Assembly: GCF_004684205.1 (NCBI RefSeq)
Contig: NZ_SRIO01000005.1
Span: 124,001-188,000, forward strand
Origin: Candidatus Macondimonas diazotrophica
Lineage (GTDB): Bacteria; Pseudomonadota; Gammaproteobacteria; UBA5335
Direction of reading: 5' to 3'
DNA length: 64,000 bases
Position numbers and translations under genes: made by a program. Every line of letters begins with the position of its first letter. Within the stretch, counting starts at the first letter, position 1. Below, one piece after another: positions 1 through 64,000 of this stretch. Under the pieces are notes generated by a model. The model searched no databases. It was not told the origin of the DNA and saw only the letters and a list, made by a program, of their open reading frames with translations.

Positions 1-528
1 GGTGGGGCCGGCACCCACGACGACGAAGGTGGTCAGCCGCGCCTGTTCGACCGGATCTTCACTGAGCTCGGCCGCCTCGAAGGCGCTGAAGATGCGCTGG
101 CGCATCTCCAGGGCATGTTCGATGGTCTTGAGACCCGGTGCATCCTCGCGCCAGGCGTCGTTGCCGAAATAGCTGTGCTTGACGCCGGTGGCTGCGATCA
201 GGATGTCATAGCCGATGCGGATTCCCCCGTTGAGGATCACCTGACGGGCAGCTGGATCGAGATCGATCGCCGCGGCCTGGACCACACGCACATTGGGTCG
301 GCGACGCAGCACATGGCGAATGGGCGTGGCGATGTCGCTGGGCGCCAGCTTGCCGGTGGCCACCTGATAGAGCAACGGCTGGAATAGATGGTAATTGCGC
401 TTGTCGATGACGGTAACGCGGAAAGACCGATCCTTGGACAAGGATTTGGCCGCATACAAGCCGCCGAAACCGGCACCGACGATCACGACATGCTGGGGAG
501 AGGGAGAGGAGGATTCGGTCGACGCCAT
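1..528 (-). CDS. ndh: Type II NADH dehydrogenase (NDH-2), N-terminal part, cut by window edge
   Basis: The 176 codons visible are the N-terminal part of a flavoprotein of the NAD(P)/FAD-dependent oxidoreductase family. The ATG at 528 is followed by a short polar leader and then the FAD-binding Rossmann motif VGAGFGG (about residues 17-23). The sequence RNYHLFQPLLYQVATG is diagnostic of NDH-2. Near the window edge comes VVVGAGP, the second dinucleotide-binding motif, for NADH. NDH-2 oxidises NADH and reduces quinone at the inner face of the membrane without pumping protons. The C-terminal membrane-anchoring part lies outside the window. The gene is divergent from the NRDE-family gene at 663. 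The family is secure, and the exact member (ndh or another quinone reductase) is inferred. Confidence 0.85.
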   Translation of the reverse strand, partial: MASTESSSPSPQHVVIVGAGFGGLYAAKSLSKDRSFRVTVIDKRNYHLFQPLLYQVATGKLAPSDIATPIRHVLRRRPNVRVVQAAAIDLDPAARQVILNGGIRIGYDILIAATGVKHSYFGNDAWREDAPGLKTIEHALEMRQRIFSAFEAAELSEDPVEQARLTTFVVVGAGPT

Positions 529-662
529 GGTTGCCTTGCCGGTCTATGAGGATTGCCCGAAAGCCTTTCATGATAACGCATGCCGCGGATCGGGCCATCG
601 CCCTTCTGCCCGCGATACACTGATACCATCTTCATCAGCCTTCGAGTGCGTTCGATCCGTTT

Positions 663-1457
663 ATGTGCCTCCTCTTTGTCGCCTGGCGCCCTCAGGCCCG
701 CCATTGCTTGATCGTCGCTGCCAACCGCGATGAGTTCCACCAACGCCCAGCCTTGCCCGCCGGACCTTGGCGCGATGCCACTGGGGTGATTGGCGGACGC
801 GATCTGCAAGGCGGCGGAAGCTGGCTGGGGATCTCCGCGCACGGACGGTTTTGCGCGCTGACCAATTTTCGCGAACCCAACCGTCGTCGACAGGCAGGCG
901 CTCCCTCCCGCGGCGCGCTGGTGAGCGAGGTACTGCGCTCACCTCAGAGTACGCATGCCGTGCTGACCGGGATGCTCGACCGGATCGAGGCCTATCCCGG
1001 CTTCAATCTGCTGACCGCAGATCACCAAGGGCTATGGCTGCTCAGTAATCGCACCACCCCATCCTTGCAGCCGTTGCCACCCGGACTGTACGGCATCAGC
1101 AACGGCACCCTTGAGGCCGAATGGCCCAAGGTGCGGCGTGGCAAGACGCGAATCGCGCACCTGCTGGACGAGGGTGAACCTTCGATCGACGCGCTGTTCG
1201 CGCTGCTTGCCGACGACCAGGTCGCGCCCGACAACGAACTGCCGCACACCGGCCTGGATTCGGCTTGGGAACGGATGCTGTCGCCCGCCTTCATCCGCCA
1301 TTCCCAGTACGGCACACGCTGTTCCACGGTCGTGCTCGCCGAGACGGCGGCACCGCTGCGGTTGATCGAACGGCGTTTCGACGCGGCCGGCCAGCCCAGT
1401 GGTGAATCCGATTGGACCTTTGATGTCGACGGCCAACCCGTGCAGGTGAACGCATGA
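663..1457 (+). CDS. NRDE family protein (TANGO2-like)
   Basis: A 264-residue protein beginning MCLL with the family-defining Asn-Arg-Asp-Glu motif at residues 21-24 (AANRDEF). The family is known as NRDE or TANGO2-like, and its members are Ntn-hydrolase-like proteins in which Cys2 can be exposed after Met removal. The length is typical for bacterial members. The biochemical role is not settled; eukaryotic TANGO2 has been linked to lipid and haem handling. The stop codon overlaps the start of the peptidase gene at 1454 (ATGA), so the two are probably translationally coupled. Confidence 0.85.
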   Translation: MCLLFVAWRPQARHCLIVAANRDEFHQRPALPAGPWRDATGVIGGRDLQGGGSWLGISAHGRFCALTNFREPNRRRQAGAPSRGALVSEVLRSPQSTHAVLTGMLDRIEAYPGFNLLTADHQGLWLLSNRTTPSLQPLPPGLYGISNGTLEAEWPKVRRGKTRIAHLLDEGEPSIDALFALLADDQVAPDNELPHTGLDSAWERMLSPAFIRHSQYGTRCSTVVLAETAAPLRLIERRFDAAGQPSGESDWTFDVDGQPVQVNA

Positions 1458-3301
1458 CCGAAACGCCTCGCGTCTGGATGCCCGAGGATGTCGCCCGGGC
1501 CGGTTGCACGCCGGATCAGGTCGGATGGCTCGGCGATCGCCTCTTCTGGAGCGAATCCCGCCCGCACCAGAGTGGCCGCACCACCGTGATGTCCGCGGCT
1601 ACAGGCGCCGCAGCGGCCGAATGCCTTCCGGCACCGTTCAGTGCCCGCAGCCGGCTCCTGGAATACGGCGGCGGCGCGTTCACCCTCGGCGGCGGTGCGC
1701 TCTGGTTTGTCAACGACCCCGGGCAGGATCTCTACCGGATCGACCCATCCGACGCCGGCCGCGCACAACGAGTCTGGCAGGCCGGAACGGATCGCTTCGG
1801 CGACCTGCAATGGGACGCCGCGCATCATCGACTGCTGGCCGTGCGTGAACAGGTCGATGGCCGGCTCAGCATCGTTGCGCTGGGCCGCCATGGCCTGGAG
1901 ACGCTGGCGAGCGGCGCGGACTTCTATGCCAATCCACGCGTGAGCGCCGATGGACACACCCTGATCTTCATCGCTTGGGACATGCCGCACATGCCTTGGG
2001 AAAGCGCGGCGCTCTACCGCGCCGACCTGGTGGACGGCATGCCGCGCCAGGTGCGACAGATTGCCGGCGGTCCGGACCGGAGCATCTGCCAGGCCGAGTT
2101 CGACACCCAGGGCGACGTCGTCCTGCTCGGTGAGGTGAACGGCTGGTGGAATCCGCTGCGCTGGCACGACGGCGCGCTGCACAACCTGTGGACCAGACCG
2201 ATTGAATGCGGATTCCCACGCTGGCAAGCCAACATGCGCCAGCTGGCGATTCTGGAGGATGGTCGGGTGGCCTGGATCGCCACCCAGCAGGGGCAACGCC
2301 AGTTGCTGCTGCTCGATCCTGCCACCGCGGCGGCCACGCCACTTGATCTGCCCTGGACCGAATACGCCAGTCTGAGCGGGATGGGCGACCGGCTTGCGTG
2401 CGTCGCAGCGGCCCCGGATCGTCGACCGGAAGTGATCCGAATCAGCCTCGATCCGGCGAGCGCCACCGCCTGTTCGAGCGCGCCGGCATTGCCGCCCGGA
2501 ATCCCGGTCTCCCGGCCACAATGGCTGGCCTTCCCGAGCGGCGAGGGCGAAGCCTTCGGACATTACTACCCGCCGCCCCCCGGCAGCCCGAGCGCCGGGA
2601 ACCGCCCGCCCTTGTTGGTGCGCGGCCACGGCGGGCCCACCAGTCGCGCCGTCACCGCGCTCGAGCCCCGGACCCAGTTCTGGACCAGCCGCGGCTACGC
2701 CGTCCTGGACGTGGACTATCGCGGCAGTACCGGCTACGGACAGGCCTACCGCAAAGCCCTTGATGGCCGATGGGGCGAGGCGGATGTTGCCGACTGCGTC
2801 GCGGGCGCCGACTTCCTCGTTTCGACGGGAAGGGTGGACGGCCGGCGCTGTGTGATCACCGGGAGCAGTGCCGGCGGTCTGACCGTTCTCGGCGCATTGG
2901 CGTTCCATGACCGCTTCGCCGCCGGCGGATGCTATTACGGCATCGGCGATCTGGCGGCGCTGGCGCACGACACGCACAAGTTCGAGGCACGGTATCTCGA
3001 CAGCCTGGTGGGACCCTGGCCCGATGCCGAGCCGGTTTATCGGGCGCGCTCACCGCAGTACCACGCCGGAAAGATCAAAGCGCCGGTAATTTTCTTCCAG
3101 GGCCTCGAGGATCGCGTGGTACCACCCGCCCAATGCCGCGCAATGGTCTGTGCCCTGCGCGATAACGGCGTTGAGGCCGTCTACCACGAGTTCGCCGGCG
3201 AGGGCCACGGTTTTCGCCGCGCCGAAACCGTCATCGCCTGTCTCACTGCGGAGGCCGCGTTCTATGCCCGTCTCCTGGCGAGCGACCGCACCGTCCGGTG
3301 A
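1454..3301 (+). CDS. S9 family peptidase (prolyl oligopeptidase / acylaminoacyl-peptidase type)
   Basis: A 615-residue serine peptidase with an N-terminal beta-propeller-like half (residues about 1-370) and a C-terminal alpha/beta-hydrolase domain. The catalytic triad can be read: Ser472 in GSSAG, Asp553 in LEDRVVP and His585 in GEGHGF. The oxyanion region GHGGPTS (about residue 393) and the VDYRGSTGYG segment are typical of the dipeptidyl-peptidase and acylaminoacyl-peptidase branches. No signal peptide is visible, so it is probably a cytoplasmic oligopeptidase. It overlaps the NRDE gene by 4 nt. Its stop lies 9 nt from the stop of the convergent gene at 3311. Confidence 0.9.
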   Translation: MTETPRVWMPEDVARAGCTPDQVGWLGDRLFWSESRPHQSGRTTVMSAATGAAAAECLPAPFSARSRLLEYGGGAFTLGGGALWFVNDPGQDLYRIDPSDAGRAQRVWQAGTDRFGDLQWDAAHHRLLAVREQVDGRLSIVALGRHGLETLASGADFYANPRVSADGHTLIFIAWDMPHMPWESAALYRADLVDGMPRQVRQIAGGPDRSICQAEFDTQGDVVLLGEVNGWWNPLRWHDGALHNLWTRPIECGFPRWQANMRQLAILEDGRVAWIATQQGQRQLLLLDPATAAATPLDLPWTEYASLSGMGDRLACVAAAPDRRPEVIRISLDPASATACSSAPALPPGIPVSRPQWLAFPSGEGEAFGHYYPPPPGSPSAGNRPPLLVRGHGGPTSRAVTALEPRTQFWTSRGYAVLDVDYRGSTGYGQAYRKALDGRWGEADVADCVAGADFLVSTGRVDGRRCVITGSSAGGLTVLGALAFHDRFAAGGCYYGIGDLAALAHDTHKFEARYLDSLVGPWPDAEPVYRARSPQYHAGKIKAPVIFFQGLEDRVVPPAQCRAMVCALRDNGVEAVYHEFAGEGHGFRRAETVIACLTAEAAFYARLLASDRTVR

Positions 3302-3310
3302 AATGCCCGA

Positions 3311-4258
3311 TCAGATCCCTTCAAAAGGCAGATCAATGCTTTTCAGATTGATGCGCCGGGGCAGATAACCAAACTCGGGGCGGTCGAGCCCGATGCTGAA
3401 CAGCCGCTCGAAAGGCCGACGGTAGCCGTCATAGATCTCCGGACCGTGAACACTCAAAAAACGGGCCTGCGCCGGAGAGGCATCGGGCTCGAAGATGCTT
3501 CCGTCAGGCGCCTTGTCGGTAAAGAGGGCGAGCACCGCCCGCGCACCCGGTTGCGACGCCGGTCCCCGCAATGCCAACGGCGCCGCGACCGGATCGAGCC
3601 GATTGATGTAATGGATGTAGCGCGGTCCATTCGGGAAATTGTGATTGGCCGAACCGGTCGTTTCGATGCGCACCAGATCGAGTTGCTCCAGTCCCTTGCC
3701 CGGACGGAAGCGCCGCTGGCTCAGCAGCGCATGCATCCGTCGCACGGCTTCTCCGACGACAAAGGTTCCGGCGCTTCCGGCGCGGATATGAATCGGTTCG
3801 CCGCGATCGATCGCCTGCTGGATCAGCTGCTGCAGCGTATCCACAGCGGCGCCTTGCGACGTTCCGGGCAACAGCCCTTCGGCCAGCTCACGGGTATCGC
3901 CGGAATAATAGAAAAGGCCAATCGTCGAGATGTTGCTTCGCTTTGCCAAGGATTCAAGGACATTGGCAATGCGCCCGGGATTACCATTGGCGCCATTTAC
4001 ATAGAACAGGCGCTTGTCGTTGAATGGATTGAGTGTGCCTCGGAACACCGGAACATCGTCCGCACGGGTCAATGCTGGATCATAGAAACACCGGTCACCG
4101 CCGATGAAAAATCCATCCTTGGCAGCCAGATCGAGCACGCCATCCAGCGGAGTGCCCGCCAAACCTTGGCAGGCGCCCGCCACGCCAGCCCACAACAACG
4201 TCGTCGCCAGCACGGCGTGACGGACTGCCGATGTCCACATTTTTAGATACCGTCCCAT
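3311..4258 (-). CDS. Exported protein of unknown function, putative divergent serine hydrolase (paralog 1)
   Basis: I chose the ATG at 4258 (315 aa) because the reading frame upstream has no ribosome binding site and the signal peptide (about residues 9-29, ending GVAGA|C) starts just after it. The mature protein opens with Cys and contains GGDRCFYDP, so Cys30 and the later Cys may form a disulfide. The segment IHIRAGSAGT (Ser162) resembles a nucleophile elbow, although Ala replaces the first Gly of GxSxG. It is followed by GPRYIHYxxxLDPV and, near the C-terminus, SVHGPEIYDGYRRPF, giving plausible Asp and His partners. It is clearly paralogous to the next gene (4439-5563). The function is unknown; an exported lipase or esterase is an inference. 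Confidence 0.65.
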   Translation of the reverse strand: MGRYLKMWTSAVRHAVLATTLLWAGVAGACQGLAGTPLDGVLDLAAKDGFFIGGDRCFYDPALTRADDVPVFRGTLNPFNDKRLFYVNGANGNPGRIANVLESLAKRSNISTIGLFYYSGDTRELAEGLLPGTSQGAAVDTLQQLIQQAIDRGEPIHIRAGSAGTFVVGEAVRRMHALLSQRRFRPGKGLEQLDLVRIETTGSANHNFPNGPRYIHYINRLDPVAAPLALRGPASQPGARAVLALFTDKAPDGSIFEPDASPAQARFLSVHGPEIYDGYRRPFERLFSIGLDRPEFGYLPRRINLKSIDLPFEGI

Positions 4259-4438
4259 TGATTTCCCGCCCGATGACGCGATTGCTGTCCCTAAAGCCGA
4301 GCGCTTTTTAGTCGCCATTGAGCGACAGGTCAAAGACTTTCCGACGAACGGCTATGGGCCACCGGCCGGCGCATCCCGCGGGCCGGTACACGGACCCCGG
4401 CAAGGAGGAATCCAATCAAGGGCGGCGGAACAGGTTGG

Positions 4439-5563
4439 TTACAGCCCTTCCATCACGGGCGGGGGCGTTTGCAGGTCAATGTGACGGACCCGACGCGATT
4501 CGGTCAGCCCAGTGGCATACAACACATCGAAAGGCCGGCGATAGGGATCGTAGGTCTGGGCGCCATGCACCGCCAGAAAGGCGTTGGACAGGAAGGCCAG
4601 GGCCCCTTTCAGCGCGTCAGGCACCGCCCCCACCCTGCCGCGCACGGGAGTCAACGCGGCGAGACCCATCCCGGCGATGAAATTCTGAGTTTGGAAGGGC
4701 TCGTCCACACCCAGGCCTTGGGCATTCAGGACGCTCAGAAGCGCCGCATCGTCGGCCATAGCGGACGATCCCACCTCCAGTGTCCGTACGGATTGCGCCA
4801 ACGACACCACCGCCTGACCGCGCGTCACCCAGGATTGATCGGGACCGAAACGCGCGATGAGCGCTCGTGCGCCAGGATGAGCCACGGGCCCGGCAACACC
4901 GACCTTGGGGACCGGATCCGGCTTGGCATCGTAGTGGATGTAGCGCGGACCGTCGGGAAAATCCCGTGCCACTGAACCATGGGTTTCCACCCGCAACAAG
5001 TCGAGCGGCGCCGCCCAATCGCCCCGCAATCGCGCTTCCCTGGCGAGACGGTTGCGCGTCCCATGAATGGCTTCGCTGATCACCACCGTACCGGCGCTGC
5101 CACCCCGGATATGCACCGGCTCCTGGCGCGTCAAATGATCCGCGATCACCTGTTCCAGCGTCGCGACCGCCGGGCCGGACGAGACGGCGGGGAAGGCATC
5201 GATCGCCACACCGGCACCGTTGCCGGCATAGAAAATCCCGAGGATCGCGATCTGGCTGATCTCCGCCAGAACGGCCACGTTGACGGCCGTGATCACCGGC
5301 GATCCGTTGGCGCCGTTGACGTAATACAGCGTCGGCGCGTCCGGCGCCGTGCGGGAACCGCGAAAGCGCGGCACTCGCTCCGCGCTGACCGATATAGGGT
5401 CGTAGAGACAGATATCGCCCCCCAGATAAAAGCCGTCCAGTATTTGCGCGTCCACGGCCGGGCCCGGCGCGATGCCTTCCGGAAGGTCACAGGCCCCCAC
5501 CCAGGCCGGCATGCAGGAAAGGCTGGCAACCGCCACCCACCATCGGAATGTTCTCAACGACAT
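4439..5563 (-). CDS. Exported protein of unknown function, putative divergent serine hydrolase (paralog 2)
   Basis: A 374-residue protein with a signal peptide ending at AWVGAC (Cys25). This could be a signal peptidase II site or simply the mature Cys. It shares with its downstream neighbour the blocks GGDICLYDP, LYYVNGANG, HIRGGSAGT, FPDGPRYIHY, DPV and VHGxxxYDxYRRPF. Here the elbow matches GxSxG with Ser156, and Asp216 (KPDPV) and His333 (AVHGA) complete a plausible triad. Relative to its paralog it carries an insertion of roughly 55 residues before the last block. It lies upstream in the same direction as paralog 1, separated by about 180 nt, so tandem duplication is likely. I do not recognise the family. 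Confidence 0.65.
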   Translation of the reverse strand: MSLRTFRWWVAVASLSCMPAWVGACDLPEGIAPGPAVDAQILDGFYLGGDICLYDPISVSAERVPRFRGSRTAPDAPTLYYVNGANGSPVITAVNVAVLAEISQIAILGIFYAGNGAGVAIDAFPAVSSGPAVATLEQVIADHLTRQEPVHIRGGSAGTVVISEAIHGTRNRLAREARLRGDWAAPLDLLRVETHGSVARDFPDGPRYIHYDAKPDPVPKVGVAGPVAHPGARALIARFGPDQSWVTRGQAVVSLAQSVRTLEVGSSAMADDAALLSVLNAQGLGVDEPFQTQNFIAGMGLAALTPVRGRVGAVPDALKGALAFLSNAFLAVHGAQTYDPYRRPFDVLYATGLTESRRVRHIDLQTPPPVMEGL

Positions 5564-5707
5564 GGCTTCTATTCCCCTTGTATGTTGTTTGTTGTATGCG
5601 CCAGCGACCGCTGGCCAGCTGAGTCTAGGCTGCCTTCAACCAACCGCAAGCCCGCAGCAAAAGCAGTCGAAGCGGTGAAATTCTAGGCCAGACGGACGGA
5701 TCAGAAG

Positions 5708-5722
5708 TGAAACAATGTTGCA
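5708..5722. promoter_or_regulatory. Imperfect palindrome, candidate metal-regulator operator
   Basis: The sequence TGAAACA-a-TGTTGCA has arms that match at 6 of 7 positions. It lies at the very start of the metal-uptake gene group and overlaps the first possible ATG of the small protein (5715). That position suits a repressor site and suggests that the small protein really starts further downstream. It does not match the enterobacterial Zur box closely, so calling it a Zur site is an inference. Confidence 0.35.
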
Positions 5723-6158
5723 TCTATGGCGCCGCATGGCTAAGCTGCTGGCGCCGCATCGGCACAGATCCGTCCGTCTAGAGAGTCCAGCCCCCGTGAT
5801 TGTCCATTCCGCTGCCGACCTGTTCCCGAGCCAGCTGTCGCGATCGATCCGTGGCTGGGCTTGGCTGGGTCTCGTCCTGGCTCTGCTGCTCCCGCTGGCG
5901 CAGCAGGGCGCGCTTCGGCACGCGCTGGAACATGTCGTGCGCCATGAGCATCACGAGCCGGCCGGCCTGCCCGATGCCGGTGCCTGCAAGGCCTGCACCG
6001 CCTATGGCACCCTCGGCGGCGGACTGCTTGCGCTCACCCCGCTCAAGCTGGCGAGGATCCCAAGTCTCCGCATTCCTCCACCGGAGCCGTCCGGCAAGAT
6101 CCCGACGCCATCCGTCACCACCCGCGCGCGCTCCCCGCCCAGTCTCGTGAACCTCTGA
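5715..6158 (+). CDS. Small His/Cys-containing membrane or exported protein, probably metal-responsive
   Basis: The frame allows 147 residues, but the ATG at 5715 lies inside a palindrome. ATG 5736 or GTG 5796 (preceded by GAGAG) may be the real start. One hydrophobic segment (WAWLGLVLALLLPLAQQ) is followed by a metal-ligand-rich stretch, RHALEHVVRHEHHEPAG, then CKACTAYG and a proline-rich tail. Small proteins with this layout, a hydrophobic helix followed by His clusters and CxxC, often sit at the head of zinc or copper uptake operons. The next genes are an outer-membrane barrel and a ZnuA/ZnuB pair in the same direction. I do not know a function for it. Confidence 0.6.
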   Translation: MLHLWRRMAKLLAPHRHRSVRLESPAPVIVHSAADLFPSQLSRSIRGWAWLGLVLALLLPLAQQGALRHALEHVVRHEHHEPAGLPDAGACKACTAYGTLGGGLLALTPLKLARIPSLRIPPPEPSGKIPTPSVTTRARSPPSLVNL

Positions 6159-6234
6159 GTACCAGCGCGGCGGCCATCAACAGCTGCCGTCTCACGAACC
6201 GTTCCCGACTGGGGACGTTCACGGGAGTATTTCC

Positions 6235-7638
6235 ATGTCCAAGCGTGACGTATACCTTGCGGCGGCACTGTGCGCCTTCGCCGCACCGGCGCTGGCTGCG
6301 CCGCAAGCCGAACTCGATGCACTGCGTGCCGAATTCGATGAGAAATTCAAAGCCTTGCAGGCCGATTACGAAGCGCAGCTGAAGACGCTCGAAGAACGCG
6401 TCCAGGCGGCCGAGGCACAAGCCGACCAAGCCCAGGTGACGGCACAGACGACTGCCGCCAAGGTCGAGCCGACTGCGCCGATGACGCCCTCACCGGCGCC
6501 GCTAACAAGCGCCTTCAACCCCGATATCTCGCTGATCCTGCAGGGCGCCTATATCGATCGCGCCGGCGGCGAGCGGCCGATTTCGGGCTTCCTGCCGGCA
6601 GGCGAACACGCGCATACCGAGCGCGGTTTCACCCTGGACCACACCGAGCTGGTCATGAGTGCCAATATCGACCCCTACCTTCGGGGTTATCTGAATCTGG
6701 CCTTCGTCGACGAGGAAACGGAGATCGAGGAAGCGTGGTTCCAGAGCCTGCAGCTGGGTCACGGCCTCACCGTCAAGGGTGGGCGTTTCCTGTCCGGCAT
6801 CGGCTACCAGAACGAAAAACATCCGCACGCCTGGGACTTCGCGGACAATAATCTGGTTTACGAGGCGCTGTTCGGCGAGCACCTGATTCAGGACGGCCTG
6901 CAGATGCGCTGGCTGGCACCGACCGAACTGTTCCTGGAGCTGGGCGCGGAAGTCGCCAAGGGACAGTTCTTTCCCGGCTCGGATGCCGGTGCAGACAAGA
7001 ACGGTGCCAGCAGCTGGGCCGCGTTCGCCCATCTTGGCGGCGATGTTGGGGTATCGCACAGCTGGCGCGCTGGCCTGTCCTACCTGAGTGCAGAGCCGAG
7101 CGAGCGCGAAGGCTGGGTCGATGATCTGAACGATGTCGAGGCACTGACGCTGTTCTCGGGTGATTCCGAAACCTGGCTGGCCGATATGGTCTGGAAATGG
7201 GCACCGAACGGCAACCCACGTGAGCGGAACTTCACGTTCGCCGCCGAGTATTTCCAGCGCAAGGAAAATGGCGATCTCAATTGTCCTGACAACAGCGCCG
7301 ACGGCGGTGCCTGCCTGGACCTGACCGACGGCTATGACAGCGACCAGTCCGGCTGGTACGCCCAGGCGATCTACCAGTTCATGCCCCGCTGGCGCGTCGG
7401 TACACGCTACGGCCGGCTCACCAGCGGCACCACCGAGCTCGGGATGAACGCCGCCAGCCTGGAATTCGCCGATCTGAATCCCGAACGCTGGAGCCTGATG
7501 GCCGACTACTCCCCTTCGGAGTTTTCGCGTTTTCGCCTGCAGTACAACCGCGACGAGATGCAGGTGGGTGAGCCGGATGATCAGTTCATCCTGCAATACA
7601 TCATGAGCCTCGGCCCGCACGGCGCCCACCAGTTCTGA
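6235..7638 (+). CDS. Outer-membrane beta-barrel protein with N-terminal coiled coil, likely zinc-uptake linked
   Basis: A 467-residue exported protein with a signal peptide ending ALA|AP (about residue 22). Residues about 25-75 form an Ala/Glu/Gln-rich coiled coil, as in trimeric or periplasm-spanning porins, followed by a Thr/Pro linker. The remainder alternates polar and aromatic residues like a beta-barrel and ends in Phe (HQF), the usual outer-membrane assembly signal. It is not a TonB-dependent receptor, as no plug domain or TonB box is visible. The gene begins 76 nt after the His-rich protein and ends just before the ZnuA-like gene. Its role as an outer-membrane zinc channel is inferred from this position. 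Confidence 0.75.
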   Translation: MSKRDVYLAAALCAFAAPALAAPQAELDALRAEFDEKFKALQADYEAQLKTLEERVQAAEAQADQAQVTAQTTAAKVEPTAPMTPSPAPLTSAFNPDISLILQGAYIDRAGGERPISGFLPAGEHAHTERGFTLDHTELVMSANIDPYLRGYLNLAFVDEETEIEEAWFQSLQLGHGLTVKGGRFLSGIGYQNEKHPHAWDFADNNLVYEALFGEHLIQDGLQMRWLAPTELFLELGAEVAKGQFFPGSDAGADKNGASSWAAFAHLGGDVGVSHSWRAGLSYLSAEPSEREGWVDDLNDVEALTLFSGDSETWLADMVWKWAPNGNPRERNFTFAAEYFQRKENGDLNCPDNSADGGACLDLTDGYDSDQSGWYAQAIYQFMPRWRVGTRYGRLTSGTTELGMNAASLEFADLNPERWSLMADYSPSEFSRFRLQYNRDEMQVGEPDDQFILQYIMSLGPHGAHQF

Positions 7639-7648
7639 GGTGTTTGCG

Positions 7649-8548
7649 ATGAAACTCCGTTTTAGCATTCTCTTCCTTGCACTATTGGCAATGCCTTCTG
7701 CTCAGGCGGCGCTGCGCGTGCTGGCCTGCGAGCCCGAGTGGGCGGCGCTGACGCGTGAACTGGCCGGCGATCTGGCCGAGGTCGACTCGGCCACCACCGC
7801 CCTTCAGGACCCACACCGCATCGAGGCACGGCCCTCGTTGCTGGCCAAGGCACGGCGCGCGGATCTGGTAGTCTGCACTGGCGCCGAGCTGGAAATCGGC
7901 TGGTTGCCGCTGATGCAGCGCCAAACCGGAAACGGGGCGATTCAGCCCGGCCAGCCGGGCTACTTCGAGGCAAGTGCGCAGGTGCCGCTGCTGGAGCGGC
8001 CGACCCGACTCGACCGCGCCCAGGGGGACATTCACGCTGCCGGCAATCCGCACGTGCATCTGGACCCCCATCGCATCGCGACGATCGCCCAAGCGCTCGC
8101 CCAACGCCTAGCACAGCTCGACCCCGCCAACGCGGCACGCTATGCCCAGCACAACACGGATTTCCAGATACGCTGGCAGGCAGCAATCACCCGCTGGGAG
8201 ACACAGGGCGCAAGCCTCCGAGGCGTACCAGTAATGGTGCACCACAAAAATTTCAGCTATCTGGCCGATTGGCTAGGGCTGGCCGTGGTGGGTGATCTCG
8301 AACCCAAACCTGGCATGGAACCCTCCGCCACCCATCTCGCCAAGCTGCTCGACTCGCTGGCGATCCGTCCCGCGCGGACCATTCTGCGCGCCGCCTATCA
8401 GCCCACGAAGCCGTCCGAATGGCTCTCGCAGAAAGCCGGCATTCCAGCCGTAGAGCTGCCCTTCACCGTCGGCGGGGCACCGGGCACGGATGACCTGTTC
8501 GGGCTGTTCGACGTGACCCTAACGCGCCTGCTGAATGCCATGCCATGA
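7649..8548 (+). CDS. znuA: ZnuA-like metal ABC transporter substrate-binding protein
   Basis: About 300 residues of the cluster A-I metal-binding protein family. I start it at ATG 7649 (AAACTCC follows), preceded by GAGGTGTTTGCG. The signal peptide ends SAQA|AL. In this numbering the metal ligands expected for ZnuA are visible: His56 (DPHRIEARP), His135/137 (NPHVHLDP) and His198/199 (MVHHKNF), plus an acidic residue in DLEPKPG. The His-rich flexible loop of enterobacterial ZnuA is absent. It should deliver zinc (or manganese) in the periplasm to the permease encoded immediately downstream, whose start overlaps its stop. Confidence 0.85.
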   Translation: MKLRFSILFLALLAMPSAQAALRVLACEPEWAALTRELAGDLAEVDSATTALQDPHRIEARPSLLAKARRADLVVCTGAELEIGWLPLMQRQTGNGAIQPGQPGYFEASAQVPLLERPTRLDRAQGDIHAAGNPHVHLDPHRIATIAQALAQRLAQLDPANAARYAQHNTDFQIRWQAAITRWETQGASLRGVPVMVHHKNFSYLADWLGLAVVGDLEPKPGMEPSATHLAKLLDSLAIRPARTILRAAYQPTKPSEWLSQKAGIPAVELPFTVGGAPGTDDLFGLFDVTLTRLLNAMP

Positions 8549-9297
8549 ATTTCGTTGCGATTGATGTGGGCCTCCTGCTGCCGGCCTTCGCGGCCGGCTT
8601 GCTGGTGCTGGCGAGCCACGTGCTGCTGGGCGGGGAGGTGCTGCGGCGGGGCATCATCTTCATCGATCTGGCGATCGCGCAGTTCGCTGGGCTCGGCATT
8701 GTCATCGCCAGCGCGCTCGGTTTCGAGGTCGGCAACTGGCGGATGCAGGTCAGTGCGGTGACTGCGGCACTGGGTGGTGCACTGTTGTTGCGCGCGCTGG
8801 AACGGCGCGCCCCGCAGCGTCTGGAAGCGCTGATCGGTGTCGCCTTCGTCACCGCCGCCTGCGCTGCCATCGTAATCATGAGCCACGATCCGCACGCCGG
8901 CGAGCACCTGCAGGAACTGCTGGTCGGGCAGATCCTGTGGACCACCTGGGGCGACCTGGGACCGTTGGCACTGGTGACCGCCACTGTGCTGGCGGCCTGG
9001 TTCGGGCTGCGCCTGAGGCATTCGCCGCTCGGCTTCTATCTGCTGTTCGCCCTCACCGTGACCGCCTCGGTGCAGGTGGTGGGCGTCTATCTGGTGTTCG
9101 CCAGCCTGATCGTACCCGCGCTGGCGTCCAGCGGCGGGTTGGCGCGCGGCTATGCAATCGGCGCGGCGGGCTATGGCTTGGGGTTGCTGGCTTCAGCGTT
9201 GTTTGATCTCCCAGCCGGAGCAGCCATCGTGCTCAGCCTGGTCACCATCGGTAGCCTGGCGGCAGGGATGCCGCGGCCGATTCGCCCATCTTTTTAA
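8545..9297 (+). CDS. znuB: ZnuB-like metal ABC transporter permease
   Basis: A 250-residue, almost entirely hydrophobic protein of the ABC-3 (ZnuB/MntB) permease family. Characteristic stretches include GGEVLRRGIIFIDLAIAQFAGLG near the N-terminus and VVGVYLVFASLIVPALAS in the second half. It overlaps the znuA-like gene by 4 nt (ATGA). No ATP-binding (ZnuC) gene follows: the next gene is ilvD, with its own leader. The transporter must therefore borrow an ATPase encoded elsewhere or be incomplete. Confidence 0.85.
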   Translation: MNFVAIDVGLLLPAFAAGLLVLASHVLLGGEVLRRGIIFIDLAIAQFAGLGIVIASALGFEVGNWRMQVSAVTAALGGALLLRALERRAPQRLEALIGVAFVTAACAAIVIMSHDPHAGEHLQELLVGQILWTTWGDLGPLALVTATVLAAWFGLRLRHSPLGFYLLFALTVTASVQVVGVYLVFASLIVPALASSGGLARGYAIGAAGYGLGLLASALFDLPAGAAIVLSLVTIGSLAAGMPRPIRPSF

Positions 9298-9318
9298 GGA
9301 CGCCGGCAGGGGTACAAT
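9291..9318 (+). promoter_or_regulatory. Candidate ilvD promoter
   Basis: A TACAAT hexamer at 9313-9318 matches the sigma-70 -10 consensus at five of six positions. A weak TTTTTA element lies 16 nt upstream (9291-9296). The position, about 35 nt before the ilvD ATG, is suitable. The -35 element is poor, so this is tentative. Confidence 0.3.
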
Positions 9319-9351
9319 GATCGGCTCACGATCGACGTGCGAGTGACCGCC

Positions 9352-11226
9352 ATGCCTGACTATCGTTCCTGGACCACCACCCGCGGCCGCAACATGGCCG
9401 GCGCCCGCGCCCTGTGGCGCGCCACCGGCATGAAGGACGGCGATTTCGCCAAGCCTATCATCGCGGTCGCCAATTCCTTCACCCAGTTCGTCCCCGGCCA
9501 TGTGCACCTGAAGGACATGGGTCAGCTCGTCGCGCGCGAGATCGAGGCCGCCGGCGCCGTGGCCAAGGAATTCAACACCATCGCGGTGGACGACGGCATC
9601 GCCATGGGCCACGACGGCATGCTCTATTCGCTGCCCTCGCGCGACCTCATCGCCGACTCGGTCGAATACATGGTGAACGCGCATTGCGCCGACGCCCTGG
9701 TGTGCATCTCCAACTGCGACAAGATCACCCCCGGCATGCTCATGGCGGCGCTGCGCCTGAACATCCCCACCGTTTTCGTCTCCGGCGGTCCCATGGAAGC
9801 CGGCAAGGTGATCTGGGACGATCAGACGCACAAGCTCGACCTGGTCGATGCGATGGTGTCGGCGGCCGATGCCAAGGTCAGTGACGAACGCGTGGGGCAG
9901 CTCGAGCGCTCCGCCTGTCCGACCTGCGGCTCGTGCTCGGGCATGTTCACCGCCAACTCCATGAACTGCCTCACCGAAGCACTGGGCCTGTCGCTGCCGG
10001 GCAATGGCTCCCTGCTCGCCACCCATGCCGATCGCGAAGGACTGTTCCGGCGCGCAGCGCGGCTGATCGTCGCCAACACCCGGCGCTACTACGAAGACAA
10101 CGATGCCGCCGTGCTGCCGCGCAACATCGCGACCTTTGCCGCCTTCGAGAACGCCATCGCCCTGGACATCGCCATGGGGGGGTCGACCAACACCGTGCTG
10201 CACCTGCTGGCCGCCGCCTTCGAGGCCGGCGTCGATTTCACCATGGCCGACATCGACCGCATGTCACGCCACGTGCCGCATCTGGCCAAGGTCGCGCCAT
10301 CCATCCAGATCTATCACATGGAAGACGTGCACCGCGCCGGCGGCGTGATGGCCATCCTCGGGGAACTGGAGCGCGGCGGGCTGATCCATCGCGATGTGCC
10401 AACCGTGCTGCACGCGAGCCTCGGCGCGCAGATCGACGAATGGGACATCCGCCGCACGCAGGATGACGCGGTTCACCATTACTTCCGCGCCGCGCCCGGC
10501 GGCGTGCCGACCCAGGTCGCCTTCTCGCAGGAGCGCCGCTTCGCCGAACTCGATCTGGACCGCGCCGGCGGCTGCATTCGCGACATCGCGCACGCCTATT
10601 CGCAGGACGGGGGCCTGGCCGTGCTCTACGGCAACCTCGCCAAGGACGGCTGCATCGTCAAGACTGCGGGCGTGGACGAGCATATCCTCAAGTTCTCCGG
10701 CCCGGCGCGCGTGTTCGAATCGCAGGATGCGGCCGTGGATGCCATCCTCGGCGACCGCATCGGCCCCGGCGACGTCGTGGTGATCCGCTATGAAGGCCCG
10801 CGCGGCGGCCCGGGCATGCAGGAAATGCTCTACCCCACCAGCTATCTGAAATCCAAGGGCCTCGGCAAGCTCTGCGCCCTGGTCACCGACGGGCGTTTTT
10901 CCGGCGGCACCTCAGGATTGTCCATCGGCCACGCCTCGCCCGAGGCAGCCGAGGGCGGCACGATCGGCCTGGTCGAGGAAGGTGATCTCATCGACATCGA
11001 CATCCCCGCACGAAGGATCCACCTACGCGTCGCCGAGGACGAACTGGCGCGGCGCCGCGCCGCGATGGCGGATCGGGGTGCGGACGCGTGGAAGCCCGCC
11101 ACCCCGCGAGCGCGCCGGGTGTCCGCAGCGCTGCGCGCCTACGCCGCCATGACCACCTCCGCCGCCTTCGGCGCCGTGCGGGATGTCAGCCAGGTCGAGC
11201 GCCAAGCGTCCCCAGCCGAAGAGTAA
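9352..11226 (+). CDS. ilvD: Dihydroxy-acid dehydratase
   Basis: A 624-residue IlvD that converts 2,3-dihydroxy-acids to 2-keto acids, the third common step of isoleucine and valine synthesis, in the cytoplasm. I chose ATG 9352 because the protein then begins [17 protein letters not shown], as known IlvD proteins do; a GTG 15 nt upstream is less likely. The Fe-S ligands are in place: Cys122 in NCDK, and Cys192 and Cys195 in CPTCGSCSG. Further family blocks are [12 protein letters not shown] and the C-terminal [20 protein letters not shown]. Length and motifs are those of the [4Fe-4S] enzyme. It appears monocistronic. Confidence 0.97.
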
Positions 11227-11249
11227 AATCACGCCCCTGCTCCCGATAC

Positions 11250-11268
11250 CCCCGGCCCAGCGCCGGGG
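11250..11268 (+). terminator. GC-rich hairpin after ilvD
   Basis: A perfect 7-bp stem, CCCCGGC (11250-11256) with GCCGGGG (11262-11268), and a 5-nt loop lie 24 nt after the ilvD stop. There is no following T-run, so it is at best a weak or Rho-assisted terminator. Confidence 0.4.
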
Positions 11269-11352
11269 CCTCGCGCCTCAACGCAGGTCCGACCGTTCCC
11301 CTCGGGGCACTGACAAGCCTTCCAACGAACTGCTGCGTGAGATCCCTCCATG

Positions 11353-11710
11353 CAAACTCGGTAATTTCGAGCAGGAAGTGCGAAAGCTCGATGCCTGGGG
11401 GGACGACCTGAACCTGGGCCGTGAGCAGGAAATCAAAGCGATCGACCGCCGATATCAAGGGAGGGTCGCCGCACGGCGACGACCTCGCCCACGCTGGATA
11501 AAGAAGCCGGCACACTAGAAGCGCCAGCGTGAACTAGAAGGCAAGCGCAGCAAGCTGCCATGTGAACTGTTCACCCGGCTGGATGACATCAAAGCCCAGC
11601 GCAACAAGCTGATCAAGCAGTTGGAGGCGCTGCTCCGGCAGAAGGTCGAGGTGAGCGCATTGTTTACTAGAGCGTTATTCAAAAGCGGCCGTTTGTCCCG
11701 CAGTTTCGCC
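11353..11710 (+). pseudogene. Remnant: C-terminal end of a SNF2/HepA-type helicase
   Basis: One frame reads LGNFEQEVRKLDAWGDDL, then a charged coiled-coil region, an in-frame TAG at 11516-11518, then KRQRELEGKRSKL and LFTRLDDIKAQRNKLIKQLE, ending KVEVSALFT. This matches from memory the long charged C-terminal helix pair of SNF2-family helicases found in restriction and DISARM-like defence loci (typical wording KLDxWAEDLK, then LFDAQDEIDxxRDEL, then VEVEALFT). The helicase domains are entirely missing and the frame is interrupted, so this is a decayed fragment. It lies directly before a second remnant of a restriction-type protein. Confidence 0.6.
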
Positions 11711-12298
11711 TGATCACACGGGAAATCCACGCGCAGAAGATGACTCACTTCTGGGAGGAGGTGACCGAGCACGAGGCGCAGGCCAGTCTCGGCTTCACCG
11801 AACTCAAGCCATGCACCGGCACCGCCACGGCAGGCCAGGCGGCCCGCCATTTCCGGGACACCGTGCTTGGTCCCAGTCGCATCCAGTAAATGCTGTTCGG
11901 CAAATTCGCGCGCACCCATATCCCCTGCAGCGTTCGACTCGGACACCGAGCGGTGCGTCCCATCATCCTGGAGTGCGACGCGACAAAGTGATTCAAGCCC
12001 GCGAAGGTGTAGCTCCAGATGTACGACAAGCTCGGCACCGAGCAGCCCAAGTACGTTCCGGACTTCTTGGCCAAAACCGATGCCACGATCTTCACGGTGG
12101 AATCCTAGGCGCGATCAGACATCCAGACGCAAGAAGTGCAGGCTACGGCTGCTGCTGCCGTGCGCTGGCGCGGGAACCCATCCGATCACGCTTTGAACGT
12201 CGGCACGACGACGTGAAAGTACCTGCTGGTACACCCGGACGAAATTGTCGAATCGCGATGGCTCACGGAGGATCTGCGATTTGAGTACACCATCCTGC
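11690..12298 (+). pseudogene. Remnant: C-terminal end of a type III-like restriction helicase (BPTD_3080-like)
   Basis: The conceptual translation runs through several in-frame stops: HFWEEVTEHEAQASLGFTEL, stop after GPSRIQ, MLFGKFARTHIPCSVRL, PIILECDATK stop FKPAKV stop, LGTEQPKYVPDFLAKTDATI, then after a further stop AAAAVRWRGNPSDHALNVGT, KYLLVHPDEIVESRWL. I recognise the order of blocks as that of the C-terminal nuclease part of DEAD/DEAH-type restriction proteins (ERDATKWFKPAKGQF, EQPEYVPDFVAET, AAVRWCxxASDHA, KYLLxPHDEI). At least four stop codons make it non-functional. Together with the preceding fragment it marks a deleted defence locus. Confidence 0.65.
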
Positions 12299-12370
12299 AA
12301 TGACCCGACTTGTTGACGTACTCGAACCGATCTGAAGTTGCGTTCCGCTGCGTATGCGCTTGAATCTCCT

Positions 12371-12407
12371 AGGGGTAGTAGCCCCTGCGGCCATCCTTGG
12401 CGGCCGC
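12371..12407 (+). promoter_or_regulatory. Two tandem stem-loops in the leader of the 12435 gene
   Basis: AGGGG/CCCCT (12371-12375, 12382-12386, 6-nt loop) is followed at once by GCGGCC/GGCCGC (12387-12392, 12402-12407). They end 14 nt before a strong AGGAGGAG ribosome binding site at 12421. The placement suggests an attenuator or mRNA-stabilising structure, but nothing matches a known riboswitch. Confidence 0.35.
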
Positions 12408-12434
12408 CCATAAGAAGTTCAGGAGGAGACAGTT

Positions 12435-13901
12435 ATGGGTCACAAGGAATCGTATGTCCGTCGATGGGTTCTGGCAGTCCTGTTGGCGTGGGCCGGTACA
12501 GGCTGGAGCGCCGCGCCCGCAGCGTACGACAGCCTGAAGGGCGCGCAATTCGATCAGTTCATCATGCGTCTGAAAGCCGAACCCAGCCTGTTGGCACAGG
12601 ACCGGACGCTGTCGTTCCGGCTGAGCACGACGCAGTGGGACCAAATGGTCCAGGCGCTGGACCTGGACCATTACACTTGGGTCTACGCGCCCACTGTCAA
12701 AGCCAGCCAGAGCCCGCAGCTGGCGGGAAAGCGCATTGAAACGCTGTCCGTGCTGGCGGTGCGATCCGGTCAGCTGGTGCCGATCCCATTTCAGATCGAC
12801 GAACGCGACACGGACGGCTGGGTCTACGCCCCGGGCGTTTCCGGATCCATTCAGGGGGCGGAGGGGGTCTTCGACGGCGAAGATGAACTGGTTTTCATGT
12901 ATCGCGATACGGGCAGCGAGCGGCTCGACCCGGCCGCCCATCGCCTCGACGACGGGCGAATCGTCCAGGAGCTGACCTTTCGCTACAACGGAAAAACGCG
13001 CCATGCCTATGTCGCCGAAGACTCACAGCGGCGTGATCCGAGCGACTACGTGCAATACGATCAGGAGAAATGGACGCTCGACGCCACGTTCTTCAATTTC
13101 CGAAACAATCCGAGAAACATCCTCAAGTTCGAGGATTTTCGGGCCAACGCGGGCCCCACGCCGGAACATCGCGTTCTGGACACGCTGATTCTGGAAATCG
13201 CCACCGGGGTCGTGGTGCCCTGGCCGCGAGTGACGGTCGACATCGAAAACCTCAAGGCCGAGCTGGCCGGCGTCAAGCATGGCCCGGTGCGCGAAGTGCT
13301 CAAGCTCAAGATCTGGGTGGTGGTGGCCGGCATCCCGGTGTTCCGCATCCTGACGGACATGACCGTCTACGACCAAGGCATTTCGCTGCCGGTGAAACTG
13401 CATATTCCGGGCGGCGAGATCCTGACCCGCGTGCTCAACAAGCCGGTCATCGACATCGGGCTCGACATGAACGACATGCGAGGCGGGCGGTTTGCCGCGG
13501 CCATCAACCCCAGTGGTCAGTATCATGCCGTCGACGGCCAGGTCAGCGCCGCGGAAGAGCAGCTCGACATCCGCATCCCCGACGCCACATGGCTCTGGCT
13601 GGAAAGCGGCCGCGGATGGGATGTGGTGATGCAGTTCGACATTCCACCGGATTGGCCAGTCGAAGGCCGGGGCACCTATGTCGACTCTGCTAAGCCAAAG
13701 CAGTCCTACGACTACGAGACCTTCCCGCACGCGTTGCCGCGCTTCGGATTTCAGGTCACCAAGCTTCCGGTCGGCAAGCTCGATATCGACCTGACGGCCG
13801 TGCTGTGGTTTCCGGCCACTGTCGGCTCGGCGGGACCGGAACAGTTCATCCGCAACATGGACAATCCACCGCGGCTGGAAGCGCGCGCGCCAGCGCTCTG
13901 A
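12435..13901 (+). CDS. Exported protein of unknown function
   Basis: A 488-residue protein with a clear signal peptide (VLAVLLAWAGTGWSAAPA, cleavage near residue 27) and a strong Shine-Dalgarno AGGAGGAG 6 nt upstream. The mature part is soluble and rich in beta-type segments. It contains IPFQIDERDTDGWVYAPG, FDGEDELVFMYRDTG and repeated aspartate-rich loops (IDIGLDMNDMRGG), suggesting a secreted or periplasmic binding or carbohydrate-active protein. I do not recognise the family. It is flanked upstream by defence-gene debris and downstream, only 12 nt away, by the convergent lipid kinase gene. Confidence 0.75.
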   Translation: MGHKESYVRRWVLAVLLAWAGTGWSAAPAAYDSLKGAQFDQFIMRLKAEPSLLAQDRTLSFRLSTTQWDQMVQALDLDHYTWVYAPTVKASQSPQLAGKRIETLSVLAVRSGQLVPIPFQIDERDTDGWVYAPGVSGSIQGAEGVFDGEDELVFMYRDTGSERLDPAAHRLDDGRIVQELTFRYNGKTRHAYVAEDSQRRDPSDYVQYDQEKWTLDATFFNFRNNPRNILKFEDFRANAGPTPEHRVLDTLILEIATGVVVPWPRVTVDIENLKAELAGVKHGPVREVLKLKIWVVVAGIPVFRILTDMTVYDQGISLPVKLHIPGGEILTRVLNKPVIDIGLDMNDMRGGRFAAAINPSGQYHAVDGQVSAAEEQLDIRIPDATWLWLESGRGWDVVMQFDIPPDWPVEGRGTYVDSAKPKQSYDYETFPHALPRFGFQVTKLPVGKLDIDLTAVLWFPATVGSAGPEQFIRNMDNPPRLEARAPAL

Positions 13902-13913
13902 GCGCCGCGCAGC

Positions 13914-14840
13914 TTAGGCCGTCTCCACGCCGTCAGGCACGGCGACGGCCACCGCCGCCGGCCGGATGCACAGTTCGATCGGTGTCCGGCCGACGATTTC
14001 GCCATCGCCCTGAACCGGCAGGCGAGGCCGGCTGTCGAGGGTAATGGCGCGCTGCGCCCGGAGATAGCGAACCTTGCGATTGCGCCGATGCCGGCCCCAG
14101 AGAAAATCCCAGCCGATGCCGGCGAAATCGATCACGGTACGGCCATTCAGAATGCACAGATCGATCACGCCGTCGTCCGGTGCGATATCCGGCCCCAGAC
14201 GGATGGCCTCGGTGCCCCAATATCCGCCGTTGGCGATGAAGACCTGCTTGGCACGCAGACGGTGGCGCGATCCGTCGACCACGATCTCGAAGCGATGTGG
14301 CTGCAGCCCGCTCAAGGTACGCACAGCGGTCCACACATAAGCCAGTCGGCCGAAGCGCCGCTTGGCGGCGCGATCGGTGTCGCGGATCATGAGCGAAGAC
14401 AGGCCCGCGCCCAGATGCAACACATAGAGCCAGCCGTCCGATTCCATGGCGTCGACTCTGCGCACCGCAAAGGCCGATAGCAGGGCACAGGCAGCCTCCA
14501 GTTCCAGCGGAATGCCCATGACACGGGCGAACACATTCGCCGTTCCGACCGGAATCACGGCCAGCGGAATGGGCCCGCCGGAGAGCCCTTGGGCGACCTG
14601 CGAAACCGTCCCGTCACCGCCGATCGCAATCACCAGTTCGGCGCCGTCGGCCACCGCTTCGCGCACCCGCGCCGGGACATCCTCGTTCTCAGCCCCGGTG
14701 GTCTCGTAAATCGTGCAGCGCTGGCCGCTGCGCGCGCAGTGCGCCTGCAAGCCCGCCCGGACGGCGACCGGGTCGCAATGCCCCCCGACCGGATTGAGAA
14801 CGGCGAATAGGCGGTGGGGTGGACGGACAGCGTTTGGCAT
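13914..14840 (-). CDS. Diacylglycerol/sphingosine kinase-like lipid kinase (YegS/DgkB family)
   Basis: A 308-residue protein with the DAGK catalytic domain. It opens with VLNPVGG (ATP-binding start). IAIGGDGTVSQVAQGL (about residues 70-85) is the GGDGT signature, and IPVGTANVFARVMG is the second conserved block. The C-terminal beta-sandwich is present. Members phosphorylate diacylglycerol or related lipids at the inner membrane. The exact substrate cannot be told. It has the same direction as the MFS gene upstream of it (start 16213), 71 nt apart. Confidence 0.85.
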   Translation of the reverse strand: MPNAVRPPHRLFAVLNPVGGHCDPVAVRAGLQAHCARSGQRCTIYETTGAENEDVPARVREAVADGAELVIAIGGDGTVSQVAQGLSGGPIPLAVIPVGTANVFARVMGIPLELEAACALLSAFAVRRVDAMESDGWLYVLHLGAGLSSLMIRDTDRAAKRRFGRLAYVWTAVRTLSGLQPHRFEIVVDGSRHRLRAKQVFIANGGYWGTEAIRLGPDIAPDDGVIDLCILNGRTVIDFAGIGWDFLWGRHRRNRKVRYLRAQRAITLDSRPRLPVQGDGEIVGRTPIELCIRPAAVAVAVPDGVETA

Positions 14841-14911
14841 TCATCCTTCCTATCATGGAGCGTGCCTCGTGCGCCATCTCCGGCCGACAAAAGCGGAATG
14901 AAACCACCGGT

Positions 14912-16213
14912 CTACAGGGCTTCAGCCTTGCTTTCGCGCGTCTGCCACACCGCCAGCGCAGTGAGCAGCGCCGCCGCGGACAGATACCAGCCCACCGTGT
15001 GCAGGCCATGCCGCGTGGCCAGCCAGGTGGCGATATAAGGCGCCAGGGAGGCGCCGAAGATCCCGGCCAGGTTGAAGGCGAGGGAAGCACCGGTGTATCG
15101 CACGGCGGTGGGAAACTGCTCGCTCAGCAAGGTGCCGAGCGGGCCGTAGGTGAGCCCCATCAAGCCCAGTCCCAGTGCCATGAACAACAGGATGGCCCCC
15201 TCGCTGCCGGCCCCGAAAAGCGGCGCGAAACCGAAGCCGAACAGCGCGATGCCGCCGCTGGCGGCCAGCATGATCCAGCGCCTGCCCCGTTGGTCCGCCA
15301 GATGGGCCGCCAGCGGAATGGTCAAGCCAAAGAACAACACGCCAAACAACTGGATCAACAGGAAGCGCTCGCGCGAATAGCCCAGCGCGGTGGTGCCCCA
15401 GGTCAGCGTGAACACCGTCATCAGGTAGAACAGCACAAAGGTGCACAGGCCCAGAACCGTCCCGCGCAACAGCGCGCCCGGATGGGTCCGCAGGACGGTG
15501 AGAATCGGCAGGCGCTCGCGCGTCTCGGCTGCCAGCGCTTGCCGAAACACCGGCGTTTCCTCGAGATTCAGTCGCACCCAGAGCCCCACCGCCACGAGCA
15601 CGCTGCTGGCCAGAAACGGGACCCGCCAGCCCCAGGCGAAAAATGCGGCCTCGTCGAGATAGTGCGTCAGCAGCAGAAACGATCCGCCCGAGAGAATGAA
15701 CCCGATCGGCGCGCCCAGTTGTGGAAACATGCCGTACCAGGCCCGGCGGCCGGGTGGTGCGTTTTCGGTGGCGAGCAGCACGGCGCCGCCCCATTCGCCG
15801 CCCAGACCCAGCCCCTGTCCGAACCGGCACAGCGCCAGCAGCGCCGGAGCCGCGACACCGATCTGGGCGTAGGTAGGCAATAGACCGATCAGCAGCGTCG
15901 ACAGGCCCATCGTCAGCAGTGCTGCCACCAGCGTGGCCTTGCGGCCGACGCGATCGCCGAAGTGGCCAAACAGCGCCGAACCCACCGGCCGGGCGAAGAA
16001 CGCAATGGCGAAGGTCGCCAGCGATTGCAGCATGCCGGTGGTGGGATCGCCGCCTGGAAAGAACAGTGCGGGGAAAACCAGCACCGCGGCCGTGGCATAG
16101 ATATAGAAATCGAAGAATTCGATGGTCGTGCCGACCAGGCTGGCGAACAGCACGCGGCCCTTGCTTGAGGTTTCGTGCCCATTGTTCGATCGCATCGTAT
16201 CTGGCGCTGGCAT
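14912..16213 (-). CDS. MFS transporter, metabolite:H+ symporter (MHS) type
   Basis: I start it at ATG 16213, preceded by GAAGAGGCAAGG, giving 433 residues; the upstream frame lacks a binding site. It has the twelve-helix layout of the major facilitator superfamily. EFFDFYIYATAAVLVFP and the loop GHFGDRVGRKATL between helices 2 and 3 are signatures of the MHS family (ShiA, ProP, KgtP, citrate carriers), as is FGQGLGLGGEWGGAVLL in helix 4-5. It is an inner-membrane proton-coupled importer of a small organic acid or osmolyte. The substrate is not deducible. Confidence 0.88.
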   Translation of the reverse strand: MPAPDTMRSNNGHETSSKGRVLFASLVGTTIEFFDFYIYATAAVLVFPALFFPGGDPTTGMLQSLATFAIAFFARPVGSALFGHFGDRVGRKATLVAALLTMGLSTLLIGLLPTYAQIGVAAPALLALCRFGQGLGLGGEWGGAVLLATENAPPGRRAWYGMFPQLGAPIGFILSGGSFLLLTHYLDEAAFFAWGWRVPFLASSVLVAVGLWVRLNLEETPVFRQALAAETRERLPILTVLRTHPGALLRGTVLGLCTFVLFYLMTVFTLTWGTTALGYSRERFLLIQLFGVLFFGLTIPLAAHLADQRGRRWIMLAASGGIALFGFGFAPLFGAGSEGAILLFMALGLGLMGLTYGPLGTLLSEQFPTAVRYTGASLAFNLAGIFGASLAPYIATWLATRHGLHTVGWYLSAAALLTALAVWQTRESKAEAL

Positions 16214-16381
16214 CCTTGCCTCTTCCCCCAAAGCAAAAGCGGGCATGATGCCATTTACCGATCCGAGCCGCCAAAACCCGCTATGGCGTCTGCGTGCGCG
16301 AGACGGCTTGCAACCGATACGCATGCGGCGCGGCACACGGCGCGAAACGGGATCGATCCCCTTCACTGCAGCTGAGCCATG

Positions 16382-16757
16382 AAGGGCTGATAACCGGCAG
16401 GTCTAGCGTTCTGTCTCGGAAATCCACAACTTCACTTGATTGAATGAGGATTTCGCCTGCACCTTTGGTTTTAGGGCGCCGCCGAGCAATCAGCCACGAG
16501 GTGTGGTCAAGGTCGTGTCTGCGCGTTCCGGGTCGGCAGCGTCGGGTTACTGGGGCACCGCGGACAACGCTTTCTTCCGTGAGCCAGACACGCTGTAGGC
16601 CAGCAGCGCTACTGCAACCGGCCCATGAATGGGTTTGGCCAACGCGGAGGTTTATCCGTTCAGGTCGGCACCCGACTTTCCTCCACACCGCAGCGCGTGA
16701 TCAGCGATACTTTACAGTTGACAGAATGGGCAGCGCCACATCCGGAGCCATCGAGAC
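16382..16757. other. Intergenic region without a recognisable gene
   Basis: Between the MFS start (16213) and the stress-protein stop (16758) no frame shows family motifs, a binding site with a credible start, or strong codon bias on either strand. The part nearest the MFS gene should hold its promoter. The rest may be decayed sequence. Confidence 0.4.
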
Positions 16758-17630
16758 TCATCCAAGGCTTCCCGGTGGCACCGCCAACACATCACAGCGG
16801 GCGCGGCGCAGAACTTCCTCGGCCACGCTGCCCAAGAGAAGCCGAGTAAACCCGCTGGCGCCGCGCGTACCGACCACGATCAGATCCGAGGACTGCTCCT
16901 CTGCGGCTGCCAGGATCTCCGACGCCGGGGTGGATTTGTCTTGCCGCACAATGAGAGTGGGTTGTTTGATCGATAGTTTTGCAGCGAATTCGACCAAATG
17001 GCGCATTGCTTCCCTGCGTTCATCGTCAAGATAATCCGTTTTTTCATGCTCAGATAACGTATAGCTCATGGCTAGCCGCAACACCGGCGCGTCGAAGACG
17101 TACATCAAGGAGGAAATTGCGCCCGGGGCGATGCCGAGTGAATCAGCCGCACCGAGCGCCCGCCGCGAACCGTCCGAGCAGTCTGTGGTTAGCACGCATT
17201 TTCGGTAAGGCGCAACCGGCGGGCCATTGGTCATCAGAACCGGGCAGGAAACCTCGCGGATCGTTCGTTCGGCGGTGGTGCCCATGAACAGATCCCGCAA
17301 CTCCTGTCGGCGGTGGGGACCGATGATCAGCACAGCGGGTGACTCCTCGCGCGTCGCTTGGACGATACCGCCGAAAACGGTTCCGATTACAACGCGACTC
17401 ATACAGGAGACGCCGTCCATCTCGCGCAGGGTCGAGACCTGCTCGTGTAATATGGCCAAGGCATTGTTCCGCTCGGCCTCAACGATCCGGCGAGGTTGAT
17501 CTTCATCAACCACATGGATCAAGGACAACTCGGCTTCAACCTCCCGGGCAATCAACGTTGCACGCCGCAGGGCACGGTCGGACCGTTCCGAGAAATCCGT
17601 TGCGACCATGAGTTTCAGCGGTGCCGGCAT
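16758..17630 (-). CDS. Tandem universal stress protein (two UspA domains)
   Basis: A 290-residue protein with two Usp domains (about 1-140 and 145-288). The second domain carries the ATP-binding signature Gly-x2-Gly-x9-Gly-Ser (GTRGASGF then LLGS). In the first, GPHRRQELRDLFMGTTAE is the degenerate counterpart. Such tandem proteins accumulate under starvation, hypoxia or membrane-energy stress and act as ATP-dependent signalling or chaperone-like factors. It is divergent from the cation antiporter gene at 17929, which fits a shared stress role. Confidence 0.88.
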   Translation of the reverse strand: MPAPLKLMVATDFSERSDRALRRATLIAREVEAELSLIHVVDEDQPRRIVEAERNNALAILHEQVSTLREMDGVSCMSRVVIGTVFGGIVQATREESPAVLIIGPHRRQELRDLFMGTTAERTIREVSCPVLMTNGPPVAPYRKCVLTTDCSDGSRRALGAADSLGIAPGAISSLMYVFDAPVLRLAMSYTLSEHEKTDYLDDERREAMRHLVEFAAKLSIKQPTLIVRQDKSTPASEILAAAEEQSSDLIVVGTRGASGFTRLLLGSVAEEVLRRARCDVLAVPPGSLG

Positions 17631-17785
17631 GCTTAGCCCTCCTGTAAACCGGTGTAGGGAGTTTTGCGGGCCCCGGCGGTCAATCCACTGACGCCCAAGC
17701 CCCCGTCACGGCGACGCTCGAGCAATTCCCCAGCTCTCCACTGACGGACACTTCCCTGTCACTGTACCGAGAACGGGGCTCCGGT

Positions 17786-17807
17786 TGGCGGTTGTCCCCA
17801 ATCGCCA
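17786..17807 (+). promoter_or_regulatory. Strong hairpin in the leader of the antiporter gene
   Basis: TGGCGGTTG (17786-17794) can pair with CAATCGCCA (17799-17807) over nine pairs including one G-U wobble, with loop TCCC. It lies about 120 nt before the antiporter ATG in an interval of about 298 nt (17631-17928) that otherwise shows no gene. It could be an operator or an mRNA element. Confidence 0.35.
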
Positions 17808-17928
17808 GCGGCTTCGGGTTCACCGCTGGTAATCTGGCCGCATACCCTGATGATCACACAAAAATCAACGCAAGCGACATACAGTGCCTCCTGCCAGAGG
17901 AGCACGGTTTCCCAAGCCAGGAGGCCCC

Positions 17929-19647
17929 ATGGAAAACATCATCCACACTGCCTTCGGCGAGATCGCCGTGCTGCTGGTGCTGGCTGCAGGTGTCGGGCTG
18001 TTGGGTACCACACTGCGCCAGCCGCTGGTCGTCAGTTTCATCGCTGTCGGGCTGCTTGCTGGCCCCTCGGGCCTGGACGTGGTGCGCTCCAACGACCAGA
18101 TCGGCCTGCTCGCGGAACTCGGTATCGCGGTGCTGTTGTTTCTGGTCGGGATCAAGCTCGATGTGAAGCTGATCCGCTCTCTGGGGCCGGTGGCGCTCCT
18201 GACCGGGCTGGGTCAGGTAGCCTTCACCTCGTTCTTTGGTTATCTGATCGGGCTCGGCCTCGGCCTGACGCCGGTCACCAGCCTGTATGTGGCGGTAGCG
18301 CTGACCTTTTCCTCGACGATCATCGTCGTCAAGCTGCTCTCGGACAAACGCGAGATCGACGCGCTGCACGGCCAGATCGCGCTCGGCTTCCTGATCGTGC
18401 AGGACCTAGTGGTGGTGCTGGCGATGATCGTGCTGTCCGCGATCGGCATCGGCACCGCCGAAGGCCACGGCGGCGGCGACATGCTCAGCGTGCTGGCCTC
18501 GGGCCTGGGGCTGGTGGCGTTGGTGATGCTGTTCGTGCGCCATGTCGCCACGCCGCTGACCGAGCGGCTGGCGCGGACGCCGGAGCTGCTGGTGATCTTT
18601 GCCGTGGCCCAGGCGGCCCTGTTCGCAGCGATCGGCGACTTCGTCGGCCTCGGCAAAGAGGTCGGTGGCCTGCTGGCGGGCATCTCACTGGCCTCCACGC
18701 CCTATCGCGAGACCATCGCGGCGCGCCTGGCGCCGCTGCGCGACTTCCTGCTGCTATTCTTCTTCATCGCCCTGGGGGCGACCCTCGATCTGTCCCTGCT
18801 CGGCGCCAACCTGCCTGCCGCGGTTGTCCTTTCGCTATTCGTGCTGATCGGCAATCCGCTGATCGTACTGGCCATCATGGGCGCCATGGGCTACCGAAAG
18901 CGCACGGGCTTTCTGGCCGGCCTCACCGTGGCGCAGATCAGCGAGTTCTCCTTGATCTTCATCGCCATGGGCGTCGCCCTTGGCCACGTCGAGCAGGAAG
19001 CGCTGGGCTTGGTGACCCTGGTCGGGCTGGTGACCATCGCTCTGTCCACTTACATGATCACCTACTCACACCAACTCTATGCTTGGTGCGAGCCGCTGCT
19101 CGACATCTTCGAACGTCGCAACACCCCGCGGGAAAGCAGCCAGGACGAGGTTCTGACCGGTGACCACCCGGCAGTGATCATCTTCGGGCTGGGACGCTTC
19201 GGAACCGCGATCGCCGTGCGCCTGCATCGGCGCGGGCTGCGGGTGCTGGGCGTGGATTTCAACCCGCAGGCAGTGCATCGCAGCCGGAAGCTCGGCATCG
19301 ACACCCGTTATGGCGACGCCACCGATCCCGGGTTCATCGCCGATCTACCACTGGCCGGTACGCGCTGGCTGGTGTCCACTACACCCAGCCACGCCACCGG
19401 CGTCACCCACGACGACACGCGCGCCACGCTGATCCAGCTGGCGCGCGGTGCCGGCTTCGGCGGTCGCATCGCGGTCGCCTCCCACAATGGTGAGGATACC
19501 GAAGCCCTGCAGGCGCTGGGCGCCGATCTGGTGGTCGAGCCCTTCCATGACGCCGCCGACCGCGCAGTCGAGCTGCTGGGCGGTGCCGATCTGGAGGAAC
19601 GTATCGATATTCCGGCGATCGAAACCGAGCAGCGGCCGACCCCTTAG
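17929..19647 (+). CDS. CPA2 (Kef/YbaL-type) cation:proton antiporter with TrkA-N domain
   Basis: The start is ATG 17929, preceded by AGGAGG, giving 572 residues. The N-terminal two-thirds is a CPA2 antiporter with many membrane segments. Family marks include ELGIAVLLFLVGIKLD, LTFSSTIIVVKLLSD, QDLVVVLAMIVLSAI, GKEVGGLLAGISLA and QISEFSLIFIAMG. After about residue 410 a cytosolic RCK/TrkA-N domain begins with IIFGLGRFGTAIAVRLHRRG, a dinucleotide-binding fold that gates transport. It probably exchanges K+ for H+ at the inner membrane under electrophile or pH stress. It is preceded by the divergent stress protein and followed by a broken P-type ATPase. Confidence 0.9.
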   Translation: MENIIHTAFGEIAVLLVLAAGVGLLGTTLRQPLVVSFIAVGLLAGPSGLDVVRSNDQIGLLAELGIAVLLFLVGIKLDVKLIRSLGPVALLTGLGQVAFTSFFGYLIGLGLGLTPVTSLYVAVALTFSSTIIVVKLLSDKREIDALHGQIALGFLIVQDLVVVLAMIVLSAIGIGTAEGHGGGDMLSVLASGLGLVALVMLFVRHVATPLTERLARTPELLVIFAVAQAALFAAIGDFVGLGKEVGGLLAGISLASTPYRETIAARLAPLRDFLLLFFFIALGATLDLSLLGANLPAAVVLSLFVLIGNPLIVLAIMGAMGYRKRTGFLAGLTVAQISEFSLIFIAMGVALGHVEQEALGLVTLVGLVTIALSTYMITYSHQLYAWCEPLLDIFERRNTPRESSQDEVLTGDHPAVIIFGLGRFGTAIAVRLHRRGLRVLGVDFNPQAVHRSRKLGIDTRYGDATDPGFIADLPLAGTRWLVSTTPSHATGVTHDDTRATLIQLARGAGFGGRIAVASHNGEDTEALQALGADLVVEPFHDAADRAVELLGGADLEERIDIPAIETEQRPTP

Positions 19648-19681
19648 CGGGACTCGACTCCGAATCGACCCGCAGCGCGAA

Positions 19682-20083
19682 CACCGTGGCCCCGACGGCC
19701 TGCCGGAGGCGCCGCGGCACCATCTCCTGCTGCGCTTCTGGCGCACCGACACAAGGTGCCGATCTATGTGCTGCTGCTCGCGGTGGAGGTCACCGCGCTG
19801 CTCCCGAGCCGGGTGAACATCCAGATGATCCTCGCCATGGTAACCGCCAACACCATCATTAGAGGGCCGGGCCGAACAGGCCGTGGCGGCGATCCGCGAC
19901 ATACGGGCCGCGCGGGATGATCCTGCGCCATGGCGACAAGCCGCGCACCGACACCGCATCACTGGTGCCGGCGACCCCGTGCCCGGGCAGGCCGGTGATC
20001 AGGTATCCACCAATGCGCAGCTGCAGGAAACGCGCGTACTCAAGGCCAAGGAAGCCGTCTCACTGGCGAACCGGTCTGGGTGA
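19682..20083 (+). pseudogene. Remnant: N-terminal part of a P-type cation-transporting ATPase
   Basis: Reading across frames gives GPDGLPEAPRHHLLLRFW, then (shift) HKVPIYVLLLAVEVTALL, then (shift) EGRAEQAVAAIRDI, MILRHGDKPRTDTASLVP and (shift) GDPVPGQAGDQVSTNAQL. This order matches the start of SERCA/PMA-type cation ATPases (LPEAxxR...LLRFLxQF, LIYVLLxAAVVTALL, EGKAExALEAIRxM, VLRDGxxxxIxAxELVPGD, GDxVPADLRL). At least three frameshifts are needed, and the phosphorylation, nucleotide-binding and later membrane domains are gone. Confidence 0.65.
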
Positions 20084-20326
20084 TGCGCTTTTGCATCAAC
20101 CTGATGACCCGATTCGGACGGTCTGGAGCAACGGATCGTCTTACCGTACACAGAGAGAGCGAGAAAGCGGATGTATTTCCGGTTGGCTGAAGCACGTCAT
20201 CTCGTGTCAATAGGTGTGAGCGGCGTGCCGATCGCGCTACCATCGGCCCTCGGCCCTGCGTCCTGCGCGGCGGCCGGTATCCATCCACTGTCACCATGAG
20301 GAGCAGACGGGGCCAGCCCGCAACGG

Positions 20327-21256
20327 ATGAGCATGCTGACTTACAGCTTACGGCGCTTTCTCGGCGCCTGGCCGACGCTTCTGGTCCTGGTGACGCTGTC
20401 GTTTTTTCTGGTGCGTGCCGCGCCCGGCGGACCTTTCGACGCGGAAAAGAACCTGCCGCCCGAGATCGAGGCCAACCTGGCCGCTAAGTATCATCTCGAC
20501 GAACCACTGTGGCAGCAGTACTTGCGCTATCTCGGTGATCTGGCCCGCGGCGATCTGGGACCGTCGTTCAAGTACGCCGACTACACGGTGAACGAGCTGA
20601 TCGCCCAGGGCTTTCCGGTGTCGTTGCGCCTTGGGCTCGCCGCCATGGCCGTGGCCCTGCTCATCGGCCTGCCGGCGGGCATGCTCGCCGCCCTGCGCCA
20701 GAATCGTCCGCTCGATCACGTGACCATGGCGGCCGCCATGACCGGTATCTCGGTGCCGGGTTTCGTGGTCGCGCCGCTGTTGATCCTGGTGTTCGCGGTG
20801 CATCTCGGCTGGCTGCCGGCCGGCGGGCTGAGCGGCGGCCTGAGCGCCTGGATCCTGCCGGTGACCGCGCTATCGCTACCGCTACTGGCCTACATCGCAC
20901 GGTTGACGCGCGCCAGTCTGATCGAAGTCTGGCGCAGTCCCTTCATCCGCACGGCGCGCGCCAAGGGCTTGCCGCTGCGGGTGATCCTGGTTCGCCATGC
21001 GCTGAAACCGACGCTGCTACCCGTGGTCTCCTTCCTCGGCCCGGCACTGGCTGGTGTCATCACCGGTTCGGTGGTCATCGAGGCAATCTTCGGCATCCCC
21101 GGCCTGGGGCGCTACTTCGTGCAGGGCGCACTTAACCGCGACTACACGCTGGTCATGGGCGTGGTGGTGTTCTACGGCGCGCTCATCATCGTCTTCAACT
21201 TTCTGGTGGACCTGCTCTACGCCCTGCTGGATCCGCGTGTGAGGTACACCGCATGA
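20327..21256 (+). CDS. oppB: Oligopeptide/dipeptide ABC transporter permease (OppB-like)
   Basis: A 309-residue permease of the DppB/OppB family. The start MLTYSLRRFLGAWPTLLVL resembles OppB if the second ATG (20333) is used; both ATGs are in frame. Conserved parts are RAAPGGPF and the EAA loop near RTARAKGLPLRVILVRHALKPTLLP. It forms half of the inner-membrane channel for peptides or similar solutes. It overlaps oppC by 4 nt, so the four genes 20327-24180 form an operon. No substrate-binding protein gene is present next to it; upstream is the ATPase pseudogene. Confidence 0.92.
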   Translation: MSMLTYSLRRFLGAWPTLLVLVTLSFFLVRAAPGGPFDAEKNLPPEIEANLAAKYHLDEPLWQQYLRYLGDLARGDLGPSFKYADYTVNELIAQGFPVSLRLGLAAMAVALLIGLPAGMLAALRQNRPLDHVTMAAAMTGISVPGFVVAPLLILVFAVHLGWLPAGGLSGGLSAWILPVTALSLPLLAYIARLTRASLIEVWRSPFIRTARAKGLPLRVILVRHALKPTLLPVVSFLGPALAGVITGSVVIEAIFGIPGLGRYFVQGALNRDYTLVMGVVVFYGALIIVFNFLVDLLYALLDPRVRYTA

Positions 21257-22140
21257 CCCCGGCGGCCCCGAACGCCGCCACGCCTCAACCCATGGGCCGA
21301 GGGCTATGGAGCGATGCCCTGCGCCGACTGCGGCGCAATCGCCCCGCGATGACCAGTCTGTTGCTGCTGGGTCTGCTGGTACTGGCGGTCACACTGGGTC
21401 CCGTACTCAGCCCCAACGCCTTCGACCGCAGCGACTGGGATGCCATTCTGTTGCCGCCCACGCTCGCCGGCGGCCATTGGTTCGGCACCGATTTCCTCGG
21501 CCGCGATCTGCTCGTGCGCACGCTGCACGGCGGGCGCATTTCGCTGCTGGTCGGCCTATCGGCGACGCTGGTCAGCCTGGCGATCGGCGTCGTCTGGGGT
21601 GCAACCGCGGGCTATGTCGGCGGCCGGGTCGACGCCTTCATGATGCGCGTGGTGGACATTCTCTACGCCCTGCCGTTCATGTTCTTCGTGATCCTGCTCA
21701 TGGTCTTCTTCGGGCGCAACATCTTCCTGATCTTCATCGCCATCGGTGCGGTGAACTGGCTGGACATGGCGCGTATCGTACGCGGTCAGACGCTGTCCCT
21801 GCGCGAACGCGAGTTCGTGCTTGCTGCCCAGGCCTACGGCGCACCCGGCTGGCGCATCATTGCCAAGCACATCGTCCCCAACCTGCTCGGCGTCGTGGTG
21901 GTCTACGTCACGCTCACCATCCCGCAGGTGATTCTGGTCGAATCCTTTCTGAGCTTTCTCGGGCTGGGCGTGCAGGAACCCTTCACCAGCTGGGGTGCGC
22001 TGGTCAACGACGGCGCCCAGCAGATGGAAGCCGGCCCCTGGTTGCTGATCTTCCCGGGGCTTTTCCTGGCGGTGACGCTGTTCTGTTTCAACTTCCTCGG
22101 CGACGGCCTGCGCGATGCGCTGGACCCCAAGGACCGCTGA
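21253..22140 (+). CDS. oppC: Oligopeptide/dipeptide ABC transporter permease (OppC-like)
   Basis: A 295-residue partner permease of the DppC/OppC family. A short cytoplasmic N-terminus is followed by the first helix (TSLLLLGLLVLAVTLGPVLSP), then FGTDFLGRDLLVRTLHGGRISL, which is typical of OppC. The EAA loop is near EFVLAAQAYGAPGWRIIAKHIVPN. It pairs with OppB in the inner membrane. It overlaps oppB at its start and is followed after 40 nt by oppD. Confidence 0.93.
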   Translation: MTPAAPNAATPQPMGRGLWSDALRRLRRNRPAMTSLLLLGLLVLAVTLGPVLSPNAFDRSDWDAILLPPTLAGGHWFGTDFLGRDLLVRTLHGGRISLLVGLSATLVSLAIGVVWGATAGYVGGRVDAFMMRVVDILYALPFMFFVILLMVFFGRNIFLIFIAIGAVNWLDMARIVRGQTLSLREREFVLAAQAYGAPGWRIIAKHIVPNLLGVVVVYVTLTIPQVILVESFLSFLGLGVQEPFTSWGALVNDGAQQMEAGPWLLIFPGLFLAVTLFCFNFLGDGLRDALDPKDR

Positions 22141-22180
22141 CGATGAGCCGGCTGTACGCGTTACGCCCGGGGCACGAACG

Positions 22181-23197
22181 ATGAGCGCGATTTCGGCGGC
22201 CCACGCCGCGCCGCTGCTCACAGTGCGTGATCTCGGCGTGCATTTCACGACCGACAGCGGCCCGGTGGTGGCGGTGCGCGAAGTGAGCTTCACCCTGCAC
22301 CGGGGTGAGGCGCTGGCACTGGTCGGCGAATCGGGTTCCGGCAAGACGCAGAGCGCCATGGCGCTGCTCGGCCTGCTGGCGGACAACGGCCGTGCCACGG
22401 GCGTGGCGACCCTCGACGGCGCGCCGCTGCTCGGCCAGCCGGAGCGCCAGATGGGCCGGATCCGGGGCGTGCGCATCGGCGTGGTGTTCCAGGACCCGAT
22501 GACGGCACTCAACCCCTACCTCAGCATCGAGCGCCAGATGACCGAAACGCTCGTGCTGCACCGCGGCCAGTCACGCCGGGAGGCGCGCGCCGAGGCGTTG
22601 CGCATGCTCGAGGCGGTGCGCATCACCGATGCCCGGCGACGGCTCGATCAGTATCCGCACGAACTTTCCGGCGGCATGCGCCAGCGGGTGATGATCGCCA
22701 TGGCGCTCCTGCCCCAGCCCGAGGTGCTGATCCTTGACGAGCCCACCACGGCGCTCGACGTCACCGTCCAGGCCCAGATCCTGGATCTGCTCGCGGCGCT
22801 GCGGCGTGAGCTGGGGACGGCCATGCTGCTCATCACCCATGATCTGGGCGTGGTTGCCGCCGTCTGCGACCGCATGCTAGTCATGTATGCGGGCGAAGGC
22901 GTCGAACAGGGGCCGGTGGCCGAGCTGCTCGCCCATCCGCGCCACCCCTACACGGAGGGTCTGCTCGAATCCCTGCCGGCGCGGCAGCACAGTGCGCGTC
23001 GCCTGGCGACGCTGGCCGGTCATCCCCCCGATCCGCGCACCCGGCCGCCCGGATGTGCCTTTGCACCGCGTTGCCGCCACGCCATGGCGGTGTGCACGAC
23101 CCACCATCCGGGGTGGGCCGAGGAATCCGCCACGCGCGGCCGGCGCTGCCACTGGCAGCCCCCGGCGGCGCCATCCGCCTTGGACCCCATGCCATGA
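22181..23197 (+). CDS. oppD: Oligopeptide ABC transporter ATP-binding protein (OppD-like)
   Basis: Start ATG 22181 gives 338 residues. Walker A is GESGSGKTQ, the ABC signature is [15 protein letters not shown], and Walker B is [14 protein letters not shown]. The C-terminal oligopeptide/dipeptide domain (PTRxxGCxFxPRC type) carries the Cys-containing [20 protein letters not shown] stretch that in related proteins binds an iron-sulfur cluster. It energises peptide import together with OppF. Its last codons overlap the oppF start by 4 nt. Confidence 0.93.
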
Positions 23198-24180
23198 GCG
23201 GGAGGCTGCTGATCGACGCGCAGGATCTTGCAGTCCACTATCCGGTCGGCAGCGGCCTGTTGCGCCGCCCGCGTGCCCTGCAGGCCGTGGAAGCGGTCAG
23301 CCTCACACTCGCCGCTGGCGAGACCCTGGGCATCGTCGGGGAATCGGGCTGCGGCAAATCCACCCTCGGCCGCGCGCTGCTGGGTCTCACACCCATCACC
23401 CGCGGCCGGGTGATGCTCGAGGGCGTGGATCTGACCGCGCTTTCGCCGCGGGCGCTGCGTGCTCACCGCCGCCACGCCCAGATGGTGTTCCAGGACCCCC
23501 TGGCCAGTCTCGACCCGCGCATGACCGTGGGCCAGATCCTGGCCGAGCCGATGCGCGTGCACGAGCCGGCCATGACCACGCTGGCGGTGCGGGCTCGCGC
23601 CCTGTCGCTGTTGGAACGCGTCGGTCTCGGCACGGCTGCACTGGATGGCTATCCGCACGAGTTTTCGGGCGGGCAATGCCAGCGCATCGGCATCGCCCGC
23701 GCGCTGATGCTGCGCCCACGGCTCTTGGTATGCGACGAGCCGGTCTCGGCGCTGGATGTTTCCATTCAAGGCCAGATCGTCAACCTGCTGCAGGATCTGC
23801 AGGCCGAGCAGGGGCTGGGGCTCGTCTTCATCGCCCACGATCTGGCCGTGGTGCGCCACATCAGCCACCGCATCCAGGTCATGTACCTGGGTCGGACCGT
23901 CGAAGCCGGGCCCACCGCGGCGATCTTTGCCGCGCCCCGGCATCCCTACACCCGCGGCCTGCTGGACGCCGTGCCCGAACCGCGGCCCGGCGCCCCGCTG
24001 CGCGTGCCGGTCGCCGGCGATTTGCCCTCGCCGCTCGATCCGCCGCCGGGCTGCGCCTTTCATCCGCGCTGCCCACGCGCCCAGGAGCGGTGCCGCCTTG
24101 AGGCGCCGACGCTGCGGCCGCTCGGCGCCGATCGCACCGTGCGCTGCCATTTTCCACTGGACGATCAGGACCCAGCCTGA
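23194..24180 (+). CDS. oppF: Oligopeptide ABC transporter ATP-binding protein (OppF-like)
   Basis: Start ATG 23194, overlapping the oppD stop (ATGA), gives 328 residues. Walker A is GESGCGKST, the signature is FSGGQCQRIGIARAL, and Walker B is LLVCDEPVSALDVS. The C-terminal extension carries GCAFHPRCPRAQERC. The substitution CQRIGIARA in the signature (usually GQRQRI or GQCQRI) is within family range. It is the last gene of the transporter operon; about 320 nt of empty sequence follow. Confidence 0.93.
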   Translation: MSGRLLIDAQDLAVHYPVGSGLLRRPRALQAVEAVSLTLAAGETLGIVGESGCGKSTLGRALLGLTPITRGRVMLEGVDLTALSPRALRAHRRHAQMVFQDPLASLDPRMTVGQILAEPMRVHEPAMTTLAVRARALSLLERVGLGTAALDGYPHEFSGGQCQRIGIARALMLRPRLLVCDEPVSALDVSIQGQIVNLLQDLQAEQGLGLVFIAHDLAVVRHISHRIQVMYLGRTVEAGPTAAIFAAPRHPYTRGLLDAVPEPRPGAPLRVPVAGDLPSPLDPPPGCAFHPRCPRAQERCRLEAPTLRPLGADRTVRCHFPLDDQDPA

Positions 24181-24500
24181 TCGGTTCGCCCTGTTGCGGC
24201 CGACCGACTGCCGTCAGGTTATGGCCAAACCTTCAAACCCGCCCTGTTGTCTTCACCAGACGCGCTTCCCGTCACGCAATCACTCGCGAACGCAAGCGAC
24301 CGATGACCGGAGGAGTAGCGCTGCACCTTACGGGGAGCGTCGCGACGCCGATGCACGTGTCCGGATCGAATCCGCAAACCACCCGGCGTGCAGCTCCGAG
24401 GAAACTCAAGGGAGCCGAATGGACCTGGGTGAGCGGCTTCCTCGGCCCGGGAAATCGCGCAACAACCATCGGAGATGTCGACGCCTTGACTGGCGCCGTG
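24181..24500. other. Intergenic region, nothing recognised
   Basis: This interval lies between the stops of oppF and the convergent sigma-factor gene. No frame shows a family motif and no terminator-like hairpin with a T-run was found on either strand. Confidence 0.4.
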
Positions 24501-25337
24501 TCATTGCAGGCTCTGCACCGCGCCGGTTCTCAACAACTGCTTGAGCGCGTCCAGAGATGGGTCGGGGGCATCGGGCATCGGATTGCGCCGATGGACGGTG
24601 ATGGAGCGCTGCAGCGCAGACAGCTCAGCCACATGCGTGTGGAGTTCGTCGGTACTCGGCTCGTCGTTCGAGGCAAACAGCAAACTGGAGCGATTCACGA
24701 TTCCCGTTGCCACGGCATGATCGACACGCCGCTCACAACGACAGGGGGCGGCCTCCTCGACCAAGCCGCAATGCGTCCTCATGAATTCAACAATGCGTTG
24801 CCGTGCCCGCGATCGCCGCTTGCGAAACGCCGCATCGGGCAGATCCATGACATAGGCCGCTTCCTGACTGGATAGTTGCAGGATATCGCCCAGCACGAAA
24901 GCGGCGCGGTGCTCGCGGTCGAGACAGATCAGCATGGCGTGCGTACAGCCGATTCTGACCTCATGGATCAGACGCGCATACTCAGGATCTGAGGTCGAAG
25001 CCGGTGATTCGGCGAGATCCTGGGCGAGATCGGCGCCGAATTGTTCGAAGGAAAGATGCTCGGCTTCCACACGTCCGGCTTTTTGATTCAGCAGGTGGTT
25101 GACGGCGACGCGAAAGGCCCATGTCCTGAACGCGCTGCGGCCTTCGAAGCTGGAGAGACGCGTGACGATCTTCAGCAGAATCTCCTGGCACGCGTCTGCA
25201 GCATCATGAGGACACCAGAGCATGCGCAACGCAAGATTGTAGATTTCCTTCTGGATGGTACCCAGGATGGCTTCCAAGGCTTTGCCATCGCCATTTCGGG
25301 CAGCGGCGACCAGCACTTCCAGCGTTTGAGTCGTCAT
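24501..25337 (-). CDS. ECF-type RNA polymerase sigma factor with Cys-containing C-terminal extension
   Basis: I start it at ATG 25337, preceded by GGAGAG (278 aa). Region 2 is QKEIYNLALRMLWCPHDAAD...ILLKIVTRLSSFEGRSAFRTW, the core-binding and -10 recognition region. Region 4, a helix-turn-helix for -35 recognition, is LDREHRAAFVLGDILQLSSQEAAYVM with RKRRSRARQRI. After it comes an extension of about 100 residues opening with HCGLVEEAAPCRCERRV, which could bind zinc or act as a built-in sensor. No anti-sigma factor gene is adjacent. It is the second gene after an SRPBCC-fold protein, 19 nt away, so ligand sensing by that protein is a reasonable guess. Confidence 0.82.
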   Translation of the reverse strand: MTTQTLEVLVAAARNGDGKALEAILGTIQKEIYNLALRMLWCPHDAADACQEILLKIVTRLSSFEGRSAFRTWAFRVAVNHLLNQKAGRVEAEHLSFEQFGADLAQDLAESPASTSDPEYARLIHEVRIGCTHAMLICLDREHRAAFVLGDILQLSSQEAAYVMDLPDAAFRKRRSRARQRIVEFMRTHCGLVEEAAPCRCERRVDHAVATGIVNRSSLLFASNDEPSTDELHTHVAELSALQRSITVHRRNPMPDAPDPSLDALKQLLRTGAVQSLQ

Positions 25338-25356
25338 CACGTCTCTCCAGATCGGC

Positions 25357-25755
25357 TTAACCGACGAGTTCCCGGAAGATGGCGCGCAGTGCGCGCATTT
25401 CTTCACGAAGCCCCCACCGTTGGGAGTCGAAAATCTCATCAGACATATCGGCGGTCCGGAAGAATGTGAAGGTGAATTCACAACCCGGACCATTGGGCAT
25501 CAAGCGTGTGTAGGCGATGTCTTCCACGCCGGGATCCAGCCTGGAAATGATGTCGATGGTTCCGCTGGCCGCATCGCATGCGTAGCGAATGATCAAGGGA
25601 CCGGCGACCGTCTGCGCCAACCACTCCGATCCTTGTTTTTCGATGTCCTGGCAGAATACATGAGCCCACCGGGGAAGATTCTCGGGATTGGACAGAAAGG
25701 GATAGGCAACCGAAAACGGCGCTTCCAACGTGACTGATTCGGTATGTGCAAGCAT
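25357..25755 (-). CDS. SRPBCC (START/polyketide cyclase fold) family protein
   Basis: The start ATG 25755 is supported by GAGAGAG just upstream (132 aa). The sequence has the SRPBCC pattern: VTLEAPFSVAYPFLSNPENLPRWAHVFC at the N-terminus, a beta-strand-rich middle (IIRYACDAASGTIDIIS) and a long C-terminal helix (WGLREEMRALRAIFREL). Such proteins bind small hydrophobic ligands in a deep cavity or act as activators of regulators. It is the first gene of a two-gene unit with the sigma factor, which argues for a regulatory or sensory role. The ligand is unknown. Confidence 0.72.
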   Translation of the reverse strand: MLAHTESVTLEAPFSVAYPFLSNPENLPRWAHVFCQDIEKQGSEWLAQTVAGPLIIRYACDAASGTIDIISRLDPGVEDIAYTRLMPNGPGCEFTFTFFRTADMSDEIFDSQRWGLREEMRALRAIFRELVG

Positions 25756-25931
25756 GACTCTCTCTCGCATCGGGGAGCGTTGACGGGATATCAACAGTTA
25801 TTTAGACCGGTGGGCCATCGGGTTTGTGACCGGCCGCGGGCAGCAATCGTTGCCGCTCGATGGCGAGGGTCACTTGAGCCGGATGTTCCGGCGCGTCAGG
25901 ATAAAGACTCCGCCATCACGGAACACCGACC

Positions 25932-26960
25932 ATGGCAATAACCCCATCATCGCCCATCGATCCACCGAGCCAATCAGCGACCCGCGCGCTGCGCCTGTTC
26001 GCGCCGCAGGTAAGTGCCAACTACGGCACGCGCGTGGCGGCGGCGCTGGGGTTGTCGCTTGCGGCCTTGGAGGAGCGCGAATTCGAGGACGGGGAGCATA
26101 AGATCCGCCCACTGGACAACGTGCGCGGGGCGGACATCTTCGTGCTGCAGCAGCTGCATGGCGAGCCGGGGCATTCGATCCACGACAAGCTGTGCCGCCT
26201 GCTGTTCCTGCTGGGCGCCTTGCGCGATGCGGGGGCTGCGCGCCTCACCGCGGTGCTGCCCTATCTGGCCTATGCCCGCAAGGACCAACGCAGCCAGCCG
26301 CGCGATCCGGTGACGCACCGCTACCTCGCCCAGCTGCTCGAAGCCATCGGGGTCGATGGCGTGGTGACGCTGGACGTGCATAACCGGGCGGCGTTCCAGA
26401 ACGCCTTTCGCCGGCCGGTCGTGCATCTGGAAGCGCGGTCGTTGTTCGTCGCCCATTTCGCCGCCCGGCCCGCGAACTGGGTGGTGGTGGCGCCCGACGG
26501 CGGGGCCATCAAGCGCGCCGAGCGCTTCGCCCAGGCGCTGGGCCAGCGGCTGGAGCGCGAGGTGGAGCTGGCCTTCATGCACAAGTGGCGCAGCGGCGGG
26601 CGCATGGGCGGCGGGGAGATCGTGGGAGAGGTGGCCGGCCGCCCGGCGCTGATCTTCGATGACCTCATCAGCACCGGTGGGACGCTGGCCCTGTGCGCGG
26701 AGGCGCTGCGGGGGGCGGGCGCCGCCACCGTGGAAGCCGCCGCGACCCATGGCGTCTTCACCTCCGCTGCCAACACCGCCCTGGCCGGCTCGGACCTGAC
26801 GCGGCTGGTGGTGTGCGACACAGTACCGCCGCTGCGGCTGACTCAGCCCGAGATCACGGCCAAGCTCACCACGTTGGACACGGCACCGTTTCTCGCCGAA
26901 GCCATCGCGCGACTGCATGAGGACAGCTCGCTGGAGGATCTGGCCGAAGGCGCGATCTGA
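25932..26960 (+). CDS. prs: Ribose-phosphate pyrophosphokinase (PRPP synthetase), divergent form
   Basis: A 342-residue member of the PRPP synthetase family, making phosphoribosyl pyrophosphate from ribose-5-phosphate and ATP. FEDGEHKIRPLDNVRG and AYARKDQRSQPRDPVT mark the N-terminal ATP-binding half. VVVAPDGGAIKRAERFA and the PRPP loop LIFDDLISTGGTL mark the C-terminal half. It departs from housekeeping Prs in the catalytic flexible loop (HKWRSGGR) and has about 20 extra N-terminal residues, so it is likely a second, specialised copy. Nearby genes for nicotinate salvage and a phosphoribosyltransferase all consume PRPP. Confidence 0.87.
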   Translation: MAITPSSPIDPPSQSATRALRLFAPQVSANYGTRVAAALGLSLAALEEREFEDGEHKIRPLDNVRGADIFVLQQLHGEPGHSIHDKLCRLLFLLGALRDAGAARLTAVLPYLAYARKDQRSQPRDPVTHRYLAQLLEAIGVDGVVTLDVHNRAAFQNAFRRPVVHLEARSLFVAHFAARPANWVVVAPDGGAIKRAERFAQALGQRLEREVELAFMHKWRSGGRMGGGEIVGEVAGRPALIFDDLISTGGTLALCAEALRGAGAATVEAAATHGVFTSAANTALAGSDLTRLVVCDTVPPLRLTQPEITAKLTTLDTAPFLAEAIARLHEDSSLEDLAEGAI

Positions 26961-26966
26961 CGCGTC

Positions 26967-28016
26967 TCAAGGTCCGGCAGCGATGGTCAGATAGGTCTCG
27001 AGCCGTGTCCGCCATTTCGCGGGACGGTCGTGCGGCAGGTCGATCAGATGCCACAGGGCCAGCTTGGCGCGCACCAAGGCCCGATAGCGCTGGTAGAACC
27101 GCACCAGTTCCGCTGGCGGATCGTCCTCGCAGCAGGCGCCATAAGCCGCCAGCAATCCTTCCAGCGTACCCGGCTGCCCCAGCCTGGCGCACTCCAGGCC
27201 GAGATAGGCCAGCTCATCCACGGCATCGAGCATGCGCAGCTCGCGGCTGAATTCCAGGCAGTCGAAGATCACCGGCGGTTCGAGGCAGCAGACATGCTCG
27301 GGACGCAGATCCCCATGCCCCTCGATGATCCGCCCGGCACTCGCCCGCTCGGCCAACAGCAAGCCCCGGCGGTTGAGGAATTCCCGCTGACGCCGCAGGG
27401 CAGCCGACAGCCGCTCGGCATCCACCCATTCCGGTGCCGTGGCCAGGATCGCCCCTTCGCCGTCGATGGTCCGGCGCAGTCCCTCGACATAGACACCCGG
27501 ATTCAGCGGAAGCGCCGGCTGCGCCCGATAGAAGTCACCCAGATGCACCCCGATGCCTTCGACAACGGCATCGTCGAGACGACCATCGCCAATCAGGCGA
27601 TCCAGCATCCGTGCCGCCGGTAGCCGGTGCATGCCCACCAGCCAGTCCACCACGTGCGCGGGATCAAGCGGACCATCCGTCGGAGAGGCCACCACCGGAC
27701 CGACTCGCAAACCGCTACGATCACAGATGAGCGGCAACAGACCCGTGTAGACGGTCGGAGCCAGGCGCCGGTTCAGATGTAGTTCGAGCGTGGCATTGCG
27801 CCCACGCGCCGCCACGCTCGTGAGATCGATCATCCGGCTGCGCAGCGGCTTTTTGAGCTTGTAGGCGCCCACGTTGGTGAGAAAAACCCAAGAAGATCGG
27901 GTCTCGACCACCTGCACGGGTGCCGAGTCATCCTCGCTCAGTACCCCACCTTGGCACAGGAAAGCGCGCTTTTCCGCCGGAGAGACCGCAAGGGCATCGC
28001 CGGCGCCGGCTTTCAT
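26967..28016 (-). CDS. Aminoglycoside phosphotransferase-fold protein (COG2187-like)
   Basis: A 349-residue protein with a kinase-like fold. VETRSSWVFLTNVGAYKLKKP fits the N-lobe with its ATP-contacting Lys. EGHGDLRPEHVC is the catalytic loop (Asp in HGD). FDCLEFSRELRMLDAVDELAYL is the metal-binding segment with its Asp. It corresponds to the first half of the bifunctional phosphotransferase/ATP-binding proteins of COG2187; the P-loop half is absent. The substrate is unknown. It overlaps pncB by 4 nt at its start, so it belongs to the same operon and may act in nucleotide or sugar-phosphate metabolism rather than antibiotic resistance. Confidence 0.78.
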   Translation of the reverse strand: MKAGAGDALAVSPAEKRAFLCQGGVLSEDDSAPVQVVETRSSWVFLTNVGAYKLKKPLRSRMIDLTSVAARGRNATLELHLNRRLAPTVYTGLLPLICDRSGLRVGPVVASPTDGPLDPAHVVDWLVGMHRLPAARMLDRLIGDGRLDDAVVEGIGVHLGDFYRAQPALPLNPGVYVEGLRRTIDGEGAILATAPEWVDAERLSAALRRQREFLNRRGLLLAERASAGRIIEGHGDLRPEHVCCLEPPVIFDCLEFSRELRMLDAVDELAYLGLECARLGQPGTLEGLLAAYGACCEDDPPAELVRFYQRYRALVRAKLALWHLIDLPHDRPAKWRTRLETYLTIAAGP

Positions 28017-29362
28017 GTGTCCTCGCTATGCAGCTGCTGGAAACGCGACTGGGCGGCGAGCAGCGCCTGGCTCACCGCCACCGGATAGGGCTGCGCCGCA
28101 TCGGACAGGCTCTGCAGCCGGGCGGGGAGCCGGTCCAGCCCGGCCGCCAGGTGTGCACGGGATGCAGACAATCCGGGACTGGCGCTGGGCAGGCGACAAC
28201 CCTTTCGCATCACACAGTGCAGCAGGGGTTCACCCATCACAGCTTCATCGCGGCGCGCGATGACATCGCCGATTGCCGAGTTGCCTTCCATGATGCGATA
28301 GACCTGTTTGGGACCCGGCAAGCTGACCTTGCCCGGCGACAGCTTGCCGCAATCGCGCCCGTTGTAGGACACGAGCTTGTACGCCGCCTCCAGGCTTGGC
28401 CCATCGGCCACGACACTGACCGCCGTGCCGACCCCGAACACGTCAATCGGCGCGCGGGCAGCGCGCAGCGCCGCCACCCGGTACTCGTCCAGATTGCCGC
28501 TCGCCACGATGCGCACGTCGGTCAATCCGGCGGCATCAAGCAAACTCCGGCTTTGCCGCGCCAATGTGGCCCGATCACCCGAATCGAGCCGGATGCCACC
28601 CACCTTGAAGCGCTCACCCAGACGATGGGACAACGCGATGATGCGCTGCACGGCGTGCAGGGTATCGTAGGTGTCCACCAGCAACGTAGTCCCCGGATAG
28701 TGTTCGGCGAAGCGAATGAACGCCTGCTCTTCGTCCGGGTGCGCTTCGATGTAGCTATGCGCCACCGTGCCCACCACCGGAATGCCCAGCCGCTGCCCGG
28801 CTTCGAGATTCGACGTGCCGACATAGCCGGCAATTGACAGCGCCCGAGCACAGGCCAGCGCGGCATCACGCCCATGCGTGCGCCGGGCGCCGAAATCCAC
28901 CACATCCGCGCCCGCGGCCGCAGCCACCACGCGAGCGCCCTTGGAGGCCACCAGCGTCTGGTAGTGGATGAGGTTCAGCACTGCGGTTTCGATCAGCTGC
29001 GCTTCGGGCAAGGGGGCTTCGATCGAAAGCAACGGTTCGTTGGGAAAACACACCGTCCCTTCGGGCATCGCGTGGACGGTACCGCTGAAACGAAACTCCC
29101 GGAGAATTTCGAGCACTTCCGGGGTAAATCGCCCCAAACTGCGCAAATAGTCGATTTCATCCGCGGTAAAGCGAAGATTCTCCAGATAATCCAGGACATC
29201 CTCGAGACCGCAGGCCACCAGATAATTGCGCCCCGGCGGCAACCGGCGCGCAAACAGCTCGAATACCGCCGGGCCAGTCATGCCCTCGGTGTGATAGGCC
29301 TGGAACATCGTCAGCTGATACTGATCGCTGAACAGGGCGGGAATGGGATGATCCTTGCTCAT
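28013..29362 (-). CDS. pncB: Nicotinate phosphoribosyltransferase
   Basis: A 449-residue type II phosphoribosyltransferase joining nicotinate to PRPP to make nicotinate mononucleotide, in the Preiss-Handler NAD salvage route. Visible marks are LFSDQYQLTMFQAY, DFGARRTHGRDAAL, VGTVAHSYIEAHPDE with the phosphoenzyme-forming His in AHS, and GGIRLDSGD for PRPP binding. Length is usual for the family. Its start overlaps the stop of the nicotinamidase gene (4 nt) and its end overlaps the phosphotransferase-fold gene, giving a tight salvage operon. Confidence 0.92.
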   Translation of the reverse strand: MSKDHPIPALFSDQYQLTMFQAYHTEGMTGPAVFELFARRLPPGRNYLVACGLEDVLDYLENLRFTADEIDYLRSLGRFTPEVLEILREFRFSGTVHAMPEGTVCFPNEPLLSIEAPLPEAQLIETAVLNLIHYQTLVASKGARVVAAAAGADVVDFGARRTHGRDAALACARALSIAGYVGTSNLEAGQRLGIPVVGTVAHSYIEAHPDEEQAFIRFAEHYPGTTLLVDTYDTLHAVQRIIALSHRLGERFKVGGIRLDSGDRATLARQSRSLLDAAGLTDVRIVASGNLDEYRVAALRAARAPIDVFGVGTAVSVVADGPSLEAAYKLVSYNGRDCGKLSPGKVSLPGPKQVYRIMEGNSAIGDVIARRDEAVMGEPLLHCVMRKGCRLPSASPGLSASRAHLAAGLDRLPARLQSLSDAAQPYPVAVSQALLAAQSRFQQLHSEDT

Positions 29363-29946
29363 GCCAGCACCGCACCTCGCTGGCGCATTTCCGCCAGAGC
29401 GCGATCCCCGTCGCCAGGCTCGAGGTCCACACCCCGGATGGCGTCCGTGAGCACCGTCACGGCGTAGCCCCGCTCAAGGCCGTCGATTACGGTGGCGCGA
29501 ACGCAATAGTCGGTAGCCAGTCCTGCAACCACGAGTCGGGTGATTTCACGGGTGGCGAGTAGCGCCAGCAGCGGCGTATTCCGAACTTCCCCGCTTTGTG
29601 GATCGCGCATCGAAAACCCCGAATAGCCGTCCTCGCCACCGATTCCCTTGGAAATCACCGGGCCAAGCACGGTCAGCGCCGGGTGCAAGAGGGCCCCCCA
29701 CGTATCGCGCACACAGTGCACCGGCCAAATCCCGCCATCCTTCTCGAAATGCGCCGTCACCGGCGGGTGCCAATCTCGGGTATAGACGACCAGGGCGCCA
29801 GCGGCGAGCGCCCGCTCGATTTCCACATTGATGAGCGGAATCACCGCCTCGCCGCCGCGAACGTAAAGGCTGCCTTTCGGATCGGCGAAATCGTTCTGGA
29901 CATCCACGACAACGAGCGCGGTACGCGCGTCATAAGTCAAGGCCAC
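29359..29946 (-). CDS. pncA: Nicotinamidase
   Basis: The start is GTG 29946, chosen because AGGAGGT lies 5 nt upstream (complement at 29951-29957), giving 195 residues. It hydrolyses nicotinamide to nicotinate and ammonia. The catalytic Asp is in VVDVQNDF, the Lys in ISKGIGG and the nucleophile Cys in LATDYCVRAT. The metal-binding site is DWHPPVTAHF. It feeds the phosphoribosyltransferase encoded directly downstream. Confidence 0.93.
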   Translation of the reverse strand: MALTYDARTALVVVDVQNDFADPKGSLYVRGGEAVIPLINVEIERALAAGALVVYTRDWHPPVTAHFEKDGGIWPVHCVRDTWGALLHPALTVLGPVISKGIGGEDGYSGFSMRDPQSGEVRNTPLLALLATREITRLVVAGLATDYCVRATVIDGLERGYAVTVLTDAIRGVDLEPGDGDRALAEMRQRGAVLA

Positions 29947-30049
29947 TAAATACCTCCTGTCAGCGTCGGTGGGCTGCATGGGCCAGGACTTGGCCCTCCC
30001 CCCGGAGCGCCATGTGCACGCCGTGTCCACGTGCGGCTTCGCCGATCGG

Positions 30050-30697
30050 CTAGCCCTGGGATTGCCTCGAACTCGCTGCGCCCGCGCGGCACTCCTCCAG
30101 CAGGCGGACCACTTCGGTGTCCTCAACCTGGGCGAAATCCCGGTAGAACTCCCCTACGGAACCGAACCATGGCGGCATTTCCAGGCAGACGATCTCATCG
30201 GCATATCCGGATAGGCGGGCGATGGTCTCCGGCGGTGCCACCCCGATGGCCGCAATCAATCGCCGAGGCTGGTGGCGACGGACCGCTCGCAAGGCGGCGA
30301 TCAGGGTCGAGCCGGTGGCCACACCGTCATCCACCACGATCACGATCCGCCCGGCCGGATTGCGCGCCGGCCCGTAGATCCGGCGGCGTGCATCCAAGAC
30401 GCCGCGCTGATGCGCAACTTCACGCTCGAGGTCGGATGAGTCAAGGCAAGAGGCGGCGTCGGGATTGATCCAGACAGCGCCGGATTCGTCGACGGCGCCA
30501 ATAGCATATTCGGGATTGCCCGGAGCGCCCAGTTTGCGTACCAGAACCACGTCCAGCTCGCCATCGAGGATCTGCGCGATATGCGCGGCCATGGGCACAG
30601 CGCCGCGCGGAATCGCCAGGACCAAAGGGTGTTGCCCTTTCACTGACGACAGCCGACCGGCCAGTCGGCGCGCAGCGTCCATGCGGTCGTCGAACAT
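30050..30697 (-). CDS. Phosphoribosyltransferase (COG1926-like)
   Basis: A 215-residue type I phosphoribosyltransferase-fold protein. I chose ATG 30697 with GAGGGG upstream over a TTG 12 nt earlier that overlaps rlpA. IPRGAVPMAAHIA and VLVRKLGAPGNPEYAIGAV resemble the COG1926 family, and VIVVDDGVATGSTLIAALRA is the PRPP-binding loop. Family members often occur in stress or dormancy islands with universal stress proteins, as here. The acceptor base is unknown. Confidence 0.85.
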   Translation of the reverse strand: MFDDRMDAARRLAGRLSSVKGQHPLVLAIPRGAVPMAAHIAQILDGELDVVLVRKLGAPGNPEYAIGAVDESGAVWINPDAASCLDSSDLEREVAHQRGVLDARRRIYGPARNPAGRIVIVVDDGVATGSTLIAALRAVRRHQPRRLIAAIGVAPPETIARLSGYADEIVCLEMPPWFGSVGEFYRDFAQVEDTEVVRLLEECRAGAASSRQSQG

Positions 30698-30705
30698 GCC
30701 ACCCC

Positions 30706-31566
30706 TCAATCAATGGTGGGTCGGGAATCGTGAATTCCGAGATCCTCGAGTTTTGCACTGGCCATATCGAGCGCACTCACATCATCGAACGGCCCAATCC
30801 AGACCTTATGGACGGTCTGAAAGCCGTTTGGTTCACTGCGGATATCGACCGGCCCGAGCTGGGCAAGGAGAAGCCGCCGGCGCATGCGTTCGGCATTTTC
30901 ACGTTGAGAGAATGCGCCGGTCTGCAGGTAAAAGCGTGGCTTGCCGGCCACAGCCCGGGGGCCGGCATTCGCGATCACAGCACCCGCCTCAGCAGGTTCG
31001 ATAGCAACGACCTCTACCGGCGCCGTGCCCTGTTGCACGATTCCAAGACGCGTGGCTGCGGCGAAAGACAGGTCGATTACACGGTTGCCGACGAAGGGTC
31101 CACGATCGTTCACCCGCACTACGGCGCTGCGTCCATTCTCGAGATTGGTCACCCGGACATAGGAGGGCAGGGGTAAGGTCTTGTGCGCCGCGGTCATAGC
31201 GTACATGTCGTAGCGTTCACCGCTGGACGCCGACTTGCCGTGAAAATCGGGTCCGTACCACGAAGCGATCCCGCGTTCGTAAAAGCCCTTTGCCGAATCC
31301 AGGACGACGTAGCGCCGCCCATTGACGACGTAATACGGCGGATTGCCCAGCCGGCTGCGCGGCTCGACGCGTGGGACGGCATCCGGATACTGGCTGCTCG
31401 CGCCGCTTGCTGATGGTGTCAGCGGTGCGTTGTGTACCGGCTGGTGCGGCAGCTGCCCACACGCGGTGAGCAGTAATCCGAGCAAAACGGCGCCACCCCG
31501 GCCGAACGCCGCACGGCCGGGACGTGCACCGGCAAGGTCGATCTCAGGGCCCGGCTTGATCGGCAT
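30706..31566 (-). CDS. rlpA: Septal ring lytic transglycosylase RlpA, lipoprotein with SPOR domain
   Basis: A 286-residue lipoprotein with lipobox LLTAC (Cys36). The RlpA double-psi beta-barrel runs from about 100 to 190 with [51 protein letters not shown] and [13 protein letters not shown]. The catalytic Asp is in VNDRGPF. The C-terminal SPOR domain (about 210-285) binds denuded septal glycan. RlpA cleaves naked glycan strands at the outer-membrane-facing side of the septum. It overlaps the mltB gene by 23 nt. Confidence 0.93.
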
Positions 31567-32554
31567 GGCGGATTTCTTGACTCAACTGGAAAACGGCCAT
31601 GGCATACAAGACGCTGTGATTGTAGCGCGTGATGACGTAGAAATTGGGCAAGGCCAACCAGTATTCCGGCCCATCCTGCTGATCGAGCATCAGCAGATTG
31701 GCCGGCTGAGCGGCAGGCACCTGCGCCGAACTGCGAACCCCGGCCTGACGCAGCACACCCACCGTATGCGGCGTTTCGCGCTTCTGGTTGCCCAAGGCCT
31801 GGCTTTCCGGGGTCGTCGCCTCGGCGGGGTACGCCACCGGCGCGCCCTTGGTCCAGCCATGCCGGGCGAAATAGTTGGCCACGCTGCCAATGGCGTCGGC
31901 CGGCTGCCATAGATTGCGCTGCCCGTCGGCATCGAAATCGACGGCATAGGCGCGATAGCTGCTGGGAATGAATTGTCCCATGCCCATAGCGCCGGCATAG
32001 GAGCCGAGCGTTTGACGAGGATCGATTTTTTCTTCCTGCGCCAGACGCATGAAGTGCTCGAGTTCACCGAGGAAGAACCGACTGCGCGGCGGATACGCAA
32101 AACCCAGCGTTGCCAGCGCATCGAGCACCCGATAGCGACCGAAGTTGCGACCGTACTGGGTTTCAACCCCGATAATCGCGACGATGATTTCGGCGGGCAC
32201 GCCATAGCGGGCTTCGGCCTGGCTGAGCAGATCGCGGTGGGTGTTCCAGAACTGCACCCCGCCGTCGATCCGGGTGGGCGTCACGAACAGCTGGCGATAC
32301 TGATGCCACGGTTTGGCCTCATAAGGACGCGTGATGGCATCGATGATGTCCTGCTTGTAGACCGCCTCGTTCAGCAGCGCGCGAACCGCGGGTTCCGACA
32401 GGCCATCCTGATCGACCAGGCGGCGCACCAGCGCCTCGCTCTCAGCCGCATCGATCCAGGTCGGCGGGGCATCCAAGGCCGCGGCCAGCGATGCCTGAGA
32501 AAACGACCAGACGGCAAACCAGGCTGCGGTGGAAAAGCGGAGCAATCGTTTCAT
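31544..32554 (-). CDS. mltB: Lytic murein transglycosylase B
   Basis: A 336-residue exported enzyme with a signal peptide near residues 1-25, and no lipobox. The catalytic Glu131 lies in [38 protein letters not shown] is the other signature of the family, with the calcium-type loop. It cleaves peptidoglycan between MurNAc and GlcNAc, forming 1,6-anhydro ends. It overlaps rodA by 4 nt, so cell-wall synthesis and cleavage are co-expressed. Confidence 0.94.
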
Positions 32555-33681
32555 GGAGCAAGCATCTTCTTGTGTGTCTGGATCGACATGAGCATACCGA
32601 AGCCCGCCAGCAGGGTCACCATCGAGGTTCCACCATAGCTGATCAGCGGAAGCGGCACACCCACCACCGGCAATACGCCGCTGACCATGCCGGTGTTGAC
32701 GAGCACGTAGAACAGAAAGGTAAAACTCAGGCTGGCGGCGAGCAGCCGTTCGAAGCCGTTCTGTCCGTTTGCGGAAATCCGCAGTCCGCGCACGGTGACT
32801 GCAATATAAAGTGCCAATAGCAACAGCAATCCGATGAGCCCAAACTCCTCGCCGTAGACGGCAAAGATGAAATCGGTCGTGCCTTCCGGCAAGAATTGCA
32901 GATGCGCCTGGCTACCATTGAGCCAGCCCTTACCGAACAACCCCCCGGAACCGAGCGCGATCTTGGATTGGATGATGTGATAGCCCGATCCCAACGGATC
33001 GGCTTCAGGGTCGAGCAGGGTGAGCACGCGTCGGCGCTGGTAGTCGTGCATCAGATTCCAGACCAGCGGCATCGCGGCCGCCAGCGTTCCGGCCAGTGAC
33101 AGGATCCAGCGCCATGACAGCCCCCCGAGGAACAGGACGGCCACACCCGAGGTGGCGACCAGTACGGCAGTCCCCAGATCCGGCTGTTCGGCAATCAACA
33201 ATACCGGCCCGCCAATCAGGAGCAGGATGATCGGCACATCCCAGCCGGCAGGCGGGATTCCCCGGTCCTGCAGATAGCGGGCGGCCATCAGCGGCATCGC
33301 CAGCTTCATCATTTCCGAGGGTTGAAAGCGGATCACACCCAAGTCCAGCCAGCGCTGCGCCCCTTTGCCGATATCGCCCAGCAGCATCACCAGAATGAGC
33401 AGGATCAACCCGATCCCGTAGAGACCCGGCGCCAAGCGATAGAGCCATTGGCTCGGAATCTGAGCCACCGTGAGCATCACCCCGAAGGCCAGGCCCAATC
33501 GCATCAGCTGGCGAAACAACAGGTCCATGTTCTCACCGCCGGCACTGTAGAGAATGATCAGACCGATGGTCGACAACAGACTCAACAGGACCAACAGCGG
33601 CAGATCCACATGCAGACGGGTCGGCCAATCGCGAAACGGCGCGCGCATGCCGACGCCCAGCTCATAGACCTGGCGGTTCAT
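32551..33681 (-). CDS. rodA: Rod-shape-determining peptidoglycan glycosyltransferase RodA
   Basis: A 376-residue SEDS-family membrane protein. Characteristic segments are LGDIGKGAQRWLDLGVIRFQPSEMMKLA, LIAEQPDLGTAVLVA (containing the conserved catalytic Asp), GNGSQAHLQFLPEGTTDFIFAVYGEEFGL-type periplasmic loop and VVGVPLPLISYGGTSMV. It polymerises lipid II during cell elongation together with PBP2, encoded directly upstream with a 4-nt overlap. Confidence 0.96.
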   Translation of the reverse strand: MNRQVYELGVGMRAPFRDWPTRLHVDLPLLVLLSLLSTIGLIILYSAGGENMDLLFRQLMRLGLAFGVMLTVAQIPSQWLYRLAPGLYGIGLILLILVMLLGDIGKGAQRWLDLGVIRFQPSEMMKLAMPLMAARYLQDRGIPPAGWDVPIILLLIGGPVLLIAEQPDLGTAVLVATSGVAVLFLGGLSWRWILSLAGTLAAAMPLVWNLMHDYQRRRVLTLLDPEADPLGSGYHIIQSKIALGSGGLFGKGWLNGSQAHLQFLPEGTTDFIFAVYGEEFGLIGLLLLLALYIAVTVRGLRISANGQNGFERLLAASLSFTFLFYVLVNTGMVSGVLPVVGVPLPLISYGGTSMVTLLAGFGMLMSIQTHKKMLAP

Positions 33682-35564
33682 GGTATCGCTTCCTCTTCTC
33701 GCACCAGATAGGCATCGAGTACCTGGCGGCCGATGGGTGCGGCGGTGCGGCCGCCGCTGCCGCCGTGCTCGGCGACAACCGCCACAGCGACCGCCGGATT
33801 CTCCAGGGGCGCAAAGCCGATGAACAATGCGTGGTCCCGAAGGTGCGCTGCAACGTTGGCCTCAACGTATTCTTCTTCATTGCCCAACCCAAACACCTGT
33901 GCCGTGCCGGTCTTCCCCGCGTAGGCATAAGGCGCGCTCCGGCCACTGCCGTAGGCGGTTCCGCCCGGCGTCTGCACCACATCATGCATGGCATCGACCA
34001 CCGCTTCCCACTGCGCCGGGGTGCCGAATGGAACCGCCGAGCCCGGGACGGGCGTCATCGGCACGTACTGGCCACTGGCAACATCCTCGCGCGCCCGGAC
34101 CATGCGCGGGTGAACGACGCGCCCGCGGCGCGCCAGGGTTGCGGTGGCCTGCGCCAGCTGCAGCGGCGTCGCGAGGTTGTAGCCCTGTCCGATAACGTTC
34201 ACCAGGGTTTCCCCTATGTACCAGGGTTGCTTTCGGACCCGCTGTTTCCAGGCCTTGGAGGGCACCAGGCCGCCCCGCTCCCCGGGCAGATCGACGCCGG
34301 TCGCGTGACCGAAACCGAACGCCACCAGCACATCGTGAATTCGATCGATCCCCAGCTCGAGCGCCAGCTGGTAGAAATACACATCGCAGGATTCGGCGAT
34401 GGCGCGACGCAGATCGGTCCGCCCATGACCACTGCGCTTCCAGTCGCGATAGCGCCGTTCCTGATTGGGCAGCTTGACGTAGCCGGCACAGTAGACCCCA
34501 CCCGATCCGAGCGGCAGGCCGGCGGCCAGATCGGCCACCCCGAGCAGCGGCTTGACCGTGGAACCCGGCGGATACTGTCCCAGGACGGCACGGTTGAACA
34601 ACGGTCGCCCCGGGTCCTTGCTGAGCGCGCGGTAGTCTGCCAGGGAAATTCCGCCAATGAACAGATTGGCATCGTAGGACGGCTGGCTGACCAACGCGAG
34701 GATTTCGCCGCTCTCCGGCGCGATGGCAACGATGGAACCACGCTGTCCGGCCAATGCTTCCTCGGCAGCGCGCTGGAGACGGATGTCGAGACTGAGATAG
34801 AGGTTCTGGCCAGTGACCGGCGGATGGGTTTCCAGCACACGAATCGTGCGGCCCTGCGCGTTGACCTCGACCTGTTCATATCCGGTCACGCCGCGCAATT
34901 CAGACTCATAGTAGCGCTCGACGCCGCTGCGCCCGGCCTCGTTCAACCCGGCATAGGTCCCTTCCGGAACGTTGCGCAAATCCCGCTCGTCCACCGCCCC
35001 CATGTAGCCGATCACATGGGCGGTGCTCGCGCCGAACGGATAGTGGCGGGTCAGATCGGCGCGAATATCCACACCGGGGAAATGAATTCGGTCGATTGCC
35101 AGCCGCGCGACTTCCTCGTCGGTCAGGCGGTGGCGCAACGGAACCGCATCAAATGGCCGGCTGCGCCGACGCTCGCGCTCGAAGCGCTCCCGATCCTGCG
35201 GCGTAATGTCGATGAGCCGGGACAACCGGTCCAGGGTCTGCGGCAGATCCGGGACATCCTCGGGGACAATCTCCAGTCGGAACGACGGCAGGTTTTCCGC
35301 CAGCAGGACGCCATGTCGGTCATAGATCAGCCCCCGCTGGGGCGGCAGGGGACGCAACCGGACGCGATTGCCTTGGGACAGGGTCGCAAAATGGGCATGA
35401 TCGCGCACCTGCAGCTCGTACAGTCGCAGACACAGCCCCGCTACCAGAATCGCAGCGACCACGAGCGCAATAGCGATCCGACTGCGAATCAGCCGGCGCT
35501 GCAGCTCCGGGTGATACAACCGGACCCGCTGCTTCGATCGAAATCGCTGCCGCACCGTTTTCAC
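33678..35564 (-). CDS. mrdA: Peptidoglycan D,D-transpeptidase MrdA (PBP2)
   Basis: The start is GTG 35564, overlapping the mreD stop (GTGA), which gives 628 residues; longer upstream frames would run into mreD. One N-terminal membrane helix (IAIALVVAAILVAGLCLRL) is followed by the PBP dimerisation domain and the transpeptidase domain. The active-site motifs are GSTVKP (SxxK), SCD (SxN-type) and KTGTAQ. It is the elongation-specific transpeptidase that partners RodA and MreC. It stands in the order mreB-mreC-mreD-mrdA-rodA. Confidence 0.96.
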   Translation of the reverse strand: MKTVRQRFRSKQRVRLYHPELQRRLIRSRIAIALVVAAILVAGLCLRLYELQVRDHAHFATLSQGNRVRLRPLPPQRGLIYDRHGVLLAENLPSFRLEIVPEDVPDLPQTLDRLSRLIDITPQDRERFERERRRSRPFDAVPLRHRLTDEEVARLAIDRIHFPGVDIRADLTRHYPFGASTAHVIGYMGAVDERDLRNVPEGTYAGLNEAGRSGVERYYESELRGVTGYEQVEVNAQGRTIRVLETHPPVTGQNLYLSLDIRLQRAAEEALAGQRGSIVAIAPESGEILALVSQPSYDANLFIGGISLADYRALSKDPGRPLFNRAVLGQYPPGSTVKPLLGVADLAAGLPLGSGGVYCAGYVKLPNQERRYRDWKRSGHGRTDLRRAIAESCDVYFYQLALELGIDRIHDVLVAFGFGHATGVDLPGERGGLVPSKAWKQRVRKQPWYIGETLVNVIGQGYNLATPLQLAQATATLARRGRVVHPRMVRAREDVASGQYVPMTPVPGSAVPFGTPAQWEAVVDAMHDVVQTPGGTAYGSGRSAPYAYAGKTGTAQVFGLGNEEEYVEANVAAHLRDHALFIGFAPLENPAVAVAVVAEHGGSGGRTAAPIGRQVLDAYLVREEEAIP

Positions 35565-36034
35565 GCCAGACTGAAACGCCGCCGAACATGGCGCAGCACC
35601 GCGAACACCCAGGGCCAAAGCAGGCAACTGGTGAGGATGCCCTGCCACGGGAAACTGGGTTCGCTCCGATTACCCATACCCGCCAGCCAAAATCCGGGAA
35701 ACACCGCGATGGACAGCAATGGAAGCAGCAGCAGTGCCTGCTGCCACACCGGAAAGGCGCGCAACTGCAGATGAAAACGCGCCAGTGGATAGGCCATAAG
35801 CGTGAGACTGAGCGCCTGCACCCCAAGGGTACCGCCGCGACCCGCGTCAATGAGCAGGCCCAGACACCAGGCTGTCGTCAGGCTGACCCGCTCGGGCAAG
35901 GCGATGATCCAATAGGCCAGGACCAGCGCCACCCAGTGCGGCCGCCAGTCCGCTGCCCATGGCGGCAATGGCACGAAGGTCAGTGCCAGGGAAACGAAGA
36001 AGCACACCCCCAGAATACCCCAGCGTGCCGGCAT
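35561..36034 (-). CDS. mreD: Rod-shape-determining protein MreD
   Basis: ATG 36034 lies 1 nt after the mreC stop, with GGAGGAG inside the end of mreC (157 aa). It is a small hydrophobic inner-membrane protein. PLPPWAADWRPHWVALVLAYWIIALPERVSL is the typical MreD N-terminus and LGLLIDAGRGGTLGVQALSLTLMAY the second conserved part. It belongs to the elongasome with MreC and RodA. Confidence 0.92.
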   Translation of the reverse strand: MPARWGILGVCFFVSLALTFVPLPPWAADWRPHWVALVLAYWIIALPERVSLTTAWCLGLLIDAGRGGTLGVQALSLTLMAYPLARFHLQLRAFPVWQQALLLLPLLSIAVFPGFWLAGMGNRSEPSFPWQGILTSCLLWPWVFAVLRHVRRRFSLA

Positions 36035-36035
36035 G

Positions 36036-36929
36036 TCAGGGCTCCTCCGCGGGCAGGTGTTCCGCACGCGGCGGCGTGTCTAACGGGGGATGATCCCAAA
36101 TCAACAAGACCTCCCGGCTGCGGTCGACCTGTGCGGTGACTTCCGCGCGGACCTGGGCGAAGCGCCCACCGCCCTGCCGCATCACCGTCTTCACGGTTGC
36201 GACTGGATAGCCGCGCGGGAACCGTCCGCCCAACCCTGAGGTGATTAACAGGTCGCCTTCGCGGATATCCGCGTTGCGGGGCAGATAGGGCAAGGTCAGC
36301 CAGCGGCTCTCGCCGGTCCCTTGTGCCACGGTCCGCAGGCCATTGCGGTTGACCTCGATCGGCAGGGAATGATTGGTATCGGTAATGAGCAGCGCGGTGG
36401 AGGTATTGAGTCCGACATGCGTGATCTGGCCCATCACCCCATGGGCATCGATGATCGGCTGGCCGACATGCACCTGATGCACCAGACCACGATTGAGCAT
36501 GATGCTCTGGCGATAGGGGTCCAGGTCCATGGAGAGGATTTCGGCGATGGACAGTCGATCGTCCAGACGACTTGAGGACTGCAGCAATTCCCGCAAGCGG
36601 GCATTCTCCGCCTGGAGCACAGCCAGCTTCTGGATCTGTGCCTCCAGCAGAACCTGGCGGGTGCGCAGGGTATCATTCTCGGTCAGCAAGGCCCGGCGGC
36701 TGCGAGTCCCGTCGGCGAATTCCTTTCCTAACCGCACCGGCCAATCCACTGCCAGCTGGACCGGGTAAACCAAGGTGCCCAGCACCAAACGCAGCCGTTT
36801 CGACTCGGCCCCTCCCGAGTCATACAGAATCAAGGCAACCGACGCGACCACGAATACCACGAAACGCAGATTCAGCGCGCGAGTCTTGAGGAACAGCGGT
36901 TTGATGGCCTTGCCCCCATGGCACGGCAT
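36036..36929 (-). CDS. mreC: Rod-shape-determining protein MreC
   Basis: A 297-residue protein with one N-terminal membrane helix (FVVFVVASVALILY), then a coiled coil (LLTENDTLRTRQVLLEAQIQ and LAVLQAENARLRELL) and a periplasmic double beta-barrel. The latter contains GQPIIDAHGVMGQITHVG and DLLITSGLGGRFPRGYPV. It links MreB filaments to PBP2. A gap of 39 nt separates it from mreB. Confidence 0.94.
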   Translation of the reverse strand: MPCHGGKAIKPLFLKTRALNLRFVVFVVASVALILYDSGGAESKRLRLVLGTLVYPVQLAVDWPVRLGKEFADGTRSRRALLTENDTLRTRQVLLEAQIQKLAVLQAENARLRELLQSSSRLDDRLSIAEILSMDLDPYRQSIMLNRGLVHQVHVGQPIIDAHGVMGQITHVGLNTSTALLITDTNHSLPIEVNRNGLRTVAQGTGESRWLTLPYLPRNADIREGDLLITSGLGGRFPRGYPVATVKTVMRQGGGRFAQVRAEVTAQVDRSREVLLIWDHPPLDTPPRAEHLPAEEP

Positions 36930-36968
36930 CGCGCAGGCGCCGTCCGCGCCCGCGCAACGTAAGTCCTT

Positions 36969-38024
<1,056 letters not shown>

Positions 38025-38106
38025 TCAAGTCCGTATGAGCCGAATCGTCGCGGCGGGAAGATGTTAAAATGCCAAACTCTAGCAACGCCTTGTGACAGGA
38101 GCAAGG

Positions 38107-38127
38107 CCGGGGGTCAAGCGCCCCCGG
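38107..38127. repeat. GC-rich stem-loop in the mreB/gatC divergent interval
   Basis: CCGGGGG (38107-38113) and CCCCCGG (38121-38127) form a perfect 7-bp stem with a 7-nt loop. No T-run follows on either strand, so it is more likely an operator or leader structure than a terminator. Confidence 0.35.
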
Positions 38128-38198
38128 TTGCGTGTACACTTCGGCCGCCCGTGACAAGCCATCCGTCATCGCGGCATCCTGCCTTGTGGAGAACGGTC

Positions 38199-38486
38199 AT
38201 GTCGCTGAATATCGAAACGGTCCGTGGCATCGCGCATCTCGCCCGTCTGACGGTCGAGGAAGCGGAACTGGAAACCCATGCCCAGACCCTCTCCCGCTGC
38301 CTCGATCTGCTGGCCCAGATCAACGCGGCGGACACCACGGCAATCGCCGAAATGGCCCATCCGCTGGACTTGGCGCAACGGCTGCGGCCCGATGAGGTGA
38401 CCGAGCCTGACATGCGCGAGACTTGTCTAGCCCAGGCGCCCGCCGCCGAGAGCGGCCTGTTTCTGGTTCCCAAGGTCATCGAATAA
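38199..38486 (+). CDS. gatC: Asp-tRNA(Asn)/Glu-tRNA(Gln) amidotransferase subunit C
   Basis: ATG 38199, with GGAG 8 nt upstream, gives a 95-residue GatC. The sequence [21 protein letters not shown] and the tail [12 protein letters not shown] are typical. The subunit stabilises GatA in the heterotrimer that amidates misacylated tRNA. The gene is followed by gatA after 26 nt and then by gatB. The presence of GatCAB suggests indirect synthesis of Asn-tRNA and/or Gln-tRNA. Confidence 0.94.
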
Positions 38487-38512
38487 CCCAAAACGCCCCG
38501 CCGGGAGTTTGC

Positions 38513-39967
38513 ATGCACAGTCTGTCCGTCGCCGAAATGGCCGAGGCCCTGTCCCAGGGCCAATGCACCAGTGAAGAGCTGACGCAGGTATTTCTGGAGC
38601 GCATCGCGCAATTCGATGCCGAACTCAACAGCCTGATCACCGTCGATCCAGACAGCGCCCTTGAGCAAGCGCGCGCCGCCGATACCCGCCGACGCAGCGG
38701 CGAGGCCGGCCCGCTGACCGGCGTGCCGATGATCCATAAGGACATCTTCCTCACGGCGGGACAGCGCACCACCTGCGGTTCGCGCATGCTGGGCAACTTC
38801 GTACCACCCTTCGATGCCACCATCGTGGAGCGCTGCGCGGCAGCGGGTCTCGTCACGCTGGGCAAGGCCAATATGGACGAGTTCGCCATGGGCTCGTCTA
38901 ACGAAACCAGCTATTTCGGCCCGGTGCGCAACCCTTGGGATCCCGCACGGGTCCCGGGTGGCTCTTCGGGCGGATCCGCGGCCGCCATTGCAGCACGCCT
39001 GGCACCGCTGGCCACCGGTTCGGACACCGGCGGCTCGATCCGCCAGCCGGCCGCGCTGTGCGGCATCACCGGCCTCAAGCCCACCTATGGCCGCGTGTCG
39101 CGCTACGGCATGATCGCCTTTGCCTCCAGCCTCGACCAGGCCGGCGTGTTCGGACGCGACGCGCAGGACTGCGCCCTGCTGCTTGAGGCGATGGCCGGTT
39201 TCGATCCCCGCGACTCCACCAGCGTGGACCATCCCGTACCCCACTATGCCGGGACGCTGACCAATCCGCTCACCGGCTTGCGCATCGGTATCCCGGCCGA
39301 GTTTTTCGGCGCCGGTCTCGAGCCGGCGGTGGCGAGTGCCGTCGAATCGGCGCTGAAGGTGTTCGAAAGCCTGGGCGCGACGCTGCATCCGGTGCAGCTC
39401 CCCAACCTCGGTCTGTCGGTACCGACCTACTACACCCTTGCGCCGGCCGAGGCGTCGTCCAACCTATCGCGTTTCGACGGCGTGCGTTACGGGCATCGCT
39501 GCGAGAACCCGGTGAATCTGGAGGATCTCTACAAGCGCAGCCGCGGCGAAGGTTTCGGCGCCGAGGTCAAGCGCCGCATCATGATTGGCACCTATGTCCT
39601 TTCAGCCGGTTACTACGATGCCTATTACCTCAAGGCGCAGCGCTGCCGGCGGCTGATCACCGAGGATTTCCGCCGCGTGTTCGAGGAAGTCGACGTCCTG
39701 GCGGGTCCCACGGCCCCCGAAGTCGCCTTCCGGCTGGGCGAGAAGACCGACGATCCAGTCAAGATGTATCTGTCCGACATCAACACCATCGCCGTGAACC
39801 TTGCCGGCCTGCCGGGTCTGTCACTACCGGCCGGCTTCGTCGATGACCTGCCGGTGGGTCTGCAGCTGATTGGGCCGCATTTCGAGGAAGGCCGGTTGCT
39901 CAACATGGCACACCAGTTCCAACGGGAAACTGACTGGCACCGCCGCCATCCGACCGCTTTCGCCTGA
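38513..39967 (+). CDS. gatA: Asp-tRNA(Asn)/Glu-tRNA(Gln) amidotransferase subunit A
   Basis: ATG 38513 with GGGAG upstream gives a 484-residue amidase-signature protein. The Ser-cisSer-Lys triad is visible: Lys in MIHKDIF, cis-Ser in [11 protein letters not shown] and the nucleophile Ser in [11 protein letters not shown]. It releases ammonia from glutamine and passes it to GatB. Length and motifs are standard. Confidence 0.97.
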
Positions 39968-39997
39968 TATCGGCCCGCACTTCTGAGGAATCGCGCA

Positions 39998-41434
39998 ATG
40001 GAATGGGAAGTCGTGATCGGGCTGGAAATCCACGCCCAACTCGCCACCCGCAGCAAGATCTTTTCCGGTGCCGCGACGCGTTATGGCGCGGCGCCCAACA
40101 CCCAGGCCAGCGTCATCGACCTGGGCTATCCCGGTACGCTTCCCGTGCTCAACGAAGCGGCCGTGCGCATGGCCGTGAAGTTCGGCCTGGCCGTGCAGGC
40201 CCACATCGCGCCGCGCTCGGTGTTCGCGCGCAAGAACTACTTCTACCCCGACCTGCCCAAGGGCTACCAGATCAGCCAGTTCGAGCTGCCAGTGGTGGGC
40301 CAAGGACACCTCGACATCGACCTGGAAGACGGCGAGCGCAAGCGCATCGGCATCACCCGCGCCCATCTGGAGGAAGACGCCGGCAAGAGCCTGCATGAGG
40401 ACTTCCATGGTCTCTCGGGCATCGATCTCAACCGCGCCGGCACGCCGCTACTCGAAATCGTCTCCGAGCCGGACCTGCGCTCGGCGAAGGAAGCGGTGGC
40501 CTACATGAAGAAGCTGCACGCCCTGGTGCGCTATCTGGAGATCTGCGACGGTAACATGCAGGAAGGCTCGTTCCGCTGCGACGCCAACGTGTCGGTGCGC
40601 CGCAGCGGCGCGGAACGCCTCGGCACGCGCTGCGAGATCAAGAACCTGAATTCCTTCCGCTTCGTGGAGCGGGCCATCAACTACGAGGTGGAGCGCCAGA
40701 TCGATCTGCTCGAAGGGGGCGGCACCGTGGTCCAGGAAACCCGCCTTTATGACTCGGTCAAGGACCAGACCCGCTCCATGCGCAGCAAGGAAGAAGCCAA
40801 CGATTACCGCTACTTCCCCGACCCCGATCTGTTGCCGCTGGTGATCGAGCCGGCCTTCGTCGATGCGGTGCGCGCCACCCTGCCCGAACTGCCCGACGCC
40901 AAGCGCGCGCGCTTCGTCGCCGACTACAACCTGCCCGACTACGACGCCGGCGTGCTCACCAACTCGCGCGAGCTGGCGGATTACTACGAGGCCGTGGTCG
41001 CACAGACGTCCGGCGACGCCAAGCTCGCCGCCAACTGGGTCATGGGCGAGCTGGCCGCGCGGCTCAACGAGACGAACCTCGACATCACCGAGAGCCGGGT
41101 CAGCGCTGCGCAACTGGCCGGCATGCTGACCCGAATCAGCGACAACACCATCTCGGGCAAGATCGCCAAGCAAGTGTTCGAGGTGCTCTGGAACGACGGC
41201 GGCGATGCCGACGCCATCATCGACCGGCTCGGCCTGCGACAGATCACCGATACCGGCGCGCTGGAGGCGATCATTGACCAGATCATCGCAGACAATCCGG
41301 CCCAGCGCGACCAGTACCGCGCGGGTAAGGACAAGCTGTTCGGCTTCTTCGTCGGTCAGGCCATGAAGGCCACGGGCGGCAAAGCCAACCCCGGCCAGCT
41401 CAACGAACTCTTGCGCCACAAGTTGGACGGCTGA
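39998..41434 (+). CDS. gatB: Asp-tRNA(Asn)/Glu-tRNA(Gln) amidotransferase subunit B
   Basis: A 478-residue GatB starting [20 protein letters not shown]. The family blocks [24 protein letters not shown] and [13 protein letters not shown] are all present. A C-terminal YqeY-like tail domain, [21 protein letters not shown], contacts tRNA. It activates and amidates the tRNA-bound acidic residue. The hslO gene follows after 1 nt. Confidence 0.97.
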
Positions 41435-41435
41435 G

Positions 41436-42305
41436 GTGGCGGATGGTGATCGTCTCTATCGCTTCCTGTTCGAGGATTTCCCGATCCGCGGGCAATGGGT
41501 GCGGCTGGAAGCGACCTGGCAGGAAGCGCAATCGCGCCGCACCGATCCCGAACCCGTACGGCGTCTTCTGGGCGAGGCCATGGCGGCCAGCGCCCTGCTC
41601 ACTGCGGGACTGAAGTTCGAGGGCCGGCTCAACCTGCAGATCGAAGGCGAGGGTCCGCTGCGCCTGGTGCTGGCCCAGTGCGACCACCTGCTGCATCTGC
41701 GCGCCACTGCCCGCTACGACCAAGGCGTGCCGACCGACCAGATCGGCTTCGGCGAGCATGGCCGGCTGCTGCTCGCCTTGGAAGGGCGTGATCCCGGTGA
41801 GCGCTACCAAGGTGTGGTGCCGCTCACCGGCGAGAACCTCGCCGGCGCCCTGGAACATTACTTCGCCCAGTCCGAGCAGCTGCCGGCCCGGGTGCTGCTG
41901 GCCGCGAGCGAACAGATCGTCACCGCACTGCTGATTCAGCGTATGCCCGGCGAAAGCGCCGATCCCGACGCCTGGAATCGTTGCAATCACCTGTTGGATA
42001 CACTGGAAGCGGCCGAGTTGCAGCAATGGCCAGCCGAAACACTGCTGCGCCGCGTGTTCGCCGAAGAGACGGTCCGTCTGTTCGAACCGGCCCCCGTGAG
42101 CTTCCGCTGCCGCTGTTCCCGCGATGGCGTTGCGGCGATGTTGCGACAGCTGGGTTCAGAGGAACTTCAGGACATCCTGCGCGAACAGGGCAGCGTCTCG
42201 GTCACTTGCGAGTTCTGCGGCCGCGAGTACGGCTTCGATGCCGTCGATGTCGGCCAGCTGCTGGCGGATGACACCGTGCCCCCGGCGTCCCCGTCGACCC
42301 ATTGA
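41436..42305 (+). CDS. hslO: Redox-regulated chaperone Hsp33
   Basis: A 289-residue Hsp33 starting at GTG 41436, one base after the gatB stop. The N-terminal chaperone domain has YRFLFEDFPIRGQWVRLEATW. The zinc-binding switch near the C-terminus has the usual CxC (RCRCSRDG) and CxxC (TCEFCGREY) pairs. Oxidation of these Cys residues activates holdase function in the cytoplasm. Its last 139 nt overlap the end of a convergent PAP2 gene. Confidence 0.95.
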   Translation: MADGDRLYRFLFEDFPIRGQWVRLEATWQEAQSRRTDPEPVRRLLGEAMAASALLTAGLKFEGRLNLQIEGEGPLRLVLAQCDHLLHLRATARYDQGVPTDQIGFGEHGRLLLALEGRDPGERYQGVVPLTGENLAGALEHYFAQSEQLPARVLLAASEQIVTALLIQRMPGESADPDAWNRCNHLLDTLEAAELQQWPAETLLRRVFAEETVRLFEPAPVSFRCRCSRDGVAAMLRQLGSEELQDILREQGSVSVTCEFCGREYGFDAVDVGQLLADDTVPPASPSTH

Positions 42306-43018
42306 CCTGTGGCCGCAGCGCCCCCGGTCGGCCCACCCGATCCGAGGATCGGATAGCGCTGAATGAACCAGCGCCACCACAAACGGGTGGTCCACCATCC
42401 AAGCAAACCACCGGCCAGCGCATCGCTCAAGTAGTGGGCCGTCACAACCACCCGGCTGAGGGCGAGCAGGACACCGGCCAGCAGGAACAGCCGGCGTACA
42501 CGCGGCCACAGGCAGCTCAGCGCGATGGCGAGCGCAATCGCCGTATTGGCATGGCCGGAGGGAAACGAGCTGAAATCGTAGCCGGTCTCGAAAAAGTAGA
42601 ACCCATATTCGCCGTGCAGCATCAAGGCATTGAACCGGGCGCGCCCAAACAGATATTTGAGCAGATTGACCAGCAACCCCGAGCTGGCCACGCTCACGAA
42701 CACGAAGCCACTCGCCAAGCTCAGCCAGCGTGCACGCTCACACATCTCCTGCGTCAAGAGGCGCTGCCGAGCAACCCGTCCCAAAGCCCATCCCGAGACC
42801 GATGCGCACAGCGCCCACCGCGAATCGCCGGCATGGGTGATCAGGGCCGCGAAGTCATCAAAAAAAAACCGGTGGCGGCGAAACGCCCAAGCCAAAGGCT
42901 GATCAATCCAGAGCACGCACAGGGCGATGACGACCACCAGCAGGGTCAGGGCCAGCCCATGGCCCCGAAGACGCCGCGCCACGGATGACGCGTGCCCGCA
43001 ACCGAGTCGCCTCGTCAT
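42167..43018 (-). CDS. PAP2-family membrane phosphatase (copy 1), tail overlapping hslO
   Basis: ATG 43018 overlaps the stop of the upstream glycosyltransferase (ATGA) and is preceded by GGAGGT, giving 283 residues. Several membrane helices carry the three PAP2 motifs: KYLFGRARF (KX6RP variant), FPSGHANT and SRVVVTAHYLSD. It probably dephosphorylates a lipid phosphate at the outer face of the inner membrane. The last ~45 residues, after YPILGSGGPTG, are encoded antisense to hslO and look unlike a membrane protein, so the tail may be an extension after loss of an older stop. Confidence 0.82.
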   Translation of the reverse strand: MTRRLGCGHASSVARRLRGHGLALTLLVVVIALCVLWIDQPLAWAFRRHRFFFDDFAALITHAGDSRWALCASVSGWALGRVARQRLLTQEMCERARWLSLASGFVFVSVASSGLLVNLLKYLFGRARFNALMLHGEYGFYFFETGYDFSSFPSGHANTAIALAIALSCLWPRVRRLFLLAGVLLALSRVVVTAHYLSDALAGGLLGWWTTRLWWRWFIQRYPILGSGGPTGGAAATGQWVDGDAGGTVSSASSWPTSTASKPYSRPQNSQVTETLPCSRRMS

Positions 43019-44652
43019 TTCACCTCCGTGGTCACCCGGTAGAGAGTCAGCCGCAGCCAATCGCCGCCATTGACCTGGCGTCCCTGGATATGCGCCACAG
43101 GCTCGGCGCTGGCACCGAGCGCGGTCAGTGTCGCGAGAAAATCCGCTTTCCGCCGGGCATCGACCAGCACCGGCCGCCCCGGTGCCTGCAGCGCCAGTCG
43201 CGCCGCCTCATCACCCTCGCTCAGCCGTGTGGTCTGTCGTCCAAGCCAGAACACCAGACTGGGTTCGGTATACCCGGCGGTGATCAATGGCGCCGTCAGA
43301 CCTTGGCGTTCCAGATGCCGCGCCACCTCCCGACTCGGCCACAGCCCATCCAGATGCGGCAGGGAAATACCCAGAATCCACACCGCCGGCAGCGCTGCGC
43401 TCAGCGCCAGGCCAAGCCAGGTGTGCGCACGTGCCATCAACCACACCGCAACGCCGAGCATCCCGGCCGTCATGAGCAAGGGGACAACAGCCGATTCGCC
43501 GGCCCAATGCGGCAACCAGCCCGCGAGAACCAGCCAGAGCGCGGCGCCCAAACCCCACAGTGCACCGCCCACCCAGCGACTCCAACGGGGCACCTTGGAC
43601 GCCACCGAAGCTGAACGCATCAACCCTGCCATCAGACACAGCGCGGGAACCGTCGGCAGAATGTAGTGCGGTAGCTTGGTCGGAATCAGCTCGTACACCA
43701 CCCAGAAAGGCAGCGCCCACGCCAGCAGAAAGCGCGCTGCCGGCTGAGCGCGGGAGCGCCAGCAGGCGATCAGCGCCGGGACCAGCAGCAGGACTGCGGG
43801 CCACAGGGTCAATGGCGTCACCAGCAGATGGGCGCCCGGGGGTGCACCGTGGGACTCCTGCCCGCGCGCCGCCTTGGCCAACAAGTCGCGCGCCACGGCG
43901 TCGTGCCAGAAGGCGCCGTCACTCGCTCGGTGAATGGCGACCACCCAGGGCACGACCAGCAGCCCAAACCAGACGGCGCCCCACATCGGCCGCAGCGCCC
44001 GCCACAATCGAACATCCCGGTCGGCGGCAGCCAGGGTCAGCACCGTCAAGCCGGAAACCATGAGTGCGATCGGCCCCTTGATGAGCACGGCAGCCGCCTG
44101 TGCGATCCAGAACGCCTGCACCGCGCGCGCGGGCGCTTCGAGTTCCTCCCGATGCGCCCGGTAGATGGTCCACAGGGCCGCCTGCGCCGCCACCACCAAC
44201 GCCAGCAACACCGCGTCAGTCTTGGCCAGCCGGGCTTCGACCAGCAGCAGCGCGGTAAAGGTGAGCAAGGCCCCGGCGCGCCATCCTGCGCCGTTCCCAC
44301 CCAGTCGCTGACCGAGCCGAGCGGTCAAGGCAACCGCCGCCAGCGCGCCGAGCAACGATGGCATGCGGTAGGGCCAGATCGGATTAGCCCAACCCGAACC
44401 CGCGAGATAAGCAGACGCAGCCTGCAGCCAGTAGATCCCTGCCGGCTTGTTGAGGCGCGCTTCGTCCTGGAAGCGGATGTTGAGGTAATCGCCGTCTTCC
44501 AGCATCTGGCGGCTGGCCTGGGCGAAGCGCGGCTCGTCCCGATCGGTTGGCGGGAGCGTGAAGACACCGGGAACGAACAGCACCAACGCGCCGAGAAACA
44601 ACAGCAGCCAGGCGACGGCGGAACGCTGAAAAAAACCCGAGGCGGCAATCAT
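43015..44652 (-). CDS. ArnT-like glycosyltransferase (GT39/GT83 superfamily)
   Basis: I start it at ATG 44652 (545 aa); a GTG at 44664 is possible and no clear binding site is seen. It is a polytopic membrane protein. The first periplasmic loop holds the acidic motif PTDRDEPRFAQASRQML with the catalytic Asp, then LNKPAGIYWLQAA, typical of ArnT-type lipid-linked sugar transferases that use polyprenyl-phosphate sugars. It is co-transcribed with PAP2 copy 1 and divergent from a second such glycosyltransferase, suggesting work on lipid A or another envelope lipid. Confidence 0.85.
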   Translation of the reverse strand: MIAASGFFQRSAVAWLLLFLGALVLFVPGVFTLPPTDRDEPRFAQASRQMLEDGDYLNIRFQDEARLNKPAGIYWLQAASAYLAGSGWANPIWPYRMPSLLGALAAVALTARLGQRLGGNGAGWRAGALLTFTALLLVEARLAKTDAVLLALVVAAQAALWTIYRAHREELEAPARAVQAFWIAQAAAVLIKGPIALMVSGLTVLTLAAADRDVRLWRALRPMWGAVWFGLLVVPWVVAIHRASDGAFWHDAVARDLLAKAARGQESHGAPPGAHLLVTPLTLWPAVLLLVPALIACWRSRAQPAARFLLAWALPFWVVYELIPTKLPHYILPTVPALCLMAGLMRSASVASKVPRWSRWVGGALWGLGAALWLVLAGWLPHWAGESAVVPLLMTAGMLGVAVWLMARAHTWLGLALSAALPAVWILGISLPHLDGLWPSREVARHLERQGLTAPLITAGYTEPSLVFWLGRQTTRLSEGDEAARLALQAPGRPVLVDARRKADFLATLTALGASAEPVAHIQGRQVNGGDWLRLTLYRVTTEVK

Positions 44653-44739
44653 GGCGGTTTTCACGCAATCGTCGCGAAAGGGCGCTAGCCTATCGCCCCC
44701 ATGTGAAAACCGGATGACTGCCCAGCAAGGAACACCTAT

Positions 44740-46224
44740 ATGCACAACGGTGAGGAGCGCAACGCGAATACTCGGCACACGGCTGGGCTCCGCGTTCTGC
44801 TGGGCGCGCTCATTGGCTTGACCGTCTTGCGTCTCGCAGTGCTGATTGCCTCGCCGCTCGATCTATTCGTCGATGAAGCGCAGTACTGGCTCTGGTCGAC
44901 CCGACCAAGTTTTGGATACTACTCAAAGCCCCCGTTCATCGCCTGGCTCATTGCCTTCACCACGGCCTTGGTTGGCGATGCGGAATGGGGCGTCCGACTG
45001 GCGTCGCCACTTCTCCATGCCGGCACGGCCGGTTTCGTTTTTCTCGCCGGCCGGTCACTGTACGACGCGCGAACCGGCGTCGCGGCGGCCGTAGTCTATC
45101 TGACGCTGCCCGCGGTGAGCTTCTCCAGCCTGCTGATCTCCACCGATGTTCCGCTGCTGTTTTTCTGGAGCGCGGCACTGTTCAGCCTGATCCAGGCTCG
45201 GCAGCATGGCGGTGGTTGGTGGGTCGGGCTTGGCCTGTCACTCGGGTTGGGGCTGCTCTCCAAGTACGCGATGGCCTTTTTCTTGATTGGCTGGCTGTGG
45301 GGTGAGCTGAGTAGCCCACGCGCCTCCAGACGAGGCGCGCTCGTGGCCCTGGCAATTGCGGGATCGCTCTATGCGCCCAATCTGGTCTGGAATGCCGCCC
45401 ACGGCTTCATCAGCTACCAGCACACCTCCGAAAACGCCGATCTGGCTGGTGCCCACATGAACGGCGGCGAACTACTGGCCTTCGTGGCCAGCCAGATCGC
45501 CATGTTGGGGCCGGGCGTATTTCTCGGGCTGATGGCGGCCCTGATTTCGCGCCCGCTGCGCGATGAGCCAGCGCGCTGGCTCATCGGCTTCATCGCACCG
45601 GTGCTGGTGTTCTACCTCGCGCTGGCGCTGGTGGCCGGTGCCAATGCCAATTGGGCGGTCAGCGCCTATGTGGCCGGATCGATCCTGGCCGCACGAGGCT
45701 TGATGCGCGCGTCGTGGCGACCCGCCTGGGGGATGGCGGTTGGATTGAATGTGTTGCTCGGGTTGGCGATCGCCGGAGTTGTGCTCTGCTGGGGCGAGGA
45801 GACCGATCGCTTTCCGCTGCGCGCCGATCCCCTGAAGCGCCTGCGGGGCTGGGAGACACTGGGCGCCGAAGTCAGCCAGTGGCGCCAGCGCTATCCCGCC
45901 GACTGCGTGCTGGTGACCGATCGCGCGACCGCCTCGGCCATGGCCTATTACGCCTTGCCGCGCCCGGCGCCGGTGGTCAAATGGCATCCGCCCGGCCCGA
46001 TCCGCGATCACTTCGACCTGACTGCCGATCTCGCCGATGTCGCCTGCCCCGCCTGGTTGCTGGTCGCGCCACCGGACCGCGCGACCGGAATGGCACGCCG
46101 GTTCACCGGCAGCGAAGCGCTGGGCACGGTCGGTCAGCCCCAAGGGGACCAGCGTGAGCGGCGCTACGCCATCTATCGACTGCATGAATTCGCTGGCTAT
46201 CCGACCCGGAGTCCTTCGCCATGA
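44740..46224 (+). CDS. GT39-type membrane glycosyltransferase (second copy)
   Basis: A 494-residue polytopic protein with AAGGA before ATG 44740. SPLDLFVDEAQYWLWSTRPSFGYYSKPPFIAWL is the first-loop acidic motif of the dolichol/undecaprenyl-phosphate mannosyltransferase-like superfamily, followed by many membrane helices. The C-terminal 110 residues form a soluble periplasmic domain. It reads away from the ArnT-like gene and overlaps a second PAP2 gene by 4 nt. Confidence 0.83.
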   Translation: MHNGEERNANTRHTAGLRVLLGALIGLTVLRLAVLIASPLDLFVDEAQYWLWSTRPSFGYYSKPPFIAWLIAFTTALVGDAEWGVRLASPLLHAGTAGFVFLAGRSLYDARTGVAAAVVYLTLPAVSFSSLLISTDVPLLFFWSAALFSLIQARQHGGGWWVGLGLSLGLGLLSKYAMAFFLIGWLWGELSSPRASRRGALVALAIAGSLYAPNLVWNAAHGFISYQHTSENADLAGAHMNGGELLAFVASQIAMLGPGVFLGLMAALISRPLRDEPARWLIGFIAPVLVFYLALALVAGANANWAVSAYVAGSILAARGLMRASWRPAWGMAVGLNVLLGLAIAGVVLCWGEETDRFPLRADPLKRLRGWETLGAEVSQWRQRYPADCVLVTDRATASAMAYYALPRPAPVVKWHPPGPIRDHFDLTADLADVACPAWLLVAPPDRATGMARRFTGSEALGTVGQPQGDQRERRYAIYRLHEFAGYPTRSPSP

Positions 46225-46925
46225 TGCGTGCTTTGCCTGTTTACCCCGCCCTGATGCTCGCCCTCGGCCTCGGACTGCTGTTCTGGCTCTGGCCCGAACT
46301 CGATCTCTGGACGGCCCGACAGTTCTATCTCGAACCGCGCGAATTCTGGTGGACCGACCAGCCGATCAGCCTTTGGCAAAAGCGCGCCGTTCGGCTTGCC
46401 GGCACCATCGCCGTCATCGTGTTCGTGATCGGCCTGATCCGCACGCGCACAGGCGGCCGGTGGGCCGGGCTGGCCCAGCGCGGGTGGCTGTTTCTGATGC
46501 TGGCCTTGCTGCTAGGCCCGGGATTGGTGGTGAATCTGGGCCTGAAAGAACATTGGGGACGAGCGCGGCCGAGCTATGTTGCCGATTTCGGCGGGCCACA
46601 ACGCTACACCGCACCTTTGGCTCCGGCGCGCGAATGCGACAGCAACTGCGCGTTTGTGAGCGGCGACGCGGCGCTGGGGTTTTTTTTGATGGCCGGCGCC
46701 TTCGTCGATCTCCGACGCCGTAAGGTCTGGCTTCTGGCCGGCCTGACGGCGGGCGGGCTGATCGGATTCTGGCGCATTGCAGCGGGTGGCCATTTTCTCA
46801 GTGATGTCCTGTTCGCCGGTATCGTGGTCTATGGCGTCTGCGCGCTGCTGGCGAAATGGTTGCCGGTCGAGCGTCCGATTCTTGATGCCGATCAAGCGCC
46901 CGACCGGTCATCCCACGCACACTGA
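46221..46925 (+). CDS. PAP2-family membrane phosphatase (copy 2)
   Basis: A 234-residue membrane protein overlapping the glycosyltransferase stop by 4 nt. PAP2 motifs: KEHWGRARP (KX6RP), CAFVSGDAA (in place of PSGH) and FWRIAAGGHFLSDVLF (SRX5HX3D variant). The His-to-Asp change in motif 2 is shared by some LpxE/LpxF- and KdsB-adjacent lipid phosphatases. It likely removes phosphate from an envelope lipid such as lipid A or undecaprenyl pyrophosphate. Confidence 0.83.
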   Translation: MMRALPVYPALMLALGLGLLFWLWPELDLWTARQFYLEPREFWWTDQPISLWQKRAVRLAGTIAVIVFVIGLIRTRTGGRWAGLAQRGWLFLMLALLLGPGLVVNLGLKEHWGRARPSYVADFGGPQRYTAPLAPARECDSNCAFVSGDAALGFFLMAGAFVDLRRRKVWLLAGLTAGGLIGFWRIAAGGHFLSDVLFAGIVVYGVCALLAKWLPVERPILDADQAPDRSSHAH

Positions 46926-46966
46926 CCCTGAAACACCTACTTTCGGGACCAACAAGGAGACGAACA

Positions 46967-47425
46967 ATGGGCATCCGGTATTGGATCATGGGGGTCGTAC
47001 TGGCACTGGGACTCGCGACCGGGCCCATGGGAGCGGCATTGGCCGCCGAATCGGTCGGTGAGCCAGCGACCTGTGGCATGTGCGGCAAGGAAATGACCAA
47101 TGCCCATGTCGGTTTCGTCCTCGTGCAGCCCGATGGGCAGGAAGAGCGTCTGGGGTGCGCCGGCTGTGGCCTGGCCATGCTCAAGGATGCGCCGAAAGGC
47201 GTGAAAGCCAAGACGCTCGATTTCATGCGCGGGGATGAAATCGATGCGCGGGCTGCCTATTATGTGCGTGGATCAAGCTTCACAGCCTGCTGTGAACCAT
47301 CTTTCCTGGCCTTTTCCAGGAAAGATGAAGCCGAACGCTTCACCAAGGGCTTCGGCGGCACGGTCATGGATTTCGAAGCAGCCTATCAGGCGGTTCACGC
47401 TGCGCATCATCACCCCGGGAATTGA
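46967..47425 (+). CDS. NosL-like metal-binding exported protein
   Basis: A 152-residue protein with a signal peptide ending AALA|AE. CGMCGKEM and GCAGCG provide two CxxC-type sites, and a later segment has TACCEPSF. Its C-terminus is HHHP. The layout (MCG motif, then FVLVQPDG and LGCAGC) resembles NosL, the copper chaperone of nitrous oxide reductase, but no nos genes are nearby. It probably carries copper in the periplasm. AAGGAG precedes the ATG. Confidence 0.75.
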   Translation: MGIRYWIMGVVLALGLATGPMGAALAAESVGEPATCGMCGKEMTNAHVGFVLVQPDGQEERLGCAGCGLAMLKDAPKGVKAKTLDFMRGDEIDARAAYYVRGSSFTACCEPSFLAFSRKDEAERFTKGFGGTVMDFEAAYQAVHAAHHHPGN

Positions 47426-47436
47426 ACCCGGCGGTG

Positions 47437-47474
47437 CCGATCGTCGGGGCGGTGAACACCCTCCCGACGATCGG
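47437..47474. repeat. Perfect 12-bp inverted repeat between the NosL-like gene and the 47481 gene
   Basis: CCGATCGTCGGG (47437-47448) is repeated in inverted form at 47463-47474 with a 14-nt spacer. It ends 6 nt before the ATG at 47481, so in RNA it would hide the ribosome binding site. There is no T-run. It may be a terminator-like or translational control structure, or a protein site. Confidence 0.55.
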
Positions 47475-47480
47475 TGAGCC

Positions 47481-47765
47481 ATGTCCACATCGCGCCCCTC
47501 TCAATCCCCTGACCCCAAACCCGGCGCCGTGGAGCGCCATCGCCGCAAATGGTGGGTGCTCGGCATCGGCCTGCTTGTCCTGGCCTTTTACCGCAGTTTT
47601 CAGTTGCCGCCCGCGAGCCCCAGCGGCACCTTCTGGCCGCCCGACGGCAATGCGCTGCCCGAGGTCGTCCTCACCCGCTTCGCCGGTCTCATTTGCATTG
47701 CGTTTGGCGCCTGGGGCAGCAAGCGCCATGTCGACCGCCTGTTACGGATTTCGCAGCGGCGCTAA
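47481..47765 (+). CDS. Small membrane protein of unknown function
   Basis: A 94-residue protein with a proline-rich start, one clear membrane segment (WWVLGIGLLVLAFYRSF) and a possible second (TRFAGLICIAFGAWG). It has no recognised family. The ATG is preceded by a perfect inverted repeat that includes its binding site. Codon use looks like that of its neighbours. It lies downstream of the NosL-like gene in the same direction, with no other clue to function. Confidence 0.55.
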   Translation: MSTSRPSQSPDPKPGAVERHRRKWWVLGIGLLVLAFYRSFQLPPASPSGTFWPPDGNALPEVVLTRFAGLICIAFGAWGSKRHVDRLLRISQRR

Positions 47766-47921
47766 CGCTCACCTTGCAGGCCCATGGCATCACGCCTTCC
47801 GGACGCGGTACGCGTGACCTGATCGTGCGGATCGGGGACCGCGAAAAGACGCAGGCGAGGTATCCCGCCAGCACGCAAACCGCGATTCGGCATCCGGCCA
47901 CGATCCCGGCTTGCCGACGTT

Positions 47922-48806
47922 TCAGCTGCCGGATACGCGCCGCGCCTGTTCCCAGCCGATCAACAGCGCTTTGCGGGTCGGGTTCCAGCGATACTCGCCG
48001 ATCTCGCCGCTTTCCCGGATGACGCGATGACAGGGGATGAGCAGGGCAATGTCGTTGGCAGCCATGGCGCTGCCGACGGCGCGGGCAGCGCGCGGTGCGC
48101 CGGCACGGACGGCGAGTTCCCCGTAGGAACAGACCGTTCCGGCTGGAATGCGCAGCAGCGCCTCCCACACCTTGATCCGAAACGGGGAACCACGCAGCAG
48201 CAAGCGCAAGGGTGCTGCGCCGGGCGCTGCGCCAAACAACCGATCGGCGAGACGCGCTGCCACCGCGGGGCGGTCGCGCAACGCCGCGTGCGGCCAGTGC
48301 TCGCGCAACCGGTCGGCAACCACCGCCGGCTCCGGCGCCTCGAGGAAGGATAGATGACAGATGCCGCGCGTGGTCTGGCCGGCCGCCATCCAGCCCAGCG
48401 GTGTGGCCGCCATCCCCCAGTCGATGACCACCCCCGCGCCGCGCCGCCGGATCTCCCCCGGCGTCATGGCCTCCCAAGTCACCAACAGATCATGCAACCG
48501 CCCGGTGCCGGACAAGCCCGTCGCCGCTGCGGTTTCCTCGACAGTCCGCGATTCCGCCAGTAGCGCCAGGGCGTGGGTCTTGGTGAGAAACTGCAGGAAG
48601 CGCGTGGGGGACACGCCGGCCCACGCGGTGAACAGCCGCTGGAAATGCGCCTCGCTGTAGCCCACGTGCCGCGCGACATCGGCCAGACCGGGCTGCTCCG
48701 CCGAGCGCTCACGGATGAAAGTGATCGCCTGCGCCACGGTTTCGTAGAAAAAAGGCTCGGACCGGGCCGGGAACCCGGCGGCTGCCTCAGACGGCCAACG
48801 GTTCAT
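47922..48806 (-). CDS. AraC-type regulator fused to methylated-DNA-protein cysteine methyltransferase (Ada-like)
   Basis: A 294-residue protein. Residues about 20-110 form an AraC-like helix-turn-helix domain (LADVARHVGYSEAHFQRLFTAWAGVSP). Residues about 125-285 form the O6-alkylguanine methyltransferase domain, with the active-site Cys in IPCHRV and the preceding PAGTVCSYGELA. The N-terminal phosphotriester-sensing zinc domain of true Ada is missing. It should repair O6-methylguanine and may control its own expression. Such two-domain proteins are often named Ada or Ogt-like. Confidence 0.9.
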   Translation of the reverse strand: MNRWPSEAAAGFPARSEPFFYETVAQAITFIRERSAEQPGLADVARHVGYSEAHFQRLFTAWAGVSPTRFLQFLTKTHALALLAESRTVEETAAATGLSGTGRLHDLLVTWEAMTPGEIRRRGAGVVIDWGMAATPLGWMAAGQTTRGICHLSFLEAPEPAVVADRLREHWPHAALRDRPAVAARLADRLFGAAPGAAPLRLLLRGSPFRIKVWEALLRIPAGTVCSYGELAVRAGAPRAARAVGSAMAANDIALLIPCHRVIRESGEIGEYRWNPTRKALLIGWEQARRVSGS

Positions 48807-48927
48807 GCGACGCTCCAGGATGCGGGAAACCTCAGCCTATCCCAGCAATCCCAACCCGGCCACCCGATTCCTGCGCTTGCCCCCACCTGCGCGAACGATC
48901 CTGGGCACGCCGATTCGGTTGGCGTGC

Positions 48928-49716
48928 TCAGCCCGGCGCCTCGGTGGCGTAGGCATGCAGCGCCAGCGTACCGAAGACCCAGTTGCGATGAATCCGCTGC
49001 ATGCCCTGACCGCCGGCAGCACCCAGGGCCACCAGAAAGGGCAGGTAGTGCTCCAGTGTGGGATGTGCGCGGCGGCCGTGGAGAAAGTGCCACGGGTCGC
49101 ACAGCGCGGCCACATCGTTGGCCGCCACTGCCTGCTCCAGAGCGGTCATGAACTCGGCCGCCCAAATCGCCGCCTGGCCTTCGGCAGCGTGCCAGTCGAT
49201 CTCGCGCAGATTGTGGGTGATACCGCCACTGCCGACGATGAGCACGCCGGCCTCGCGCAGCGACGCCAGCGCCTCGCCCAGCTGCAGGTGCCATGCAGCA
49301 TCCTGGCCGGCGCTCAGGGAGAGCTGAAACACCGGGCAGGGCGGTCCTTCGGGCCACATGGCCTTAAAGGGAACCCACAGGCCGTGATCGAACGGCCGCT
49401 CGACGGCGGCGACTGGAACGCCACGGGCCGCGAGCGCATCGCGCAGCCATGCGCCGGTCATCGCATCGCCGCGGGTTTTCCACGTTTGCGCGTACAGCGC
49501 CGGCGGAAAGCCGTAGAAGTCGTGCTGGATCGCCGGCGCAGGCACAGCACCGGCGAGCGCCAGCGTGTCTGCTTCCCAATGGGCGGAAACGCACAGCACG
49601 GCGCGCAGTGCGCCCGCATACGACGGATCGAGCTGCGACCAGTACGCGGTCGTCCGGTTGGGTTCGGTCAGAAACGTCGGTGCGCCATGGGACAAGAACC
49701 AGACCGGTTGCCGCAT
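48928..49716 (-). CDS. DODA-type class III extradiol ring-cleavage dioxygenase
   Basis: ATG 49716 with GAGGAG upstream gives 262 residues. The family (LigB-like, 4,5-DOPA dioxygenase type) is marked by FLSHGAPTF with an iron- or zinc-binding His, VSAHWEAD with a second His, DFYGFPP and ERPFDHGLWVP. GSGGITHNL follows later, with a further His. It opens catechol-type rings or has a related zinc-dependent role. It lies just downstream of the old-yellow-enzyme gene in the same direction, 53 nt away. Confidence 0.88.
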   Translation of the reverse strand: MRQPVWFLSHGAPTFLTEPNRTTAYWSQLDPSYAGALRAVLCVSAHWEADTLALAGAVPAPAIQHDFYGFPPALYAQTWKTRGDAMTGAWLRDALAARGVPVAAVERPFDHGLWVPFKAMWPEGPPCPVFQLSLSAGQDAAWHLQLGEALASLREAGVLIVGSGGITHNLREIDWHAAEGQAAIWAAEFMTALEQAVAANDVAALCDPWHFLHGRRAHPTLEHYLPFLVALGAAGGQGMQRIHRNWVFGTLALHAYATEAPG

Positions 49717-49769
49717 ATTTCCACTCCTCGGTTGATCTACCGCGCCTGCTCGCCCCCGCCCGCGTGCGA

Positions 49770-51053
49770 TTAGCGGTCCTGCAGCGCTCGAACGCCGCGC
49801 CACTCATTGCGCAGGTACCCCATCATGCCGCGCAGCGGCCCCATGGCGGGATCGGGCGCCTGCCCCCGACCAATGCGCAGCAGTTGGACGCAGTACCACC
49901 CTTGCGCGTACATGTGGTTGAAATTGCGAATGCGGTTGATCGAGCTGGCCGGGCCCAGGACGCCGGGACCGATATTCAGCCGCTCCTCGTAGCGCGGCGC
50001 CTCGGTGCACTGCCCCGCGAGCAATCGTTTCGGCAGATCGGTCTGCACGCACATCGGTCGGCCCAGCCCGATCAGATCCAGCGCGTCTTCCGCCAGGGCC
50101 TGGTTCATGCCGGCCAGGCTGCGAAAACCACCGGTCACCATCAGCGGAATCCGGCACACCTGGCGCAAGCGCTCCGCATAGTCGAGAAAGTAGGCCTCAC
50201 GAGCCAGGGTGCTCTGCGCCTTGGCCGGCGCCTTGTCGCCCTCCGCGCCGGTCCCGAAAAAGGAAAGCTGCTCATAGGTACCGCCTGAAATCTCGAGCAG
50301 ATCGACGCCCGCCTCCTGCAGCCACTGCGCGACCTGCTGGGAATCCTCGTGACTGAAGCCGCCTTTCTGGAAATCGGCGGAATTGAGCTTGACGCAGATC
50401 GGAAAGGCCGGGCCCACACGCGTGCGGATCTCGCGCACCAGCGTGAGCAGCAGACGGGCACGGTTCTCGAGGCTGCCGCCCCACTGATCGGAGCGCAGAT
50501 TGGCCTTCGGCGACAGGAACTCGCTCAGCAGATACCCATGGGCGGCATGCAGCTGAACACCGGTGAAGCCGGTCTGCTGCGCCACCGCGGCCGCCCGGAC
50601 GAAGCGTTCGATCACCCCCTCGATATCTGATTCGCTCAAGGCACGCGGCTTGCCAAATGCGCCGCCGGGCAGCTTGACGGGAACCGCTGAAGGGCCCACC
50701 GGTTCGGCGTTGAGATAGCGGATGGTCTGGCGACCGGCGTGACTGAGCTGCATCCACAACTGGTTGCCGCCCACGGTGCCGGCATGGGCCAGAGCCGCCA
50801 GCGCCTCCTCTCCGCCGTTGTTGTCGATAGCGATGTTGCCGGGACGTTCCAGGTAGCGTCGGTCGACCTGTACGTTTCCGGTGATGACGAGCCCTGCACC
50901 GCCCTCGGACCATGCCCGGTACAAGCGCTGGTGCGCCTCGGTCGCCCGATTCTGGCCGTCAGACAGGCCTTCGGTCAGCGCCGCCTTGGCCAGTCGATTG
51001 GGTAAGGTAACACCGCATGGCAATGTCATCGGTGAGGCGATGGTCGTGGTCAT
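49770..51053 (-). CDS. Old yellow enzyme family NADH:flavin oxidoreductase
   Basis: A 427-residue FMN-binding TIM-barrel enzyme. LPNRLAKAALTEGLSDG is the N-terminal FMN contact. QLSHAGRQ and GVQLHAAHGYLLSEFLSPKANLRSDQWGGS contain the substrate-binding His pair region (HAAH) and the strongest family signature. VTGGFRSL binds phosphate. Members reduce activated C=C bonds or demethylate. No Fe-S binding C-terminal domain is present. It is adjacent to a dioxygenase, suggesting aromatic or xenobiotic metabolism. Confidence 0.9.
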   Translation of the reverse strand: MTTTIASPMTLPCGVTLPNRLAKAALTEGLSDGQNRATEAHQRLYRAWSEGGAGLVITGNVQVDRRYLERPGNIAIDNNGGEEALAALAHAGTVGGNQLWMQLSHAGRQTIRYLNAEPVGPSAVPVKLPGGAFGKPRALSESDIEGVIERFVRAAAVAQQTGFTGVQLHAAHGYLLSEFLSPKANLRSDQWGGSLENRARLLLTLVREIRTRVGPAFPICVKLNSADFQKGGFSHEDSQQVAQWLQEAGVDLLEISGGTYEQLSFFGTGAEGDKAPAKAQSTLAREAYFLDYAERLRQVCRIPLMVTGGFRSLAGMNQALAEDALDLIGLGRPMCVQTDLPKRLLAGQCTEAPRYEERLNIGPGVLGPASSINRIRNFNHMYAQGWYCVQLLRIGRGQAPDPAMGPLRGMMGYLRNEWRGVRALQDR

Positions 51054-51143
51054 GAATCCCCCTCCACATTTGGATCGGTGTGCCCCGGCATATCGGAGCC
51101 ACTTGTGTTCACCTTGTCTTAAACGGATACACGAAAACGCCGG

Positions 51144-51881
51144 TCAGTCCGGGATGATCTTGCGGGATCGCGCCTGCAGCGCGCCCATATCGATCAGAAA
51201 CGAGAGCAAAACCAGCGTCAGACCCACCCCCGCCATGGCCTGTACCCAGGCCGCTGAGAACACGGGCGCGAAACCCGCTGTGAGCAGGGCCGCATTGGTC
51301 ACCCCGAAGACGGCGCGCCGCCGGCTTGGTGGCAAGGCACGGGACAGCGCCGGTTGCCATCGGCCAGCCAGCAGATAGCCATAACGCAAAAGGCCGCTGA
51401 TGAGCACCCAGGCGCCCACCTGCCCGGTGCGCAGCAGCAAAAGGCCTGCCACCAGAACGAACAGCGCATCGACCTCCAGGTCGAAGCGCGCGCCGAAGGG
51501 CGACGCCGTTCCCTGGCGGCGGGCGATGGTGCCATCCAGTCCGTCGGCCAGTAGGAAGGCCGTTCCCAAAGCCACCGATTCCCATCCCAGAACCGGCTGC
51601 TCCCAGCCCCAGACCAGCCAGATCAGCAGCACGCAGCCCCGCCCCGCAGTCACGTGGTTGGCCCAGCCCCAATGGACATGCGGGGCATGCGCCGGCAGCT
51701 GGCGCCAGACCCAGATGGCCGCCGGTACGAAAGTCATCAGGAAGCGCACGGCCAGGGGTAGGGCATCCATCACCGTCGGCGCAGCCAGCGTCAGAAAGGT
51801 CAGCGCCAGCACTCCGGCGCCGAGCGCGCTACCCATCACCTCCCGGTGCAACGGCGCCGCCGATCCGATCAAGTTCGCCAT
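51144..51881 (-). CDS. CDP-alcohol phosphatidyltransferase family membrane protein
   Basis: A 245-residue polytopic protein with a perfect family signature, D-G-x2-A-R-x8-G-x3-D-x3-D, in DGTIARRQ...GARFDLEVD. This site swaps CMP for an alcohol on a CDP-linked lipid. The alcohol acceptor cannot be told from sequence. It is the last gene of the six-gene set 51144-56134 and overlaps the methyltransferase gene by 13 nt, so it very likely acts in the same pathway, perhaps anchoring the product to a phospholipid. Confidence 0.87.
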   Translation of the reverse strand: MANLIGSAAPLHREVMGSALGAGVLALTFLTLAAPTVMDALPLAVRFLMTFVPAAIWVWRQLPAHAPHVHWGWANHVTAGRGCVLLIWLVWGWEQPVLGWESVALGTAFLLADGLDGTIARRQGTASPFGARFDLEVDALFVLVAGLLLLRTGQVGAWVLISGLLRYGYLLAGRWQPALSRALPPSRRRAVFGVTNAALLTAGFAPVFSAAWVQAMAGVGLTLVLLSFLIDMGALQARSRKIIPD

Positions 51882-52747
51882 GCCAGCAGATCACCATGAA
51901 CGATGCGGATCCGCAGTGCGCCACTTGCGAGCTGGGCCCGCCGCTCACGCAGCCAGGCGCCCGCCTCCTCAGCCAGGCGCGGATTCTGCTCGCAGGCAGC
52001 CTTGACGTACCCCTCCAGCCAGGCTGCGGTCAGCAATGGATAGGCGGGCCCCAGTGACCACGCACTGCAGGCTGTATCCACCCGGTAGCCCGCCCGGGAC
52101 AACGCCGCCGACCAACCGGGCAGAGCCCCGCCGCCCAGCGCTGGCCCGAAGCCCTTGTCGCGCCGCATGTGCGCAGAGAAGGCGCGGTCCAATGCGCGGT
52201 CCAATGGCTGTTGCGGGAGGCATTGCGCGCCATCGATCACATTCAGTGCGAGGTAGAGCGAATCCGTACCCGTTGCCGCGGCTTGCGCTGCGAAATCCGC
52301 AGCCCAGCGCCACGACACCAGATCGCCCCAAGCACTGGCGGCGATGGCGGAGACGCCTGCCAGATTCGGCTGCTCGCGCGCCAGATCGATGGTCTGCCAC
52401 TCGAGCTGGCAATGCCCCTGCGGTCCGCACAGTCGGGTCACCTCGCCCATCTCGAAACGCCAGCCCGGATGACTCACGGCCCAGCGACCGAAGCGCTCCG
52501 CGCCCCGCGCGATCAGGTCCGAATCGACTTCCAGGGCCTCCCAGCGCAGCGGCCGACGCAGATAAGGCAAACAGGCGCGGAGCAGCGACCCGGTTCCCGC
52601 ACCCAGCTCCACGACCCGGCCGTCGGCCGACAAACCGTCGAGCCAGCGCGCCAGCAAGCCCGTGTCACGGGCCTCGGTGTCGGCCGCCTCGCGCCAATAC
52701 AACCAGTCGGCGTCGAATCCCGCTCCCATGGCGCGCGCCTCACTCAT
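51869..52747 (-). CDS. SAM-dependent methyltransferase (class I)
   Basis: ATG 52747 overlaps the end of the glycosyltransferase gene by 8 nt, giving 292 residues. The SAM-binding motif I is RVVELGAGTGSLLRACLP (about residue 43-60). ALEVDSDLIARGAERF is motif II-like, with an acidic residue for the ribose. WQTIDLAREQPNL follows. The C-terminal half has no known family marks. The target of methylation is unknown; the neighbours suggest a glycosylated small molecule. Confidence 0.8.
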   Translation of the reverse strand: MSEARAMGAGFDADWLYWREAADTEARDTGLLARWLDGLSADGRVVELGAGTGSLLRACLPYLRRPLRWEALEVDSDLIARGAERFGRWAVSHPGWRFEMGEVTRLCGPQGHCQLEWQTIDLAREQPNLAGVSAIAASAWGDLVSWRWAADFAAQAAATGTDSLYLALNVIDGAQCLPQQPLDRALDRAFSAHMRRDKGFGPALGGGALPGWSAALSRAGYRVDTACSAWSLGPAYPLLTAAWLEGYVKAACEQNPRLAEEAGAWLRERRAQLASGALRIRIVHGDLLAWRT

Positions 52748-53813
52748 GCCGTGTCGATCGCGCAACAGCGCTGCACATGGCTTGCTCGAACACCGCGGTC
52801 GTTTCGCACCAGCCCCCCAATCGCCGGGCCTGCCGGCGCGCTTGCTTTGTCCAATGACGGCGCCGCCCGGGCTGTTCCATGGCCTGAGACAGCGCGCGGC
52901 GCAAATGGCGGGGCGCTGCACCGTGGATGCGCAGTCCGGCCGTAGGCGGAACGGTCTGAGCAATGGCACCGCCCCGGGTGGTCACGATCGGCAGGCCATG
53001 CATCAGCGCCTCTGCCAACGCCATCCCGTACCCTTCCAGACGGGATGCAGATACAAACAGATCCGCTTCATGATAGTGCCGCGACAGGGCGGCCGGATCC
53101 ACCTCGCCGGTGATCCGGACGCGGCGGCGCCAGCCCGCGCGATCGCGTCGGGCGCGAATACGCCGCGCGTAGAGCTGATCACCACGGTCGCCACCGACAC
53201 ACACCAATTGCCACGCCACCTGCCGAACACCGCTCAAGGCGGCCAGCAACCGCAAATGCCCCTTGCGGGGGGTGAGGGTTGCCACGCACAGGAGGCGGAC
53301 CGGGCCGGGCCGGGGCCGCTTCGGCAGGCGCCGCGTCACGCGCGCAGTGCCCGGTCGGGCCACATGAAGACGCGCCGCATCCAATTCCCCGCCGGCCAGC
53401 AGGGCGCGGGTCGCGGCGCTGGTGACCACCACTGCATCGACCCTGCTCAGCGCGGCGTGCTCGGCTTGGGCCAGATGCCGCGCGCGGTCGGGGTCGAGCC
53501 CGGTTTCCAGCGCCAGCGGATGATGAATCAGGGCGATGACGGGCCCGCGCGGATCGCTGCGAGCAAGCAGAGGCGCGAACGCGGGCAGCGCCAGGCCGTC
53601 GATGATCAGGCCGGCGCCCGCCGCAGCGCTGCCGGTCCAGGTGTGCGCCGCAGCGACCTGCGCCGATCCATCGGCATCGGGATGACGGCCGGCCAGCGCG
53701 TGGACATCCAGTGCCACGCCGCGCGCGCGCAGGCCAGACACCACCTCGGCATCATATCGATACCCGCCCGTGTACTGCGCCAACGGGCCGGGGACCGCCC
53801 AGTGCCACCTCAT
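52740..53813 (-). CDS. Glycosyltransferase family 4 protein
   Basis: A 357-residue GT-B fold enzyme. The N-terminus MRWHWAVPGPLAQYTGGYRYD has the glycine-rich acceptor loop. PVRLLCVATLTPRKGHLRLL and the nucleotide-sugar site ADLFVSASRLEGYGMALAEALMHGLPIVTT (containing the E-x7-E motif) identify GT4. It transfers a sugar from a nucleotide donor in the cytoplasm. It overlaps the pterin-synthase-like gene by 4 nt. GT4 enzymes that glycosylate pterins are known in cyanobacteria, which is relevant to its neighbours. Confidence 0.87.
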   Translation of the reverse strand: MRWHWAVPGPLAQYTGGYRYDAEVVSGLRARGVALDVHALAGRHPDADGSAQVAAAHTWTGSAAAGAGLIIDGLALPAFAPLLARSDPRGPVIALIHHPLALETGLDPDRARHLAQAEHAALSRVDAVVVTSAATRALLAGGELDAARLHVARPGTARVTRRLPKRPRPGPVRLLCVATLTPRKGHLRLLAALSGVRQVAWQLVCVGGDRGDQLYARRIRARRDRAGWRRRVRITGEVDPAALSRHYHEADLFVSASRLEGYGMALAEALMHGLPIVTTRGGAIAQTVPPTAGLRIHGAAPRHLRRALSQAMEQPGRRRHWTKQARRQARRLGGWCETTAVFEQAMCSAVARSTRHE

Positions 53814-54217
53814 GGATGGAGCGGTCCCTCGAAGCTGGCCCAGGCCTGGGGATTTTCCCGCAGCACCACGCGCACCTGCCGGATCCGCTCGAGCTCGTCA
53901 CGCCCCAGAGCACCCGCACGCAACTGCGCGCAGACATCGGCGTGAATCGCGGCCGCCAGGACTTCGCTGGTGGTGTTGCGTCCGGCAAAGCGAGGCAATT
54001 CGTCCAGATCACGATAGTTCAGGGGCGCCAGAACGGCGGCAAGTAACTGGGCCACCTGACCCATGTCCGCCACCACACCATCACCATCAAGCCGCTCGGC
54101 GAACAGGCTCAACTCCACCTCGAAGGTCGCGCCGTGCAACCGCTGCGCCGGCCCGAAACGTTCGCCGCGCATGCGGTGGGCGATCATGAGGTGGTTCGTC
54201 AGGGTCATTCCATACAT
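53810..54217 (-). CDS. 6-pyruvoyl-tetrahydropterin synthase-fold protein with degenerate active site
   Basis: A 135-residue member of the PTPS/QueD family, marked by LMIAHRM, RLHGATFEVEL, GDGVVADMGQVAQLL, GRNTTSEVLA and VLRENP. Compared with E. coli QueD, zinc ligands His14 and His28 are kept but the third His of HGH is Ala30. The catalytic Cys is Ala24, and the catalytic Asp-His-His stretch is Asn67-Tyr68-Arg69; Glu121 is kept. It therefore cannot use the usual mechanism and may have another activity or a structural role. It overlaps the GT4 gene by 4 nt and lies 46 nt after the dehydrogenase gene. Confidence 0.8.
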   Translation of the reverse strand: MYGMTLTNHLMIAHRMRGERFGPAQRLHGATFEVELSLFAERLDGDGVVADMGQVAQLLAAVLAPLNYRDLDELPRFAGRNTTSEVLAAAIHADVCAQLRAGALGRDELERIRQVRVVLRENPQAWASFEGPLHP

Positions 54218-54263
54218 CGGGATCGCTCCGTTTCGCAGCTCGAGTCATATCGTGGTTCGCGCG

Positions 54264-55232
54264 TCACTCGTAGGTGAGCACCTGGCACAGTGCACCGGGC
54301 GCCTCGCAGACCTTTGTCAGCGCACGCGGTGCATCGGCAAATGGCCAGTCCGGCTCGAGCAATCGGTCCAGGCGCGGATCGCGAAGCAGCGCCAACGCCA
54401 GCGCCAGCCTCCGCCCAGTGCCCCAGCGCGCGCGCCGCGAGGGGGCAACGTGGCCGACCTGAGAGGCCACGATGGCAAGCCGCTGGGCATGGAAAGCCGC
54501 GCCCAAGGGGAGCGGTACGGTCCGATCGCCATACCAGCTCAGCTCCAGCACCCGTGCCTCGAAGCCGGCCGAGGCGAGCGCGAATGCCAGTCCCTCGGGC
54601 GTACCGCTGGCATGGAACACCACGTCCGCCCCTGGCTGCGGCTCGGTGTCCGCGCCCATCCACGTCAGCCCCAGATGCCGCGCCAACGCCGCGCGCGCGG
54701 GATTCGTATCCACGAGGCTCACCTGCGTTCCGGCGATTTGCGCGCTGAGATACGCCACCAGCAGCCCGATGACACCCCCGCCCACGACCGTCACCTGATC
54801 GCCGATGCGCACGCCCGCATCCCAGAGTGCGTTGACCGCGGTTTCCATGTTGGCCGCCAGCACTGCGCGCCGGGGCGGCAGGCCCTCCGGCAGCCAATGT
54901 AAGGCATCGGGCAGCAGACGGCACCAGTCCTGGTGCGGATGCAGCGCAAATGCCCAGCGTCCCTGATCCGGTCCACTCTCCACCTGCCCGACCAGGCTGT
55001 AGCCGTATTTGACCGGGCCGGGGAATTCGCCTTCCTGATGCGGGCAGCGCATGCGTGTCCATTCACTCGCGGGGACACGTCCCTGAAACACCAGACTTTC
55101 GGTACCCCGGCTGATGCCGCTGAAGCGGGTCCGCAATGTCAGCGCATCGGGCGACGCGTGCGTGGCCGCCTCGCGCAGCGCCGCCTGCCCGGGCGCAAGG
55201 ACCCACAACGCGGTCGGCCGGCTCAGGGGCAC
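54264..55232 (-). CDS. Medium-chain dehydrogenase/reductase without catalytic Cys (BchC/alcohol dehydrogenase-like)
   Basis: I use GTG 55232, which overlaps the end of the RibD-like gene by 10 nt, giving 322 residues. The Rossmann motif is VTVVGGGVIGLLVAYL, followed by VSLVDTNPARAALARHLG with an Asp that favours NAD(H). The usual zinc-binding GxCGTD is replaced by GISRGTES (Ser41), and the GHE and structural zinc Cys motifs are missing. It should thus be a zinc-independent reductase. The SGISRGTE wording recalls the BchC-like branch. Context links it to the pterin or riboflavin-like chemistry of the cluster. Confidence 0.8.
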   Translation of the reverse strand: MPLSRPTALWVLAPGQAALREAATHASPDALTLRTRFSGISRGTESLVFQGRVPASEWTRMRCPHQEGEFPGPVKYGYSLVGQVESGPDQGRWAFALHPHQDWCRLLPDALHWLPEGLPPRRAVLAANMETAVNALWDAGVRIGDQVTVVGGGVIGLLVAYLSAQIAGTQVSLVDTNPARAALARHLGLTWMGADTEPQPGADVVFHASGTPEGLAFALASAGFEARVLELSWYGDRTVPLPLGAAFHAQRLAIVASQVGHVAPSRRARWGTGRRLALALALLRDPRLDRLLEPDWPFADAPRALTKVCEAPGALCQVLTYE

Positions 55233-56134
55233 GACACGTCCAGCTCGAAGAGCACATCCCGACCCTGCAGATAGCGCGTGGCCTGGGGACGCCGCTGGCT
55301 CTTGCACACCCCACCGGCCAGATCGATCCCCAAGCGCCCAGCGCCCAGCAACACCGGCGCAACGGTGATCTGCAACCGGTCAAGACAGCCTTGTGCCAGA
55401 AAGCGCGAGACGGTGACGCCGCCGCCCTCGATGAGAACGCGCGACCAGCCGCGTTCGGTCAGGACGTTCAGCAGATCGGCCAGATCCAGTCCTTGCGGCC
55501 CACGACGGACCGGGAGCTGCAGCACATGTGCGGGAAGGTCGGGGTTGGGCGCGGTATCGTGCGCCCGGCAGTAGACCACTGGCGCGAGCCCGTCGCTCAG
55601 CATGCGATAATCGCCGCGCAACCGGGCCTCGGTATCGATGACCACCCGAACGGGATGACGGCCCGGCACTCGCCGCACGGTCAGTCGAGGATCATCGGCA
55701 TACACGGTGCCGGCGCCCACGATGACCGCATCGACCAAGGCGCGCAGACGGTGCATGTGATCATAGTTCTCCGGCCCGGTCAGGCCGGCCGAGCGACCTC
55801 GTGCGGGGGCAATGCGGCCATCGAGGCTCTGGCCGAGATGGGCCACGACGAAGCGCCGCCCCGGTGGGCAGGCGGCCAGCGGAAGATACAGGTCGAGCAG
55901 CTGGGCAACCGCGCCCGGCAGCCCGGTCTCACTGCGCCAGCGACCATCAGCGAGCACCCGGATCCGCTCCGGATGCAGCCTGGCCATTGCATCGACTGGC
56001 TGCGCTGCATGCGCGCTCAGATCGAACGCCGCAGCCGAACCGGCCGCATTCAGCTGCGCGCGGAGTTGGCGAATCGCCGCCCAGGCCTGTTCCATGTTCC
56101 ACGATCGGACCGGGTCGCAGGTCGGCAACAACAT
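55223..56134 (-). CDS. RibD C-terminal-domain reductase with unusual N-terminal extension
   Basis: A 303-residue protein with GGAGG before ATG 56134. Residues about 90-300 are the RibD_C (dihydrofolate-reductase-like) domain: FVVAHLGQSLDGRIA, LTGPENYDHMHRLRALVDAVIVGAGTVYADDPRL, RVLIEGGG and ITVAPVLLG. It has no N-terminal deaminase domain, so it is not a full riboflavin enzyme. The first ~85 residues are an extension I do not recognise. It likely reduces a carbonyl or ring of a pyrimidine or pteridine with NAD(P)H. It is the first gene of the co-directional cluster that runs to 51144. Confidence 0.83.
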   Translation of the reverse strand: MLLPTCDPVRSWNMEQAWAAIRQLRAQLNAAGSAAAFDLSAHAAQPVDAMARLHPERIRVLADGRWRSETGLPGAVAQLLDLYLPLAACPPGRRFVVAHLGQSLDGRIAPARGRSAGLTGPENYDHMHRLRALVDAVIVGAGTVYADDPRLTVRRVPGRHPVRVVIDTEARLRGDYRMLSDGLAPVVYCRAHDTAPNPDLPAHVLQLPVRRGPQGLDLADLLNVLTERGWSRVLIEGGGVTVSRFLAQGCLDRLQITVAPVLLGAGRLGIDLAGGVCKSQRRPQATRYLQGRDVLFELDVSCP

Positions 56135-56313
56135 CCTTAACCCTCCCTGGTAATGGACGATGACCGCACTTTGGAAAATCGGCCAGACAGCACACTTCTG
56201 TCAAGAGCGCTGCGACCGAATGCATCCCGTTACGCGTCGCGGAAGCCGCGATGGGGCGGCGCTGGACGCTACATCCAGCGTGCGAGCATCCGGTCACGCC
56301 AAGGTCGCGGTCC

Positions 56314-57099
56314 CTAGAACACGCCGAGTGCCTGCAGACAGGCTTTGCCTAATGAGATCCGCCGGTCGGCATCCTGCTGGGTACGCACATCGAGATTCAG
56401 GGCAAAGGCATAGATGGCCCCGTCGTGCTCAACCCAACCGACCCACCAGCCGATACCCGGCCGGGGGGCATTTTCCCAACCCGTCTTGCCGTAAAGCGAG
56501 CCGGTATCCCGTTCTTCCAGAAGAAGAATTTCGCGGACAGACTGCTGCACGCCGGGATCCATCGGCAGCGTCCCCTTCGCCAATCTGGCCAGGAAAAGCA
56601 CTTGTTCGACGGCGCTGATTTCAAGCGGCCCGGTTAACCAGAATTGGTCCACTTGAGTGCCGAGTCGGCGGTTTCCATACCCCAAACGATCCACCCCCGC
56701 CTGCATCCGTTTCAAGCCGATCCGGCGAGCCAGTTCCTGGTAAATGGCCACGTTCGACAGGCGAATCGCTTCTCGCAAACCCATGTCACGCTGCCATTGG
56801 GGATAGGGCTGCGGCTGACCACCGTACGGGAGCACCGCATCGACACTGGGCACACTGCCGGTTGACAATCCAATCAGGCTATTGGCGATCTTGAAGGTCG
56901 AGGCCGGGACGAAGCGGGTGTTCGCCCGCACCCGATTGTGCCCGATCAGCACATCGGCATCGACGTCATAGAGGACAAAGCTGCCCTCCACGCCAGCCGC
57001 CCGGAAGCATTCGGCCAGTATCGGACTCTCTTCCCAGATCCGACCGCAAGCGGTCTGACTGAACAAAACCATGCACAGAACGAGCGCGATGCGTTTCAT
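56314..57099 (-). CDS. Class D (OXA-type) beta-lactamase
   Basis: A 261-residue exported protein with a signal peptide (residues 1-18, MKRIALVLCMVLFSQTA) and AGGAA before the ATG. All class D motifs are present at the OXA-10 positions: Ser67-Thr-Phe-Lys70, Ser115-Asn-Val117, Tyr-Gly-Asn 141-143, Trp154 in QFWLTGPLEIS and Lys205-Thr-Gly. Lys70 should be carbamylated. It should hydrolyse penicillins in the periplasm; spectrum is not predictable. There is no mobile element beside it, so it appears to be a resident chromosomal gene. It lies between the pterin-like cluster and mnmE. Confidence 0.93.
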   Translation of the reverse strand: MKRIALVLCMVLFSQTACGRIWEESPILAECFRAAGVEGSFVLYDVDADVLIGHNRVRANTRFVPASTFKIANSLIGLSTGSVPSVDAVLPYGGQPQPYPQWQRDMGLREAIRLSNVAIYQELARRIGLKRMQAGVDRLGYGNRRLGTQVDQFWLTGPLEISAVEQVLFLARLAKGTLPMDPGVQQSVREILLLEERDTGSLYGKTGWENAPRPGIGWWVGWVEHDGAIYAFALNLDVRTQQDADRRISLGKACLQALGVF

Positions 57100-57248
57100 G
57101 GCGGTTCCTGTGATATCGGGGGCTCAGTCGGTGGGCGTGTGCTTGCCGTTCAGGCCAGCGCAGTCCGGGATATCCGTTCAATACAGAAGGTCGAAAAACG
57201 AACAAGCCCATGTTTCATAAGGCGTCATTTTTGGATCAGCGTCATCAT

Positions 57249-57270
57249 GGGTACAAATCTGGGTACAAAT
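57249..57270. repeat. Two direct copies of a 10-bp motif GGGTACAAAT
   Basis: GGGTACAAAT occurs at 57249-57258 and 57261-57270. Repeats of this wording are found at the ends of tyrosine-integrase genes next to attachment sites, so this might be a scar of an excised element, but no integrase is visible. Confidence 0.25.
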
Positions 57271-57309
57271 ATGAGTGGATGCCTGCGGAACAGGCAAGAG
57301 CGTTGCGGA

Positions 57310-57336
57310 ACAAAAAGCCTGCATTTACGCGGGCTT
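57310..57336 (-). terminator. Rho-independent terminator of mnmE
   Basis: On the minus strand AAGCCCGC pairs with GCAGGCTT (complement 57329-57336 and 57315-57322) over 8 bp with one G-U, with a 6-nt loop, followed by TTTTTG. It lies 44 nt after the mnmE stop at 57380, as expected for an intrinsic terminator. Confidence 0.75.
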
Positions 57337-57379
57337 AGATCGTTATCGCGGAATATTTCAGACCGTTCCGGAAGGCATG

Positions 57380-58747
57380 TCATTTGCCGATGCAGAAACT
57401 GGAGAAGATGCGACCGAGAAGATCGTCGCTGGTGAAGGCGCCGGTAATCTCGCCCAACGCCGCTTGGACGAGGCGCAGCTCCTCGGCCGCCAGCTCGCCG
57501 GCGCGCTCCTGGCGCAGGCGCGCATCCGCCGCTTCCAGATGGGCCGCAGCATGATCGAGCGCATCCAGATGCCGGCGCCGCGCTGAAAAAACGCCCGAGC
57601 CAGCGCTGTACCCGGCGCAGGCCTTGAGATGATCACGCAAAGCATCGAGCCCCTCGCCGGTCGCCACCGAAAGACCGAGGTAAGGCGCCTCGCCGGGCAC
57701 ATCCCACAGGCCGGGCGCTGCCTGAGTGAGGTCGATCTTGTTGTACAGCACCGTCACTTTCAGATCGGGCGGCAAGTCATGCATGCCCAGCAGGTCCGCA
57801 GGCTGAGGCAAGGCCGCTTGCGGTTGGGTGCTGTGATCCAGCATCAGCAGCACCCGATCGGCGCTGTTCACGGCGGCGCGGGCACGGCGGATGCCTTCCT
57901 GCTCCACGGCATCGCCACTCGCATGCAGACCCGCCGTGTCGATCACATGCAGGGGCAGGCCGTCGATCGCGATGTGGGTCCGCAGGACATCGCGCGTGGT
58001 GCCGGCCTGTGCGCTGACAATGGCGGTTTCCTCGCCACTGAGCGCGTTGAGCAGACTCGACTTGCCCGCGTTCGGGGGACCGGCGATAACGACGGTGTAT
58101 CCATCCCGCAGCACTCGACCCTGACCGGCATTGACGCGAAGGTTCGCGACGCTCGCGCGCAGCGCATCGAGCTGCCGGAACAGTTCGGCATCGGCGAGAA
58201 AATCGACTTCTTCTTCGGGAAAATCGATCGCCGCCTCGATATGGACGCGCAGCGTGATGACCTGCTCCGTCAGGACCTCGACCTGCCTGGAGAAGTCACC
58301 CTGCAGGGAGGCCATGGCCGCACGCGCGGCAGCCGCCGACCCGCTGGCGATGATGTCGGCGACCGCCTCGGCTTGGGCAAGATCGAGTTTCCCGTTGAGA
58401 AAGGCGCGTTCGGAGAATTCACCTGGACGCGCGAGGCGGGCGCCGAGCGCCAGAGCGCGGGCGAGCACCAGATCCAGCACCACCGGGCCGCCATGGCCCT
58501 GCAACTCCAACACGTGTTCCCCGGTAAAGGAATTTGGCGCCGGGAAATAAAGCGCTAAGCCTTCGTCCAGCGCCACGCCGTCATCACCGCGGAACCGCGC
58601 ATAGTGTGCGTGGCGTGGAGATGGCAATTGGCCCAACAGGGCGCGAGCAAGATCCGGCACACCGGGGCCGGAAATACGGACGATACCCACGCCGCCGAAT
58701 CCCGGCGGTGTGGCAATGGCGGCAATCGTCTCGGTGGCGGCGGGCAT
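57380..58747 (-). CDS. mnmE: tRNA uridine-5-carboxymethylaminomethyl modification GTPase MnmE
   Basis: A 455-residue protein with the three MnmE parts: the N-terminal tetrahydrofolate-binding domain ([20 protein letters not shown]), the helical domain with an inserted G domain, and the C-terminal CIGK with the catalytic Cys. In the G domain, [14 protein letters not shown] is the P-loop and DTAGLH the G3 motif, with NKID as G4. With MnmG it modifies U34 of several tRNAs. It belongs to the conserved mnmE-yidC-rnpA-rpmH order by the origin. It is transcribed away from dnaA. Confidence 0.96.
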
Positions 58748-58756
58748 TGAACCCGA

Positions 58757-60436
58757 TCAGGCAGCCGGCGCGGTCCGGGCTTTCTCGCCTTCCACCTTAC
58801 GCGTGATGTACCACTGCTGAAGAATGCCCAGGGTATTGCTGACGACCCAGTACAGTACGAGACCCGCGGGGAACAGGGCGAAAAAGACGGTCATCAGGAC
58901 CGGCATCATCATCATGACCCGTTGCTGCATGGGATCCATCGTGCCTTGGGCCGTACTCAGCTTTTGCTGGATCAGCATGCTGATGCCAAACAGGACCGGC
59001 AGCACGTAATACGGATCCTTGGCCGACAGATCGTCGATCCACAGAAAAAACGGTGCCTGACGCAACTCGACGCTCTCCAGAAGCACCCAGTACAGCGCGA
59101 TGAATACCGGCATCTGCACGAAGATGGGGAGACAGCCGCCGAGTGGATTGAATTTTTCCTTGCGGTACAGCTCCATCATCGCTTCGTTGAGCTTTTGCTT
59201 GTCCTCGCCGTAGCGGTCGCGCAGGGCCTGGATGCGCGGCGCGAATTCTCGCATCTTGGCCATGGACCGGTATTGCGACTCGGACAATTTGTAGAACGCC
59301 AGCTTGATCAGCACAGTCAGTGCGATGATCGCCAAGCCCCAGTTGCCGAACAGCACGGCATGCAGCCAGGACATGACCCAGAACAGCGGCTTGGCGATGA
59401 TGGTGAGGAAACCGTAGTCCACCGTCAGCTCCAGCCCGGGTGCGACGTCGGCCAGGATGTCCTGCTCCTTGGGCCCGAGGAACAGTTCGGTGTTCAGGGT
59501 CTGAACTGCTCCCGGGGCCAGCTCCACCGTGGGTTCGGTCAGACCGAGAATGATCTGACCCCCCGGAAGGAGTTTGCTGTAGTAGCGGTTTTGCGACGCC
59601 GCATCCCCCAGCAATGCGCCCAGGAAATAGTGGTCGACGAAGGCTGACCAGCCTCCCGTCGGGCGCAAGTCGATGGGCTCGGCCGTCAGCTTATCGAAGG
59701 TGCGCTTGTTGTAGCGCTCGCCGTCATAGAAGCCGGTGCCGGAAAAGGTATGAGGCATCAGGAAATTGCGCTTGGGCTGTGGTGGCGGAATGCGCTGCAG
59801 CTGGCTGTAGAGGCTACCGCTCCAAGCGGTGTCGCCACGGTTCTCCATGTCGAAAGCCACCTGGACCACATAGCTTCCGCGTTCGAACCGGTAGCGCTTG
59901 GTGACCGTCACCCCGGAAGCGTCGGTCCAGGTCAGCGGGATTTCAAGGCTGTCCTGTCCGTCCTGGAGTACGTATCGATCCGCCGCAGTTTGATAGCGCG
60001 TCCGGTGATCCGGGGCCGGGCTGTTCTGCGAGATGAGCCCGCTTTGGGCGATGTAAAACTGCCCATCCCGGTCACCCAGCAACTGAACCGACATGCCGGG
60101 GTTATCGGGGGAAACCGGATATTCGAGCAAGGCCAACTGCCGAAGGTCCCCGCCGAGCGCATCGATTTCCCCACGATACAGATCCGTTTCAAAGACGATG
60201 CGTTCGGCGCTCGCCATGACCGGGGTCGGTTGCTGGCTTTCACCCGGCGGCGGCGGATTCAATGTCGGCGCATCGAGCGCGGGCAAGTCCTGCTCAGCCG
60301 GCTCGGCGGGCGCGGTCACCGTGGGCGGCGACGGAATATCGGCCGTCTGGATGGCCGAATCCTCGATCCAGGCCTGCCAGATGAGAAACACGATGGCCGC
60401 GAGCACGGCATAGAGGGTAAAACGGATATTTTCCAT
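58757..60436 (-). CDS. yidC: Membrane protein insertase YidC
   Basis: ATG 60436 gives 559 residues, starting MENIRFTLYAVLAAIVFLIW, the typical first helix. A large periplasmic beta-sandwich domain with a proline-rich linker (residues about 45-340) is followed by the conserved insertase core: KPLFWVMSWLHAVLFGNWGLAIIALTVLIKL, then YRKEKFNPLGGCLPIFVQMPVFIALYWVL, then LYWVVSNTLGILQQW. It inserts and folds inner-membrane proteins. It starts 10 nt after rnpA, leaving no room for yidD, which usually lies between them. Confidence 0.97.
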   Translation of the reverse strand: MENIRFTLYAVLAAIVFLIWQAWIEDSAIQTADIPSPPTVTAPAEPAEQDLPALDAPTLNPPPPGESQQPTPVMASAERIVFETDLYRGEIDALGGDLRQLALLEYPVSPDNPGMSVQLLGDRDGQFYIAQSGLISQNSPAPDHRTRYQTAADRYVLQDGQDSLEIPLTWTDASGVTVTKRYRFERGSYVVQVAFDMENRGDTAWSGSLYSQLQRIPPPQPKRNFLMPHTFSGTGFYDGERYNKRTFDKLTAEPIDLRPTGGWSAFVDHYFLGALLGDAASQNRYYSKLLPGGQIILGLTEPTVELAPGAVQTLNTELFLGPKEQDILADVAPGLELTVDYGFLTIIAKPLFWVMSWLHAVLFGNWGLAIIALTVLIKLAFYKLSESQYRSMAKMREFAPRIQALRDRYGEDKQKLNEAMMELYRKEKFNPLGGCLPIFVQMPVFIALYWVLLESVELRQAPFFLWIDDLSAKDPYYVLPVLFGISMLIQQKLSTAQGTMDPMQQRVMMMMPVLMTVFFALFPAGLVLYWVVSNTLGILQQWYITRKVEGEKARTAPAA

Positions 60437-60446
60437 GGCAAAAGGC

Positions 60447-60845
60447 CTAATGGCGCGCGGGAGTTGTCGAGACCGGCACTTTAGCCCGTGACGCCAGCCG
60501 TCGCCAGTGCCTGACCAAGGCACGGTGGAGATCTGCTCGTGCGAGCTGGCCTGCGCCATACCGAGCCATGATCATGACATCCCAGCCCGACAGCTCATCG
60601 TAGTGATGGCGGAAGCTTTCGCGGCAGATGCGCTTGAGTCGGTTGCGCGCCACGGCGTTTCCGGATGCCTTGACAGAGATCGCGAGACCAAGCCGCGCAT
60701 AACCCACCTCATTCGGGCAGGCCAGGACGACGAATTCGGGGCTCCCCTGACGTTGACCCGTAGCGCGCACGACGGCGAACTGGGCAGAACGGGTCAATCG
60801 GTTGGCGGGGGGGAAGGTCCGCCTGCCCGAAGACGCGCCGCTCAA
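60447..60845 (-). CDS. rnpA: Ribonuclease P protein component
   Basis: A 132-residue basic protein. The frame starts at TTG 60845, next to the rpmH stop; the conserved core (FPPANRLTRSAQF) begins only 10 residues later. The family signature is GLAISVKASGNAVARNRLKRICRESFRHH, which binds tRNA precursor and RNA. It is the protein subunit of RNase P. A TTG start is uncommon, and I see no better codon. Confidence 0.93.
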   Translation of the reverse strand: MSGASSGRRTFPPANRLTRSAQFAVVRATGQRQGSPEFVVLACPNEVGYARLGLAISVKASGNAVARNRLKRICRESFRHHYDELSGWDVMIMARYGAGQLARADLHRALVRHWRRLASRAKVPVSTTPARH

Positions 60846-60980
60846 TCAGACCGTCAGGCGATGACGACCCTTGGCGCGCCGGGCCTTGATTACCAGACGG
60901 CCATTCTTGGTCGCCATTCGGGCGCGGAATCCGTGGGTACGTTTGCGACGCAGTTCACTGGGCTGATAGGTTCTTTTCAT
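60846..60980 (-). CDS. rpmH: 50S ribosomal protein L34
   Basis: A 44-residue protein starting [20 protein letters not shown] and ending AKGRHRLTV, the standard L34. It starts at ATG 60980. It is divergent from dnaA and the first gene of the rpmH-rnpA-yidC-mnmE series. A good promoter lies upstream at 61042-61071. Confidence 0.97.
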
Positions 60981-61041
60981 GGCGGTAACCGTGTTCCGGC
61001 AAGTCGTTCGGCGTCCAGCGGGGCAGACGCAAGGGCTGGAG

Positions 61042-61071
61042 ATGCTACTGCTCCAGCGGCGTGACTGTCAA
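61042..61071 (-). promoter_or_regulatory. Sigma-70 promoter of rpmH
   Basis: On the minus strand, a perfect -35 TTGACA (complement of 61066-61071) is followed after 18 nt by TAGCAT (complement of 61042-61047) as -10. The position is about 60 nt before the rpmH start. Confidence 0.6.
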
Positions 61072-61184
61072 TCTCGGCGCCTGTGGCTTGCGGCTACAAA
61101 GCGGTATAGACTGGTTTGCCCGCGACGAAGCGGCGGGGATTCTTTGCTATTTACTTCTGTAATTACAATAAATTGGATCCTCTT

Positions 61185-62528
61185 GTGTCTGTGTGGAAAA
61201 CCTGTCTTGATGCCTTGCAATCTCAACTTCCGGAACAACAGTTCGGAGTTTGGATCCTGCCACTGCAAGCGGTGGAGGAGAATGGCCGGCTGCGGATACT
61301 CGCACCCAACAGCTTCGTTCAGGAATGGGTACAAGCGCATTACCTCAACCTGATTCAAGACATCGTAGGCAGTCTGGCGCCAACTACGACGCCGCCGCGA
61401 TGCATTGAAGTCGGCTCGGTCAAGCCTGTCACCCCGCTCTCGGCGCCGTCCGCTACGCCAGGCGAACCGGTCCGGTCGTCGCTGATGGCCCGCAGCGAAC
61501 CGCTGACCGGAAATCGGATCAATCCGGCATTCACGTTCGACACCTTTGTGGAAGGCAAGTCGAACCAGCTGGCCTTCGCTGCCGCGCGCCAAGTCGCCGA
61601 GAATCCGGGAGAATCCTATAACCCATTGTTTTTGTACGGGGCAGTCGGTCTCGGAAAGACGCACTTGATGCATGCGGTTGGAAATGACCTGCTCCAGAAA
61701 CACCACGGCGCGAAGGTAGTGTACCTGCACTCCGAACGATTCGTGAATGATATGGTGCATGCTCTGAAGAACCATAAAATAAATGAATTCAAGAACTTCT
61801 ACCGTTCCTTGGATACCTTGTTGATCGACGATATCCAGTTTTTCGAGGGCAAGGAACAATCCCAGGAAGAGTTCTTCCACACCTTCAATGCCCTGCTGGA
61901 AGGACAGCGGCAGATCATTCTGACCTGCGATCGCTACCCCAAGGAGGTGCAGGGCCTAGAGGAACGCTTGCGATCCCGCTTTGGGTGGGGCCTGACGGTT
62001 GCGGTCGAACCGCCCGAACTGGAGACCCGAACGGCAATCCTGATCAAAAAAGCCGAGCAGATGGGTGTCGACCTTCCGGATCAGGTGGCTTTTTTTATCG
62101 CCAAACAGGTGCGCTCGAACGTTCGTGAACTCGAAGGTGCACTCCGGCGTGTCATTGCCCATAGTCAGTTCAAGGGTCTGACCATCAGCTTGGACGCAAC
62201 CCGCGAAGCCTTGCGGGATCTCCTGCTCCTGCAGGAAAAACTGATCACGATTGAAAACATCCAGCGCACAGTCGCCGACTACTACAAGCTCAAGGTGAGC
62301 GACCTGACATCGACCCGACGCACACGGACCGTTGCACGGCCCCGTCAGATGGCAATGGCACTGGCCAAGGAACTGACGGCCCACAGCTTGCCGGAGATCG
62401 GCAAGCACTTCGGCGGACGCGATCACACCACTGTACTGCACGCCTGTCGCAAAACGACCGAGTTGCGGGAAAGTGACCTTCGGGTCAACGAAGACTACCA
62501 AATGCTGTTGCGTATCCTCTCGGCATGA
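61185..62528 (+). CDS. dnaA: Chromosomal replication initiator protein DnaA
   Basis: I start it at GTG 61185, which gives (M)[14 protein letters not shown], the expected domain I start, and 447 residues; a frame starting at 61116 would add 23 unlikely residues. Domain III has Walker [11 protein letters not shown], Walker B LLIDDIQF and the arginine-finger region. Domain IV has the DNA-binding signature [14 protein letters not shown]. It unwinds the origin and loads replisome parts. A DnaA-box-like TGTGGAAAA overlaps its start (61192-61200), in line with autoregulation. dnaN and recF follow. Confidence 0.97.
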
Positions 62529-62776
62529 AGACCGGGAAAACAGTGTGGATAAGCTGTCAGGAATCAGTGGACGAATCGGCGAAGAATCCGAAAAGCGAAG
62601 TTACCCACAGCTCCTCCACAGTCGATTCACAATCGTACTCAAATGGAAAATGCGTTAAAACCCATTGAAAGATCAGGGAAAATGAGCGTTTCTCCACTTA
62701 TGCACATGCTCTACTACCTCCACAAGAAAACTCAAGACTTAGATTTAGATACACCCTCTGCCCGGGATGATGCGAC
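62529..62776. other. Probable replication origin oriC in the dnaA-dnaN interval
   Basis: This 248-nt interval contains a perfect DnaA box on the minus strand (TGTGGATAA, 62544-62552) and two boxes with one mismatch: TTACCCACA at 62601-62609 and TTATGCACA at 62698-62706. It is AT-richer than the flanks, notably near 62640-62660 and 62728-62752. The gene context dnaA-dnaN-recF with rpmH upstream is that of the classic gammaproteobacterial origin. Confidence 0.7.
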
Positions 62777-63886
62777 ATGAAATTCGAGTTGCTCCGTGAG
62801 GAATTCCTCAAGCCTCTGCAAACAACCATCGGCGTTGTCGAACGACGGCAAACCATGCCAATCCTGGCCAATGTTCTGATTCAGATCGAGAACGACGCGT
62901 TCCAGATCACTGGGACTGACCTGGAAATCGAGATGGTCGCTCGTGGCACCTGCAAGACCATCAGCCCAGGCAGTGCCACGGTGTCAGGACGCAAGTTGCT
63001 CGACATCGTGAAAAGCCTACCTGACGGCGCCAAGCTGCAGTGCGCGCTAACAGAAGACCGCATCGCTATCCGGACACAGGGAAGCCGATTCTCGCTCGCT
63101 ACGCTGCCGGTTTCGGATTTTCCAGTCAGCCGCGGACAGGATGGCGGTGTGCGGCTGATGCTGGACCAGAGCAAGCTAAAGAATCTTCTCGATCTGACTC
63201 AGTTCAGCATGGCACATCAGGATGTTCGCTATTACCTCAATGGCTTGCTGTTTGATCTACGCCCGGGGTTGCTGCGGGCCGTAGCCACGGACGGACACCG
63301 CCTTTCGATGGCAGAGACCCGATTGGATACCGCGGGGGGAGTCACAGGACAACAGATCATCATTCCCCGAAAAGGCATCCTGGAATTGCAGAAATTACTG
63401 ACGGAAGGCGAGATCGAGCTCGAAATCACCTCGAACCAGATCACGGCATCAATGGAAGGAATTCGATTCACCAGTAAACTTGTCGACGGCCGATTTCCGG
63501 ACTACGAAAAAGTCATTCCACCAACCTTACCGCGATCGCTCGAGGTTGATCGGCTGGAACTCCGCCAGAGTCTTTCTCGAGCAGCAATCTTGTCGAACGA
63601 GAAGTTTCGGGGGGTTCGGCTCAGTCTCGACGCGCATGGCGTCACCATTCGTGCCCACAATGCCGAGCAGGAAGAAGCCGAAGAATCGTTAGCTGGAACG
63701 TACATCGGGGAACCGATGGAAATCGGATTCAATGTTGTCTATCTACTCGAACCGTTAGCTGTTTTGCGCACCGACACGGTACGCCTGCAATTCTCAGATG
63801 CAAACGGAAGCTGTTTGATCACCGCAACCGACTCGGAAGACGACAGCACACCGAATCAGCACGTGGTGATGCCAATGCGCCTTTAA
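62777..63886 (+). CDS. dnaN: DNA polymerase III beta subunit (sliding clamp)
   Basis: A 369-residue protein starting MKFELLREEFLKPLQTTIGVVERRQTMPILANVLI. The clamp has three repeats; the C-terminal hydrophobic pocket is formed around the end VVMPMRL. It encircles DNA and gives processivity to the replicase. It follows dnaA after the origin interval and leads to recF 9 nt downstream. Confidence 0.97.
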   Translation: MKFELLREEFLKPLQTTIGVVERRQTMPILANVLIQIENDAFQITGTDLEIEMVARGTCKTISPGSATVSGRKLLDIVKSLPDGAKLQCALTEDRIAIRTQGSRFSLATLPVSDFPVSRGQDGGVRLMLDQSKLKNLLDLTQFSMAHQDVRYYLNGLLFDLRPGLLRAVATDGHRLSMAETRLDTAGGVTGQQIIIPRKGILELQKLLTEGEIELEITSNQITASMEGIRFTSKLVDGRFPDYEKVIPPTLPRSLEVDRLELRQSLSRAAILSNEKFRGVRLSLDAHGVTIRAHNAEQEEAEESLAGTYIGEPMEIGFNVVYLLEPLAVLRTDTVRLQFSDANGSCLITATDSEDDSTPNQHVVMPMRL

Positions 63887-63895
63887 GGGATTCGG

Positions 63896-64000
63896 ATGAC
63901 CATCCATGTGCTGAAAGGCCTTAATTTTCGGCGATTTGAGGCATTTCACCTGGAATGTCATCCGCACTTCAACGTCGTCATTGGCCCCAACGGCGCGGGG
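63896..64000 (+). CDS. recF: DNA replication and repair protein RecF, N-terminal part, cut by window edge
   Basis: Thirty-five codons are visible, starting MTIHVLKGLNFRRFEAFHLE and reaching GPNGAG, the beginning of the Walker A motif. AAGGGA precedes the ATG. RecF loads RecA at gaps. The order dnaA-dnaN-recF supports the call. Confidence 0.93.
   Translation, partial: MTIHVLKGLNFRRFEAFHLECHPHFNVVIGPNGAG

Follow-up and report, generated by a model that had tools for sequence, protein, structure and literature searches.

A conserved bacterial gene cluster around a PTPS-IV protein and its possible role in a biosynthetic pathway starting from GTP

The gene cluster and its distribution

The window analysed here is a stretch of 64,000 nucleotides from Candidatus Macondimonas diazotrophica (contig NZ_SRIO01000005.1). 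It contains six genes of interest, listed below in the order in which they are read.

55223..56134, minus strand: RibD_C reductase, deaminase domain absent (Pfam RibD_C, 2e-40)
54264..55232, minus strand: MDR-superfamily oxidoreductase, BchC-like (GTG start at 55232; NCBIfam bchC, 4e-11)
53810..54217, minus strand: PTPS-fold protein, subtype PTPS-IV (Pfam PTPS, 9e-22; FGPAQ)
52740..53813, minus strand: GT4-family glycosyltransferase (Pfam Glycos_transf_1, 3e-23)
51869..52747, minus strand: class I SAM-dependent methyltransferase (ATG at 52747; no Pfam match, assigned by predicted structure)
51144..51881, minus strand: CDP-alcohol phosphatidyltransferase-family membrane protein (Pfam CDP-OH_P_transf, 6e-11)

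All open reading frames were found as an earlier note on this DNA had described them. The genes are co-directional and overlap by 10 nt (RibD_C/MDR), 4 nt (PTPS/GT4), 8 nt (GT4/methyltransferase) and 13 nt (methyltransferase/CDP-alcohol transferase), with a gap of 46 nt between MDR and PTPS.

The open reading frames of related loci were assigned by profile searches. The combination of MDR, PTPS, GT4 and methyltransferase genes with a CDP-alcohol transferase gene was seen again in 35 genus-level groups belonging to the Proteobacteria, Actinomycetota, Gemmatimonadota and Acidobacteriota. For the MDR protein, which served as the marker of the cluster, there were at least 588 matching sequence stretches in 84,980 species genomes. 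In the majority of 80 named genomes, MDR, PTPS, GT4 and methyltransferase lie side by side in the same direction, an arrangement far beyond chance. MDR and PTPS-IV occur in the identical 16 of the 369 genomes of the class (Fisher p 2e-28, relatedness ignored). Halomonas and Streptomyces are among the carriers, and the six genes of the window represent one version of the set.

The earlier note had proposed that the genes form one pathway, and had named a gene order confined to close relatives and best matches to housekeeping orthologs as outcomes that would speak against it. The order is conserved across phyla, well outside close relatives, and none of the proteins scores above an NCBIfam equivalog cut-off; both outcomes are thus absent, and the proposal of one conserved pathway is supported. 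Since the set is spread over at least four phyla and is retained even in genomes of about 1 Mb, its product is probably important.

The usual full set is larger than that of the window. It also includes RibA, which is a paralogue of GTP cyclohydrolase II, a membrane protein resembling flippases (the flippase-like protein below), and a creatininase-family (formamidase-like) protein that adjoins RibD_C. Among 80 related loci, RibD_C was linked in 50, RibA in 52 and creatininase in 52, and a LPG_synthase_TM protein was present in 58. RibD_C was not seen in the locus of some Streptomyces clusters. In one genome (G230), RibD_C, RibA and creatininase stay together at a second site (C4: 37.4-40.6 kb), and another (G261) retains the cluster with no other RibD_C and no RibA. 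No RibA, creatininase or flippase-like gene was found with the window copy of the cluster or in its genus.

An altered PTPS protein

Judged by its sequence, the PTPS protein of the window (motif FGPAQRLHGAT) belongs to the published PTPS-IV subtype of COG0720. Its nearest solved structure is 3D7J (SCO6650; E 2e-31), with which it shares FGPAQ, and the form FGPA[QRK] is found in 91 of the 94 cluster loci. Compared with QueD from the same genome, the catalytic Cys is replaced by Ala, HGH by HGA and LDH by LNY. The catalytic Cys, the third zinc His and the Asp-His dyad are therefore lost and the substrate-binding Glu121 is retained, as is the pterin-anchoring Glu in all PTPS-IV members. The CxxxHGH motif and Asp-His dyad of QueD/PTPS-I, which the genome's QueD has in full, are lacking, the motifs of PTPS-II (CxxxxxHGH, biopterin) and PTPS-III (ExxHGH, folate) are absent, and there is no HGH anywhere in the protein. 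With these catalytic residues gone, PTPS-IV is no enzyme of queuosine, biopterin or folate synthesis, and the canonical PTPS chemistry on pterins that the earlier note had taken as its basis should not be assumed for this subtype.

PF00925 and PF01872 are among the published neighbours of PTPS-IV (PMC5445326). The window shares this neighbourhood in so far as RibD_C adjoins; RibA is found only in related loci. Published work assigns no proven function to PTPS-IV, which was once ascribed to F420, as unpublished work (PMC5041015). The link to F420 is at odds with the window genome, from which CofH is absent and for which F420 biosynthesis was therefore excluded. Only one of 20 cluster genomes (G018, with a divergent cluster type) had CofH above the cut-off.

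The F420 attribution, and the domain names taken alone, would suit a duplicated housekeeping branch of riboflavin, folate, queuosine, biopterin or F420 synthesis. We consider this highly improbable: the window genome has its own QueD (CxxxHGH) beside FolE2 as well as a separate RibD, none of the PTPS-I, -II or -III motifs is present, and 19 of the 20 cluster genomes lack CofH. Of 16 genomes, 15, that of the window among them, have a housekeeping RibD in addition to the one in the cluster. A riboflavin duplicate was rejected on account of this RibD and because the cluster contains neither lumazine synthase nor riboflavin synthase.

The statement of the earlier note that no such pathway had been described holds for the set as a whole, as far as the literature is searchable. 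Full-text searches and searches of the pterin glycoside literature turned up no publication on the pathway as a whole or on the gene combination, and the papers searched do not describe the larger set with MDR, GT4, methyltransferase, CDP-alcohol transferase, flippase-like protein and creatininase. It does not hold for PTPS-IV and its RibA/RibD_C neighbourhood, which are already in print (PMC5445326, PMC5041015), or for the structure of SCO6650 (3D7J), which has been solved.

Supply of a precursor derived from GTP

The best solved-structure matches of the RibD_C family profile are the archaeal DARoPP reductases 6P8C (1e-43) and 2AZN (1e-39); against NCBIfam rib_reduct_arch, the protein scores 118 bits, which is under the cut-off of 186 bits. 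It has no deaminase domain and is nearest to the archaeal enzymes, the sequence characteristics of DARoPP reductases (ArfC/RED), and is thus predicted to be a 2,5-diamino-6-ribosylamino-pyrimidinone 5'-phosphate reductase.

In the related clusters, the creatininase-family protein, which is absent from the window genome, is tied to an altered RibA. E53/R90 or Y105 is changed in 50 of the 50 RibA proteins from loci with a linked creatininase, and unaltered RibA is confined to loci without one (5/5). For one creatininase-family protein, BrbF, activity as an AFRPP formamidase has been proven (PMC9478397). The set thus probably holds the first steps of an archaeal-style diaminopyrimidine route, the deaminase excepted. 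As in the archaeal-type start of riboflavin synthesis (ArfB/BrbF formamidase, ArfC/RED reductase), a creatininase-family protein and a deaminase-less RibD_C share loci; in contrast to it, the deaminase, lumazine synthase and riboflavin synthase are all missing from the cluster, and the housekeeping RibD lies elsewhere. The precursor steps are well supported, and the linked RibA, creatininase and DARoPP-like RibD_C agree with the earlier suggestion of a GTP-derived pyrimidine or pterin-type precursor.

The co-occurrence of a GTP cyclohydrolase gene, which the earlier note had proposed as a check, was found for RibA, the GTP cyclohydrolase II paralogue, and not for GTP cyclohydrolase I. Dependence on the latter was rejected, as FolE is absent from 12 of the 16 cluster genomes tested, among them the window genome. 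FolE2 is present in 12 of 16; in the window genome it adjoins the normal QueD, away from the cluster, and no linkage of FolE2 to the cluster was seen in the genomes whose coordinates were compared. The only GCHII-type domain of the window genome is degenerate and lacks the zinc cysteines; its genus has only a domain of the RibX type. RibA and creatininase are also missing, and the gap in precursor supply that this leaves in the window genome counts against the pathway proposed below.

Later steps and the possible product

The MDR protein remains under the Pfam cut-off (ADH_zinc_N, 3e-5). In the family alignment, the zinc His of GHE is Tyr80 (KYGY) and Ser43 takes the place of the first Cys, so that the Cys, His and Cys ligands of zinc-dependent alcohol dehydrogenases are not preserved. 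Its best NCBIfam match is BchC (3-hydroxyethyl bacteriochlorophyllide dehydrogenase), which has the GIS-GTE start motif and the loss of zinc ligands in common with it. However, MDR reaches only 42-51 bits against a cut-off of 291 bits, and a photosynthesis context is absent. The glycosylation and methylation steps suggested earlier are upheld by the GT4 protein, which has the E-x7-E motif (EGYGMALAE in the translation) in addition to its Pfam match, and by the predicted fold of the methyltransferase. The AlphaFold model of the latter (mean pLDDT 91, pTM 0.88) has class I SAM methyltransferases as its best Foldseek matches (E 1e-10).

The CDP-alcohol transferase family keeps the motif DxxDGxxxRx8GxxxDxxxD. 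The window protein has this motif and the six-helix membrane fold of CDP-alcohol phosphotransferases, and its model (pLDDT 91) resembles phosphatidylglycerol-phosphate synthase (7DRJ/7DRK) with a TM of 0.7; no close relative with a known acceptor was found. With motif and fold intact, the attachment to a lipid that the earlier note had suggested is possible, and we continue to regard it as an inference. As a universal step it is weakened, since only 2 of 9 betaproteobacterial clusters have the transferase nearby.

Gene conservation, co-occurrence, protein families and active-site changes form the observed basis for our proposal of a dedicated biosynthetic pathway for a GTP-derived compound, with a riboflavin-like start followed by addition of sugar, methyl and lipid, to which we give an even chance of being correct. 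The GTP cyclohydrolase II paralogue would open GTP and the creatininase-family formamidase would take off the formyl group. RibD_C would then reduce the ribosyl to a ribityl chain. The resulting 2,5-diamino-6-ribitylamino-pyrimidinone 5'-phosphate would keep its 2-amino group, as no deaminase is encoded. We infer all reactions following the reduction, the order of the steps and the lipid link. Oxidation of the ribityl side chain is the probable role of the zinc-less MDR. PTPS-IV retains the residue that anchors the 2-aminopyrimidine ring, though not the catalytic residues of PTPS, and probably turns the ring or the side chain pterin-like. GT4 would supply a sugar and the SAM enzyme a methyl group, the CDP-alcohol transferase would link the phosphate-bearing side chain to a lipid, and the flippase-like protein, if encoded, would carry the product through the membrane. 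The product would thus derive from GTP: a ribitol phosphate of a diaminopyrimidine or pterin, carrying a sugar and a methyl group and attached to a lipid.

Pterin glycosides are known from cyanobacteria and green sulphur bacteria. Together with the betaproteobacterial clusters and the fact that the CDP-alcohol transferase gene is often divergently transcribed, outside the operon, this precedent speaks for a product that stays in solution and is perhaps secreted, a pterin- or lumazine-like compound with sugar and methyl groups. The transferase would then use a nucleotide-activated alcohol or belong only loosely to the pathway, and the flippase-like protein would be an exporter. We regard this as rather improbable, given that the transferase is present in 69 of the 80 loci with its catalytic motif intact and that its gene overlaps that of the methyltransferase in the window. 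More doubtful still is a reading in which the cluster makes a lipid or envelope glycoconjugate and the substrate of RibD_C, MDR and PTPS-IV is a sugar or polyol, with no GTP-derived ring involved. GT4, the CDP-alcohol transferase and LPG_synthase_TM would fit it, as would the lost catalytic residues of PTPS-IV and the AlkP/sulfatase-like membrane protein and MdoG that lie nearby in some loci. Against it, GTP-derived pyrimidines are indicated by the linkage of RibA and creatininase and by the DARoPP reductases as nearest relatives of RibD_C, and every PTPS-IV member has the pterin-anchoring Glu.

If our proposal of a lipid-linked, GTP-derived compound is correct, genes presently annotated as riboflavin, queuosine and sugar enzymes belong to one pathway. 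Its product may, with a chance clearly below even, be a widespread and hitherto undescribed bacterial phospholipid with a glycosylated, methylated pterin or diaminopyrimidine head group derived from GTP, which might serve as a redox or light-sensitive cofactor anchored in the membrane.

The pathway would also provide a concrete context for PTPS-IV/SCO6650, which has a solved structure but no assigned function. The PTPS proteins of the Streptomyces clusters are 92-95% identical to SCO6650; no functional papers on SCO6650 or SCO6655 were found in the open literature. We take SCO6655 to be a GTP cyclohydrolase II homologue producing a formylated pyrimidine, as Spoonamore and Bandarian reportedly described in 2006 together with a Tyr105-to-Met switch. 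The tie between S. coelicolor SCO6650-SCO6655 and the full set consists in the near-identity of the PTPS proteins and the gene numbering. The RibA of the Streptomyces clusters has Met at the Tyr105 position, the switch reported in that work, and the pathway would offer a reason why the Streptomyces cyclohydrolase retains the formyl group.

A conserved gene set and its distribution

The six genes described in the earlier note are indeed present and co-directional, and the overlaps of 10, 4, 8 and 13 nt and the single 46-nt gap reported there were confirmed on the window sequence. In the direction of transcription, the region reads as follows.

56314-57099, minus strand: class D beta-lactamase, OXA-50/OXA-60-like (277 bits; class D cut-off 250), just upstream of the cluster
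56134 to 51144, minus strand: the cluster, in the order RibD_C reductase, MDR oxidoreductase, PTPS-fold protein, GT4 glycosyltransferase, SAM methyltransferase (MT), CDP-alcohol phosphatidyltransferase
48928-51053, minus strand: FMN-dependent OYE-type oxidoreductase and LigB/DODA-like dioxygenase, immediately downstream of the cluster

Conservation of position for the last two genes is limited to the genus (locus L030); they were thus excluded from the set. No Pfam family covers the methyltransferase. Structure prediction (pLDDT 91) gives a class I methyltransferase, and its solved relatives are all distant.

The same six-gene order is found in the genus (G002 and G003, the contig of the latter ending inside the last gene) and in the family (G005 and G004, the latter spanning a contig break). 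The MDR protein, used as query against 369 genomes of the class, gave 16 strong matches (> 190 bits) and an independent PTPS-IV profile search likewise 16 (> 170 bits), in identical genomes (16/16; Fisher p = 2e-28, with kinship of the genomes ignored). The MDR profile matches at least 588 stretches in named genomes, the best 80 of which span 35 genus-level groups: Gammaproteobacteria (Halomonas, Kushneria, Salinicola, Salinisphaera, Thioalkalivibrio), Betaproteobacteria (Thauera, Zoogloea, Variovorax), Alphaproteobacteria, Streptomyces, Actinomadura, Pseudonocardia, Gemmatimonadota and Acidobacteriota. These 80 loci were picked as the best MDR matches, and the following counts are thus biased towards this cluster type: PTPS 75, GT4 74, MT 69, CDP-alcohol transferase 69, flippase-like LPG_synthase_TM 58, RibA 52, creatininase family 52 and RibD_C 50. 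In the consensus layout, a divergent CDP-alcohol transferase gene is followed by MDR-PTPS-GT4-MT-flippase and then by RibD_C, RibA and creatininase. The MDR tree unites the Actinomycetota in a single clade and joins the window family to Comamonadaceae and Sphaerotilaceae (support 97/94) rather than to Halomonadaceae. The set is also retained in three genomes of only about 1 Mb each (G149, G261, G356).

The cluster is a real, widespread pathway built around PTPS-IV. Parts of it are already in the literature; the whole was not found in open-licence papers, and an account in a subscription journal is possible.

The PTPS-IV protein

The cluster PTPS carries FGPAQ, the published PTPS-IV signature, and the published neighbourhood of this subtype includes PF00925 and PF01872 (PMC5445326). 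Among solved structures the nearest to it is SCO6650 of Streptomyces coelicolor (3D7J), which shares 92-95% identity with the cluster copies from Streptomyces. Aligned with QueD of the same genome, the catalytic Cys is replaced by Ala, the zinc-binding HGH by HGA and the Asp-His dyad by Asn-Tyr. Two of the zinc histidines, the first and the second, are kept, as is the substrate-anchoring Glu121, a residue invariant across the PTPS-IV family. With the catalytic residues lost and Glu121 kept, canonical PTPS or QueD chemistry is unlikely, and the protein could plausibly bind a 2-amino-4-oxopyrimidine ring. PTPS-IV has also been tied to F420, as unpublished work (PMC5041015). This role is ruled out here, because CofH was not found in the window genome or in 19 of 20 cluster genomes.

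Precursor steps

The solved proteins nearest to the RibD_C family are archaeal 2,5-diamino-6-ribosylamino-pyrimidinone phosphate reductases, and the cluster RibD_C lacks a deaminase domain. A housekeeping RibD lies elsewhere in 15 of the 16 cluster genomes. The exception, G261 (locus L069, about 1 Mb), has lost housekeeping RibD and RibA; its only RibD_C is the cluster copy, and the whole cluster is kept.

All cluster copies of RibA, a GTP cyclohydrolase II (GCHII) paralogue, retain the zinc cysteines (residue numbering verified on 2BZ0). At the position of E. coli Tyr105, Streptomyces copies have Met and two other actinomycete loci His; proteobacterial copies keep Tyr105, and their Glu53 and Arg90 are replaced, mostly by Ala. 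According to Spoonamore and Bandarian, SCO6655, with Met at this position, reportedly keeps the formyl group on its product. RibA is altered in all 50 loci with a linked creatininase-family gene; unaltered RibA occurs in five loci only, all of them without a linked creatininase, as are five altered copies. This pattern is consistent with work shared between two enzymes: the cyclohydrolase would stop early and a formamidase would complete the reaction. The creatininase family contains BrbF, a proven formamidase acting on a formylated pyrimidine (PMC9478397). In G230, the RibD_C-RibA-creatininase trio lies away from the other cluster genes, yet is still together.

RibA, creatininase and flippase-like genes are all missing from the window cluster, and no creatininase was found genome-wide. 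The sole GCHII-type domain of this genome is RibX-like, without the zinc cysteines (G000:C9:46432-46905, locus L094). This leaves three explanations: the domain is functional, the assembly (96% complete) lacks the true gene, or GTP is opened by some other enzyme. G002, G004, G076, G272 and G367 show the same gap. A RibX-type GCHII domain devoid of zinc cysteines, with no canonical GCHII and with RibD present, is seen in the window genome and several relatives (L087-L093, L095-L097).

Proposed later steps and locus variants

Because no deaminase is encoded, the shared steps would end at 2,5-diamino-6-ribitylamino-pyrimidinone 5'-phosphate. The cluster MDR, closer to BchC than to other families, has lost the usual zinc ligands. 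As a chemical proposal, oxidation of the ribityl C2 hydroxyl would let the ring close through the 5-amino group to a dihydropterin, with PTPS-IV as a possible participant in this step; GT4 and MT would decorate the product. The motif of the CDP-alcohol transferase is intact, and its model most resembles phosphatidylglycerol-phosphate synthase (TM 0.7, normalised by target length; E no better than 2e-3). Since the acceptor of that enzyme is a sugar-alcohol phosphate, the ribitol phosphate side chain would fit as acceptor. The transferase is nearby in only two of nine betaproteobacterial loci, which counts against a universal lipid step. The earlier reading of the cluster, a reduced, glycosylated, methylated and possibly lipid-linked small molecule made from a pterin- or riboflavin-type precursor, was largely right in direction.

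A divergent second cluster type (L033, L070, L071, L072) has a BchC-like MDR, an unaltered RibA and no creatininase. Its RibA is fused to RibD_C in L071 and L072 and adjoins it in L070; its PTPS (L033, L071, L072) is of the WGAEN/FGAEN subtype with HxH kept. An FkbM-type methyltransferase (PF05050) recurs beside the cluster (L114:17200, L134:17200, L158:15600, L161:16040-16786 and about 15 other loci), also in Vreelandella and Halomonas loci without the usual methyltransferase. Near the cluster in 14 loci from several phyla lies a membrane protein that matches AlkP/sulfatase weakly, for example:

L113:18784-20442
L118:7290-9239
L156:4565-6193
L158:16412-18205

MdoG is found near this protein in Halomonas-type loci and one Gemmatimonadota locus, and the two possibly reflect a downstream use in the envelope.
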